DNA of 45,730 nt from Bacteroidales bacterium (lineage in GTDB: Bacteria > Bacteroidota > Bacteroidia > Bacteroidales > UBA932). How positions within the stretch are numbered: the stretch's first letter is position 1; each line of letters begins with the position of its first letter. This document shows positions 1 through 45,730 of the stretch, piece by piece. The notes beneath the pieces are model-generated. The model searched no databases. It was not told the origin of the DNA and worked only from the letters and a program-made list of their open reading frames with translations. The stretch covers positions 1 through 45,730 of the forward strand of contig JAKSKO010000008.1 in assembly GCA_024401715.1 (NCBI GenBank), read 5' to 3'. The translations under genes and the position numbers were made by a program.

Positions 1-191
1 AGTACAAATATAAGACGGGCAAGGAAGAAGGCCTGAAAGAAGGACGCGCAGAAGGACGCGCAGAAGGCCTGGAAGAAGGCGAAGCCAAGAAGCAGCTGGA
101 GATTGCCAGGGCGATGATGGCTGAGGGTATTCCTGTTGCCGTTATCGTCAAGTGCACTGGTCTGACGGAAGAACAGATTAAGGAGCTATAA
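1..191 (+). CDS. Rpn family nuclease/putative transposase, C-terminal fragment
   Basis: Only the last 62 codons are in the window; the frame opens at base 3 and stops with TAA at 189-191. The visible part starts with a charged run of repeating Gly-Arg-Ala-Glu and Gly-Leu-Glu-Glu units. It continues into a short helical tail (KKQLEIARAMMAEGIPVAVI) and ends with TGLTEEQIKEL. This layout is typical of the C-terminus of Rpn recombination-promoting nucleases (PD-(D/E)XK family putative transposases), where a Glu/Gly-rich linker joins the nuclease core to a small helical tail. The catalytic core lies outside the window, so activity cannot be judged. A 12-base unit, GAAGGACGCGCA, occurs twice in tandem and encodes the linker. 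The gene converges on the fimbrial operon. Confidence 0.7.
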   Translation, partial: YKYKTGKEEGLKEGRAEGRAEGLEEGEAKKQLEIARAMMAEGIPVAVIVKCTGLTEEQIKEL

Positions 192-231
192 AGGCGCCCC
201 AGTAAGCAGATTCACAAGTTTGCAGATAATC

Positions 232-279
232 AAGAATTACTCCCGCCATGCCGATGAAAAGCATGGCGGGAGTATTCTT
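232..279. terminator. Hairpin terminator after the Rpn gene
   Basis: A perfect 14-bp stem (238-251 with 261-274) encloses a 9-base loop. With one bulge it can be extended by AT pairs to about 232-279. A short T-rich stretch (TTCTTT) follows on the + strand, so it most likely ends the Rpn transcript. The - strand side has few Ts, so termination of the fimbrial operon here is less certain. Confidence 0.7.
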
Positions 280-304
280 TGTGCAGCAAGTAAGAGGTAA
301 TACA

Positions 305-360
305 CGCTACTAGCAAGTCAGTAACCGATACTAGCCATCACTGGCATGGTACTAGTAGCG
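305..360. repeat. Inverted repeat, 9-bp arms, between Rpn and adhesin genes
   Basis: CGCTACTAG at 305-313 is the exact reverse complement of 352-360. The 38-base interior holds another ACTAG (330-334) and a weaker inner hairpin. The structure lies directly downstream of the adhesin stop codon on the - strand, so an RNA 3'-end structure is the simplest reading. There is no T-run to make it a classical terminator. The rest of 192-416 shows no gene. Confidence 0.4.
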
Positions 361-416
361 GGGATATTGAATCTGTCAAGTCGTACTTGGTCGGATGCTT
401 GTCATTTCACCCTCCA

Positions 417-3400
417 TTACTTGTTCGCAGCTGTGAACTTGTAACAACTGTCCGGAGATCGATATTTTGTCCATGCACCAAACCTACCAGGGCCCACAGA
501 ACCACCACCATACGGATTACCATAACTTGCATTGTTGTTCCAGCAGATTCTGTAAGTGCCCGTACCATAATTGACGAGTTTCATTAGCATCGGCTTCGTT
601 TCATCACCAGCAGGGCTCGTCGTCATGCTGACAGCAGATCCACTTGTAGGACCGGTGATGTACCTCTTTGTACCAACATTGTACAGATAATAGGTAACGC
701 CCGTCTGAATTTCTGTTTCACATATAGGGGTTGCTGTACCAGACGGACTACGTGTAATTATCCACTTGTAAGCAGTTTCTATATCGTCAACAGCTCTGCT
801 ATCGGCAGGGCCCATTATTCCCACGTTTGTTGTTCCCTGGTCATTTGTGCCTATCGTAGCATAACGTGTAGGATTTTTTGTATGAGATATCAGCCAATAC
901 TTTGTCGGCAATGTATATGTCTTGGTGTAGTTACGTGTTTCACCCTTGTAGGTAACATTCCATACGACGTTAAGCGTTGGATTATTCAAGGATGCTGTAT
1001 TAAACTTGGCTGTATATGCAGTACCACTGTTTGTCACAGTTGCTGCCACGTCGCCTATCTTAACACTGTTGACAACTGCACCACTTCCAATTGTTGCAGT
1101 AACCGTAACTACGCCTCCCGAATTAGTAACACTATCACCGTGAGTGAATGACAATGGCATGTCACCCTTTAGCAGCGCCGGGGTCAGGTAGTAATAGTTA
1201 CCAGCACCGGTACCAGTCCATGGACCAACAAGATCCGCGTTATTTCCTTTCTTATTAAAATAAACAGCATTGTTGACCCTGAGCGTGTATAGTCCACCAG
1301 AAACGCTTGCAAGTGTCACGGTCAAAGCAGTACCACCCACAGTAAAGTAGCTACCAGAAGTGCTAGGATAGCCACTGAGCCATTTCTGTGTACCTACATT
1401 GAACAAATAATAAGTAACACCAGTCTTAAGCTCTGATACATTTACAGGATTGGTTCCGGAAGGACTGGTTGAAATAATCCACTTGTTGATAGCATTAATC
1501 GCATTGACATTTCGGGTATCGTTTAACCCTACGTATGTCTGGTTACTATGTTGATCTACAGTCACATAACGTGTACGTGTATCCCTGTGAGATATCAACC
1601 AGTAGTTTGCCTGCATAGTATATGTCTTGGTAAAGCTCTGTGTTTCACCATAGTAGCTAACATTCCATACAGCTGTAACCGTTGTGCCTGTGATGCTTGT
1701 TGCAGGAAGTGTTGCGGTGAAACTGGTACCTGAACCAGATTTGGTTGCCGCCACATCGTTTATAGTAACGCTGTTGATTGTAGCACCGCTTGTGACTGTT
1801 GCAGTAACCTTTACATTGTTACCATCAAGCACGGCACTTGTACCTAAGGTAACGGCTAATGCCGGTTTGACAGTCACACTGCAGGCAGCCTTGACTCCAC
1901 TACCATCAGCTGCAGTTGCAGTGATGGTTGCAGTTCCAGCTGCTTTTGCTGTTACAACTCCATCGCTTACGGTTGCGTAATTAGCATTTGATGTAGTCCA
2001 CGTAACTGCCTTGTTCGAAGCATTATCCGGCTTAACCGTCGCAGTAAGGTTGAGTGTCTTACCCGCCACAATCGTCGCCGTTGTCTGGTTGAGTGTGATG
2101 TCGGTGACTTTAATAGGATTTACGGTCACAGCACAAGTAGCGCTTGCTCCACCGCCATCGGCTGCAGTGGCAGTGATGGTGACACTACCAACGGCTTTTG
2201 CTGTTACCACGCCGGATGCAGTTACGGTTGCAATATCATTATTGGATGAGGACCATGTAACTGTCTTGTCCGATGCATTATCCGGCTTTACAGCGGCTTG
2301 AAGTTCAAGAGTACCACCCACGTAAAGGACTGCGATTGAAGAGTTGAGCGTAATCCTGGTGACTGGCTGCTTAACAGTTATAGAACAGCTGGCAGATAGG
2401 CCGCTGCCATCGGCTGCAGTGGCAGTGATGGTGGCACTACCAACAGCTTTTGCTGTTACCACGCCGGATGCAGTTACGGTTGCAATTTCATTATTGGATG
2501 AAGACCATGTAACTGTCCTGTTAGAGCTATTTTCCGGCAATATGGTAGCAGTAAGGTTGAGCGTACTATTCACGTTAAGCGATGCGCTTGTCTGGCTAAG
2601 CCTGATACTGTTGGCCGGCTGTTTTACGGTTACATCGCAGGTGGCAACAACACCACTGCCGTCAAAAGCTGTTGCAGTGATAGTTGCATTGCCTGGTGCT
2701 TTTGCTATTAAGGTTACTGCCGCATCAACAGCTGCTCTTGTTGCAGGGCTGTCGCTTAAAACTACAATATCAGGATTTGATGATGACCATGTGAGTGTCT
2801 TATCCGTAGCATGGCCCGGCAATACAGCTGCGGTGAGGTTCATAGTATCATTCACGTTAAGCGTTGCGTTTGTATGGCTTAGCGAGATACCTGTAACAGG
2901 CTGCTGTATGACTACAGGAGGCGGGAGTTCAACAGGAGAATTATCCCTGTATACCGGGATGAATTTCCAGTAGGCACCATCCATACCGGCCGGACTCATA
3001 CCGAATTTATACTTGTCATGAGCACGGCTTGGATTGACACAAGATCCATAGGTATTGCATCCATCCCACTTGAAGTATGGCTCAAGTCCACCATTCTTGG
3101 TCCTGTCAAAGCAGAACCTCAGAGGAGTGGCTCCGGTAGGAAGATGGTCTATGATGCCGTTAGACGGATATGGAGAAGGCTTCACAATATATGCTCCGGC
3201 AGACTGGCTATACAGATACATCTCTCTATTAGCATTCACAACAAGCTCAGATGCAAGTATATTATTGGTTGAAGAAGCAGCATCTCCAGACAAAATCCAT
3301 CTGTAAATTAACGGTGCACGTGACTTGTCCATATCTGAGGTGAGAGGATTTGTCCTAGTCTTGCCCTCAGAATCAACATACACATACTGATAGCCCCATG

Positions 3401-4430
3401 AAGCACTGTTAAGTATACTGGTGATAAGATAGAACTTAACAGGCAATTCATAAGTATAACTCTTTTCAATGATCTGCCCGTCCTTGAGGAAACTCCAACG
3501 GGTAGTCAACTGGCCATTCTCCGGGATCAATCTATCTGTGAGATCAAAATGTATTTTGTCTCCGCTGACAGATGGATTCTCTACAGGTCTGCCATCAACT
3601 TGCACAGAAACCAGTTCCGATACACTGGATTCGAATGATGCATCGATAGAGAACGTTGCCAGTGTGCCGTCAGCAGGGTCATAAACGGTTGTACACGTAC
3701 CAGGTCTGAATTTGAATGGCATCTCGCCCCTGAGGACCGCCGGTTTTAGCATATAAGTACTTCCCTGGTCAACATCATTCCATGTACCGAAGTTCTGCAC
3801 ACCGCCGTTCGAATTGGCATTGGTTGCATTATTGAGCCTGATGACATAGTATCCAGGGAACCTGCTGTCTGTGCTAAGTTTTACAGGTATAGCATTGGCG
3901 CCTGTAGTCAGATAATTTCCGCTAGTACCTTGATAACCGCTGACATATGTCTCCGAACCGGCATTGTACAGATAATATGTGACGCCCAGCTTCAATTCGT
4001 CCTCATTTACAGGAGTGCCTGAAGGTGAAGAGGTAAGCACCCACTTGTAAACAGCTTCAATTTGGTCTACATTACGATTATCCGCGTCACCGATAGCTGT
4101 ACGTCCGTTATCAATATTTACATAGGCATAACGATTCTCGAAACCGTTACGAGATATTGTCCAGTAACGCGCAGGAAGCTGGTAGGTACGTTTGTAGGTA
4201 AGCAAACGACCCTCTGCGGAACGAATCTTCCATGTTACGGTTACTGCAGGAGCAGTTACCTCTACGTTATTCACGGTGGACACAATCTCTCCGCTGCCCG
4301 TAAAGGAAGCATCGTCGGAGTTCATTGTAACTTCAACAACGCTGGCGCTCGTGCTCATGCTGGCACTCACGATGTAGTTGGCAGTGCCGTCATTGTTGTA
4401 TGTACATGTGAACTCTCCGGCCACAAAGTT
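417..4430 (-). repeat. Four ~240-residue composite coding repeats in the adhesin
   Basis: Unit anchors, the Tyr of the (F/Y)(Y/W)xIS start, fall at residues 1278, 1523, 2132 and 2367, spaced 245, 609 and 235 residues apart. The 609 gap contains the BIG_2 block. Units 1/2 and 3/4 are joined by a conserved boundary of the form PA(V/L)L(K/R)G(D/E)MP. Unit 2 is the most divergent. The units are clear at protein level, much less so at DNA level. Confidence 0.7.
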
Positions 4431-7400
4431 TACAGGGTTGAGGTATTCGCTTGCACCCACAAAGTTGCCATCCTTGTCCGTATCACGAACGCATCGTACA
4501 GAGTAATTGTGATTATTATACAATCTGCTGGAGTGAATCATGGCAAGTTTGCGTCCCTCACCATCATTACGGGCGCCAAGGTAATGACGTCCGTATTTGA
4601 CACTACCCTCTGTTCTGGTCTCACCCTCATACTGTGAAGGCGAAAGTTCCTCGTTCCTGTACCAATAAGTACAGCTGAGAAGGTGTGGATGATCCACCGT
4701 CGCATCGGTATTTCCCAGATGAAGCTGCTGGTCATTGGTATAGTTTACCATCAATGCCAGCTCCACCTGGTTAGGGATTCGCCATGTGCCGCGTCCGCCG
4801 AACTTAGGATCCTCATAATCCTTGCAGAACCAGTTGTCGTTCATCTTTGAGAACAGAACCTCCTCTGCATTCATATCATTTTCAGATATGTTCTGCCTAC
4901 CCACTGAAGCATTTGTGCTGGCCATCTGGAAATAATCGGCAATGGAGTTGGTACCGTTCTTACCTATGCTGAGGTTGTTGTGTGAACGAAGAGGAGACGA
5001 CGTTGGGTTACGTCTCATTCTGCTGGCGTAATTGATAGTAGTAATAACGTTGTTTACAGGATTGAAGCTGGCCGGCTCTGGCAATACAATGCCATCATAG
5101 CCGCTATCACCGTTTTTCACGCCGAGATAACGGGCACAGCGAATCTCACCGGAACGCTGGGTGTTTAGTGCATCCTGGTTTACAGCGTCGCCCATGGAAT
5201 CGGAACGGCCCGTAGATGCACCCTCCTCGGTAATCACATACCACCAGTCGCTACCCAGGTAATGGAAGGTACCGTTATAATATACCTGTCGGAAATTATC
5301 ATTGATAGGCCATGCCTGCCAATATCTCTGTCCGGCTATGAAATCGTTCTTACTGAAAAGAGGTGTCTGCAACGCACCGGAACCCACCACAAAGGTGACG
5401 TATTGAGAGCTGGAAGGAGCAAACCAGCGCACTTCATCCACTGTGATCTTGCCATCGCGGTTGAGGTCACGGTTACGGTTTAGCGGTATGTCAACCACCT
5501 CATAGTTATCAGGGTCAGTAGCAAAAGTCTTGTATCTGACATCCTGTCTGGTGTATTCGGAATTTCTATGTTTCTGGAGGGAAATGGTCTGGAAGGTAGG
5601 ATACTCATTGCCATCCTCACTACCCATAACGACATTCTGGTTCACATGGTCAGACCATTTATTCGTCCCCTCATTTGTGAGCCAGTATTGGGTTCTCCAC
5701 CAACCGTTATCCTTGTTCACCACAGTTCCGGGACTTCCCGGTTCACCATAACCGGCGCCATGTTTTGTAGACGACAGATTTTTGTAATGATGCTCGTTAA
5801 TCTGTTCCAGGCCTATAGCCGAAGGCAGATCCGGCGATTGAGGTGAATATCCGTCAAGAATATGGTTTCCGAAGAAGGTCTCTATGGATCTCTGTTTTAC
5901 CTGCAGTTTGCACCTTACATGGTGGCTGTCAGAATCCAGACTGTCGTAGAACGTGGTAAGGAACATGAATGTTCTGCCCGCGGTATAGTTGGTGAATTGT
6001 GTCCAAAGCGTATAATCACACTCTGGCTCACCTACGATATTTCCTTCGCTGTCATAGCCCTCATCATGATTGATAAGAGTATTAGGATAGTAATAATAGA
6101 ACTCGTTTATGAAAACGGTAAACACCAGAGGTTCGGAAATGTTCTGGTCCGTGTAACCCAAAGGATTTTCCGCTGTCTTGGGAGTACCATACGCTGACTT
6201 AAGATTGAACAGGTCATACAGGGCTACCGTATGATTATCGTCCTGAATCTGCAGCTTTTCATGGTGTACAGGGATAAGAGTGGTATGCAATTTTGTTAAA
6301 TCCGTATCCACAGGAGCATCAAAATCGTATGTCTGGGAATAGCTCACAAGAGATGTTACCGGCTGGTTAGCCTTAAGCTGCGAAGTTGCCGCATCATTAT
6401 ATGCGATACGGATGTGCTGGTAGTCCTCTGAAAGGTAGTTTGGGTATGGATGATATTTAATCGGATTATTCAGATAATCCTGCCAATTATCCGGGTGGTT
6501 GCCGGCCGATGACCAGTTACCGAAAGGAGAGGATATCTGCACCTCCATGTTTGCTATCTCCGCACGGGTAAGCTCTATGTTGAACACGCCGTAATGGGCG
6601 TCAAGATCCACAAATTTGCCATTGTCGTCCAAGTCTATGACGGTACCCTCCACACTGTGGTTGAGTCCTGGGGTGGTGAGGCTCTCCGCCTGAGCTTCCA
6701 CAATGATATCATTTGCTCCGCGTACACGTATGGTGTAGTTGTAACGCGTATTTCTCCTTGTATTGAAATCATTGGATTTCTCTGCAATGGTTTCACCCTC
6801 ACAGAATCCGAAATGAACCAGATACTGGCTATCAACAATTCGTATATAAGACTTCCCGTCCTCGTCAGTATTAGTATATGAGAACTCTGCATTCAACAAG
6901 ATGAACGGTGCATTGTCAGGAGCATTCACAAAGTGATTCCAGTCTCGGCTGCCGTCACCATTTACAAAATGGTCACTATAGAACTGTTCCCTATCCTCGT
7001 CCCAACGCTCTGTAGGTTTCTTGTATTCAAGAGACCTCTCGTTGTATGTGGAAATGGTATTCTTGCTCTGACCACGCTTTTCAAGCATATAAAAGTCCAG
7101 CTCATAGCGCTTCATCACATCATATCCGTCAGCAGCCTTGTCATTATCCTTCTCCTCAAGACTCCATCCGGATACAATCTCTGGAGAGTTGGTAAATTTA
7201 TCGGCATGGTCCACAGGGGATTCAATCACGCTGGAGTTATCAGGCATGTTGAAAATCTGGTAACTTTTGATACGGAATCGGGTACAATTGGCTTCATCAG
7301 GAATCTCATTTATGATATTGAAATGCATCCTGGCATCAGCACGCCTCAAATGTATGTATCCCGGAAGGATTCCATGTCCGTCAACAACAACTTTTTCCGG

Positions 7401-7997
7401 TTCAATACCGTGATCATCATCACCGGGCTTTGCATAGTATCCGGACATTGTCATATAGTTGCGCAGAAGACCGGCGTTCTGTTTGAACTTAAATTGAACA
7501 GCAAGGAAATCCTTATAGTTTTTGGCTGCGTCAAGAGACTCGATAAGATCCTGGCTGTCGAAATCGGTACGGGTGATATTGGCTACTGCCGCAATATAAT
7601 ATGTACCTGTAACTATACCGTCAAGCGAAACATAGCCTGAACTCTTGCTGGTACCGTGATCATATTCACCGAAATAATGTCCTTCCTTTTCAGGTTCCGC
7701 AGGATACAATTCATCATTGCCGAAATAACGCTTTGTATTTATTATCACAGGGTTATCATCGTTCTCACTATTAAGCCTGAATGCAAGAACATAAAGGTCA
7801 TATACCTGGCGTTCGTCCTCATCAGAAAGAAGCGCACGGGTCTGGATCCCCATCTGCTGAGGATCAAAGCCAATCTTGACATTAACGGCCCTGCCATTTC
7901 CCTCGTAGAAAGAAGCAGGCCTTTCAAGATTATCCTTACGCGTACAGGACATCAAAGCCAGAACGGCTGACATTACCAATATGATAATTCTCTTCAT
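417..7997 (-). CDS. Giant modular fimbrial tip/adhesin lipoprotein (DUF4906-like, BIG_2 repeats)
   Basis: This 2526-residue lipoprotein has a signal peptide with a lipobox ending at Cys18. The N-terminal several hundred residues resemble the DUF4906/fimbrillin-like proteins of Bacteroides. A perfect 12-residue EF-hand-type loop lies at 844-855 (D844, N846, D848, E855). A FISUMP-like region follows at about 1065-1175 (WRIPN ... VRCVRD). The C-terminal half has four composite units of about 235-270 residues: two at about 1190-1690 and two at 2045-2526. Each joins a beta-sandwich-like stretch to a segment starting with (F/Y)(Y/W)xIS and carrying GVTYYLYN, which recalls beta-trefoil lectins (my inference). 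Between the two pairs sit four BIG_2 (bacterial Ig-like) domains at about 1701-2044. It is the last gene of the operon, 9 bases after its neighbour. By analogy with the last gene of mfa/fim clusters (large Mfa5-type adhesins) it is probably the tip adhesin. The ligand is unknown. Confidence 0.75.
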   Translation of the reverse strand: MKRIIILVMSAVLALMSCTRKDNLERPASFYEGNGRAVNVKIGFDPQQMGIQTRALLSDEDERQVYDLYVLAFRLNSENDDNPVIINTKRYFGNDELYPAEPEKEGHYFGEYDHGTSKSSGYVSLDGIVTGTYYIAAVANITRTDFDSQDLIESLDAAKNYKDFLAVQFKFKQNAGLLRNYMTMSGYYAKPGDDDHGIEPEKVVVDGHGILPGYIHLRRADARMHFNIINEIPDEANCTRFRIKSYQIFNMPDNSSVIESPVDHADKFTNSPEIVSGWSLEEKDNDKAADGYDVMKRYELDFYMLEKRGQSKNTISTYNERSLEYKKPTERWDEDREQFYSDHFVNGDGSRDWNHFVNAPDNAPFILLNAEFSYTNTDEDGKSYIRIVDSQYLVHFGFCEGETIAEKSNDFNTRRNTRYNYTIRVRGANDIIVEAQAESLTTPGLNHSVEGTVIDLDDNGKFVDLDAHYGVFNIELTRAEIANMEVQISSPFGNWSSAGNHPDNWQDYLNNPIKYHPYPNYLSEDYQHIRIAYNDAATSQLKANQPVTSLVSYSQTYDFDAPVDTDLTKLHTTLIPVHHEKLQIQDDNHTVALYDLFNLKSAYGTPKTAENPLGYTDQNISEPLVFTVFINEFYYYYPNTLINHDEGYDSEGNIVGEPECDYTLWTQFTNYTAGRTFMFLTTFYDSLDSDSHHVRCKLQVKQRSIETFFGNHILDGYSPQSPDLPSAIGLEQINEHHYKNLSSTKHGAGYGEPGSPGTVVNKDNGWWRTQYWLTNEGTNKWSDHVNQNVVMGSEDGNEYPTFQTISLQKHRNSEYTRQDVRYKTFATDPDNYEVVDIPLNRNRDLNRDGKITVDEVRWFAPSSSQYVTFVVGSGALQTPLFSKNDFIAGQRYWQAWPINDNFRQVYYNGTFHYLGSDWWYVITEEGASTGRSDSMGDAVNQDALNTQRSGEIRCARYLGVKNGDSGYDGIVLPEPASFNPVNNVITTINYASRMRRNPTSSPLRSHNNLSIGKNGTNSIADYFQMASTNASVGRQNISENDMNAEEVLFSKMNDNWFCKDYEDPKFGGRGTWRIPNQVELALMVNYTNDQQLHLGNTDATVDHPHLLSCTYWYRNEELSPSQYEGETRTEGSVKYGRHYLGARNDGEGRKLAMIHSSRLYNNHNYSVRCVRDTDKDGNFVGASEYLNPVNFVAGEFTCTYNNDGTANYIVSASMSTSASVVEVTMNSDDASFTGSGEIVSTVNNVEVTAPAVTVTWKIRSAEGRLLTYKRTYQLPARYWTISRNGFENRYAYVNIDNGRTAIGDADNRNVDQIEAVYKWVLTSSPSGTPVNEDELKLGVTYYLYNAGSETYVSGYQGTSGNYLTTGANAIPVKLSTDSRFPGYYVIRLNNATNANSNGGVQNFGTWNDVDQGSTYMLKPAVLRGEMPFKFRPGTCTTVYDPADGTLATFSIDASFESSVSELVSVQVDGRPVENPSVSGDKIHFDLTDRLIPENGQLTTRWSFLKDGQIIEKSYTYELPVKFYLITSILNSASWGYQYVYVDSEGKTRTNPLTSDMDKSRAPLIYRWILSGDAASSTNNILASELVVNANREMYLYSQSAGAYIVKPSPYPSNGIIDHLPTGATPLRFCFDRTKNGGLEPYFKWDGCNTYGSCVNPSRAHDKYKFGMSPAGMDGAYWKFIPVYRDNSPVELPPPVVIQQPVTGISLSHTNATLNVNDTMNLTAAVLPGHATDKTLTWSSSNPDIVVLSDSPATRAAVDAAVTLIAKAPGNATITATAFDGSGVVATCDVTVKQPANSIRLSQTSASLNVNSTLNLTATILPENSSNRTVTWSSSNNEIATVTASGVVTAKAVGSATITATAADGSGLSASCSITVKQPVTRITLNSSIAVLYVGGTLELQAAVKPDNASDKTVTWSSSNNDIATVTASGVVTAKAVGSVTITATAADGGGASATCAVTVNPIKVTDITLNQTTATIVAGKTLNLTATVKPDNASNKAVTWTTSNANYATVSDGVVTAKAAGTATITATAADGSGVKAACSVTVKPALAVTLGTSAVLDGNNVKVTATVTSGATINSVTINDVAATKSGSGTSFTATLPATSITGTTVTAVWNVSYYGETQSFTKTYTMQANYWLISHRDTRTRYVTVDQHSNQTYVGLNDTRNVNAINAINKWIISTSPSGTNPVNVSELKTGVTYYLFNVGTQKWLSGYPSTSGSYFTVGGTALTVTLASVSGGLYTLRVNNAVYFNKKGNNADLVGPWTGTGAGNYYYLTPALLKGDMPLSFTHGDSVTNSGGVVTVTATIGSGAVVNSVKIGDVAATVTNSGTAYTAKFNTASLNNPTLNVVWNVTYKGETRNYTKTYTLPTKYWLISHTKNPTRYATIGTNDQGTTNVGIMGPADSRAVDDIETAYKWIITRSPSGTATPICETEIQTGVTYYLYNVGTKRYITGPTSGSAVSMTTSPAGDETKPMLMKLVNYGTGTYRICWNNNASYGNPYGGGSVGPGRFGAWTKYRSPDSCYKFTAANK
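2154..2520. repeat. Near-identical 115-bp direct repeat within BIG_2 domains
   Basis: Bases 2154-2268 and 2406-2520 align with five mismatches over 115 bases, at an offset of 252 bases (84 codons, one BIG_2 domain). The other BIG_2 domains are far less alike at DNA level. This points to a recent in-frame duplication or gene conversion of the second and third BIG_2 domains. Confidence 0.85.
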
Positions 7998-8006
7998 TGC
8001 AATGAT

Positions 8007-9275
8007 TTAATCAAAAATGATTTCTGTCTCACGGTCATCCCATTCACAAACCTCGTACTTGACCTTGAGAGGATTCAATCCTATGATATTATAAATATAA
8101 TAGTGATTGCGCATTACAGGGAAGCAATCGATATCCTCATCGGTAGGGGCTGCACCCGTGAATGCATAGTCTGCAAACTCCAGACGGAAATCCTTTGAAG
8201 GATCATCCAGAAGTTGCGAGTCTTTCCAACGGAACTCAATCTTCATCCAAGCACGGCCAAGTTCACATTCCGGAAGATAGGTGTAGAATGTCCTGTCTGT
8301 ATGACGGTAGAAAGGATAGCATATCTGCGTCTCTACATCTGATTTGAAATCTCCGGTATTCAGCCAGACATTGGTATAAGCTCCATCCGATTTTTCACCT
8401 GCACGGTCTTTATTCATCATTGAAGGAGTCTCGGCAAGCGAAGATACCTTGCTATATGCCGGTGTCATGTAGCCATTCTCCATAGGGTAGAAAAGTCTTG
8501 CACCACCCTTCACGCTGTTTGGATTATGGTCGGTAACAACAACATACTTCATAAGGTCGTCAGAAATGTTTATCTTGACCTTGGCAACAGAGCGTATCAT
8601 GTGAATGGTACCGGACACCTGAAGTTTGTCGTGATTGTTGGCTCCGCGAACCTCAACAGACATAGTCTTGAAGCCCCACATAGGCACCGCAGCGCGCTCG
8701 AACATATTGAAGTTCTCCATGGTGTAGAAACCCACATGGTTGCCGAACGTGAATTTATCATTGCTGTAGCCGAATTTGAGACTCTCGTACAGCTGCTGCT
8801 CGGTAAAATCAGGGCCTACAGGGAATGATGGCACGGCAAACGGCATGTTGGCAGTATAAATACTTCTGCTGTTGGCCACAACAACTATCCTGTACTGGAT
8901 ATTGTTGCTGATGCCTTCAACCTTCAAATCAGCACAATACAGGTGATAATGAGGATCATAATCCTCTGTGGACACCTTGCTTACAACCATATTCTGATTG
9001 GAGTTGCAAACACTAACCAACTTGCCATTAAGATCGAAGAAGTATACAGAAAGGTCCTCAGCCACAATCTGGTTGTCCATGCCCTCCTGATTCATGGTTG
9101 AACCGTAATCTTCGAAATCAGAAGATTTTGTATATGCCGGAACATTTATGTACAGACGAAGATTGGCGTCGAATAGTATAACCGGCTCCACCTTATTGCA
9201 ACATACGGCTTGCATGACAGCTGCCAAAGCAACCGCCAATTTAATCAAACCGGATATTAAACTGCGCATCCTCAT
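8007..9275 (-). CDS. Minor fimbrillin-like protein
   Basis: This 422-residue protein has an N-terminal hydrophobic segment. A Cys-Cys pair follows (AVCCNK), but it fits the lipobox poorly at the -1 position, so lipidation is uncertain. The N-terminal half contains DLSVYFFDLNGKLV and YRIVVVANSRS, a pattern of fimbrillin-type transthyretin-like domains. The C-terminus, HYYIYNIIGLNPLKVKYEV followed by an acidic tail, matches the last strands of Bacteroidales fimbrillins, where the terminal strand takes part in donor-strand assembly. It lies 7 bases after the Mfa2-like gene and 9 before the giant adhesin. It is therefore probably an accessory subunit linking shaft and tip, comparable in position to Mfa3/Mfa4. 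The start could also be two codons later (ATG at 9269). Confidence 0.6.
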   Translation of the reverse strand: MRMRSLISGLIKLAVALAAVMQAVCCNKVEPVILFDANLRLYINVPAYTKSSDFEDYGSTMNQEGMDNQIVAEDLSVYFFDLNGKLVSVCNSNQNMVVSKVSTEDYDPHYHLYCADLKVEGISNNIQYRIVVVANSRSIYTANMPFAVPSFPVGPDFTEQQLYESLKFGYSNDKFTFGNHVGFYTMENFNMFERAAVPMWGFKTMSVEVRGANNHDKLQVSGTIHMIRSVAKVKINISDDLMKYVVVTDHNPNSVKGGARLFYPMENGYMTPAYSKVSSLAETPSMMNKDRAGEKSDGAYTNVWLNTGDFKSDVETQICYPFYRHTDRTFYTYLPECELGRAWMKIEFRWKDSQLLDDPSKDFRLEFADYAFTGAAPTDEDIDCFPVMRNHYYIYNIIGLNPLKVKYEVCEWDDRETEIIFD

Positions 9276-9282
9276 CTCTCAA

Positions 9283-10437
9283 TTAGAAAACCTGATTTTG
9301 AATTCTCATCACCCAAGGAAGTATATTAACTTTGAGGGACAAGTATGCCCATTCAGTATCACTGTCTTCCAGGAAGAAGTCAAGATGGTAGTCATACTCC
9401 CTGTCCAGATATTCCTGTCTTGAATAGTTACGTACAGAATATGCATCACGGCCGAAAGAGAGATAATATGGAAGATTAAGCCTTACGACCTCTGTTCCTG
9501 TACTTGCGTTTACTATGGAAAGAACTGCATTGTTTCCCTCCGATGCCGATGCATAATACATGAGCCTTGAGAAGCTTATTTCGAAATGGGCGGCACGCTC
9601 TACGATAGGGTCTGTTGCAGGAGCCGATGATGCCTCTTCTTCACTGTCATATGCCACACCATTCTCACTGAGAGCAGTGGTCCAAGATGCATGAGGGGCA
9701 TAGATAAGCCGGCTGTCTGACAAAAGATTATTGTTCCAGGCAAGACTGCCGTTTGAATCGGATACCCTAACGGCAAAATCCGTATCATGGATGTCTGCCC
9801 TGTTCTTAATCTGATGAAGAGTAAGATGAAGATATTTGGTGTCACGGACAAGACTAATGGTGTCACATATGACTATACCACTCTGATCCTCTTCTTTGGG
9901 AACAATTACGCCCTGCGGCTTGATGCTTCTGCCTATCCAAAGGGTATCCAGACCATTTGCAGGCGCGTCCACAGCAAACAGATCAGAGCCTGGAACAGCG
10001 TTGCGGTCCAGTTTCACTGTCAAATCACTTACAGCAGAACCATTTGCAGGGAAAGTGGCACGGAAACGTGCTCCCTGGCCCTGTGCAAGCTTCTCATAAG
10101 GAGACTGCATGGCCATGGCTGCAAAGGTATAACGGCCAGGCTGAAGACCGTCAAACTTCACAGTTGAATTCTTGTCGGCCGCCTCTGCGGGTGAAACAGT
10201 TTTCACAGCGGCCACATTGCCCTTTTCATCTATGGCATAGACATTTGCCCATCCAACATGGTATGGACGCATGTCCGCACGCTGAATGTTGTAATCATAT
10301 TTGAGATACACTTCCACAACATCCTCACAATTGCCCTCGGTCTCAAAGACAGGGTGTTTCTGGCAGGATATAATGGAAACTGCTCCGGCAAGCATAAGAG
10401 CTGCCTTGAATAGCATATTTTCAGCCTTGGTAAACAT
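9283..10437 (-). CDS. FimB/Mfa2-family fimbrial anchor lipoprotein
   Basis: This 384-residue lipoprotein starts at the ATG at 10437; a TTG one codon upstream is less likely. The lipobox is SIISC. After it comes the family signature: a Cys-rich start, VEVYLKYDYNIQRADM, then a strand with VYAIDEKGNV and LQPGRYTFAAMA. This resembles FimB/Mfa2 proteins, which anchor the fimbrial shaft in the outer membrane and limit its length. The gene follows the major fimbrillin after a 65-base gap holding a stem-loop, and has a poly-A leader. The C-terminus (NILPWVMRIQNQVF) is strikingly like that of the major subunit (NIMPWVMRPQDVIL), suggesting a shared terminal strand. The family assignment rests on these patterns, not on a search. 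Confidence 0.7.
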   Translation of the reverse strand: MFTKAENMLFKAALMLAGAVSIISCQKHPVFETEGNCEDVVEVYLKYDYNIQRADMRPYHVGWANVYAIDEKGNVAAVKTVSPAEAADKNSTVKFDGLQPGRYTFAAMAMQSPYEKLAQGQGARFRATFPANGSAVSDLTVKLDRNAVPGSDLFAVDAPANGLDTLWIGRSIKPQGVIVPKEEDQSGIVICDTISLVRDTKYLHLTLHQIKNRADIHDTDFAVRVSDSNGSLAWNNNLLSDSRLIYAPHASWTTALSENGVAYDSEEEASSAPATDPIVERAAHFEISFSRLMYYASASEGNNAVLSIVNASTGTEVVRLNLPYYLSFGRDAYSVRNYSRQEYLDREYDYHLDFFLEDSDTEWAYLSLKVNILPWVMRIQNQVF

Positions 10438-10464
10438 CAATTAATTTTTTTTTATTGGGACCCA

Positions 10465-10484
10465 TGCGCGGTATCACCCGCGCA
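10465..10484. promoter_or_regulatory. Intercistronic stem-loop between major fimbrillin and anchor genes
   Basis: A 7-bp GC-rich perfect stem (10465-10471 with 10478-10484) has a 6-base loop. On the transcribed - strand it is followed by an A-run rather than a U-run, so it is not an intrinsic terminator. It is more likely a 3' stabilizer of the major-subunit message, which would give more shaft protein than anchor. Confidence 0.55.
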
Positions 10485-10502
10485 CAGGCAAAAAGTCTTG
10501 GA

Positions 10503-12428
10503 TTAGAGAATCACATCCTGTGGGCGCATTACCCATGGCATGATGTTGATCTGGATAGCGATGTAGTTCTCAACTGTATCATCTGGTTTGCCAGGGAGGC
10601 TAGGAACAACAGATGAACCAATGTTGCGGATACCTGTAACGTTGATGTTATACCAGTTGTTACGTACAATACCGTAACGGCCCAGGTAACGCTCCTCTGG
10701 AGTAGGTTTACCACCAGAGTAAACACCAGTATTATACTCGTTGAGAGTTTCGTTAACCATACCGTCTTTCTGCTCCCAGTTGGTCTCTATGTCACCGAAG
10801 TGTTTGATGAGAGCCTGGTAGAAAGCAACACCTGATTTGTAGTAGTAGAACTTGTAAGATTTAGCGAAGTAAGCGTTGTTCTCAGTTGCGAGGTCAGCGA
10901 AAGCTGTCTTGGCAGCCTCAGCTACAGTACTCTTAACTGTGAAGGTTACAACATGCTGGCCTGGAACGAGGGTGTTACCGTCAGCGATAGCAGTAAGATC
11001 GCCGTCAACTGTCATGTAAGCCTGAGTGAGTTTGATATCAACAAGGGCTTTTACAGTACCTGTAAGGCTGTAAGTCTCCATCCATGTACGGATCTCTTTC
11101 TTGTTGCCGAGAGCAGCGTAGATGTACTCCTGGATTGAGTCCTCACCTGCATTTTCTACATCGTTCTGGTAAAGAACAGTAGCGTTCTCAGTTACAGTGT
11201 AGAAGTCTTTACCCTCATTAAGTTTAGTCTTGATGACCAGACGGGTAGTATTGTTGTCTGTCATGTACTCTACATTGAATGTATTCTCAGGACAGTAGTA
11301 GATAGCGTCTTTCTTACGCTCGATAGCGATGTTATCCTGGTTGGCACGGGTGAAGAGAGTGTACTCTACAGCCTCAGTCTTGTCGTAGTTAGGGTCAATT
11401 GCCCAGTGAGTACGGAATGAAGGACCTGTCAAAGACTCGATACCTTTAGAGTCAACCATACGAGATTTGCCTTCAACAGGAGCTGAAGCTGCTGCAGCAA
11501 GGTTGTAGCTGCCGTAGCTCTTCCAAGTGCTTTTGAAGTTCTTGGAGATGTAGGCAATGGTGTTAACGTTGTCAAGATCCCATGCAGTAACCTCGATAGG
11601 AAGTCTCTCTGATTCTGTAGCACCGGTGTTAGTGATCTTGAGATCATTAGCCCAGGTAACCTGAACCTTTGCAAGAACGCGCTCAACATTGATTGTGGCA
11701 GCAGGGTTCTGCTCGGCAGCGGCACGAGAAGTGTAGAGGTTAGCAAGTACCGGAACGAGAGTTGCAACATTGCCATTCTTTACGTATGTGGCGTTGGTCA
11801 TCATGAATGAAGTCTCAGCGTAGTTACGATTGCCCTCGTCGATAAGGACCTTCTGGAACTCAGCGAAAGGCATACCAGTGAGTTTAACTTTGCCAGTGGT
11901 AGCATTGGTCATAGAACCGTCAGCTGCGCTTGCGCCTTTTGTGAAGTAACCTGAAGCAGTTGCAAAAAGGTCAGTACCCTCAATCTCATAGAAACCGTGG
12001 TCGTTGAGGATGAGGAAAGCATAGACTTCCCCACTGCCAAGAGTAGATTTGGCTATCTCTGCAATAATCTTGCTTGAAGATACTGTCACCTGGTCATAAG
12101 GGTTGGGTGCGAAGGTGTTACGATACTCGCTGAGGTTGTAGGCTGATTTGAGTTCAGCAGCTGCCTCATTTTCACCACCAAAGAGAACGAGGATGATATC
12201 CTCTACGTTAGCTGCGTCGGCAGTACCGTCGTTGTACTGACCATAATTGTTACCGGACTGATCGCCATCAGCCTTAGTGGCTGTAGCAGAAGGAAGGTCG
12301 ATACCCAATGCGAGGTATGCCTTCTCACCTTCCGGCAAAACGAAAGGGTCGTTTTTAGCGACATTTTTGTTACAACCTACCGCCATCATGGCAGCGATTG
12401 CAAGAGAAAGATAAAGAATCTTTTTCAT
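10503..12428 (-). CDS. Mfa1-like major fimbrial subunit
   Basis: This 641-residue lipoprotein precursor has lipobox MAVGC. The N-terminal domain runs from YLALGIDLPSATATKADG to VEDIILVLFGG, and the C-terminal region carries GIVRNNWYNINVTGIRNIG and ends QINIMPWVMRPQDVIL. The motif 'VRNNWY..NVTGI..IG' is characteristic of Mfa1-family major fimbrillins. In that family the precursor is lipidated, carried to the outer membrane, cleaved in the N-terminal domain and polymerized by strand exchange. It is followed by the Mfa2-like anchor, as in the P. gingivalis mfa cluster. A TAACTTTT box at 12445-12452, one base off the -7 consensus, lies in the AT-rich 43-base leader and might give extra internal transcription. 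Confidence 0.8.
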   Translation of the reverse strand: MKKILYLSLAIAAMMAVGCNKNVAKNDPFVLPEGEKAYLALGIDLPSATATKADGDQSGNNYGQYNDGTADAANVEDIILVLFGGENEAAAELKSAYNLSEYRNTFAPNPYDQVTVSSSKIIAEIAKSTLGSGEVYAFLILNDHGFYEIEGTDLFATASGYFTKGASAADGSMTNATTGKVKLTGMPFAEFQKVLIDEGNRNYAETSFMMTNATYVKNGNVATLVPVLANLYTSRAAAEQNPAATINVERVLAKVQVTWANDLKITNTGATESERLPIEVTAWDLDNVNTIAYISKNFKSTWKSYGSYNLAAAASAPVEGKSRMVDSKGIESLTGPSFRTHWAIDPNYDKTEAVEYTLFTRANQDNIAIERKKDAIYYCPENTFNVEYMTDNNTTRLVIKTKLNEGKDFYTVTENATVLYQNDVENAGEDSIQEYIYAALGNKKEIRTWMETYSLTGTVKALVDIKLTQAYMTVDGDLTAIADGNTLVPGQHVVTFTVKSTVAEAAKTAFADLATENNAYFAKSYKFYYYKSGVAFYQALIKHFGDIETNWEQKDGMVNETLNEYNTGVYSGGKPTPEERYLGRYGIVRNNWYNINVTGIRNIGSSVVPSLPGKPDDTVENYIAIQINIMPWVMRPQDVIL

Positions 12429-12471
12429 AATTGATTAATAGATAAAAAGTTAATATAAAAAAATTGTTGTA

Positions 12472-13977
12472 TTATTCTTCAAATAACATTGCCTTGATTT
12501 CAAGGATGTTCTGCACCTGGTCGTAGGCCTCGGCTGCGGCAGGAACTCCTGCTTTTGCCTGCTCAAAGTAAGCGGCAGAGCGGTCATAATTCTTTATGAG
12601 GGCGTTGTATACGCCGCGGGCATATGATGCCTCCGGGCTGTCACCGGCTTTGTCCAGATATCTGCCGGCCTCGCCTACCCTGCCTTCCATCATCGCTACG
12701 TTTGCAGCGTTGAGGTTTGCAACCTGGTCTTTAGGATAGCACTTTACGGCAGCGCGGATAACATCGTGGAAATCGGCAGAGTCCTCCGGATAGCTTAGGG
12801 CCAGCATATAGAACTCGTCCAGGCTTAGTTTGCTTGGATCCTGGGCATATGCCTGGCGGATTTCCTCTATGCTTGTGAAGACGCGCACCTCATAGTTAAT
12901 CTGGTAGTCCACCTTACGAAGTGCAGGATAGCAGTTCTCCTTGAGGTATGCATATTCCTTAGGGTACTGTTTCTTCAGATAGGACTCTTTAGGGTCCGGA
13001 GCAAGGTGAGAGTCAATTATATTCAGGATGCCCTCCTTGTTGCTGATGTCCGATGCCTCCACGTATGCGCGCAGGCCTTCCCAGTTCTCAGGCTCGTAAT
13101 CTGTATCTATCACATCCATGGAAATGTGGCTGAATGTGGAGAGATATTTCTTTATGGAGTTTGTACGGCCTTTTGCAAGGCGTGTGTTGTTTTCGTATGG
13201 AGACTCCGGCGATGCAAAACCCTTGAGGAAGATTGCCTTGATTGTGATGTCGGAATCGTTGCGCACGCTGTCCACTGTTGCAAGAATCTTTGCAAGCTCG
13301 CGAGGGTTGTTGCGGTACTCCGGATAAATCTCTGTCTTGCTTACAGGGAAGTCTACGTAAGACACTGCATGCAGGCTGCGCATCTTTTTAAGGTCTGCCT
13401 TAGGGCGCAGATAAACGAATGCAGGAACGAATGCAGGAACCGCAGGAAGCTGGTATGATGCGTCGGTTCCCTTCCAGTCGTCGTCCAGGACTTTGCTGCA
13501 GCAGCCAAGAAGACACTCGTTAACCATCACGCGTGCGCCGTTCATCCAGGCTGCATACGGGATGGTGATATCGAAGTGATAAGAATCGGGAAGATCCTGC
13601 TTGCGCCATGTAATGTCTTTTTCCGATACCTTTGTCTGTATGCCCAGCTTGTTGCCAATCTGGTTGCGCAGGTGGTAGAAATAGCGGTTACGTCCCATTA
13701 CTGTGAGCTGTGCAAGGTTCAAAGTGTCCTGCGCACCAGCAAGAGCGGGAATCACATTCACTTCCCTGTCCCAGCCAACTTTTACGGCACGGAAATCAAG
13801 GTCCATCTGCACGTTGACGCCTGCAGCGCTGCGCTCTATCTTGGCATTGGTCACAATAACACCATTGTCCATTGTAACCTGGTTTATCGGATTTGTATTG
13901 CTGTCCTGGGCGTTTGCCGCAGTAGCAAGGAACAGGCCTGCAAAAGCGGCTATTACTGTTGTGATCTTAGAATTCAT
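12472..13977 (-). CDS. DUF3868 protein with OmpA-like domain
   Basis: This 501-residue protein starts at the ATG at 13977; a TTG two codons upstream is less likely. It has a cleavable signal peptide (LATAANAQ). The N-terminal part (NAKIERSAAGVNVQMDLDF ... ELTVMGRNRYFYHLRN-like strands) fits DUF3868. The middle has an OmpA-like motif: KGFASPESPYENNTRLAKGR then NSIKKYL. A TPR-like helical C-terminus follows (LNAANVAMMEGRVGEAGRYL). DUF3868 and DUF3575 genes commonly precede Bacteroides fimbrial genes, which fits a role in fimbria assembly or outer-membrane/peptidoglycan anchoring. That role is inferred. It overlaps the end of the DUF3575 gene by 11 bases, implying translational coupling. Confidence 0.75.
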   Translation of the reverse strand: MNSKITTVIAAFAGLFLATAANAQDSNTNPINQVTMDNGVIVTNAKIERSAAGVNVQMDLDFRAVKVGWDREVNVIPALAGAQDTLNLAQLTVMGRNRYFYHLRNQIGNKLGIQTKVSEKDITWRKQDLPDSYHFDITIPYAAWMNGARVMVNECLLGCCSKVLDDDWKGTDASYQLPAVPAFVPAFVYLRPKADLKKMRSLHAVSYVDFPVSKTEIYPEYRNNPRELAKILATVDSVRNDSDITIKAIFLKGFASPESPYENNTRLAKGRTNSIKKYLSTFSHISMDVIDTDYEPENWEGLRAYVEASDISNKEGILNIIDSHLAPDPKESYLKKQYPKEYAYLKENCYPALRKVDYQINYEVRVFTSIEEIRQAYAQDPSKLSLDEFYMLALSYPEDSADFHDVIRAAVKCYPKDQVANLNAANVAMMEGRVGEAGRYLDKAGDSPEASYARGVYNALIKNYDRSAAYFEQAKAGVPAAAEAYDQVQNILEIKAMLFEE

Positions 13978-14602
13978 AAACAAGATTTATAGCTGCTTTA
14001 GTAGGTCCAACATAATGATAAGGGTTGTTCTCGCTTATCTTCTTTCCGCAATCCTTGCACTGGTAGACGTCGAAACGGGTGTAGATATAGCCCAAGCCAA
14101 GTTCCAACTCCATATTCCAGTGCTGTCCAAGAATGAAACTGTAGCCGTATGCAACACCTGCACCAACGCCCCATCCCTGGAAGCGGTGGTCTGTCATAGG
14201 CACAAGGCTGCCGGCACCAAACTGTTTGGTGGCAGCGTTGTATCCCCATGGAAACCAGTCAATATTGTTTCTGATATTGCCAAAATTATACTGGCCGCCA
14301 AGAGCGTGGAAACCAAGGAAATGGCCGTTGAAACGCTCACAGAACCAGTAGCGGGCCTCCGGCTGCACAAGCCAGTGCCTAAGCCTCTTGTCTCCCCAAG
14401 CATTCCAGAAATGAATGTTGCCGGAAAGGTCAAAGGTCCATTTCGGAGCCAGGGCAACCTCGGCACCCAGATTCAGGGTGGCGGTGACGTCGTACAGGAG
14501 ATTGGTCTTGATGGCAAAATTCTGTGCCGATGCGTTCACATGGAAGGCAGTGCACAAAACCACCGGGAGAAGCAAGCTCCTAATAACAGATTTAAAAGAC
14601 AT
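13967..14602 (-). CDS. DUF3575 outer-membrane protein
   Basis: This 211-residue protein has a signal peptide (HVNASAQ). The mature part begins NFAIKTNLLYDVTATLNLG, the hallmark start of DUF3575 proteins. Alternating aromatic strands follow (WTFDLSGNIHFWNAWGD, PEARYWFCERFNGHFLGFH), and it ends in Phe, consistent with a small outer-membrane beta-barrel. A CxxC pair sits near the C-terminus (YQCKDCGKK), which is unusual in a beta-barrel and may bind metal or form a disulfide. It is first in the fimbrial structural series and coupled to the DUF3868 gene, with the regulator gene 77 bases upstream. Confidence 0.75.
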   Translation of the reverse strand: MSFKSVIRSLLLPVVLCTAFHVNASAQNFAIKTNLLYDVTATLNLGAEVALAPKWTFDLSGNIHFWNAWGDKRLRHWLVQPEARYWFCERFNGHFLGFHALGGQYNFGNIRNNIDWFPWGYNAATKQFGAGSLVPMTDHRFQGWGVGAGVAYGYSFILGQHWNMELELGLGYIYTRFDVYQCKDCGKKISENNPYHYVGPTKAAINLVYEF

Positions 14603-14679
14603 TGGAATTATTTTTTGTAAAAAACGCGCTAAGTTACAACTTTTTTTTGAATACTTGTATATAACTATCGTATATTTAA
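14603..14679 (-). promoter_or_regulatory. AT-rich leader upstream of the fimbrial genes
   Basis: This 77-base gap lies between the Xre gene and the DUF3575 gene. The best -7-like box on the - strand is TAACTTAG (14629-14636), one base off TAnnTTTG, and no TTTG sits at the right distance upstream. A promoter here is possible but weak, so read-through from the regulator's promoter is equally plausible. Confidence 0.3.
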
Positions 14680-14985
14680 TTAATTACCTGAATTTTGGTG
14701 ATTTCCGTGATGGAAAGAGGCGTGTTTCCTTTCCGGTTGATGGTCCAAATCTTCAGGAAGAAAAGGAACCAGCATATCAAGACAATCCAAGGCCCTGAGG
14801 CCTTTAAGCACGTTGAGTATTGAGACATTGTGGCCGTTTTCCGCCTGGGTGATAGTAAACACGGAAAGGCCGCTGGCTTTTGCCATGGCCTGCTGTGTCA
14901 TATCCTTTGAGAGCCTGATTTCCCGGAATCTGTTACCTATCAGCTTCAACAGTTCCTCATCGCTCATTAGGTCTAGTTTTCCCAT
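14680..14985 (-). CDS. Xre-family HTH transcriptional regulator
   Basis: This 101-residue protein has a helix-turn-helix of the Cro/Xre (HipB-like) type at about residues 15-65: IGNRFREIRLSKDMTQQAMA, KASGLSVFTITQAENG, then the helix NVSILNVLKGLRAL. The C-terminal 25 residues are short, charged and His-rich. It is on the same strand as the fimbrial genes, immediately upstream, so it may be their regulator and its own repressor. The dyad at 15026-15041 and a -7 box at 15002-15009 support self-regulation. No toxin partner is adjacent, so a toxin-antitoxin role is unlikely. Confidence 0.85.
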   Translation of the reverse strand: MGKLDLMSDEELLKLIGNRFREIRLSKDMTQQAMAKASGLSVFTITQAENGHNVSILNVLKGLRALDCLDMLVPFLPEDLDHQPERKHASFHHGNHQNSGN

Positions 14986-15001
14986 ATTTGTTTAGATATA
15001 T

Positions 15002-15041
15002 CAAAAGTATTATGCAAATATGAGCTATTTCTTTTGAAATA
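15002..15041 (-). promoter_or_regulatory. Candidate promoter and operator dyad for the Xre gene
   Basis: On the - strand TACTTTTG (complement of 15002-15009) matches the Bacteroidetes -7 box exactly, 17 bases before the ATG. Just upstream a perfect dyad, TATTTC-TTTT-GAAATA, spans 15026-15041 and would cover the -33 region. CAAAAG half-sites also recur at 15002-15007 and 15043-15048. No good -33 TTTG is present, which suits an activator- or repressor-controlled promoter. Confidence 0.4.
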
Positions 15042-15086
15042 CCAAAAGTTTTTTTGGAAAACTATCAAAAATTTTCGATTAAAGGA

Positions 15087-16481
15087 TTAGAGAAGTTTCT
15101 TGCTGATGGAGAAAAGCCTGAACGGCTGATATTTGAAAGGCATGTCTATCCATGTTGGAGAGGCAACAACCGCGCGGCGGTGAGAGAATGCATCGAGGGA
15201 GAGCTTGTGATGATAGCTTCCCATGCCGGAGTTGCCAACGCCACCGAAAGGTATATGCGGATTGGTGATGTGCATGATGGTATCGTTGATGCAGGCCCCG
15301 CCGGATGAGGTGCGGCCTATAACCTTCCATGCAGCCTTCTCTGAACCGAAGTAATAGAATGCCAGAGGCTTCTCCCTTTCTGTGACAAAAGAGATCACCT
15401 TTTCCTGGAAAGAGGTTCCGCCATTGTCGTCCAGCTCTATCACAGGGAATACAGGGCCGAAAATCTCTTCGGTCATCACTTTCGAATCAAGAGGGACATC
15501 GGCCAGAAGGGTTGGCTGTATGTAACGCTCCGATGCGTTCACGGTTCCGCCATAGATCACTTTGCCCTCTGAGAGATATGAATTTACGCGATTGAAGGCC
15601 TTGTCGGACACCATGCGCACATAATGTTCATCCTGCTGCACATCCTCTCCATGCAGAAGCTGCACCTGACGGGCGAACTCACGCACGAAAGCCTCCTTTA
15701 CTGAAGAATGGATGAGGATATAGTCCGGAGCAATGCAGGTCTGGCCGGAATTCAGTGTCTTGCCCCAGGCAATCCTGCGCGCTGCAAGCCTGATATCGGC
15801 ATCCTTGTCCACAATGCAAGGGCTCTTGCCGCCAAGCTCCAGAACCACGGGAGTGAGGTTCTTTGCCGCAGCTGCCATAACTTCATGCGCAAGGGCAGGG
15901 CTGCCGGTGAAGAAAATCATATCCCAGCGTAGATCGAAAAGCTGCCTGTTCACTTCCCTGTTTCCCTGCACCACGGTGATATACTCCGGCACGAAGGTAT
16001 CGGCAATCATCTGCTCTATCACGCGGGAAACGTTTGGAACATAGGGTGAAGGCTTCAGAACGGCATTGCAGCCGGCCGCCATGGCGCCCACAAGCGGGCT
16101 TAGCAGAAGCTGCACAGGATAGTTCCATGGAGAAACTATAAGGGCTGTTCCAAGGGGCTCCTTAACTATATAGCTGCGGCCCGGAAGAACTGCCATGCTG
16201 GAAAGCTTGCATTCTCTCCTGCTCCATCTGCGCACATTCTTTATGGCCGTGCGTATCTCCCCCTTCACAAGGCTTATCTCTGTTAGATAGGCCTCTTTGT
16301 AGGACTTGTGGAGATCTGTCCACAGGGCGTCACAAAGCGGCTTCTCCCACTTTTCCATTGCCGCAAGAAATTCCTTCAGACGGGCCTTGCGCCATTTCGG
16401 GTCCAGACTTGTGCCACTTTTGAAAAATGCCCTCTGAGCCTGATACAGCTCGTTTATTTTTGCTGCCGCTGTGTTTTCCAT
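15087..16481 (-). CDS. Aldehyde dehydrogenase (class 3-like)
   Basis: This 464-residue cytosolic NAD(P)-dependent aldehyde dehydrogenase oxidizes aldehydes to acids. Landmarks: the cofactor-binding stretch with PWNYPVQLLLSPLVGA, the FFTGSPA turn, general base E215 in LELGGKSPC, and nucleophile C249 in NSGQTCIAPDY. The 34-residue spacing between base and nucleophile equals that of mammalian ALDH3 enzymes. Length and the hydrophobic-basic C-terminus (RLFSISKKLL) also fit the ALDH3 group, which acts on medium- and long-chain or aromatic aldehydes. It follows the SDR gene by 18 bases, so the pair may run an alcohol-aldehyde-acid series. The real substrate cannot be read from sequence. Confidence 0.9.
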   Translation of the reverse strand: MENTAAAKINELYQAQRAFFKSGTSLDPKWRKARLKEFLAAMEKWEKPLCDALWTDLHKSYKEAYLTEISLVKGEIRTAIKNVRRWSRRECKLSSMAVLPGRSYIVKEPLGTALIVSPWNYPVQLLLSPLVGAMAAGCNAVLKPSPYVPNVSRVIEQMIADTFVPEYITVVQGNREVNRQLFDLRWDMIFFTGSPALAHEVMAAAAKNLTPVVLELGGKSPCIVDKDADIRLAARRIAWGKTLNSGQTCIAPDYILIHSSVKEAFVREFARQVQLLHGEDVQQDEHYVRMVSDKAFNRVNSYLSEGKVIYGGTVNASERYIQPTLLADVPLDSKVMTEEIFGPVFPVIELDDNGGTSFQEKVISFVTEREKPLAFYYFGSEKAAWKVIGRTSSGGACINDTIMHITNPHIPFGGVGNSGMGSYHHKLSLDAFSHRRAVVASPTWIDMPFKYQPFRLFSISKKLL

Positions 16482-16499
16482 GATTACTTCCTGTGAAAA

Positions 16500-17327
16500 T
16501 TACTTTCTGCCTGTAAAATTATCCATTGTGTGATATACGCCGCACACCTGGCCGATGATGAAATCGAAAACACAGGTTGGCATGATTGCCTGCAGGAAAC
16601 GGGTGAAATGGAAAGGGAAAGGTATGCCCTTGTAGTCCACGTCACGCTCTATCGCAGACAGAATCTTGCGCGCTGTTTTTTCAGGCTTCAATATAGGGAA
16701 AATTCTTGACTTTACGCCATCGAACATGCCTGTATTTATATAATAAGGTGCAACTGTTGTGATACGCACCTTGGATTTCATCTCTGAAAGCTCTATCCTT
16801 ACGGAATCGCTCCATCCTATGCAGGCCCATTTGCTGGCCGCGTAAGCGCTCATGCGCGGATTTGAAAGCATGCCGGCCATCGAGGCTATATTGCAGATGT
16901 GGCCCTTGTCCCTCTGGATCATATCTCCGATAATGGCAAGGGCCACATACATAGGTGCGATGGAGTTGATGCGCATGGTACGCTCTATCTCCTCGGCCGA
17001 ATTGTCGGCAAAGAACTTGTTGCTTGTTACGATGCCGGCGCAGTTGATCAGGATATCCACCTGGCCAACAAGTTTCAGGGTATCGTCATAAGCAGACTTA
17101 ACCATCTCATTGTCGGACACATCCACCCTAAGGCCGAAAACACCTGCCTTTGAACCGCACTCGGCGGCAAGACGCTTGTGCTCACTCACCACCTTGTCTA
17201 TGCTGGCGGGGTTGATGTCCCAGATAATTATGTTTGCAATGCCTTTCTGGATGGCCATACGGCCCATAAGACGTCCGATGCCGGAAGCACCGCCCGTAAT
17301 CAAAATATTATTTCCTTTTAATTTCAT
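16500..17327 (-). CDS. SDR family NAD(P)-dependent oxidoreductase
   Basis: This 275-residue short-chain dehydrogenase of the classical type has the nucleotide-binding motif ITGGASGIGRLMG at the N-terminus, NCAG after beta-strand 4, and the catalytic triad S149, Y162, K166 (YAASK). It has a C-terminal extension with hydrophobic and basic residues (PFPFHFTRFLQAIMPTCVFDFI) like the membrane-associated retinol/17-beta-HSD11-type SDRs, hinting at a lipophilic substrate. It is co-oriented with the aldehyde dehydrogenase and divergent from the AraC regulator, which is the obvious candidate to control it. Confidence 0.9.
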   Translation of the reverse strand: MKLKGNNILITGGASGIGRLMGRMAIQKGIANIIIWDINPASIDKVVSEHKRLAAECGSKAGVFGLRVDVSDNEMVKSAYDDTLKLVGQVDILINCAGIVTSNKFFADNSAEEIERTMRINSIAPMYVALAIIGDMIQRDKGHICNIASMAGMLSNPRMSAYAASKWACIGWSDSVRIELSEMKSKVRITTVAPYYINTGMFDGVKSRIFPILKPEKTARKILSAIERDVDYKGIPFPFHFTRFLQAIMPTCVFDFIIGQVCGVYHTMDNFTGRK

Positions 17328-17347
17328 AAATTCAAAGTTTTACGGCA

Positions 17348-17378
17348 CAAAGATAGAGCAAGAAACGAAGGGTGAAAA
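17348..17378 (-). promoter_or_regulatory. Promoter of the SDR-aldehyde dehydrogenase pair
   Basis: TATCTTTG (complement of 17348-17355) matches the -7 consensus exactly. A TTTT (complement of 17375-17378) lies 19 bases upstream, one base off the TTTG -33 element. It is back to back with the AraC-gene promoter. Confidence 0.55.
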
Positions 17379-17397
17379 GTGCCAAATTCTATGTAAA

Positions 17398-17429
17398 TTG
17401 GGATAAAAGGCAGAATATTCGTATATTTG
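17398..17429 (+). promoter_or_regulatory. Promoter of the AraC-type gene
   Basis: TTG at 17398-17400 and TATATTTG at 17422-17429 are separated by 21 bases, matching the Bacteroidetes -33/-7 arrangement. The ATG follows 24 bases after the -7 box. Confidence 0.6.
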
Positions 17430-17453
17430 GGATGTAATTTTCAATCAAAGACT

Positions 17454-18380
17454 ATGACTTTCAACGAATTTTGCAGCCTGAATGGAGTGGAAAACCCCGA
17501 TATTATGGCGTACATAGACCAGGCCAGATTTCCTGAGGGCGAATTCAGCCCCGAATTCATACTGGTCCTTTATTCCCAGAACGGAATAAGCCCCATCACC
17601 ATAGACGGCAAGGAAGTGGAAGTGAGAAGGAAATCCATAAGCGTGTGGCGTCCGGGGCAGATTATCAAATTCCATCCGTCCGAAAGCCTGAAATATAAAA
17701 CCCTTTCCATAAGCGGCAACCTGCAGGAGCATCTGAACGTGGGCAGCACCTTCCTTACGATGTTCGTAACGGAGGAATATCCGGTGATACGCATCACAAG
17801 CGCCTATGACGAAACCATGCACCTGTTCTTTGACGCCATGGAATCTGTGTGCGGCTTCCAGAGCAACCCATACAAGATGGACTGCATGCTTAGCATACTG
17901 CGCGCCCTGTTCTACAGCACAGGCTACTATATGTTCCGCTCACTGAAAATCCAGGACGGCAATCTTGCAAAATTCGCACACGAGAGGCCCATCTACGAGG
18001 ATGACACAGTAAGCCGTTTCATAAAGCTGGTGGAGAAGCACTCTGTGAGGACACGCCACCTTGCATTCTATGCCAAGGAGATGGAGTATAATCCGAAATA
18101 CCTTTCGGCCATGATTAAAAGGGCCACAGGCCACAGCGGACAGAAAATCATAGACCAGTATTCCGCCCTTACGGCTATGGCAAAACTGGCCTACGGACAC
18201 CAGAGCGTGAAAGAGATAAGCGACGAAATGAATTTCCAAAGCCAGAGCGATTTCGGAAAATTCTTCAAGAGACTTACGGGAACCTCGCCCCTGAGTTACA
18301 GGAAAAGACGTTTCAGCCGAGAAGCAAACAGTACATTCGTTTCAGTGCCTCCACGCTCCCAGAGGAGTATAGAGAAATAG
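17454..18380 (+). CDS. AraC family transcriptional regulator
   Basis: This 308-residue protein starts at the ATG at 17454; the open frame upstream has only a TTG inside the promoter. The N-terminal two thirds look like a cupin-type sensing domain (ITIDGKEVEVRRKSISVWRP). The C-terminal ~100 residues hold two HTH motifs: HLAFYAKEMEYNPKYLSAMI and VKEISDEMNFQSQSDFGKFF, then LTGTSPLSYRKRR, the standard AraC ending. About 20 further residues follow and are encoded in DNA that is antisense to the end of murI. The divergent SDR/aldehyde dehydrogenase genes are the likely target. The inducer is unknown. Confidence 0.9.
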   Translation: MTFNEFCSLNGVENPDIMAYIDQARFPEGEFSPEFILVLYSQNGISPITIDGKEVEVRRKSISVWRPGQIIKFHPSESLKYKTLSISGNLQEHLNVGSTFLTMFVTEEYPVIRITSAYDETMHLFFDAMESVCGFQSNPYKMDCMLSILRALFYSTGYYMFRSLKIQDGNLAKFAHERPIYEDDTVSRFIKLVEKHSVRTRHLAFYAKEMEYNPKYLSAMIKRATGHSGQKIIDQYSALTAMAKLAYGHQSVKEISDEMNFQSQSDFGKFFKRLTGTSPLSYRKRRFSREANSTFVSVPPRSQRSIEK

Positions 18381-19059
18381 AAAAGCCCTCGCTCTCCCCT
18401 TCCAGTCTGCCGGCATAGAGGCGCTGCACCTGCGCCGCAACCGCCGGAGCAGGATCTATGACGCGCACCGAAGGCCCTGCAACCTTGCATATCATATCCA
18501 TCAGGAATGGATAATGGGTGCAGCCAAGCACCAGGGTATCGGCATGGGCGTTCAGAAGAGGCTCTACGGCCGCGCGGACAACCTCCTCTGCGTGCGCAGA
18601 TGTAAAATCCCCGCTTTCAACAAGTTCCACGAAACCGCGGCCAACACTTTCCACAACATCGGCACTATCGTGGAAACGCTCCACCAGGTCCAGATATTTG
18701 CCACCCTTCAGGGTTCCGGCAGTGGCAAGAACGCCAACAACATTGGTATGGCTGCGCATGGCAGCCGGTTTTATTGCAGGCTCAATGCCCACAAAGCACA
18801 CATCGGGCATTTCCTCCCTCAAATCTTTTATTGCCGCAGCGGTGGCTGTGTTGCAGGCAATCACAATGATATTGCAGCCCTTATCAAGAAGGAAACGCGT
18901 GATTTCGCGCGCACGCTCCAGCACATACTCACGGGTTTTGCCGCCATAGGGGCAATGTGCCGTATCGGCATAATATACATAGTTTTCGTTCGGGAGCAAC
19001 TTGTACAGTTCCCTCAGGACACTTAATCCGCCAACACCCGAATCAAAAACTCCAATCAT
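18313..19059 (-). CDS. murI: Glutamate racemase
   Basis: This 248-residue cytosolic enzyme interconverts L- and D-glutamate for peptidoglycan. Motifs: DSGVGGLSVL at the N-terminus, YYADTAHCPYG, catalytic C69 in VIACNTATA, and C180 in LGCTHYPF. Length is slightly short for the family (usually about 260-280) because the C-terminus ends early. The last 22 codons overlap the AraC gene on the opposite strand by 68 bases. It lies 4 bases after the GH28 gene and ends the long - strand run that begins with zapA. Confidence 0.95.
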   Translation of the reverse strand: MIGVFDSGVGGLSVLRELYKLLPNENYVYYADTAHCPYGGKTREYVLERAREITRFLLDKGCNIIVIACNTATAAAIKDLREEMPDVCFVGIEPAIKPAAMRSHTNVVGVLATAGTLKGGKYLDLVERFHDSADVVESVGRGFVELVESGDFTSAHAEEVVRAAVEPLLNAHADTLVLGCTHYPFLMDMICKVAGPSVRVIDPAPAVAAQVQRLYAGRLEGESEGFSISLYSSGSVEALKRMYCLLLG

Positions 19060-19063
19060 AGAT

Positions 19064-20497
19064 TTATCTTCTTATCACCGTGCAGCTTGCTGCATCTATG
19101 GTATCCCCTTTCTTGCTCTGGATAAGGACATTACGCAAGGTGATATCCTTCGCGTTCTTAAGAACCAGACCCCTCTGGCAGTTGCGCATGATAACATTGT
19201 CCAGAGTGATATCGTGCACGGGAAAACCGGGGATTCCGTCTATGAAGAGGGCGGTCTTGGCTCCGTCCACCATCACATTGCTAATAGTCACATTGCAGAA
19301 GTCCGGGAAGAAGGCAGATTTGTCGTCCTTCGCTGTTGTACTAAGGACTGCACCCTTGTCGGCATACGAAGTCTGGAAAAGGACGGCTTCCTTAAGGATA
19401 TCCTTCATCTGAAGGTCATAGCAATAAATGTGGCTGCAAGTGCCGCCGCGTCCCGGGGCAGATTTGAACCTGAGGCCTATATCGGTGCCTTCGAAACGGC
19501 AGTTGCGCACAACCAGCCTGTGCATGCCGCCACTGAACTCGGATCCTATAACGAAACCGCCGTGCGCGCGGTACACAACATTGTCCTGGATAAGGAAATC
19601 GCAGTTGGGGCCGCTTTCAACCCCTCTCTGGCCCATGCCACCCTTCATGCATATGCCGTCGTCACCGCAGGATATGCTGCAGCCAGCAATAAGGGCTGTT
19701 TGCACGTTACTTGGGTCTATGGCATCGCCGTTCTGGGCATTCCAAGGGCACTCCACCTTTACGCCGTCCACAATAAGGTTCCTGCAGCGCACAGGCACAA
19801 GATGGAACTTTGGCGAATTGAAAAGCGTTACTCCCTTCACCAGCACACCCTCACAGTCTTCAAACTGAAGGAGGTGGCTTCGCAAAGTCTCCTGGGCATT
19901 GGCATCCGCGCCAATTACAGGGACGGCTTCACCGTTCAAACTTATTCCGTATGGCATCCATACGTCATCTTCCAGAACGCCACCCATTGCAAGAAGGCTT
20001 TCCCACTCCTGCTGGCTCACCTTGGACTTCTTCACAGGCCTCCAATACTGGCCCTGGCCGTCCACAATGCCTTTTCCCGTAACGCAAACGTTCTGGGCCC
20101 TGCGGGCATAGATGCATGGTTTAGCATTTTTCCGGCCATTTTCCAGATAGAGGGTCTTGTCTGTTGTGAAAAGAAGGCGGGTCCCTTCCGTCAGGTGAAG
20201 GTCCATGTTGGAATAAAGGCGTATGGGGGCGCACAGAAAAGTACCTTCTGGCACATCCAGATGGCCTCCGCCACGCTCTTGCAAGTGCTCTATGGCCTCT
20301 GAAAAGGCCTCGTCGTTAAGAAATGCTCCACCCGGCTCTGCACCGAAGTCCATCACATTCACGCGATAGTCCGGCACCACAACATCCCTAACCTTGTCCA
20401 GTTCCACGGGAAGGTTCACATAGTAGTGGTCATAGCTTTGCGCACCAATCTGCAAGGCTGGGCAAAGCAGAATCAAAAGCAGGGCGAAGCGTTTCAT
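19064..20497 (-). CDS. Glycoside hydrolase family 28 (polygalacturonase-like)
   Basis: This 477-residue secreted enzyme starts at the ATG at 20497; a TTG four codons earlier is less likely. It has a signal peptide ending at about QIGAQ. It adopts a right-handed beta-helix of the GH28 type (DFGAEPGG ... FLNDEAFSEAIE at the N-terminus). Catalytic signatures: NGDAIDP (D258), CGDDGICMK (D279, D280), AHGGF with H312, and RFKS (R343, K345), corresponding to the NTD, DD, GHG and RIK motifs of polygalacturonases. GH28 enzymes hydrolyse galacturonan or rhamnogalacturonan. The exact specificity is open, but the sequence predicts a pectin-acting enzyme in the periplasm or outside. Its position between a kinase and murI, away from a Sus-type pair, is unusual. 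Confidence 0.85.
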   Translation of the reverse strand: MKRFALLLILLCPALQIGAQSYDHYYVNLPVELDKVRDVVVPDYRVNVMDFGAEPGGAFLNDEAFSEAIEHLQERGGGHLDVPEGTFLCAPIRLYSNMDLHLTEGTRLLFTTDKTLYLENGRKNAKPCIYARRAQNVCVTGKGIVDGQGQYWRPVKKSKVSQQEWESLLAMGGVLEDDVWMPYGISLNGEAVPVIGADANAQETLRSHLLQFEDCEGVLVKGVTLFNSPKFHLVPVRCRNLIVDGVKVECPWNAQNGDAIDPSNVQTALIAGCSISCGDDGICMKGGMGQRGVESGPNCDFLIQDNVVYRAHGGFVIGSEFSGGMHRLVVRNCRFEGTDIGLRFKSAPGRGGTCSHIYCYDLQMKDILKEAVLFQTSYADKGAVLSTTAKDDKSAFFPDFCNVTISNVMVDGAKTALFIDGIPGFPVHDITLDNVIMRNCQRGLVLKNAKDITLRNVLIQSKKGDTIDAASCTVIRR

Positions 20498-20512
20498 ATA
20501 TTTCAGCAAAGT

Positions 20513-21346
20513 TTAGTTCTTGTCACCAATCAGCCAATGCAGGCCATCAAGACGTGCATGGGCGAATTTCTCAATCATAAGGATACGGAGTCCGGCATAT
20601 GGGCGCAGCTCCTTTTCAATCTTGTCGTGATCTGCGCCGGCGCCGAAGTATTCTTCAACAAACCAGTACCAGAACTCTTTTGCAGTTGCGTTGGACATAT
20701 GGAATACATTGCTGGTGAATTCCTCTGCATTGTAGAGGCAGCAAAGAATGGTCATGCCAAGGTCGAAATTTGGATGTCCGTATGCAAAATCGCCAAGGTC
20801 TATGAAGAAATTGCCCATATCCGAAAGCAGGCAGTTGCTGAACTGCAGGTCTCCGTGGATGGCAGTATCGCTGTCAGGGGCGTTCTGGATGAAGTTTCTT
20901 GTCCACTCTTTCTCCTGCGGAGAATAGAACTCGTTCTCTTCCAGCAGCTTCAGGTAGTACTCCTTCACATTGGGGAAATCTGTCTTGCTTACCTTTGTAG
21001 AGTGCAGCAGTTTGCACATCTTTGCGAATTCACGTGCATAATGCTCCACGTTCTGCGGATCGTCGCCCACTGCGCGCGAAAAAGATTTCTTGCCCACAAT
21101 GCGCTGGAAACGCATGCCGAAACGTCCCTCGCCGTCGGTAACGAACTCTCCCGGCTTAGGGGTTGGAATTCCCGCATCATACACTTTCTGCGCAAAATCC
21201 AGCTCGGCCTTCACGAACTCTATGTTCTGGTTTGAATTATAGAGCTTCAGCATTATGCCCGCATCTGTCTTATGATTATAGCTTGTACCGTTGGCACCCT
21301 CACCGGAGTACTCGTAATCGTTGATATCAATAAGAATTGCTTCCAT
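20513..21346 (-). CDS. APH-fold phosphotransferase (TIGR02172-like)
   Basis: This 277-residue protein has the aminoglycoside/choline kinase fold. The Brenner-type catalytic loop is HGDLQFSN (D166, N171), and the metal-binding Asp is D183 in IDLGDFAYGHPNFDLG. The N-terminus carries a Gly-rich turn (SGEGANGTSY) followed by an invariant-type Lys in GIMLKLY. This pattern fits the uncharacterized TIGR02172 family. It would transfer phosphate from ATP to a small metabolite, but the substrate is unknown and antibiotic resistance should not be assumed. It follows the HAD phosphatase by 11 bases. Confidence 0.75.
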   Translation of the reverse strand: MEAILIDINDYEYSGEGANGTSYNHKTDAGIMLKLYNSNQNIEFVKAELDFAQKVYDAGIPTPKPGEFVTDGEGRFGMRFQRIVGKKSFSRAVGDDPQNVEHYAREFAKMCKLLHSTKVSKTDFPNVKEYYLKLLEENEFYSPQEKEWTRNFIQNAPDSDTAIHGDLQFSNCLLSDMGNFFIDLGDFAYGHPNFDLGMTILCCLYNAEEFTSNVFHMSNATAKEFWYWFVEEYFGAGADHDKIEKELRPYAGLRILMIEKFAHARLDGLHWLIGDKN

Positions 21347-21357
21347 AATTATGTATT

Positions 21358-21954
21358 TTATAATAATTCTGATAATCTGGCTTTCAGGTCTTCAACACCC
21401 TTGAACTGTATGGCGGAAAGGCCCACGGCACGTGCGCCGTTGCAGTTGTTGATATTGTCGTCTATGAACACGCATTCCTGCGCCTGCAGGCCATATCGGT
21501 CCAGAAGGCAGTGGAAAATCTCCGCACCGGGTTTCATCAGTTTCTCGTCGCCGGAAACAACCATGCCTTCCATCAGGGAGAATACAGGGTAGACGTCACG
21601 CACAAGGGGGAAAGTCTCCCCGCTCCAGTTCGTGAGGCCATACACATGATATCCGCGCGCTTTCAGGTCCTGTATAAGCTCGTACATACCCTCTATCTGG
21701 CCGCCCACCATCTTGGTGAAATTGCTGTAATACATGCGTATCTCCTTCTCCCACTGCGGGAACTGCGCAACAAGTTCCGCCGTTCCCTCGGCAATGGGTT
21801 TTCCGCCGTCATGCTGGGTGTTCCACTCGTATCGGCATACGTTCTGCAGGAACCACTCGGCCTTTTCTGCGGAACCGAAATACTCATCATAAAGATAGTG
21901 CGGATTCCAGTCTACCAGAACCGCACCATAATCGAATATGATATTCTTTATCAT
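21358..21954 (-). CDS. HAD-superfamily phosphatase (YihX-like)
   Basis: This 198-residue protein belongs to HAD subfamily IA. The nucleophile is D8 in IIFDYGAVLVDW. The usual second Asp is replaced by Gly, as in YihX-type sugar-phosphate phosphatases. The other motifs are LTNWSG (Thr), KPGAEIF (Lys) and VFIDDNINN (acidic pair). YihX itself dephosphorylates alpha-glucose-1-phosphate, and other relatives act on different small phosphates. The start codon overlaps the rny stop codon (TAATG), so translation is coupled. The APH-fold kinase downstream makes a kinase/phosphatase pair. Confidence 0.8.
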   Translation of the reverse strand: MIKNIIFDYGAVLVDWNPHYLYDEYFGSAEKAEWFLQNVCRYEWNTQHDGGKPIAEGTAELVAQFPQWEKEIRMYYSNFTKMVGGQIEGMYELIQDLKARGYHVYGLTNWSGETFPLVRDVYPVFSLMEGMVVSGDEKLMKPGAEIFHCLLDRYGLQAQECVFIDDNINNCNGARAVGLSAIQFKGVEDLKARLSELL

Positions 21955-23489
21955 TATTTTGCAATTGCAACAGAACGGATCTCGCGGATTACGGTGATCT
22001 TCACCTGACCCGGATATGTCATCTCGTCCTGAATCTGTTTTGCAATCTGAGCGCTCATCTTCTCCACGTCTGAATCGCTAACCTGGTCTGCACCCACAAT
22101 CACGCGCAGCTCCCTGCCGGCCTGGATTGCATAAGCCTTGGTTACGCCGTTGTATGAAGAGGCGATGTTCTCCATGTCCTTGAGACGCTTGATATAGCTT
22201 TCGATAACCTCCCTGCGGGCACCAGGACGTGCACCGGAAATGGCATCGGCAACCATTACGATAGGAGCTATGGTTGTGTTCATCTCCATCTCCTCGTGGT
22301 GAGAACCGATGGCGTTGCAAACCTCAGCCTTCTCCTTGAACTTCTCTGCCAGTTTCATACCCAGCAATGCGTGTGGAAGCTCCGGATCCTCTTCGCTAAC
22401 CTTGCCTATATCGTGAAGCAGACCTGCACGTTTTGCAAGTTTCACGTTAAGACCAAGCTCTGCAGCCATGATTGCCGAAATGTTGGCAACCTCGCGGCTG
22501 TGCTTCAGAAGGTTCTGGCCATAGGATGAACGGTATTTCATGCGGCCAATCATACGGGTGAGCTCCGGTGCAAGACCGTGGATGCCAAGGTCTATGCAGG
22601 TGCGCTTGCCTGTTTCCATGATTTCCTCCTCCAGCTGTTTGGTTACCTTTGCAACCACTTCTTCAATGCGTGCCGGATGGATTCGGCCGTCAACAACAAG
22701 CTGGTGCAGTGAAAGACGGGCAATCTCTCGGCGTACAGGGTCGAAGCCGGAGATGAGGATTGCGTCCGGAGTATCGTCCACAACAATCTCCACACCGGTT
22801 GCTGCCTCAAGGGCACGGATGTTACGTCCCTCACGGCCGATGATGCGGCCCTTAACCTCGTCGTTCTCTATATGAAAGACAGAAACGGCATTTTCAATGG
22901 CAGTTTCAGTTGCTGTGCGCTGTATTGTGTTGATTACTATGCGCTTAGCCTCTTTGGCGGCACTTAGGCGAGCCTCGTCCATAACGTCATTGATATAGCT
23001 CTGAGCCTCTGTGCGGGCCTCATCCTTCATGCTTTGGATAAGCTGGGCCTTGGCCTCTGCCGCACTCATGCCGGCAATGTTCTCTATCTGGGCGATGGCC
23101 TCTGCGCGCAGGTGCTCATACTCGGCCTCCTTCCTGGAAACAATCTCCAGCTGGGCCTTCAGATTCTCCCTGATAGCTTCGGCCTCCTTGTTCTTGCGGC
23201 CAAGCTCCGAGTTCTGCTGGTTAAGTGAATTCTCTTTCTGTTTGATACGGTTTTCGGCATCGCGGATGGCGTTGTTCTTCTCGTTCACATGACGGTCATG
23301 CTCTGCCTTAAGCTGGAGGAATTTCTCTTTTGCCTGATAGATCTTGTCGTTTTTGATCTTCTCTCCCTCAAGCTCTGCCTGTTTGATGATTTCTTCCTTG
23401 CGTCCTTTCAGAATAAAACGTCTGATTGCGATATAGGCAGCAACAGCCAGTACTGCGGATATCAGCGAGGACAAAATAACGATTAACAT
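21954..23489 (-). CDS. rny: Ribonuclease Y
   Basis: This 511-residue membrane-anchored endoribonuclease starts RNA turnover. Domains in order: an N-terminal transmembrane helix (about 2-24), a long charged coiled coil (about 30-200), a KH domain with [12 protein letters not shown] (about 213-225), and an HD domain with H359-D360 in LLHDIGK, followed by the C-terminal region with ITVIREIRS. Length and order match the family. It is preceded by the probable 6S RNA gene and overlaps the HAD gene by one base. Confidence 0.97.
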
Positions 23490-23520
23490 AAAAATAAAAA
23501 AGTTGTGGAAGAAAAAAAGA

Positions 23521-23696
23521 AGCCGTTAGATTTGTCCGGGAAATCTTAATCAAATAAGATTCAGGCTCCGATAACATTCAAACTTCCTCCGTCCCGAAAT
23601 GGAATCTCGCTGATGCGGTCACATAGGCCTGTCATCCTGCATCGAGTCACCCCTTTCAGTTTTGCTTCTGTGATTTCGGCAAATGTACTAACGGCT
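23521..23696 (-). ncRNA. ssrS: Probable 6S RNA (ssrS-like)
   Basis: The 176-base interval between zapA and rny folds, on the - strand, into a long rod. The ends close with a perfect 9-bp stem (23688-23696 with 23521-23529). ATTTG/CAAAT, CCG/CGG and AAATC/GATTT follow with small bulges, then a large internal bubble. The apical arm is CUGAAA/UUUCGG, GGGGU/AUUCC, CUCG/CGAG and AUGC/GCAU. A small hairpin (AATCTTA/TAAGATT) can form on the 3' side of the bubble. A T-run follows directly (TCTTTTTTTC), giving a terminator. The rod with a central bubble, a 3'-side hairpin and a zapA neighbour fits 6S RNA, which binds RNA polymerase. The 5' end overlaps the zapA stop codon. A -7 box lies inside the 5' arm, so the true 5' end is uncertain. 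A structured rny leader is the alternative. Confidence 0.6.
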
Positions 23697-23711
23697 ATTT
23701 CAATGAATCAA
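23680..23711 (-). promoter_or_regulatory. Promoter inside the end of zapA, for 6S-like RNA or rny
   Basis: TACATTTG (complement of 23680-23687) is an exact -7 match, and TTG (complement of 23709-23711) lies 21 bases upstream. It would start RNA near 23673, inside the 5' arm of the rod structure, so it either makes a shorter RNA or feeds rny. Confidence 0.45.
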
Positions 23712-23979
23712 CATACCTCTGCAGGTCTGCAGACAGCTGTGCCAAATCCTTTTCCATCTGTTGAAGTTTTTCTGAAAGCCTTTCGCTTTCTATTGCCGCA
23801 TTCAGAGCGACAACCGTGGCAATATCCAGCTGGGAAACCTCCCTGTATTTGCGGGAATACTCCGAAATGATATCGTCCACCTTTCTGGCAGCTTTCCTAA
23901 TGGCCGCCTCTTTATCTTCAGAAACCTTCTGGGGATAGACTCTGTCCGCTATCTTAACCTTGATGATGTGTTCTTCCAT
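23695..23979 (-). CDS. zapA: Cell division protein ZapA
   Basis: This 94-residue cytosolic protein begins with the ZapA N-terminal strand pair (HIIKVKIADRVYPQKVSEDK). The EAAIRKAARKVDDIISEY helix follows, then a C-terminal coiled coil (VVALNAAIESERLSEKLQQM). ZapA cross-links FtsZ filaments at the division ring. It lies 3 bases after a small coiled-coil gene, an arrangement that recalls ZapA with a ZapB-like partner. Confidence 0.9.
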   Translation of the reverse strand: MEEHIIKVKIADRVYPQKVSEDKEAAIRKAARKVDDIISEYSRKYREVSQLDIATVVALNAAIESERLSEKLQQMEKDLAQLSADLQRYVDSLK

Positions 23980-23982
23980 ACC

Positions 23983-24255
23983 CTACTGCAATAATGCCAG
24001 AGCCTCATCAATCTCTTTTATGAGAGCGTCCACCGATGCCTTGGCAGTTGAATAATTATCCGGTGTGGACGGAAGGAACACAGTCCTTTCCTTAAGGATG
24101 CCGATTTCTTCTTCCAGTTTATATATTTTCTCCTTCGCAGACTGCAACTGGGTTCTGTATTTCTCCACTTCCTTCTGAAGATCCGCCGCCTGGCGTTTCT
24201 GGCCTTCATAGGCGCTTACAAGTATCTCCAGATTTTGCTGAATGGCAGATAGCAT
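23983..24255 (-). CDS. Small coiled-coil protein, possible ZapB-like division partner
   Basis: This 90-residue protein starts at the ATG at 24255; a TTG three codons upstream is less likely. About residues 1-60 are a continuous heptad-like coiled coil (QNLEILVSAYEGQKRQAADL, then KEKIYKLEEEIGILKER), followed by a short helical tail (SVDALIKEIDEALALLQ). No enzyme motif is present. The place directly before zapA suggests a division role, but family membership is not proven by sequence. Confidence 0.6.
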   Translation of the reverse strand: MLSAIQQNLEILVSAYEGQKRQAADLQKEVEKYRTQLQSAKEKIYKLEEEIGILKERTVFLPSTPDNYSTAKASVDALIKEIDEALALLQ

Positions 24256-24282
24256 AATCTCCAATTACAATTTACGTTCATA

Positions 24283-24320
24283 CAAAGATAATAATTTTTT
24301 AAACATTTTTCGTATATTTG
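24283..24320. promoter_or_regulatory. Divergent promoters of the zapA run and the purine-salvage operon
   Basis: TATCTTTG on the - strand (complement of 24283-24290) and TATATTTG on the + strand (24313-24320) are both exact -7 matches. They face away from each other 22 bases apart. Neither has a clear TTTG at -33. The + box is followed by the ATG 18 bases later. Confidence 0.5.
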
Positions 24321-24338
24321 AAAATAAACACTATCAAA

Positions 24339-25169
24339 ATGAACGCACAGGAATACACAAAAAGAATTGAAGAGGCTGCCGCTTATATCAAAACACAGGA
24401 CAGCCGCAAACCGCAGATAGCGATAATCCTTGGCAGCGGACTGGGCAAACTGGCCGACAGCATTTCCAATGCCACCGTTATCCCGTACAACAGCATTCCC
24501 GGCTTCCCCGTTTCAACAGCGATAGGCCACAAGGGCAACCTGATAATAGGCGAACTGGGCGGCAAGACCGTAATTGCAATGCAGGGTCGCTTCCACTTCT
24601 ATGAAGGTTACGACATGTGGACCGTAACGCTGCCAGAGCGCGTTTTCGCAGTTCTGGGCGTTGAATACCTCTTCGTCTCAAACGCAGCAGGAGGCCTGAA
24701 CTCCGCATACAAGGTTGGTGACATAATGATTATACGAGACCATATCAACATGGCTCCAAGCCCGCTTATCGGCCCGAATCTGGACCAGTTCGGCCCTCGT
24801 TTCCCGGATATGGGCCACGCATACGACCTGGGTCTTATCCGCAAGGCTGAAAAATGCGCGAGGGAACTTCACATAGCCCTGCAGAAGGGTGTGTATGTGA
24901 TTGTTACCGGCCCAACCTATGAAACACCGGCCGAGTGCAAGTTCTTCCGCACAATAGGCGGCGACGCAATAGGCATGAGCACGGTTCCGGAGGTTATAGT
25001 TGCACGCCACTGCGGCCTCAAGGTGATGGGCGTTTCCATCATCACCGATGAGGCGAACGACAACCGCGACGAGGACGTTGTTATTGACGGCGCAGAAATC
25101 GTTATGATTGCAGACCAGGCGGCAGACAGGATGAATACCCTGTTCACTCGCGTTATCGAGGAGCTGTAA
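24339..25169 (+). CDS. Purine nucleoside phosphorylase (inosine/guanosine type)
   Basis: This 276-residue enzyme starts at the ATG at 24339; the open frame before it begins at a TTG inside the promoter. It splits purine nucleosides with phosphate into base and ribose-1-phosphate. Family landmarks: ILGSGLGKLAD (phosphate loop), MQGRFHFYEGY, VSNAAGGLN, and GPTYETPAECKFFRTIGGDA followed by GMSTVPEV, with ITDEAND near the base-binding site. This is the trimeric type. Its stop codon overlaps the start of the 5'-nucleotidase gene (TAATG), which would supply its nucleoside substrate. Confidence 0.95.
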   Translation: MNAQEYTKRIEEAAAYIKTQDSRKPQIAIILGSGLGKLADSISNATVIPYNSIPGFPVSTAIGHKGNLIIGELGGKTVIAMQGRFHFYEGYDMWTVTLPERVFAVLGVEYLFVSNAAGGLNSAYKVGDIMIIRDHINMAPSPLIGPNLDQFGPRFPDMGHAYDLGLIRKAEKCARELHIALQKGVYVIVTGPTYETPAECKFFRTIGGDAIGMSTVPEVIVARHCGLKVMGVSIITDEANDNRDEDVVIDGAEIVMIADQAADRMNTLFTRVIEEL

Positions 25170-26881
25170 TGACACTTCACGCCACCCTTCTGGTTGCCGC
25201 GCTGATAAGCGGGCTGCAGCAGATACACATATACACTACCAACGACATCCACGGGCATTATTTCGATTCCACATATGTGGGAAGCAATACCCAGGGCTCC
25301 CTTCTGGCCGTGCACAAGTACATTAAGGAGCGCCGTGCACAGTATGGGGAGGATAATGTGATACTTCTGGACGGCGGAGATTTCCTGCAGGGAGACAATG
25401 CGGCATACTACCACAATTTCGTGGATACGAAGGCGCCGCACATCTATGCCCTTATGGCCGATTACATGGCTTACGATGCCGTAACCGTGGGAAACCACGA
25501 CATCGAGGCCGGCCCTGCGGTGTACAACAGGATGAAAAAAGAGCTGAAGATGCCTTTTCTGGCTGCGAATGCGGTGGACAAGGCAACGGGGAAATGCCAT
25601 TTACGGGAGTATGCCATAATTAGGCGCCAGGGGCTTAGGATTGCCGTCATCGGCCTCACAAACCCTGCAATGCGCACCTGGCTTGGAGAGGATAAGCTGG
25701 ACAATATGGATTTCATGGATCCCATGAAAGACGGCTGGGCGCAGAAGCTTGTGGACAGGATTGCCGCAAAGGAAAAGCCCGATGCCACGATACTGATGAT
25801 TCACGCCGGAACGGGCAGCGGGGACGGAAAGCTTCTGGAAAGCCAGGGCCTGGACCTGATGCGCAGCCTTCGGAATGTGGATCTTGTGGTTTGCGCGCAT
25901 GACCACCGCCCCGCTGCGCTGGACAATGAAGGCACAGACCTCATTGATGCCGGAAGCCACTGCAACATGGTTGGGCACGCAGTGCTGTCCATTGACGTGA
26001 AGAAGGGAAAAACCGTGGCCAAGACCATGACGGTGGAGACCGTAAAGATAGACAAGGATGACGTGGACCGCGAGATGGCGGAAAAATTCCACAGCATGTA
26101 TGCAAAGGTTAAGGAGTTCAGCCTGAAGAAGATAGGAAGCCTGGAAATGGATCTGAGGACCAACGATGCCTTCCGCGGGATGAACGATTATCTTAACTTT
26201 GTGCATTCCGTTTGCCTGGAAGCCACAGGGGCGGACATATGCTTTGCGGCACCGCTTAAATTCAACGGGCACGTGCAGAAGGGCGACGTGGTGTATAACG
26301 ACCTTTTCACCATCTATCCATATGAAAACCAGCTGTTTGCAATAACAATGACGGGGCAGGAGGTGAAGGACTATCTGGAGGCCTCCTATGACGGATGGAT
26401 AAACAGTTGCACCGCCCCTGGCGACGGCCCGCTTCTTAAGATTGCGGCAAGGCCGGATCCCAGGACAGGAAGCAAAAACTGGAGTTTTGTGAACCGCAGC
26501 TATAATTTTGATTCGGCATCGGGAATAAACTACACGGTGGATGTAACAAAGCCTTTCGGACAGCGCATAAGCATAAGCACGCTTGCCGACGGCCGCCCTT
26601 TCAGCCTTGAGGCAACATACAAGGTTACAACCACATCATACCGCGTGAACGGAGGAGGTGGCCTTATGAAGGCTGCCGGCATACAGGACGCCCAGCCGCG
26701 CATCTTCCTGAAGGAAAAAGAGATAAGGGATTTAGTGTATGACTACTTCATAGTTCACGGGAATGTGACACCACAAACCGTGGGGAATCCATCACTGATA
26801 GGCAGTTGGAAATTCATCCCCGAGGAGATCGCCGGCCCTATGCTGGAAGTTGACATGTTAAGGATATCATCAAATAAATGA
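25169..26881 (+). CDS. 5'-nucleotidase (UshA-like metallophosphatase)
   Basis: This 570-residue exported enzyme has a short signal peptide (about residues 1-16). The N-terminal calcineurin-like metallophosphatase domain carries the dimetal ligands: D26 and H28 (NDIHGH), GGDFLQGD, N109-H110 (GNHD), MIHAG and CAHDHRP. The C-terminal 5'-nucleotidase domain (about 330-550) binds the base, with FAAPLKFNG and VTTTSYRVNGGGG. It would release nucleosides from nucleotides outside the cytoplasm. The overlap with the phosphorylase gene upstream and a 4-base ATGA overlap with the hydrolase gene downstream indicate a single purine-salvage operon. Confidence 0.92.
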   Translation: MTLHATLLVAALISGLQQIHIYTTNDIHGHYFDSTYVGSNTQGSLLAVHKYIKERRAQYGEDNVILLDGGDFLQGDNAAYYHNFVDTKAPHIYALMADYMAYDAVTVGNHDIEAGPAVYNRMKKELKMPFLAANAVDKATGKCHLREYAIIRRQGLRIAVIGLTNPAMRTWLGEDKLDNMDFMDPMKDGWAQKLVDRIAAKEKPDATILMIHAGTGSGDGKLLESQGLDLMRSLRNVDLVVCAHDHRPAALDNEGTDLIDAGSHCNMVGHAVLSIDVKKGKTVAKTMTVETVKIDKDDVDREMAEKFHSMYAKVKEFSLKKIGSLEMDLRTNDAFRGMNDYLNFVHSVCLEATGADICFAAPLKFNGHVQKGDVVYNDLFTIYPYENQLFAITMTGQEVKDYLEASYDGWINSCTAPGDGPLLKIAARPDPRTGSKNWSFVNRSYNFDSASGINYTVDVTKPFGQRISISTLADGRPFSLEATYKVTTTSYRVNGGGGLMKAAGIQDAQPRIFLKEKEIRDLVYDYFIVHGNVTPQTVGNPSLIGSWKFIPEEIAGPMLEVDMLRISSNK

Positions 26882-27618
26882 AAATATTGAAGCACATATA
26901 TTTCGGCATTCTGAGCATAGGATGCTGGCGCTATCCGGAAAAGGAGGAAGTGATTGAAGTGAACGGCCAGAGGCTGGCGTATTTCGCACGCGGCCCGCAG
27001 GAAGGCAAAGCGGTGGTGCTGGTGCATGGCAACGGCGGAAGCCACAGAAGCATGCTTACCCAGGCCAAACAGCTTGCAAGGGCAGGCTATCGCGTATACA
27101 GCCCGGATTCCCGCGGCCACGGAGTAAATCCCCCGTTGGAAGAGTATCATTATGCCGACATGACAGAGGATATCTTCCAGTTCATCACTAAACTGGGACT
27201 GGATAAACCGGCCCTGTACGGATGGAGTGACGGCGGAATCATAGCCCTGATGCTGGAGATGAAGCACCCGGGCACCTGCAGCCTGATAGCCCTTAGCGGA
27301 GCTAACCTCACGCCGGACTGCGGCCCGGGCTTTGAAGAGTTCAAGCAGTGGATTTACGAAAACTACACTCCCCTGACGGCAATGATGCTGGTGGAGCCTG
27401 ATATCAAGCCCGAGGAGCTGAAGGCCATAAAATGTCCGGCACTGGTTACCGGCGGCACGGAAGAGATGATAAGCGTGGAGCACACCACCCTCATTGCCAA
27501 CTCCATACCCGATGCCGAGCTTGAAATCTTCCCTAAAGAAGACCACGGAAGCTATATCAAGCGCAGCCCTAAGATGGGCCGCCGCCTCCTTGACTTCCTA
27601 AAGAAGCATAACTACTAA
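26878..27618 (+). CDS. Alpha/beta hydrolase
   Basis: This 246-residue protein has an alpha/beta hydrolase fold: oxyanion loop VLVHGNGG, SPDSRGHG, nucleophile S117 in YGWSDGG, and His223 in KEDHGSY. At the usual acid position the sequence reads VTGGTEEM, so a Glu may replace the Asp. No lipase lid is seen. There is no signal peptide, so it is cytosolic. It is coupled by a 4-base overlap to the 5'-nucleotidase. Its substrate is unknown and nothing in the sequence ties it to purines beyond the operon. Confidence 0.85.
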   Translation: MKILKHIYFGILSIGCWRYPEKEEVIEVNGQRLAYFARGPQEGKAVVLVHGNGGSHRSMLTQAKQLARAGYRVYSPDSRGHGVNPPLEEYHYADMTEDIFQFITKLGLDKPALYGWSDGGIIALMLEMKHPGTCSLIALSGANLTPDCGPGFEEFKQWIYENYTPLTAMMLVEPDIKPEELKAIKCPALVTGGTEEMISVEHTTLIANSIPDAELEIFPKEDHGSYIKRSPKMGRRLLDFLKKHNY

Positions 27619-27651
27619 AAAAGAGACCTCGCGGTCTCTTTTTTAGTAGTT
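27610..27651. terminator. Bidirectional terminator, 19-bp stem
   Basis: A perfect 19-bp stem (27610-27628 with 27633-27651) encloses a 4-base TCGC loop. The A/T halves of the arms supply a U-run on either strand. It lies between the convergent hydrolase gene, whose stop codon is inside the left arm, and the GH77 gene, and should end both operons. Confidence 0.95.
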
Positions 27652-27659
27652 CAAATAAT

Positions 27660-29519
27660 CTAGCGGTTGCTTTCCTTGAGGAGGGCCTTGACAACGGTGT
27701 TGAGCATGGCAGCCTTCTCTGTGGTGAGCTCTTCCAATGGAAGATGAACACGATAGCACCAGTGGTTGTTAGGGTCGGCAGGGTCGTTAACACGCTCGTT
27801 CTGCCAATCCTTGCGTGCAAGGCTCGGGTCCAATGCAAGATAGTCCTGCAGAGGATGTATTGCCAGCATGCTTGCGCTGTGGAAATGAGCCGCAAGGATG
27901 TTGCGTATGTCAAACTCGTTAACCTTGCCCTTGTACTGCAGGCGCAGAGGCTCCATATCGTGGCTTGAACTTGCGCAGACGCTTAGGTATGGCCAAGGAC
28001 GTCCCTTCTCCATATTTGTCATCTCCAGAGACAGGATTTTCCAGTGATCCATAACGCCTGGAACACAATCGGGCACCATTCCAAGATCCTCGCCGCAGAT
28101 AAGCATGCCGCTTGCACTAAGAAGTTCAGGAAGTTTGCGCTCTGCATTGCGACGCCAGAATTCATCGTGACGGTGATAGAAGAAATCGTTATACATTGCA
28201 CCGAAACGTTCCTGCTGCCACTGCGGAAGGTCCTGTGAATGAGGAGTGATCATCGGCTGGTAATAGCCCGGATGACGCGGATCCTCCAGGAAGAGGCCGT
28301 CCAGGTGCAGGTATGCATTCTTGATTTCGTCCAGAGAATATGGAAGAGCAGGATTGAAGTGGCCAAGAAGGCCGCTCTTGTGCTCTGCAGGAATCTCCCA
28401 GATGCGGAAGAAACCAAGGATATGGTCTATACGCAGGGCATCGAAATACTGGCTCATCTTCTTCAGACGGCGTTTCCACCATGCATAATTGTCTTTGGAC
28501 ATTGCCTCCCAGTTGTATGTTGGGAAGCCCCAGTTCTGGCCGTCCACGCTGAAGAAATCAGGTGGAGCGCCTGCGTTGCTGTCCAGGTTGAAGAGCTCCG
28601 GATGATAGTGGGCATCGGCACTGTCGCCGCTTACACCTATAGGGAGGTCTCCCTTCAGGGAAACGCCCTTGCTGTGGGCATATTCAACAACTTTTGAAAG
28701 CTGCTTGTCCAGATGGTACTGTATCCACTGGAAATACTCCGGCTCCAGTTTGTCTCTCTTTGCGCAGAAGTTGCAGTACTCTTCCAGCCAGAAAGAATTC
28801 TCCTTGACGAATTTCTTGAAGCCTGCGCCTGCCATATCTTTCGCGCCGCACTCCTCGAATGCCTTGCGTATATAAGCCATCTTCTCTTTGAAAACGCGCG
28901 GATAATCCACTGCAGGAAGCTCGTTCAGCGCTTTCTGTGCCTTCTTGAACTCTGCATCGGCCTTTACGCCTATATCCTGAAGGTGGATATACAGCGGATG
29001 CAGACCGAAACTGCTTATAGGGCTGTATGGGTATGAATCCTTCCACTGGCCCTTGCGTGTAGTGTCGTTGATAGGAAGAAGCTGGATTATGCTCATTCCG
29101 CACTCTGCTGCCCAGTCTACAAGAGGCTTGAGGTCTGTAAACTCACCTATACCGAAGTCATTCTTGCTTCGGAGGCTGAATACCGGAATGGCAACACCGC
29201 TGCTGCGGAAGCCGGGCTGGTCGAACTTGGCCTGCTGGTGACGGCGCGGGAACGGGCAGCCTGCAGGTGCCTCAATCCATTTCTCCTCTATAACTTCTCC
29301 TTTCTTAGGAGCCTTCGAGCTATGATTATCCCAATCCATGCGGATAATGAGGCCATCCTGCATAAGGGCAAAGAAATAATCTTTGAGATCGGCAGCCTCT
29401 ACATCGGCAGACCATAAGTCCCCCTCTGTCCAGGACATAGGATAGCGGTTATCTCCCGCAATAAGCCACAGGGACTGTCCCCATGTGGTGTGATACTGTA
29501 ATCTTACTGTGTGTTTCAT
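27660..29519 (-). CDS. malQ: 4-alpha-glucanotransferase (GH77)
   Basis: This 619-residue enzyme has no signal peptide, so it is cytosolic. It disproportionates maltooligosaccharides, moving glucan chains. The N-terminal ~110 residues look like one starch-binding CBM20-like domain (VRLQYHTTWGQSLWLIAGDN, GDLWSADVEA). The GH77 barrel begins near PVFSLRSKNDFGIGEF. Catalytic residues: nucleophile D365 (RIDHILGF), acid/base E477 (ICGEDLG) and D521 (SSHDM). Bacteroides and plant DPE2-type homologues are usually nearer 890 residues with two CBM20 domains and an insert, so this is a compact version. It closes the Sus-like operon, 12 bases after the GH97 gene. Confidence 0.9.
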   Translation of the reverse strand: MKHTVRLQYHTTWGQSLWLIAGDNRYPMSWTEGDLWSADVEAADLKDYFFALMQDGLIIRMDWDNHSSKAPKKGEVIEEKWIEAPAGCPFPRRHQQAKFDQPGFRSSGVAIPVFSLRSKNDFGIGEFTDLKPLVDWAAECGMSIIQLLPINDTTRKGQWKDSYPYSPISSFGLHPLYIHLQDIGVKADAEFKKAQKALNELPAVDYPRVFKEKMAYIRKAFEECGAKDMAGAGFKKFVKENSFWLEEYCNFCAKRDKLEPEYFQWIQYHLDKQLSKVVEYAHSKGVSLKGDLPIGVSGDSADAHYHPELFNLDSNAGAPPDFFSVDGQNWGFPTYNWEAMSKDNYAWWKRRLKKMSQYFDALRIDHILGFFRIWEIPAEHKSGLLGHFNPALPYSLDEIKNAYLHLDGLFLEDPRHPGYYQPMITPHSQDLPQWQQERFGAMYNDFFYHRHDEFWRRNAERKLPELLSASGMLICGEDLGMVPDCVPGVMDHWKILSLEMTNMEKGRPWPYLSVCASSSHDMEPLRLQYKGKVNEFDIRNILAAHFHSASMLAIHPLQDYLALDPSLARKDWQNERVNDPADPNNHWCYRVHLPLEELTTEKAAMLNTVVKALLKESNR

Positions 29520-29531
29520 AAGGGTTTGGAA

Positions 29532-31721
29532 CTATTTGAAACTAACCGCGAAACCGCCACCCTGTGCCATACGCACGTGAAGGGTGTCACCGGCTGTTAC
29601 GGTCTTGGTTGTGATTGTATATGCTTTCTCGTTGTCACGGTAATTGGCATCCTGCGCATCGGCATAGATGGTGGCCTGGTGTGTGCCCTCGCCAAGGAAG
29701 TCCAGAGGGATGTCGAACTCGCGAGCCTCTGTGTCTGTTACACCGCCCATATACCATTTGCCGTCCTCTTTACCCTTGCGTGCAACTATGATATACTCCA
29801 TAGGCTCTGCTGCAAGGTAGCGGCTCTCGCTCCAGTCGCAAGGAACGTCCTTGATGAACTGGAAGGCATCCATGTGAGAGGCGTAGTGCTCCGGTGTATC
29901 GGCAGCCATCTGCAGAGGTGAATACATTGTGAGGTAAAGACCAAGCTGGCCGCAGATAGTGCTGTTGACATGGCTGTCATTTCCGCACCAATCCTTCAGG
30001 TTCATCTCGAAGATACCAGGAGTGTAGTCCATAGGACCGCCGTTCAGACGTGTGAAAGGCAGGATTGCGGTGTGGCCAGGCTTGATGCCGCCGAATGCCT
30101 GGTACTCTGTACCCATAGCGCTCTCATTGCCAACAAGGTTAGGATATGTACGGCAAAGACCTGTAGGGCGTACAGCCTCGTGCGCATTCACCATGATATG
30201 GTGTTTTGCAGCCTCCTTCACGGCATACAGATAATGGTTGACCATCCACTGGCTGTAGTGATACTGACCTTCAGGAAGGATATTGCCCACGTAACCGGAC
30301 TTGACAGCGTCGTAGCCGTATTTGTTCATGAGGTTGTAGGCAGCCTCCATGTGGCGCTCGTAGTTGCGTGGAGACGAAGATGTCTCGTGGTGCATCATAA
30401 GTTTGATACCCTTGCTGTGAGCATAATCGTTCAGGGCCTTGATATCAAAATCCGGATAAGGTGTTACAAAGTCGAACACATAATCCTTGTTGCAGTTTGC
30501 CCAGTCTTCCCAGCCGATGTTCCAGCCCTCGATAAGAAGCTGCTGGATGCCGTTCTCTGCTGCGAAATCTATGTATCGGCGCACTTTCTCGTTGTTTGCG
30601 CTGTGACGGCCGTGAGGCTTGGCATTGGCATAGTCTGTCTGGCCCAGTTTCACGCTCTGGAAGTCTGAAGTGTAGTCCCAGCTGCCTGCACCTGCAATCA
30701 TCTCCCACCATACACCCATGTACTTGGTAGGGTGGATCCAGCTTACATCCTCAAGGGCACAAGGCTCGTTAAGGTTCAGAATCATGCGGCTTGCAAGCTG
30801 TGCAGTGGCCGATGCAGCAATCTGGATTGTACGCCAAGGTGTGTGGCATGGGGTCTGGATCTGGCCCTTCCAGCCGTCGGCACCAGGAGTGAGGGCACTG
30901 GTGAGGGTGTGGGTCTTTCCATTCACGTTAAGATGCATGCAAGGATAGTCCACAAGGGCAGCCTCATGAATATTCACGTACAGGCCATTGTCCATCTTCA
31001 TCTGGAGCGAAGTCTGAACAGAAGAATAATCGATGTAGGTTCTTGAAGAATTCTCCCTTATAGCATTCGGAAGCAGATTCTTGATCTCTGAAAGACGGCT
31101 GCAGGTATACTCGTACTCCTGGCTGTCATAATCGGCAACAATCCACCATGCACGGCTGTCATCGGCCATCACGAAGTTTGAGAGCTCGTCTTTGATAACC
31201 ATGTAACCGTGCTCCTGGTCTGCAGGGAACTCATAGCGGAATGCAACGCCGTCGTCAAAAACGCGGAAACGTATGTTCATCCTGTTGTTCTGAGCGCTCT
31301 GTGCAAGACAGAAAAGATACTCGTTGTAGTTGTTGCGTATGCTGCTCTCCTCTCCCCAGACTGGTTCCCAGGTCTGGTCAAAAGAGGAATTCTCCATATT
31401 TACAATCTCGAAACCGTCATGCATGCTGAAGCAAGGCTTCCTGTCCACTTTCACGGCCTTGCCCTTACTGTCAAATTTCACATCCTCGGCCTTGAGAACG
31501 CCACGCATCTCAAAGCCCAGTGTTGAAGGAAGAATGACATCAGTTCCGTCATATTTTACACTGTATGCAGGTTCTCCCTTTCCCGTGAGGATGAACTCTG
31601 CCTGAATCTTACCATCAGGTGAAGTCATGCTTGCGCTCTGCTCATTGATGGCAACATGGCTGCATCCGCACATAAGAAGGGCTGCAGCAACAATGGGTCC
31701 GAATCCGTATTTCATATTCAT
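29532..31721 (-). CDS. susB: Alpha-glucosidase, GH97 (SusB-like)
   Basis: This 729-residue enzyme has a lipoprotein-type signal (LLMCGC). The N-terminal beta-sandwich begins MTSPDGKIQAEFILTG, followed by the catalytic barrel. Catalytic Glu residues: E446 (MMHHETSS), E515 (NAHEAV) and E539 (NESAMGTE). From memory, SusB uses E439, E508 and E532. The constant offset of 7 supports the inverting alpha-glucosidase subtype, not the retaining alpha-galactosidase one. It would release glucose from maltooligosaccharides in the periplasm or at the membrane. It sits 6 bases after the SusA-like gene. Confidence 0.93.
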   Translation of the reverse strand: MNMKYGFGPIVAAALLMCGCSHVAINEQSASMTSPDGKIQAEFILTGKGEPAYSVKYDGTDVILPSTLGFEMRGVLKAEDVKFDSKGKAVKVDRKPCFSMHDGFEIVNMENSSFDQTWEPVWGEESSIRNNYNEYLFCLAQSAQNNRMNIRFRVFDDGVAFRYEFPADQEHGYMVIKDELSNFVMADDSRAWWIVADYDSQEYEYTCSRLSEIKNLLPNAIRENSSRTYIDYSSVQTSLQMKMDNGLYVNIHEAALVDYPCMHLNVNGKTHTLTSALTPGADGWKGQIQTPCHTPWRTIQIAASATAQLASRMILNLNEPCALEDVSWIHPTKYMGVWWEMIAGAGSWDYTSDFQSVKLGQTDYANAKPHGRHSANNEKVRRYIDFAAENGIQQLLIEGWNIGWEDWANCNKDYVFDFVTPYPDFDIKALNDYAHSKGIKLMMHHETSSSPRNYERHMEAAYNLMNKYGYDAVKSGYVGNILPEGQYHYSQWMVNHYLYAVKEAAKHHIMVNAHEAVRPTGLCRTYPNLVGNESAMGTEYQAFGGIKPGHTAILPFTRLNGGPMDYTPGIFEMNLKDWCGNDSHVNSTICGQLGLYLTMYSPLQMAADTPEHYASHMDAFQFIKDVPCDWSESRYLAAEPMEYIIVARKGKEDGKWYMGGVTDTEAREFDIPLDFLGEGTHQATIYADAQDANYRDNEKAYTITTKTVTAGDTLHVRMAQGGGFAVSFK

Positions 31722-31727
31722 ATAATT

Positions 31728-33590
31728 TTAGATATGTTTCAAACTTACAACAAGCGGACTGTGTGCAGGTACAATAGCATTTGTCATATCAATCTGCCTG
31801 CCGCTTACAACATCGGTACCTACAAAGTCCAAAGATAATGAAATTTCTTTATAACCATCCCATGGAACACGATACTCGGCATCGGTGTTATTGATAAACA
31901 CGAATACCGCTTCCGTATCGGTATAACGGAAATATGCATAGCAATTCTCACGGCGCAGGAAATGAAGGGTCTTTCCGTGCTGTACGGCATCGGAAGTCTT
32001 GCGCCAGTTGAAGAGTGTCTTTGCAAACTGGTGGCAGCGCGCCATCCTGGCATCATCGGCCCAGTTGTCCGGGAACATCTGACGCAGGCCGCCGTGGCCC
32101 TGGCTGAGGTCGGCGCTCACCTGCATAAGCTCGTCACCGCTGAAAATCTGCGGATAGCCGCGCAGCGTGCTCATCAAAGCCATGATGCAGCGCCATTTGC
32201 CCTCGTGAGAGCCTATAACGTCGGTGATACGGTCTGTGTCGTGATTGCCAGGGAAAATCATCATGTTGTCCATGTCATGGAAATAGAGGTCATTGGCAAT
32301 GCAGTCATAGATGCGCACCATTCCCTCGTCCCAGCCAACCTTGTCCTCATTGAAGCCGCGGCAGATTGCACTCTGAAGGCAGAAGTCCATGATTGAAGGA
32401 AGATGTGAGTTGAAACCGTCCTTGTTCGGGTTTCCTGCCTGCCAGTATGCTACCTGCGGAACATTCACGCTCCACACCTCGCCCACGATGTTCAGATTTG
32501 GATATTCCTCCAGCACACTCTTGCACCACTCGGACATAGGATATTTCTCATTATAGGGATATGTATCAACACGCAGGCCGTCAAGATATGCATACTCTAT
32601 CCACCATGCAGCCCACTGCTTGAAATACTGCAGGACGTATGGGTTGTCCAGATTCATATCCGGCATAGAGGTGGCAAACCAGCCGCCCTCCATGTTCTCC
32701 TTGTCCAGTTTTGATGCATAAGGGTCGTTCTGCACGCTGAAGGCGCAGTTTGAATGTGTGTATTCCGGCCATACGTGAACCCAATCCTCAAAAGGAAGGT
32801 CTGCCATCCACCAGTGAGACAGGCCGCAGTGGTTGGGAACACAGTCCATCACCATTTTCAGGCCCTTGGCATGCATGGTCTGCACCAGCGCACGGTAATC
32901 CTCATTGCTGCCGAAGCGCTTGTCTATATTGTAATAGTCCGTACATGCATAGCCGTGATAGCTTCCGTCCGGCTCGTTATCCTCCAGAAGAGGTGTACAC
33001 CACAGGGCTGTCATTCCAAGGTCGGCAATATAATCAAGGTGGTTCTCTATACCCTTGATATCACCGCCATGACGGCCGAAGAAGGCTTTGTAATCGGCGG
33101 TATCTTCCATGCCCTCGCAGTTGTCATTGGCAAGCTCACCATTGCTGAAACGGTCCGGCATCAGAAGGTAGATTGCGTCCGATGTATTGAAGCTGTGGCG
33201 CTGTGCACTGCCCTGCCTGCGCTCCATGATGGAATACGGATATTTGAACTGCGATCCATCAGGCATTGTGAACACCAGGGTATACTCTGCCGCAGGGGCT
33301 TTTGCAGGCACTGCAACGTCAAGGAAAAGGTAATTGTTGCTGTCACCTTTGTGAACGGCAGTAAGCTTCACACCATGCCCGCCCTCTATTGTGGCACTGG
33401 CATCGGCTATTCCAGGGCCATACACAAGCAGCTGCAGTCCGGTCTTCATTCCGGCCCACCAGCATGGCGGCTCTACGCGGGCAATCTGCCGGTCCGACGC
33501 AAGAGGGATTTCCGAAAGATTTACATTCTGCCGGCCACAGGATACAAGCACGCAGGCCGCAGCAAAAATCAAAGAAAAATACTTTTTCAT
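31728..33590 (-). CDS. susA: Neopullulanase/alpha-amylase, GH13 (SusA-like)
   Basis: This 620-residue lipoprotein (LVSCG lipobox) hydrolyses oligosaccharides of starch or pullulan. An N-terminal Ig-like domain (PPCWWAGMKTGLQLLVYGPG) is typical of neopullulanase/cyclomaltodextrinase enzymes, followed by the (beta/alpha)8 barrel beginning SDAIYLLMPDRFSNG. Catalytic residues: nucleophile D342 (LRVDTYPY), acid/base E371 (IVGEVW) and D451 (GNHDTDR). DCVPNHCG is conserved region I. SusA is a periplasmic neopullulanase, and this protein probably does the same. It is 15 bases after the GH2 gene. Confidence 0.92.
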   Translation of the reverse strand: MKKYFSLIFAAACVLVSCGRQNVNLSEIPLASDRQIARVEPPCWWAGMKTGLQLLVYGPGIADASATIEGGHGVKLTAVHKGDSNNYLFLDVAVPAKAPAAEYTLVFTMPDGSQFKYPYSIMERRQGSAQRHSFNTSDAIYLLMPDRFSNGELANDNCEGMEDTADYKAFFGRHGGDIKGIENHLDYIADLGMTALWCTPLLEDNEPDGSYHGYACTDYYNIDKRFGSNEDYRALVQTMHAKGLKMVMDCVPNHCGLSHWWMADLPFEDWVHVWPEYTHSNCAFSVQNDPYASKLDKENMEGGWFATSMPDMNLDNPYVLQYFKQWAAWWIEYAYLDGLRVDTYPYNEKYPMSEWCKSVLEEYPNLNIVGEVWSVNVPQVAYWQAGNPNKDGFNSHLPSIMDFCLQSAICRGFNEDKVGWDEGMVRIYDCIANDLYFHDMDNMMIFPGNHDTDRITDVIGSHEGKWRCIMALMSTLRGYPQIFSGDELMQVSADLSQGHGGLRQMFPDNWADDARMARCHQFAKTLFNWRKTSDAVQHGKTLHFLRRENCYAYFRYTDTEAVFVFINNTDAEYRVPWDGYKEISLSLDFVGTDVVSGRQIDMTNAIVPAHSPLVVSLKHI

Positions 33591-33605
33591 CTGGTATTGT
33601 TAGTT

Positions 33606-36101
33606 TTATCTGATTTCAAGAGTACATGGTTTCAGTCCGCCGGACAGGGCCTTGAAGGCTACGGGGCCGTCACCGCCTCGGCGCACAATTGCTGTGAGCT
33701 TGCCGCTGAAAAGGTGCATCTGAGGCTTCTGGAAACTCTCCAGGCAGGTTGGGTCTCCGTTTGCAATGGCAAGGAAGGAAGCGTCTCCGCCAACCTGAAC
33801 CTTCACAAGATTGCTCTGGCACGGACACTCCACGCCGTTACGGTCCACAACGCTTACGGTAACATACACAAGTTCCCCCGCAGGATCCGAAGCAAGCTCG
33901 GCCTTCAAGGCATAAGGCTTTCCGGCAGTTCTCACAATTTCCGTATCGGCAACATTTCCCTGCGCATCATAAGCCACCACCTTCAATTCGCCAGGCTGGT
34001 ACTCCACATCGTCCCACATAAGGCGGAAGCGCTGCATGGTAAGCTCGCTGCAGTCCGGGGCCAGCGTATATGCCGCCCTTTTCGTTCTGATGCCCTGCGA
34101 AACGCCGTTCACGAACAGCTCGGCGGAAGGATAGGAAGTGTACACGAACACCGGGGTTTTCTCTCCCTCGCGTCCCTTCCAGTTCCAATGCGGAAGAACA
34201 TGCAGGGTTGGAGATGCGGTGTTCCATATGCTGCGGTACAGGTAGTAGCGGTCCTTAGGCAGGGATGCAAGGTCTATTATTCCGAACACCGAAGAGTGGT
34301 TTGGCCAGGCATCGGTGTCATAAGGTGAAGGCTCTCCAAGATAGTCGAAGCCTGTCCATACGAACTGGCCAATCATCCACGGGTAGTCCTGGTCCGCCGC
34401 AAAATCCCAGTCCGGGATATTGCTCCATACGCAGTTCTCCGTATCGTAAGAGCCGCTCTGATGGTCTTCGGTAATGATATCGGCGCCAACACGCACAGGG
34501 AAATGATACACTCCGCGGCTGCTTACGGTGCTGGCGGTCTCGCTGCCCAGGATAATACCCTGCGGAAGCAGAGGATAGGCCTGCATGTATCTGTCCACCT
34601 TGTAGTTGAAGCCCGGAATATCCAATTGTGCTGCAAAACCGTTGTTCATGACGGCATCAAACTGGTCCATGCCGCAGGTCACAGGGCGTGTAGGGTCCAG
34701 CCTGTGGCAAAGGTCCTGCAGCTTTGCAGCCACTTCCCTGCCCCCTTCGGCCCACTGCGAAGGCACCTCGTTGCCTATGCTCCACATAACCACGGACGGG
34801 TTGTTGCGATAGTGAAGCAGCATGTTTGTCATATCCTTTTCCCACCACTGGTCATAGAAGCGGTGGTATCCGTTCTCGCATTTGGCTGTGTCCCACTCGT
34901 CAAAAGGCTCCAGCATAAGCATAATGCCCATCTCGTCGCACAGCTGCACCAGCTCTTCCGCAGGCATGTTGTGCGATGTGCGCACTGCGTTGCAGCCCAT
35001 ATCCTTCAGCATTTCCAGCTGGTGGCGTATTGCGTCCTTGTGAACCGCAGCTCCCAGAGGGCCGAGATCGTGGTGCAGGCATACGCCCTTGAACATGGTG
35101 CGCTTCCCGTTCAGGAAAAAGCCCTGCTGCGGGCGGAACTCAATGCTGCGTATGCCGAAGCTGGTCTGAACCACATCGCACACTTCACCGCCCTCCTGAA
35201 TATCAATTCGGCCCCTCTGGGGATACTGTCCCCAATGGGTATTTACGCTGCCGCCCGTCATCACATAAGTTACAGCCTTGTAGAGATTGGGCTGCTCCGG
35301 GCTCCAGAGTTTCGGGTTCTTCACAACAAGTTGCTGGGTCTGGTCCAGGCCGCTGTATATGCGGCGTGTGTCCGTACAGGCGGCAACTTCATTGCCCTCG
35401 GCATCAAGGATTACTGTCTTCAGGGTAACGTCGTCACCCTCATTAAGGCCGTCTATCTTTGTTGTTACGCTTACATTCGCGCTGTTTTCCGATACTGCGC
35501 TTGTGCGCACGCAGGTTCCCCACACAGGCACGCTAAACTGTGGCTTCGAAACCAGGCGCACCTTGCGGTACAGGCCCGCTCCGGGATACCATCGGCTGCT
35601 CTGCTCCTTGTTTTCCAGAAGCACCACAAGCACATTGCTGCCGTCTTTCAGGGCCGATGTGGCGTCGCACCAGAAAGAATTGTAGCCGTATGGCCATTCT
35701 CCCACCTTCTCTCCGTTCACAAACACGCGGGCTTCGCTCATGGCGCCGTCAAAAAGAAGTATGTATCTGCGGCCCTCTTCCCTTTGTATCTCCAGACAGG
35801 TGCGGTAACAGCCCTGTCCCATATAAGGCAGGCCTCCGCTACGGCCGGTTTTCCAGCTTGCCTCTGTCTCTCCGTTCTGCACCACGGCAACTTCCTGAAG
35901 GTCGTTGCTGCGGTTGAAGGGGCCGTAGATGGCCCAATCGTGCGGCACGGTAACATTCTGCCAGCCGCTTGCAGCATCGGCCTGATGGTCTCTGCGGAAC
36001 TGCCAGTCTTTAAGAATTGTCTCTGTGGTATAATCCTCTGCCACGGCCGGCATGGTGCACAGTGACAGCATAAGGGATAGAATCAATCTGGTCTTCTTCA
36101 T
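33606..36101 (-). CDS. Beta-galactosidase-like GH2
   Basis: This 831-residue secreted enzyme has a signal peptide ending MPAVAE. The GH2 order is seen: sugar-binding domain (TVPHDWAIYGPF), immunoglobulin-like domain, then a TIM barrel with acid/base E445 in WSIGNEVPS and nucleophile E521 in ILGSETAS. C-terminal Ig-like domains follow (PAGELVYVTVSVVDRNGVEC). The conserved residues support a beta-galactosidase, though other GH2 activities are possible. It follows the GH53 gene by 14 bases, a pair that suits degradation of beta-1,4-galactan: GH53 cuts it into short oligosaccharides and GH2 releases galactose. Confidence 0.88.
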   Translation of the reverse strand: MKKTRLILSLMLSLCTMPAVAEDYTTETILKDWQFRRDHQADAASGWQNVTVPHDWAIYGPFNRSNDLQEVAVVQNGETEASWKTGRSGGLPYMGQGCYRTCLEIQREEGRRYILLFDGAMSEARVFVNGEKVGEWPYGYNSFWCDATSALKDGSNVLVVLLENKEQSSRWYPGAGLYRKVRLVSKPQFSVPVWGTCVRTSAVSENSANVSVTTKIDGLNEGDDVTLKTVILDAEGNEVAACTDTRRIYSGLDQTQQLVVKNPKLWSPEQPNLYKAVTYVMTGGSVNTHWGQYPQRGRIDIQEGGEVCDVVQTSFGIRSIEFRPQQGFFLNGKRTMFKGVCLHHDLGPLGAAVHKDAIRHQLEMLKDMGCNAVRTSHNMPAEELVQLCDEMGIMLMLEPFDEWDTAKCENGYHRFYDQWWEKDMTNMLLHYRNNPSVVMWSIGNEVPSQWAEGGREVAAKLQDLCHRLDPTRPVTCGMDQFDAVMNNGFAAQLDIPGFNYKVDRYMQAYPLLPQGIILGSETASTVSSRGVYHFPVRVGADIITEDHQSGSYDTENCVWSNIPDWDFAADQDYPWMIGQFVWTGFDYLGEPSPYDTDAWPNHSSVFGIIDLASLPKDRYYLYRSIWNTASPTLHVLPHWNWKGREGEKTPVFVYTSYPSAELFVNGVSQGIRTKRAAYTLAPDCSELTMQRFRLMWDDVEYQPGELKVVAYDAQGNVADTEIVRTAGKPYALKAELASDPAGELVYVTVSVVDRNGVECPCQSNLVKVQVGGDASFLAIANGDPTCLESFQKPQMHLFSGKLTAIVRRGGDGPVAFKALSGGLKPCTLEIR

Positions 36102-36115
36102 CGCAATCTGGAAGT

Positions 36116-37192
36116 TTAATTCTTAAACGGATCCATTGCCTCTGTTGCCTTGCCGTCCTTGAAGGCGCCGTAGTCATAGCCATTGCGGCTTTTCTCGCTT
36201 TCAGGCTCCCAGAGGAAAACACCTGTGAAATAGTCCATGTCCTTGGTCTTGTCCAGGATATACTTCAGCGCATCTTTGGCCTTCCCTGGCTCCGATGCCG
36301 GCATGCCGAACTCCACAAACATGATTTCCTTCCTGTAGCTGTTGTATATGGTGGAAAGATAGTTCACTGCCTTGGTAACCTTTGTCTCCCAGGCCGGATA
36401 GCCGCTGCCCTCCCAATATGAAGGATAAAGGCTGAGGCCTATGATATCGAACTTGGCGCCGGCCGATGTAACAAGGTCATAGAACCATTTCACGGTCTCT
36501 GTTTTCCAGGCGTTGTCTATGTGCAGAATCACCTTGGCATCGGGATAAACTTCCTTTACCGCCTTTGCGCCGGCATTGAAAACTTTCACGAAGTTTGCGG
36601 CATCGCTACCCTTCACGCGGCAGGTCTCCCAAAGCATTCCGTTGGTAACTTCATTGCCCACCTGCACCCATTTCACGTTAACGCCATTGTCCTTAAGAGC
36701 CTGCAGAACGCTTTTTGTGTGCTCTGCCACGTTCTGGGCAAGGGCGGCTGCGCTGTGGTCTGTCCATGATGCAGGGATAGGCTGTTTTCCGGGATCGGCC
36801 CAGCCGTCGGCATAATGGAAATCCACCATCAGGTCCATGCCGCAGTCCTTAACCCTCTTGCATTTCACAAGCAGGTCTTCCAGGTTGCACCAGTTTGCAT
36901 GGGTTTCCCCTCTTGACGGATCCACCCACACGCGATGGCGTATGGCGTTGCAGCCCAGCTCCTTCATAAGGGCGGTGCACTCCCTTTCCTGGCCGGCAGC
37001 ATTATAGAACTTGTAGCCCTTGCTTTCCATTTCGGTAACCCAACCTATGTCGGCACCCTTTGAAAATTCCTTCACCACCGGAACCGGTTCGGGATCGGGT
37101 GTAGGGGAAGGAGATGGATCCGGATTCACGTTCTTGCCGCAGGAGAGCGCAAGAAACATAAGAATACTGGCCGAAAGCATATTTGATTTCAT
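36116..37192 (-). CDS. Endo-beta-1,4-galactanase, GH53
   Basis: This 358-residue lipoprotein (LALSCGK lipobox) has a Pro-rich spacer (PDPSPSPTPDPEPVPVV) that lifts the domain off the membrane, then one GH53 barrel. Motifs: FSKGADIGWVTEME, LGCNAIRHRVWVDP, MVDFHYADGWADPGKQ, acid/base E181 in WVQVGNEVTNG, and nucleophile E294 in MFVEFGMP. The family cleaves beta-1,4-galactan side chains of pectin. It sits 4 bases after the GH13 amylase gene, which has a very similar Pro-rich spacer, so both are likely surface lipoproteins. Confidence 0.93.
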   Translation of the reverse strand: MKSNMLSASILMFLALSCGKNVNPDPSPSPTPDPEPVPVVKEFSKGADIGWVTEMESKGYKFYNAAGQERECTALMKELGCNAIRHRVWVDPSRGETHANWCNLEDLLVKCKRVKDCGMDLMVDFHYADGWADPGKQPIPASWTDHSAAALAQNVAEHTKSVLQALKDNGVNVKWVQVGNEVTNGMLWETCRVKGSDAANFVKVFNAGAKAVKEVYPDAKVILHIDNAWKTETVKWFYDLVTSAGAKFDIIGLSLYPSYWEGSGYPAWETKVTKAVNYLSTIYNSYRKEIMFVEFGMPASEPGKAKDALKYILDKTKDMDYFTGVFLWEPESEKSRNGYDYGAFKDGKATEAMDPFKN

Positions 37193-37196
37193 GGTG

Positions 37197-38921
37197 TTAT
37201 TTTGCTGAATATTCGGAAGTTACGTCGGTACACTCTATCTTGCCGTCTTTGAGCGTGGTAACAAAATAGCGGTCGGAAGTAATGCGTGTTATATCCTCGC
37301 TCTGAGGTTTATCCTTGCCCTGGTTGATAACCATGTTGAAGTAATAACCGCTCTTCTTGAAATCTACTGTCTGGGTATACCATTTCCTGCCACCCTTCTC
37401 AACGGTTGAGGAAATAGTCTTGCCCGGCCATACGCCGTTAAGTTCCTTATTGTTGTTACTGTCCCAGATATAGAAGTTTACAGGAGTGTAATCCGCATTG
37501 ACATAAACGGTAACCTGATATGGGGTGAAATCACCCGGATTCTCCTCTTTTTCTATTCTTGAGGCTGTCGCCTCCCAAGAGCTCATATTGCAGTCGGAGG
37601 AAACATAATAGCGGTATTTTCGGCCCGAAATAAGCTCTTTGAAGCCTTCCGGAGCCTTATAGGAATTGTATCCTGTACCTACAGCAACTATAAGCTTGCC
37701 GTTCTTTCCGCTTATCTGGCGGGCAGCATAAGAGTCACTGGATTTGGAAAGATTCGTGAAGTTGCTCGTGTTTGTGATACCAACAAGTTTGCGGGCCTCG
37801 ATCATATATTTAATCTCCTTTTTGTACTCCTGCCAGTGTTTGTAGAACACGCAAGGAGTGCCTGGGTTTGCAAGCAGCCATGCATTAACAGCAAGTGTAT
37901 CGCGACGTATGGGATCCTGCTGGGCACTTGACGAACGGTACTCCGTATCGTGGTTCTCTACGAAAGTAACGGCATACTGACGATAGGTGCTGCTTGTTGC
38001 AGAAGTCTGATCCAGAAGTTTGCCCCAGTTGTTGTTGCTTGCATCACGGCAGGTATAGCGGAAACAGAAATCAAAGGCACCGCTCTGGATTTTGCCGTCG
38101 ACTTTGGTTCCGTCCATCCATTTGTTTACTACGGAGGAATTGCCATCCCAGTACTCACCTACAGAGAATTCAGGTTTTGCCTTTGCGTTATACTGGCCTG
38201 TATAAGAAGCACTGTAGCCCTTTACCATATCATAGCGTACACCGGCATAGCCCAGGTCGTTGAGAAGGAAATCCAGATAAGCGTCCACAATCTTATGAAC
38301 GTTCTCGCTCTTGTGATCAAGGTCCCTGCAGCCGTCCCAGCCTTCACCGGTATCGTTGTTTTCGGAGAGTTTCACTCCTTTCGAATCAGCTTCCTTTTTG
38401 GTATTTCCGCCATCGTCGTTCTTTACTATATCGGTGGAAAGGAACTGGTATTCTGCGCCTTTGTATGTTTCTTTAGGGAAATCGAACCAACCATCGGTGT
38501 TGTGATGGTTTATTACAACATCGGCGATAAAGCCTGTTCCTTTTGCCTTATAGGTCTTTATCATGCTGCGCAGCTGTGCCTCCGAACCGAAGGTTGAAGT
38601 CTGGTCGAAATATTTGTATGGCAAGTATCCCATGTTCTTGCTTGTGCTGCAATAACCGCTGTTAGGCACCCATATAAGTGAGAAATAAGGTGCAATATCC
38701 CCTGCCTGAGACTCCAGATAGGTCCACTGGGTATCACTGAAAGAATCCCAGTAGAAACCCTGAAGCATTACTCCCGCATAATCTGCAGGCCAGCCTTCGT
38801 TATTCACTTCCGGCTGAGGTGTAGGCTCCGGATCCGGCGTAGGGGTTGGTGTTGGAGCCGGTGTTTTGTGACATGCAACAGAGAGAGTTGCAATAGCAAG
38901 CAAAGTAAGGAATTTTTTCAT
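37197..38921 (-). CDS. Surface alpha-amylase, GH13, with starch-binding module
   Basis: This 574-residue lipoprotein (LSVACH lipobox) has a Pro/Thr-rich spacer (about residues 20-38), then a GH13 alpha-amylase domain beginning GVMLQGFYWDSFSDTQW. Catalytic residues: D231 (GVRYDMVKGY), E256 (SVGEYWDG) and D325 (ENHDTEY). IADVVINHHN is conserved region I. The C-terminal ~85 residues (VTVYVNADYTPVNFYIWDSN, GVWPGKTI) look like a CBM26-type starch-binding module. It fills the role of SusG, the surface endo-amylase. It is separated from the SusE-like gene by a 59-base gap with a hairpin, the longest gap in the operon. Confidence 0.92.
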   Translation of the reverse strand: MKKFLTLLAIATLSVACHKTPAPTPTPTPDPEPTPQPEVNNEGWPADYAGVMLQGFYWDSFSDTQWTYLESQAGDIAPYFSLIWVPNSGYCSTSKNMGYLPYKYFDQTSTFGSEAQLRSMIKTYKAKGTGFIADVVINHHNTDGWFDFPKETYKGAEYQFLSTDIVKNDDGGNTKKEADSKGVKLSENNDTGEGWDGCRDLDHKSENVHKIVDAYLDFLLNDLGYAGVRYDMVKGYSASYTGQYNAKAKPEFSVGEYWDGNSSVVNKWMDGTKVDGKIQSGAFDFCFRYTCRDASNNNWGKLLDQTSATSSTYRQYAVTFVENHDTEYRSSSAQQDPIRRDTLAVNAWLLANPGTPCVFYKHWQEYKKEIKYMIEARKLVGITNTSNFTNLSKSSDSYAARQISGKNGKLIVAVGTGYNSYKAPEGFKELISGRKYRYYVSSDCNMSSWEATASRIEKEENPGDFTPYQVTVYVNADYTPVNFYIWDSNNNKELNGVWPGKTISSTVEKGGRKWYTQTVDFKKSGYYFNMVINQGKDKPQSEDITRITSDRYFVTTLKDGKIECTDVTSEYSAK

Positions 38922-38940
38922 ATTCAGATAAAAATTGGGA

Positions 38941-38969
38941 GACAGGAGTCCGTATCAGGGACTCCTGTC
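38941..38969. promoter_or_regulatory. Intercistronic hairpin between SusE-like and amylase genes
   Basis: A perfect 11-bp stem (38941-38951 with 38959-38969) has a 7-base loop. On the transcribed strand it is followed by CCCAATTTTTATC, a weak U-tract. It could be a partial terminator or a 3' stabilizer that sets a higher level of the binding/transport messages than of the enzyme messages. Confidence 0.65.
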
Positions 38970-38980
38970 CAGAAAAATAA

Positions 38981-41314
38981 TTACAGTGCAGAAACTACGA
39001 TAGTGTTCTTCTCTGTATTGAGAACCACTTTGTATTTCTTGCCTGTTTCAGGAACTGAAATGTCGTCACCACCTGGTGCAGCCTCGAACTCTGTATCGAG
39101 AGCAGAGCATGTACCACCGAAGTTAACATCCCAGTTACCGCACTCACGGATCTTGAAGCCTCCGTCAACGACAGCAGCACCAACCCACTCTGAGTTGCCT
39201 ACATAAGTCATGACGTAATCTGTGCTCCATGAAGTACCGTTAACTTCACCGATAATGCCGAATGCACGGAACATTGTGATTTCCTCAGTTACTGCATCGA
39301 ACTGCAGAGCGTAAGGAACCTCAGGTGTAGTTACTTTGATGTTAGAAGAACCGGTGAAAGGAGTGCCAAGGGCAACATAATCGTCAGAAGGAGCGCCGAA
39401 GCTTACTGCCCAGCCGCCATCTTTACGTACCTTAACGCCGTTGTCGTTGCTACCGAAGTTGAATGTCTCGCTGACATATACATTCTCTGCTACAGGAGCA
39501 AGGAAGAGATCTGTATCCCAGCTTGTACCTTCCCAACCGCCGATAACCGACCAATCGCCAGGGTTAACTGTGATGGTCTCAAGCATAGGGTTGTATACAA
39601 CGAAGTATTTGCCTGCAGGAAGCTCGATGTCGCTGCCGTCAGGAACAGCTGCGAACTGAGCACCGAGAGCCTCGAATACACCGCCTCTGTTGTCTGCCCA
39701 CTCGCAGTTGTAACGGAGTTTGAATGATCTGCCGTCTGTTTCAACAAGACCTTTGGATACCCAGACACCTGTTGAGAGTTCTCTCATCTCGATATCTGTG
39801 TTCCAATCGCCGTTTACGCCGATAAGAGCCCAACCGCTTGCGCCTTTGTTAACTGTAAGTTCGTTCTTGTTTGCGTCATAAACGATCTCAAAGTTACCGG
39901 CTTCGCCAACCATGATGTTCTTGTCACCGGCAGCGAATGGCTCGCCAAGAGTTGGCTGGAATACGCCGTAAGGGTTTGCAGGGTCAATCTTGCTCTCTGC
40001 ATTCTCCTCTGGACCGCCAAGGCTTACAGACCAGTTCTGCTCGTAGCGGAGTTTGAACTCGTCGGTATCGGTGAGTTTGATCTGTACAGACCATACACCG
40101 GACTCTTTCTCGCTCATATATACGTCAGTATCCCAGTTAGAACCGTTTACTGTACCGATTACAGACCATACATGATCTGGTTCCTTCTCAGGAGCACCTG
40201 GCTCTTCTGTACCGTATTTAGCAGCATTGAACTCGTACTCGCCTTTGTTGAAGTCGAGGTATACACGGTACTTGCCTGCTGCTACAGGGATATTGTCGCC
40301 ACCGTTAACGAGGCCTACACCCCAGTTGAGATCCCAGCTGCCATCAGCAGTGAATTTGAGTTGTGCATCCTCGCTGAACTCCCAGTCGATATAGAATCTG
40401 TGGTAGTAGTCGTTGTATGCCATTATGCAGTTTCCGTCAGCAGGTTCCCAACCCTGGAAGCTACCTGTGATAGCTACGCTGTTGCAGCCGAACTGCTTGG
40501 TGAGAACCATGGATGTCTTGTCGAAGCTCCACATGTAGTACTTCTTGCTGTAGCACTTGATGTCTTTTGAACCGCCACCGGTAACAAGCTGTACGGATGC
40601 TGGCTCTTCAGCCTCATCCTGGTTCTCGCTACCCCAGTTGCAAGAGTCGTCCCAATCTGCGATACCTGTGAGTTTCCAACCAGAAGCTGCATCATCACCG
40701 TAGTAAATCATACCGGTGTAAACATGACCGCTCTTGTTGTAGTCATAGAGGTACTGATAAACATTACCGTGGCTCCAAGCACCTACAGATGCACCGCTAC
40801 CGATAATCCACACATGCTCGTAAGCATCTACGTCAAGAATCTCAACGTCGTATGGAATGAATGTAGCAGTAACAACATTTGATTTCTTTGTAGCACCCTC
40901 AACGTCGATGGCAGCGCCTTTATCGTTGAGCATGTTTGCAACAAGCTGGAAATCTACGGAGAACTCTGTATCAGCCACACCGCCCATGTTGAGGATAGCT
41001 GTATTGAGGTCTTTCTGTTTGATGGTAATCTTGCCGTCAGCGATAGTTGCATTGAGTTTGCGCTCAATCATGTTTGCGCCGCTCTCGGCAACATAAAGAG
41101 TATAAGCCACAGGAACGTTAACACCGAAATCGGCCTCTACATAGAAGGTCTCGATAGATGCAGCGTCTGCGTCGAGAGTACAGCCCTGGATGCCTCCGAG
41201 GGTCTGATCTTTGCCCAAAGCCGGATCAAAGGTTACAAGTGTATCCTTAGCACAAGAACCAAGGAGCATTGCGCCGGCCAGAACTGCAAATGTAATATTG
41301 AAAAATCTTTTCAT
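38981..41314 (-). CDS. SusE/SusF-like surface starch-binding lipoprotein with six modules
   Basis: This 777-residue lipoprotein (LLGSCAK lipobox) has an N-terminal SusE-type Ig domain (to about 150). Six tandem starch-binding-like modules follow, starting near residues 166, 277, 383, 494, 587 and 682 at intervals of about 93-111. Each opens with a hydrophobic-Ile-Gly strand and a Trp-containing turn (WIIGSG, VAITGSFQGW, SVIGTVNGSNWDTD, ALIGVNGDWNTD, SVIGGWEGTSWDTD, GIIGEVNGTSWSTD). B. thetaiotaomicron SusE and SusF carry two and three such modules, so this is an enlarged single protein and may replace both. It lies 15 bases after susD. It should retain starch on the cell surface. Confidence 0.88.
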   Translation of the reverse strand: MKRFFNITFAVLAGAMLLGSCAKDTLVTFDPALGKDQTLGGIQGCTLDADAASIETFYVEADFGVNVPVAYTLYVAESGANMIERKLNATIADGKITIKQKDLNTAILNMGGVADTEFSVDFQLVANMLNDKGAAIDVEGATKKSNVVTATFIPYDVEILDVDAYEHVWIIGSGASVGAWSHGNVYQYLYDYNKSGHVYTGMIYYGDDAASGWKLTGIADWDDSCNWGSENQDEAEEPASVQLVTGGGSKDIKCYSKKYYMWSFDKTSMVLTKQFGCNSVAITGSFQGWEPADGNCIMAYNDYYHRFYIDWEFSEDAQLKFTADGSWDLNWGVGLVNGGDNIPVAAGKYRVYLDFNKGEYEFNAAKYGTEEPGAPEKEPDHVWSVIGTVNGSNWDTDVYMSEKESGVWSVQIKLTDTDEFKLRYEQNWSVSLGGPEENAESKIDPANPYGVFQPTLGEPFAAGDKNIMVGEAGNFEIVYDANKNELTVNKGASGWALIGVNGDWNTDIEMRELSTGVWVSKGLVETDGRSFKLRYNCEWADNRGGVFEALGAQFAAVPDGSDIELPAGKYFVVYNPMLETITVNPGDWSVIGGWEGTSWDTDLFLAPVAENVYVSETFNFGSNDNGVKVRKDGGWAVSFGAPSDDYVALGTPFTGSSNIKVTTPEVPYALQFDAVTEEITMFRAFGIIGEVNGTSWSTDYVMTYVGNSEWVGAAVVDGGFKIRECGNWDVNFGGTCSALDTEFEAAPGGDDISVPETGKKYKVVLNTEKNTIVVSAL

Positions 41315-41329
41315 ATCTCAGTCAATCTA

Positions 41330-42898
41330 TTAATAACCAGCGTTCTGTTTAAGTGTTGCATTGGCATTGACGTCGCTTGAAGTGAGAGGATAGAGGTTGT
41401 ATTTGCTATCCACAGCCCTACCTGCTGCAACACCGCCTTTGTAATCCCAAAGATAGTCAGCAGTAGTGAACTTGCCGAAACGGATAAGGTCCTGACGACG
41501 GACAAGCTCGTGATAGAGCTCACGTGCACGCTCGTCAAGAACGTTATCGAGAGTGAGACCTGCAGCATCAAGAGTCTTGAGGCCGGCACGTTCACGAACG
41601 TCATTGAGAGCTTTGAGACCGGAAGATTTGTCGGCAGCACCACGTGCAGCACACTCTGCAAGCATGAGGTAAACGTCAGCTGCGCGGAATACAGGGAAGT
41701 CTGTATCTACGAAGCCCTCAGTCTGAGCTGCAGAACCGTCGTGGTTGATATTGCGGTATTTCATTGATTTGTAACCACCGCTCTTGTAATCTGAGATATC
41801 AGGAATCTCTTTGCCATACTCTGTGTAGAAATTTGCGCGAAGGTCATCCTCGCCGAATTTGTCTACAAAAGCTTTTGTAAGGGTAAGACCGCCCCAACCT
41901 GATGAAATACCCATCTGGCCCATAGGGTCCATGTCGCCGCCTGTGCAGGCAAAGATGATATAGTTTGTTGCACCGTAAGAACGGATGTTGAGACCGTCCT
42001 GAGGAACTGCGAAGATAATCTCTTTACCTTTATAAGTAGTGTTCTTGGTGAAGAGGTGGTTATCTGCGCCGAAAAGGTCGAGATAGTTGTCTTCCAGCTT
42101 GTATGTCTCCATAAGGTTCTGGCAGATGGAAGCACAGTCGGCATAGTGGTTCTCACCTTTCCAAACCTCTGCATTGAGGTAGAGTTTTGCGAGAATCATA
42201 TTGACAGAGCCTTTGTCGATACGGCCATACTCGGTATTGCCTGCAGATGGAAGATCATTGCCTTTGATAAGGTCTTTAGCCTCTTTTACCATCCAGTCCC
42301 AAAGGTCTGCACGCATGATCTGGTCAGGACCTTCCGAACCTACGCTGTTAGCCTCGGTGAAGAAAGGAACATTACCGAACAGGTCTATGGCGTGGTAGTA
42401 GCTCAAAAGACGGAGAGCGCGAGCCTCGGCAACATACTGTGCTTTCTTGTCGAATGCAAGATTGCTTTCACCTGACTTGCGGATATACTCGTTGCAGAGA
42501 CCTACCTGGAAGAATACGCGGTAGTAAGCAGCTGCTACGAAAGTATCGGAAGTACTCCAGCAAAGGTTGTGGATATCATAGAGAGTCTGGTCGTTCCAGC
42601 AGCATACAGCCTCATCTGTTGCAAGGCACTGCAGGTGGAACATTGCACGGAGGTACTGACCGTAACCGCCGTCTACACCGCTGATATCAGGATTACCGCC
42701 CTCACCATCAGATGAAGAGCAGGCAAGACCCTGGTAGCATTTTGCAAGAAGGGCGTTGAATGCCTCAGGAGTGTTGAGCACATCCTCTGGAAGTTTGATA
42801 TTAGGATCGATAGGAGTTACAGTAAGATCCTGTACGCAGGAAGTACCGCTCATGATAAGAGCTGCTGCAACTGCAATTGTCGAAAGTATTTTTTTCAT
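41330..42898 (-). CDS. susD: SusD-like starch-binding lipoprotein
   Basis: This 522-residue outer-membrane lipoprotein (MSGTSCV lipobox) forms a lid on the SusC channel and binds glycan. Family features: VLNTPEAFNALLAKCYQGLA at the N-terminus, TPR-like helices (LCNEYIRKSG, ARALRLLSYYHAIDLFG, ILAKLYLNAEVW), RAADVYLMLAECAARG and ALNDVRERAGL near the C-terminus, and LYHELVRRQDLIRFG. Length matches SusD. The starch operon context makes starch the likely ligand. It follows susC by 19 bases. Confidence 0.95.
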   Translation of the reverse strand: MKKILSTIAVAAALIMSGTSCVQDLTVTPIDPNIKLPEDVLNTPEAFNALLAKCYQGLACSSSDGEGGNPDISGVDGGYGQYLRAMFHLQCLATDEAVCCWNDQTLYDIHNLCWSTSDTFVAAAYYRVFFQVGLCNEYIRKSGESNLAFDKKAQYVAEARALRLLSYYHAIDLFGNVPFFTEANSVGSEGPDQIMRADLWDWMVKEAKDLIKGNDLPSAGNTEYGRIDKGSVNMILAKLYLNAEVWKGENHYADCASICQNLMETYKLEDNYLDLFGADNHLFTKNTTYKGKEIIFAVPQDGLNIRSYGATNYIIFACTGGDMDPMGQMGISSGWGGLTLTKAFVDKFGEDDLRANFYTEYGKEIPDISDYKSGGYKSMKYRNINHDGSAAQTEGFVDTDFPVFRAADVYLMLAECAARGAADKSSGLKALNDVRERAGLKTLDAAGLTLDNVLDERARELYHELVRRQDLIRFGKFTTADYLWDYKGGVAAGRAVDSKYNLYPLTSSDVNANATLKQNAGY

Positions 42899-42917
42899 AT
42901 TCTTATATCCTCCCTAA

Positions 42918-45730
42918 TTAAAAGTTGAACTTCACGCCGAGGATATATGTGCGTGGACGTGGATACATATTGTTGTCGATACCGTTGAATATCTCAGGAT
43001 CGATACCTTTGTATGCAGAGATGGTAGCAACATTCTGTACTGTGAAGAATGCGCTGAGGTTCATGTCACGGCCGAGAGCCTCGCAGAGTTTGAAGTTCTT
43101 GCTGAGGGTGATCTTGTCCAGTTTGAAGAACGAAGCGTTCTGCACGTAGTAATCAGAGAAGTACTGGGCGTTTGTGGCAAAGTTAGTCTCCATAGCACCA
43201 TTTACACGGTTGTTGATGAAGTTGTTTGTCCAGAGGTCGGTGAGAAGGTCACCATTGCTCTTGATATTGTTGTAAACATAGTTGCCGAGGTTGCTGTGAG
43301 CAGCTACAGCCAGAGTCCAAGACTTGTATGAAAGCTGGGTGTTAAGGCCGATGGTTACATCAGGAGCAGCTTTGTGATATACATATTTGTCGTTCTGGTC
43401 GATCTTGCCGTCATTGTTGCGGTCTACATAGAGGCCTTCGATCGGTTTGCCTGCTTTGTCGTAAACCTGCTGGTATACGAAGAATGAGTTAGGAGCATAA
43501 CCGGTCTGGTGTACCTGGATGGTGTTACCTGTACCGCCGCTGATACCGCCTGTCTCAACGCCGTAATAGTCTGGACGCTCGTCATCGGCAGTAAGTTTGG
43601 TTACAAGAGTCTTGTTCCATGCAACGTTTGCACCGATTGTCCAGCTCCAGTCCTTGGTCTCGATTGCGATAGCGTTCAACTCAACCTCAACACCTGTGTT
43701 CTCCAGGCTACCGATGTTGGCAGCAAGGTAGTTTGTGAGGTTTGCACCTGCAGCTACAGGAGTCCAGTTGAGGAGGTCTGTAGTATAACGTTTATAGAAG
43801 TCGACACTTGCAGTGAGGCGACCGTTAAGGAAGCCCAGGTCTACACCTGCGTTGTATGTAGTGGTAGTCTCCCATTTCAGATCGGCATTGTAACCGAGCG
43901 GAGTGATAGGATACAGGAACTGGTTGCCGAACACATACTGGCTGGCGTTGGTGTTGTATTTGTAAGTTGCGATAGTATCACCACTTACGTCCTGCTGACA
44001 TGTCTGACCGTAAGAGAGACGGACCGTGAGAGCAGAAACAGCGTCTACATCTTTGAGGAAGTGCTCGTTCTTAACGTTCCAACTGAATGCTGCAGATGGG
44101 AAGATACCCCATTTGTTGTTCTGGAATTTGGAAGTACCGTCACCACGGAGTGTGGCAGTAATGAGGTAACGACCGTCATAAGAGTAGTTCAAACGACCGA
44201 AGAATGAAACGAGATAGTTCACGCCACGGTTGGTAACAGGGTTGCTGAGGTAGTAGGAAGCATCGTCTTTGCTTGTACCGTCAGCTTTGTAAGTCTCAGA
44301 ATAAGACTCATACCAGAAACGCTGCCAAGAGTAACCCAGCATAGCGTCAAAGTGGTGACCGCCGTCAAAGTCGTGGTTGTATGCACCGTAGAACTCCAGA
44401 GTCTGGTCCAGACGAGTCTGATTGTAGTTGGTGTGTGAACCGGAACCTGACTGAGCTGTGCTGTGGAGAGACTGCTCTGCACCTGCAGGTACATCTACTG
44501 TACCGTTGGAACGTGCATAGTCGATACCGAGGTTGAGGTTGAAACGAAGATCCTCAAAACCATGAACTTTGTAATCGAACTGAGCATTGCCGATGAAACG
44601 TGCAGCATTTGAAAGGTCGGTTTTGTCGTAAAGGAGTGCGAGAGGGTTCTGAGCACACATTGCATTGTAGTTGCCGATGCCCTCGAATGCAGCCTGGCTG
44701 TCAAACATGTTGCGATCCTGGTAATGCCACCATGCACGTTTGTTAGGGCCGAGACCGTTAACCTCGTCTACAACAGGTTTGGTTGGATCGTACTGAACAG
44801 CTGCACCGATAGCACCAGTGTTGGCGAAACGGTTCTGCATGTACATACCCTTACCGTTGAGGTTGATGTTGAGGTGGTTGTCAAGGAGCTGAGGATTGAG
44901 GTTCAGAGCGAGAGTCTGACGACGCATGTAGCCGGTCTTGAGTGTACCGTCCTGGCTGTAAGTACCGAGAGATACGCGGTAAGGCATCTTGAAACTCTTG
45001 CCGCCTTTGGCAGAACCGCTGACAGCAACATTGAAATCGTAAGTCTGACCAAGCTGGTAGATCTCTTTCTGCCAGTTGGTGTTTGCAAAGTGCTGATTTC
45101 CTTCGGCGTCACGGTAACCAAGTGCTTTGAAAGCCTCGGAATCCTGGCCCTTGTAGTCGATGATAGCCTGTTTAAGCTGGTCTGCAGTCATAACGTCAAC
45201 ATATTTGGCGTTCTGAGCAAGAGAAACAGTGAAATCTGCGTCTACGTGAGGAATTTTGCTGTCGCCTGAACCTTTCTTGGTTGTAATCATGATGACACCG
45301 TTGGATGCACGTGAACCGTAGATAGCGGTTGCAGAAGCATCTTTGAGCACTGTGAAGCTCTCGATATCGTTAGGGTTGATTGACGCAAGCGCGTTGGCAA
45401 CGCCGGAGATACCGCCGTCACTGATAGGCAGACCGTCCACGATAACCAGAGGGTTGTTGTTTGCAGAAAGTGAAGAACCACCACGGATACGGATAGATGC
45501 ACCTGAACCAGGAGCACCGTCACCTGCTGTTACAACAACACCGGCAGCCTTGCCCTGAAGCATGTCTGCAGGGGAAGAAACGGCACCTTTGTTCAGCTGG
45601 TCTGCTTTCACAGTTGAAACCGAACCGGTCATGTCGCCTTTTTTAACTGTACCATAACCGATAACCACAACTTCGTCAAGGAAAGTTGTATCATCGGAAA
45701 GGGTGATGGTTGCAGGAACCTGTCCTGCTG
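42918..45730 (-). CDS. susC: SusC-like TonB-dependent receptor (5' end outside window)
   Basis: At least 936 residues are visible. The N-terminus, including the signal peptide and most of the carboxypeptidase-D-like domain, lies beyond 45730. The frame has no stop at the window edge; a GTG at 45668 is not the start. The visible part begins just before the conserved LDEVVVIGYG motif. The plug domain follows, with DGLPISDGGISG and ATAIYGSRASNGVIMITTKK, then a 22-stranded barrel ending in Phe (ILGVKFNF). SusC-type receptors import maltooligosaccharides across the outer membrane, powered by TonB. It is the first of nine co-oriented genes seen; any promoter or SusR regulator is outside. Confidence 0.95.
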   Translation of the reverse strand, partial: AGQVPATITLSDDTTFLDEVVVIGYGTVKKGDMTGSVSTVKADQLNKGAVSSPADMLQGKAAGVVVTAGDGAPGSGASIRIRGGSSLSANNNPLVIVDGLPISDGGISGVANALASINPNDIESFTVLKDASATAIYGSRASNGVIMITTKKGSGDSKIPHVDADFTVSLAQNAKYVDVMTADQLKQAIIDYKGQDSEAFKALGYRDAEGNQHFANTNWQKEIYQLGQTYDFNVAVSGSAKGGKSFKMPYRVSLGTYSQDGTLKTGYMRRQTLALNLNPQLLDNHLNINLNGKGMYMQNRFANTGAIGAAVQYDPTKPVVDEVNGLGPNKRAWWHYQDRNMFDSQAAFEGIGNYNAMCAQNPLALLYDKTDLSNAARFIGNAQFDYKVHGFEDLRFNLNLGIDYARSNGTVDVPAGAEQSLHSTAQSGSGSHTNYNQTRLDQTLEFYGAYNHDFDGGHHFDAMLGYSWQRFWYESYSETYKADGTSKDDASYYLSNPVTNRGVNYLVSFFGRLNYSYDGRYLITATLRGDGTSKFQNNKWGIFPSAAFSWNVKNEHFLKDVDAVSALTVRLSYGQTCQQDVSGDTIATYKYNTNASQYVFGNQFLYPITPLGYNADLKWETTTTYNAGVDLGFLNGRLTASVDFYKRYTTDLLNWTPVAAGANLTNYLAANIGSLENTGVEVELNAIAIETKDWSWTIGANVAWNKTLVTKLTADDERPDYYGVETGGISGGTGNTIQVHQTGYAPNSFFVYQQVYDKAGKPIEGLYVDRNNDGKIDQNDKYVYHKAAPDVTIGLNTQLSYKSWTLAVAAHSNLGNYVYNNIKSNGDLLTDLWTNNFINNRVNGAMETNFATNAQYFSDYYVQNASFFKLDKITLSKNFKLCEALGRDMNLSAFFTVQNVATISAYKGIDPEIFNGIDNNMYPRPRTYILGVKFNF

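What the first reader, a model, noticed from the sequence alone, without database searches (positions are those of the whole stretch)
417..7997. Giant tip-adhesin candidate with four ~240-residue composite modules around a BIG_2 block
The sequence shows four copies of a compound unit (beta-sandwich-like part plus a segment with GVTYYLYN). They are arranged as pair, four Ig-like domains, pair, in a 2526-residue lipoprotein ending a fimbrial operon. I do not recognize the unit as a named domain; the trefoil-like motif suggests carbohydrate binding. It may be an undescribed ligand-binding module of Bacteroidales fimbriae.
Basis: partly seen in the sequence, partly recalled or inferred. Interest (0 to 1): 0.75.

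Follow-up and report, generated by a model that had tools for sequence, protein, structure and literature searches.

The report
Pilus-tip protein with four lectin-like modules
A gut bacterium's surface-hair tip protein carries four copies of a two-part module whose second half is predicted to have the three-lobed shape of known sugar-binding proteins, so it is probably a multivalent glycan adhesin of a known pilus type; no binding has been tested.

The parts
417..7997 (-). giant type V tip-pilin-like lipoprotein, 2526 aa
   Evidence: ORF and translation; last gene of the pilus operon
4482..7997 (-). core of the tip pilin, residues 1-1172, ending at RCVRD; lipobox Cys18; putative protease site QTR54|A
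   Evidence: aligned to the L005 tip at 48% identity; G1247 tip homologous and ending at the same motif in the trimmed alignment; lipobox and K/R list; protease site inferred by analogy
4632..4832 (-). Lcl_C-like (possibly C-type-lectin-like) stretch, residues 1056-1122
   Evidence: PF07603 E 9.7e-4 in the whole protein, 5.3e-5 as a fragment, both below Pfam's cut-off; the L005 counterpart does not match at E up to 1
3729..4445 (-). unit U1 (type I): Ig-like part 4173-4445, trefoil part 3729-4172
   Evidence: fold by homology to U3
2928..3728 (-). unit U2 (type II, diverged): Ig-like part 3441-3728, trefoil part 2928-3440
   Evidence: its fold was not predicted on its own
1866..2897 (-). four Big_2 Ig-like domains, residues 1701-2044
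   Evidence: PF02368 E 7.8e-58, 4 stretches; DNA repeats of about 252 nt
1167..1865 (-). unit U3 (type I): Ig-like part 1611-1865, trefoil part 1167-1610
   Evidence: structure predicted, pLDDT 84.5; trefoil matches
420..1166 (-). unit U4 (type I), C-terminus: Ig-like part 906-1166, trefoil part 420-905
   Evidence: fold by homology to U3
8007..9275 (-). minor pilus subunit
   Evidence: weak Mfa2/FimA matches, E 0.023 and 0.075; the L005 counterpart matches P_gingi_FimA at E 9.4e-4, just under its cut-off
9283..10440 (-). Mfa2-type anchor pilin
   Evidence: PF08842 E 2.6e-34
10503..12428 (-). shaft pilin (fimbrillin)
   Evidence: PF15495 Fimbrillin_C E 3.1e-25
12472..13983 (-). DUF3868 / OmpA-like protein of the operon
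   Evidence: PF12984 E 6.9e-7; OmpA E 0.0045, below cut-off
13967..14602 (-). DUF3575 outer-membrane protein of the operon
   Evidence: PF12099 E 1.5e-70
238..274 (-). terminator-like hairpin after the tip gene (15 pairs)
   Evidence: consensus scan, 3 sites found in 1-600 against 0.5 expected

Best explanation
The gene encodes the tip pilin of a type V (FimA/Mfa1-like) pilus whose C-terminus has been lengthened by adhesive modules. Shown from sequence: pilus operon, lipobox, and a core that in many relatives stops at the motif found here at residue 1172. Shown by prediction for U3, and by homology for U1 and U4: each unit is a small beta-sandwich followed by a ricin-B-type beta-trefoil. Inferred: the core is lipidated, exported and cut at QTR54|A; [quoted passage not shown] The tail then projects outward as Ig-trefoil pair, four Big_2 spacers, Ig-trefoil pair. 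The trefoils bind glycans (host mucin, plant or bacterial), the Ig parts act as spacers, and four diverged trefoils give avidity or several specificities.
Against: No ligand or pocket was tested. Trefoils without a sugar role (ryanodine receptor, the top Foldseek row; FGF; protease inhibitor cocaprin; roles recalled) are among the matches. The QxW triple of ricin-type domains is absent. None of six units matches PF14200. The full-length G988 and G1247 subunits score below the PF14200 cut-off, 19.2 and 22.7 v 25.6 bits. A pseudo-threefold test on sequence was mostly negative: repeats 1-2 z 2.2, 1-3 z -0.8, 2-3 z -0.6. The five models of U3 ranged from 84.5 to 57.6 mean pLDDT. U2's fold is untested. 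Tip location is by homology only.
Confidence: 0.62

Rival explanations
1. Same tip pilin and same trefoil fold, but the trefoils bind a protein or peptide (host matrix protein or a partner bacterium's adhesin) rather than a glycan.
For: FGF, ryanodine receptor and cocaprin trefoils, which serve protein contacts as far as I recall, are among the structural matches. Reported targets of P. gingivalis FimA pili include salivary and host matrix proteins (PMC7616799 passages).
Against: 25 of the 50 VIA-align rows are lectins or haemagglutinins by title; the Bacteroidales bridge domain is ricin-lectin-like.
Confidence: 0.22
2. The extension is mainly a structural stalk or pilus-pilus aggregation element; the trefoils pack against each other or against neighbouring pili and bind no external ligand.
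For: Four Big_2 domains are typical spacer domains (role recalled); the type II unit is conserved between species (62%) as a structural part might be.
Against: 19 of 24 shorter genus tips read end within 10 residues of the core motif, so an extension is not needed for assembly. Six other tips put a cassette without detectable similarity at the same place, which suggests swapped function.
Confidence: 0.1
3. The protein is a long surface adhesin that is not built into the pilus, anchored to the outer membrane by its lipid.
For: It has a lipobox, and cleavage at TR54|A is not shown; no N-terminal trimming is reported for the large accessory protein Mfa5 (PMC5789003 passages).
Against: Its core is homologous to tips that follow other type V pilus genes and carries a TR|A site like those at which pilins are cut (Arg cleavage of Mfa1, 3 and 4 from PMC5789003 passages). 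Mfa5 was nevertheless located at pilus tips (PMC7835359 passages).
Confidence: 0.06

Closest known systems
Type V pilus tip pilins (FimC-E, Mfa3-5 and gut Bacteroides tip pilins; DUF4906-type core)
   Same: Operon layout, lipobox and putative TR|A site; C-terminal ligand-binding domains are described for this class (PMC12632263). The DUF4906 link is weak: E 0.0045, below cut-off, in the G1247 tip
   Different: 1354 residues follow the core motif: two Ig-trefoil pairs around four Big_2 domains
Ricin-B-type beta-trefoil lectins (PF14200; e.g. Polyporus squamosus lectin, MOA, SSA)
   Different: 8-15% identity, no QxW triple, no PF14200 match for any of six units, no known sugar site
CBM92 of Chitinophaga pinensis
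   Same: beta-trefoil carbohydrate-binding module of Bacteroidota; Foldseek probability 1.00, TM-score 0.72 by target length
   Different: Part of an enzyme by its title; no PDB sequence matched the unit profile
Trefoil-bearing subunit of G988/G1247 (another Bacteroidales family)
   Same: Ricin-like trefoil in a type V pilus operon
   Different: One trefoil, inside the 523-aa subunit that precedes a core-only tip in G1247
Mfa5 of Porphyromonas gingivalis
   Same: Large accessory tip protein with a non-fimbrillin adhesive domain and Ig-like domains (PMC7835359 passages)
   Different: von Willebrand factor domain, not trefoil; homology to the core not tested here

Membership tests
Type V pilus tip pilin | gene lies in an operon with fimbrillin shaft and Mfa2-type anchor | tested here: met
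   PF15495 and PF08842 matches; same gene order in L005
Type V pilus tip pilin | lipoprotein signal and Arg/Lys protease site between the first two strands | tested here: inconclusive
   lipobox LMSC18 and TR54|A present, TK|A in L005; cleavage and strand layout not tested
Type V pilus tip pilin | core homologous to other tip proteins | tested here: met
   48% to the L005 tip, E 2.5e-18 over residues 1-470 to the G1247 tip, profile matches in 29 of 101 genus genomes, own included
Type V pilus tip pilin | sits at the pilus tip | not testable with these tools
   needs immunogold or cryo-EM
Ricin-B-type beta-trefoil | 12-strand beta-trefoil fold | tested here: met
Ricin-B-type beta-trefoil | match to PF14200 above its cut-off | tested here: not met
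   0 of 6 units match it at E up to 10; hence not filed as a member of PF14200
Ricin-B-type beta-trefoil | three QxW repeats (definition recalled) | tested here: not met
   read in the alignment by eye: only [KR]W in the first repeat of each unit
Ricin-B-type beta-trefoil | binds a sugar | not testable with these tools
   no binding assay or pocket analysis
Plain Ig / Big_2 repeat | whole unit is Ig-like | tested here: not met
   second part is a trefoil in the U3 model; no Big_2 match in the units
DGR-diversified tip protein | reverse transcriptase in the genome and template repeat near the gene | tested here: not met
   RVT_1 in 0 of 1 genome, the window's own, 90% complete; direct repeats of 40 nt or more in the window fall only in Big_2 and U3/U4. 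An RT in the missing tenth is not excluded

The most novel reading that the evidence does not exclude
In this genus the tip pilin is a socket: one core ends at the same R-C-V-[RK]-D motif and carries there nothing, an unnamed 415-485-residue cassette, or an Ig-trefoil array. Adhesive specificity would then be exchanged by swapping whole C-terminal cassettes, without a diversity-generating retroelement, and the window's protein, with four diverged trefoils and a Big_2 spacer, would be a multi-specific glycan probe at the end of a pilus.
Probability: 0.4. Interest if true: 0.68.

Novelty: new variant of a known kind. Interest (0 to 1): 0.52.

Why it matters
A 2025 review says very little is known of what type V pili bind (PMC12632263, passages). 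A trefoil array gives a concrete, expressible candidate for a glycan ligand in a gut genus, and the cassette exchange at one fixed boundary makes ligand specificity of Bacteroidales pili directly testable.

Tried and rejected
Plain Ig repeat: rejected, the second half of U3 is a predicted trefoil. Named domain by sequence: no significant match for the units in Pfam, NCBIfam or PDB; the weak rows were TF_Otx, E 3, in one of six units and DUF568, E 0.061, 14.5 bits against a cut-off of 25, in U3-U4. VIA-align rows cover model residues 86-233, so part A (residues 1-85, seven strands) is called Ig-like from its strands and weaker Foldseek rows only. Mobile origin: no tblastn match of U3's trefoil in plasmids or of U3-U4 in phages. 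DGR diversification: not found. Weak distant matches not used as evidence: G664 (E 8e-4, a repetitive secreted protein), G729, 12 of the 13 non-own genomes (E 7e-4 to 0.05; only the best, G988, was carried forward) and the five non-own genomes. Of seven stretches fetched only L037 was read; L038-L043 were left. Internal threefold repeat by sequence: mostly negative. Tree: U3 and U4 are sisters (support 75 and 0.82) apart from U1 of both species (71 and 0.92), too weak to date the duplication. BLASTP of the protein against itself printed no unit pairs or only the full-length match, so unit similarity rests on pairwise scores and profiles. In the alignment that kept the extension, the last residues of the G1247 tip did not fall on RCVRD in the part printed; the equivalence of the ends rests on the motif, on the trimmed alignment and on the many tips that end there. 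A single-sequence search with residues 440-1184 found 2 of 150 genus genomes at E 1e-10; the three-row profile reached further. Ricin domain elsewhere in the genome lies in a different, enzyme-like protein. Papers: listings (titles, starts of abstracts) only; none listed names a trefoil in a type V tip; the library is partial, and the main pilus-structure paper (Xu 2016) is not held and was not read.

Full report
What is there. The ORF at 417-7997 lies on the minus strand and encodes 2526 residues starting with ATG. It has a lipobox, LMSC18, and is the last of six minus-strand genes: DUF3575 protein, DUF3868/OmpA-like protein, a shaft pilin with the Fimbrillin_C domain (E 3.1e-25), an Mfa2 anchor (E 2.6e-34), a minor subunit with weak FimA/Mfa2 matches, and this protein. 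Gaps between the last four genes are 62, 7 and 9 bases, and a terminator-like hairpin follows at 274-238. This is the layout of a type V (FimA/Mfa1) pilus operon. The window's genus also holds the genome of Candidatus Cryptobacteroides choladohippi (the same contig coordinates appear under G249 and G427, same genus), so the host is probably a Cryptobacteroides of the Bacteroidales.

The four units. Residues 1185-1423, 1424-1690, 2045-2277 and 2278-2526 align over their length. Against 200 shuffles each, U1, U3 and U4 score z 34.8 to 44.5 with each other; U2 scores z 15.1 with U1, 9.8 with U4 and 4.7 with U3. Four Big_2 domains lie between the pairs. A profile of the units finds these four places and no other at E up to 0.01 in the window's own genome.

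Core and extension. A scan of named genomes found one relative (19 stretches matched the pattern, 1 was confirmed): L005 from Ca. C. choladohippi. There the same operon ends with a 1681-aa tip that aligns to residues 2-1686 of the window protein at 48% identity and stops after U2. The window protein therefore has 840 further residues: Big_2 x4, U3, U4. A more distant tip, in G1247, is 1025 aa, matches residues 1-470 and 624-878 of the window protein (23 and 26% identity), shows weak FimA and DUF4906 matches and ends three residues after an R-S-V-R-D motif. In an alignment trimmed to the core this motif falls on residues 1168-1172 of the window protein; in the untrimmed alignment it did not, in the part printed. 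A profile of these three cores found tips in 29 of 101 genus genomes searched with completeness 95% asked for, the window's own included. Of 24 shorter tips read from that search, 19 end within 10 residues of the motif; of the other five, all incomplete, L070 and L080 run into something that by eye resembles the cassette described next, and L075, L081 and L082 are cut. Six longer tips in five genomes carry 415-485 residues after the motif. Their C-terminal parts (from residue 1051, so with a little of the core) match each other at E 6e-27 or better in every pair, and the whole tips show no match to the unit profiles (best E 0.063, 2.1 bits). Pfam gives no significant name to this second cassette.

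Is it a known family? No unit matches Pfam at E up to 10 apart from one E 3 row; U3-U4 together give one DUF568 row at E 0.061, below its cut-off; NCBIfam has no match to the protein at E up to 1; and a profile of the units has no PDB sequence match. PF14200, the ricin-type lectin family, is not met by any unit. A bridge exists: the trefoil profile hits G988, of another family of the order, at E 4.9e-6; the hit is in a pilus operon (by gene order and eye), and that domain alone matches PF14200 with 29.8 bits against a cut-off of 25.6, though the full-length protein scores 19.2 and its G1247 counterpart 22.7. Profile-profile comparison of the two trefoils aligns their second and third repeats with E 1e-7 and probability 94%. 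In G1247 that trefoil sits inside a 523-aa subunit, before what looks by eye like a fimbrillin C-terminal end, next to a core-only tip. 2 of 9 genomes of that family have the subunit.

How rare is the composite unit? 1 of 249 genomes of the family (own; first profile), 2 of 400 of the genus (own and the L005 genome), and in the order 3 of 295 (own and two weak partial matches). With the trefoil half alone, 14 of 393 order genomes had a match at E up to 0.05, 13 of them other than the window's own and all but G988 weak; with seven rows, 6 of 247 class genomes at E up to 0.01, own included. These are samples drawn from larger groups.

Likely mechanism. [quoted passage not shown] some have lectin domains and what they bind is little known (PMC12632263, passages read). 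A 2018 paper on Mfa proteins describes cleavage at an Arg and leaves the donor strand open (PMC5789003, passages). The window protein has a TR54|A site and L005 a TK|A site at the same place. I infer that the core is cut there and sits at the distal end and that the tail of Ig-trefoil pair, four Big_2 and Ig-trefoil pair projects outward from the core, whose last part weakly resembles Lcl_C (not in L005). Trefoils are better conserved between the two species than the Ig parts (63 v 45% in U1, 66 v 57% in U2), as expected if they bind and the Ig parts only space. Glycan binding is the most likely function but is untested. Diversification by a retroelement was looked for and not found; growth by duplication is visible, since U3 and U4 still share a 129-nt stretch at 75% identity.

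Verdict. The kind of object, a type V tip pilin with C-terminal ligand-binding modules, is known; the Ig-trefoil composite, its doubling across a Big_2 spacer, and the exchange of different cassettes at one boundary in one genus I did not find named in the searches made (and paper listings 38, 41, 52, 53, 87, 125, 126).

Noticed in passing
L084:603-1862, L085:3609-5024, L086:3726-5045, L087:797-2110, L088:778-2247, L089:3621-4913: Six genus tips carry a shared, unnamed 415-485-aa C-terminal cassette (GDFIEADMDL... in L084) right after the core motif; no significant Pfam match for the six, nor PDB match for the one tried, L084.
   Followed up: partly
L037:2-1408, L052:2219-3790: Ricin-like trefoil inserted in a minor pilus subunit of another Bacteroidales family.
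   Followed up: partly
window 5433-5468: EF-hand-like loop DLNRDGKITVDE in the tip core, with similar loops in L005 and G1247; only weak EF-hand Pfam matches.
   Followed up: no
L014:1402-2010, L022: Secreted-looking proteins of other families start with a LESG.(T/D)YYLYN domain resembling the trefoil's second repeat; L014 continues into BspA-type leucine-rich repeats.
   Followed up: partly
L005:13685-16036: A 783-aa protein with a DVSGSM motif, von Willebrand-like by eye, lies downstream of the pilus operon in Ca. C. choladohippi; no family search made.
   Followed up: no
L049:1-1935: The only PF14200 match found in the window's genome lies in the N-terminus of what looks like a GH2-type glycosidase by eye.
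   Followed up: no
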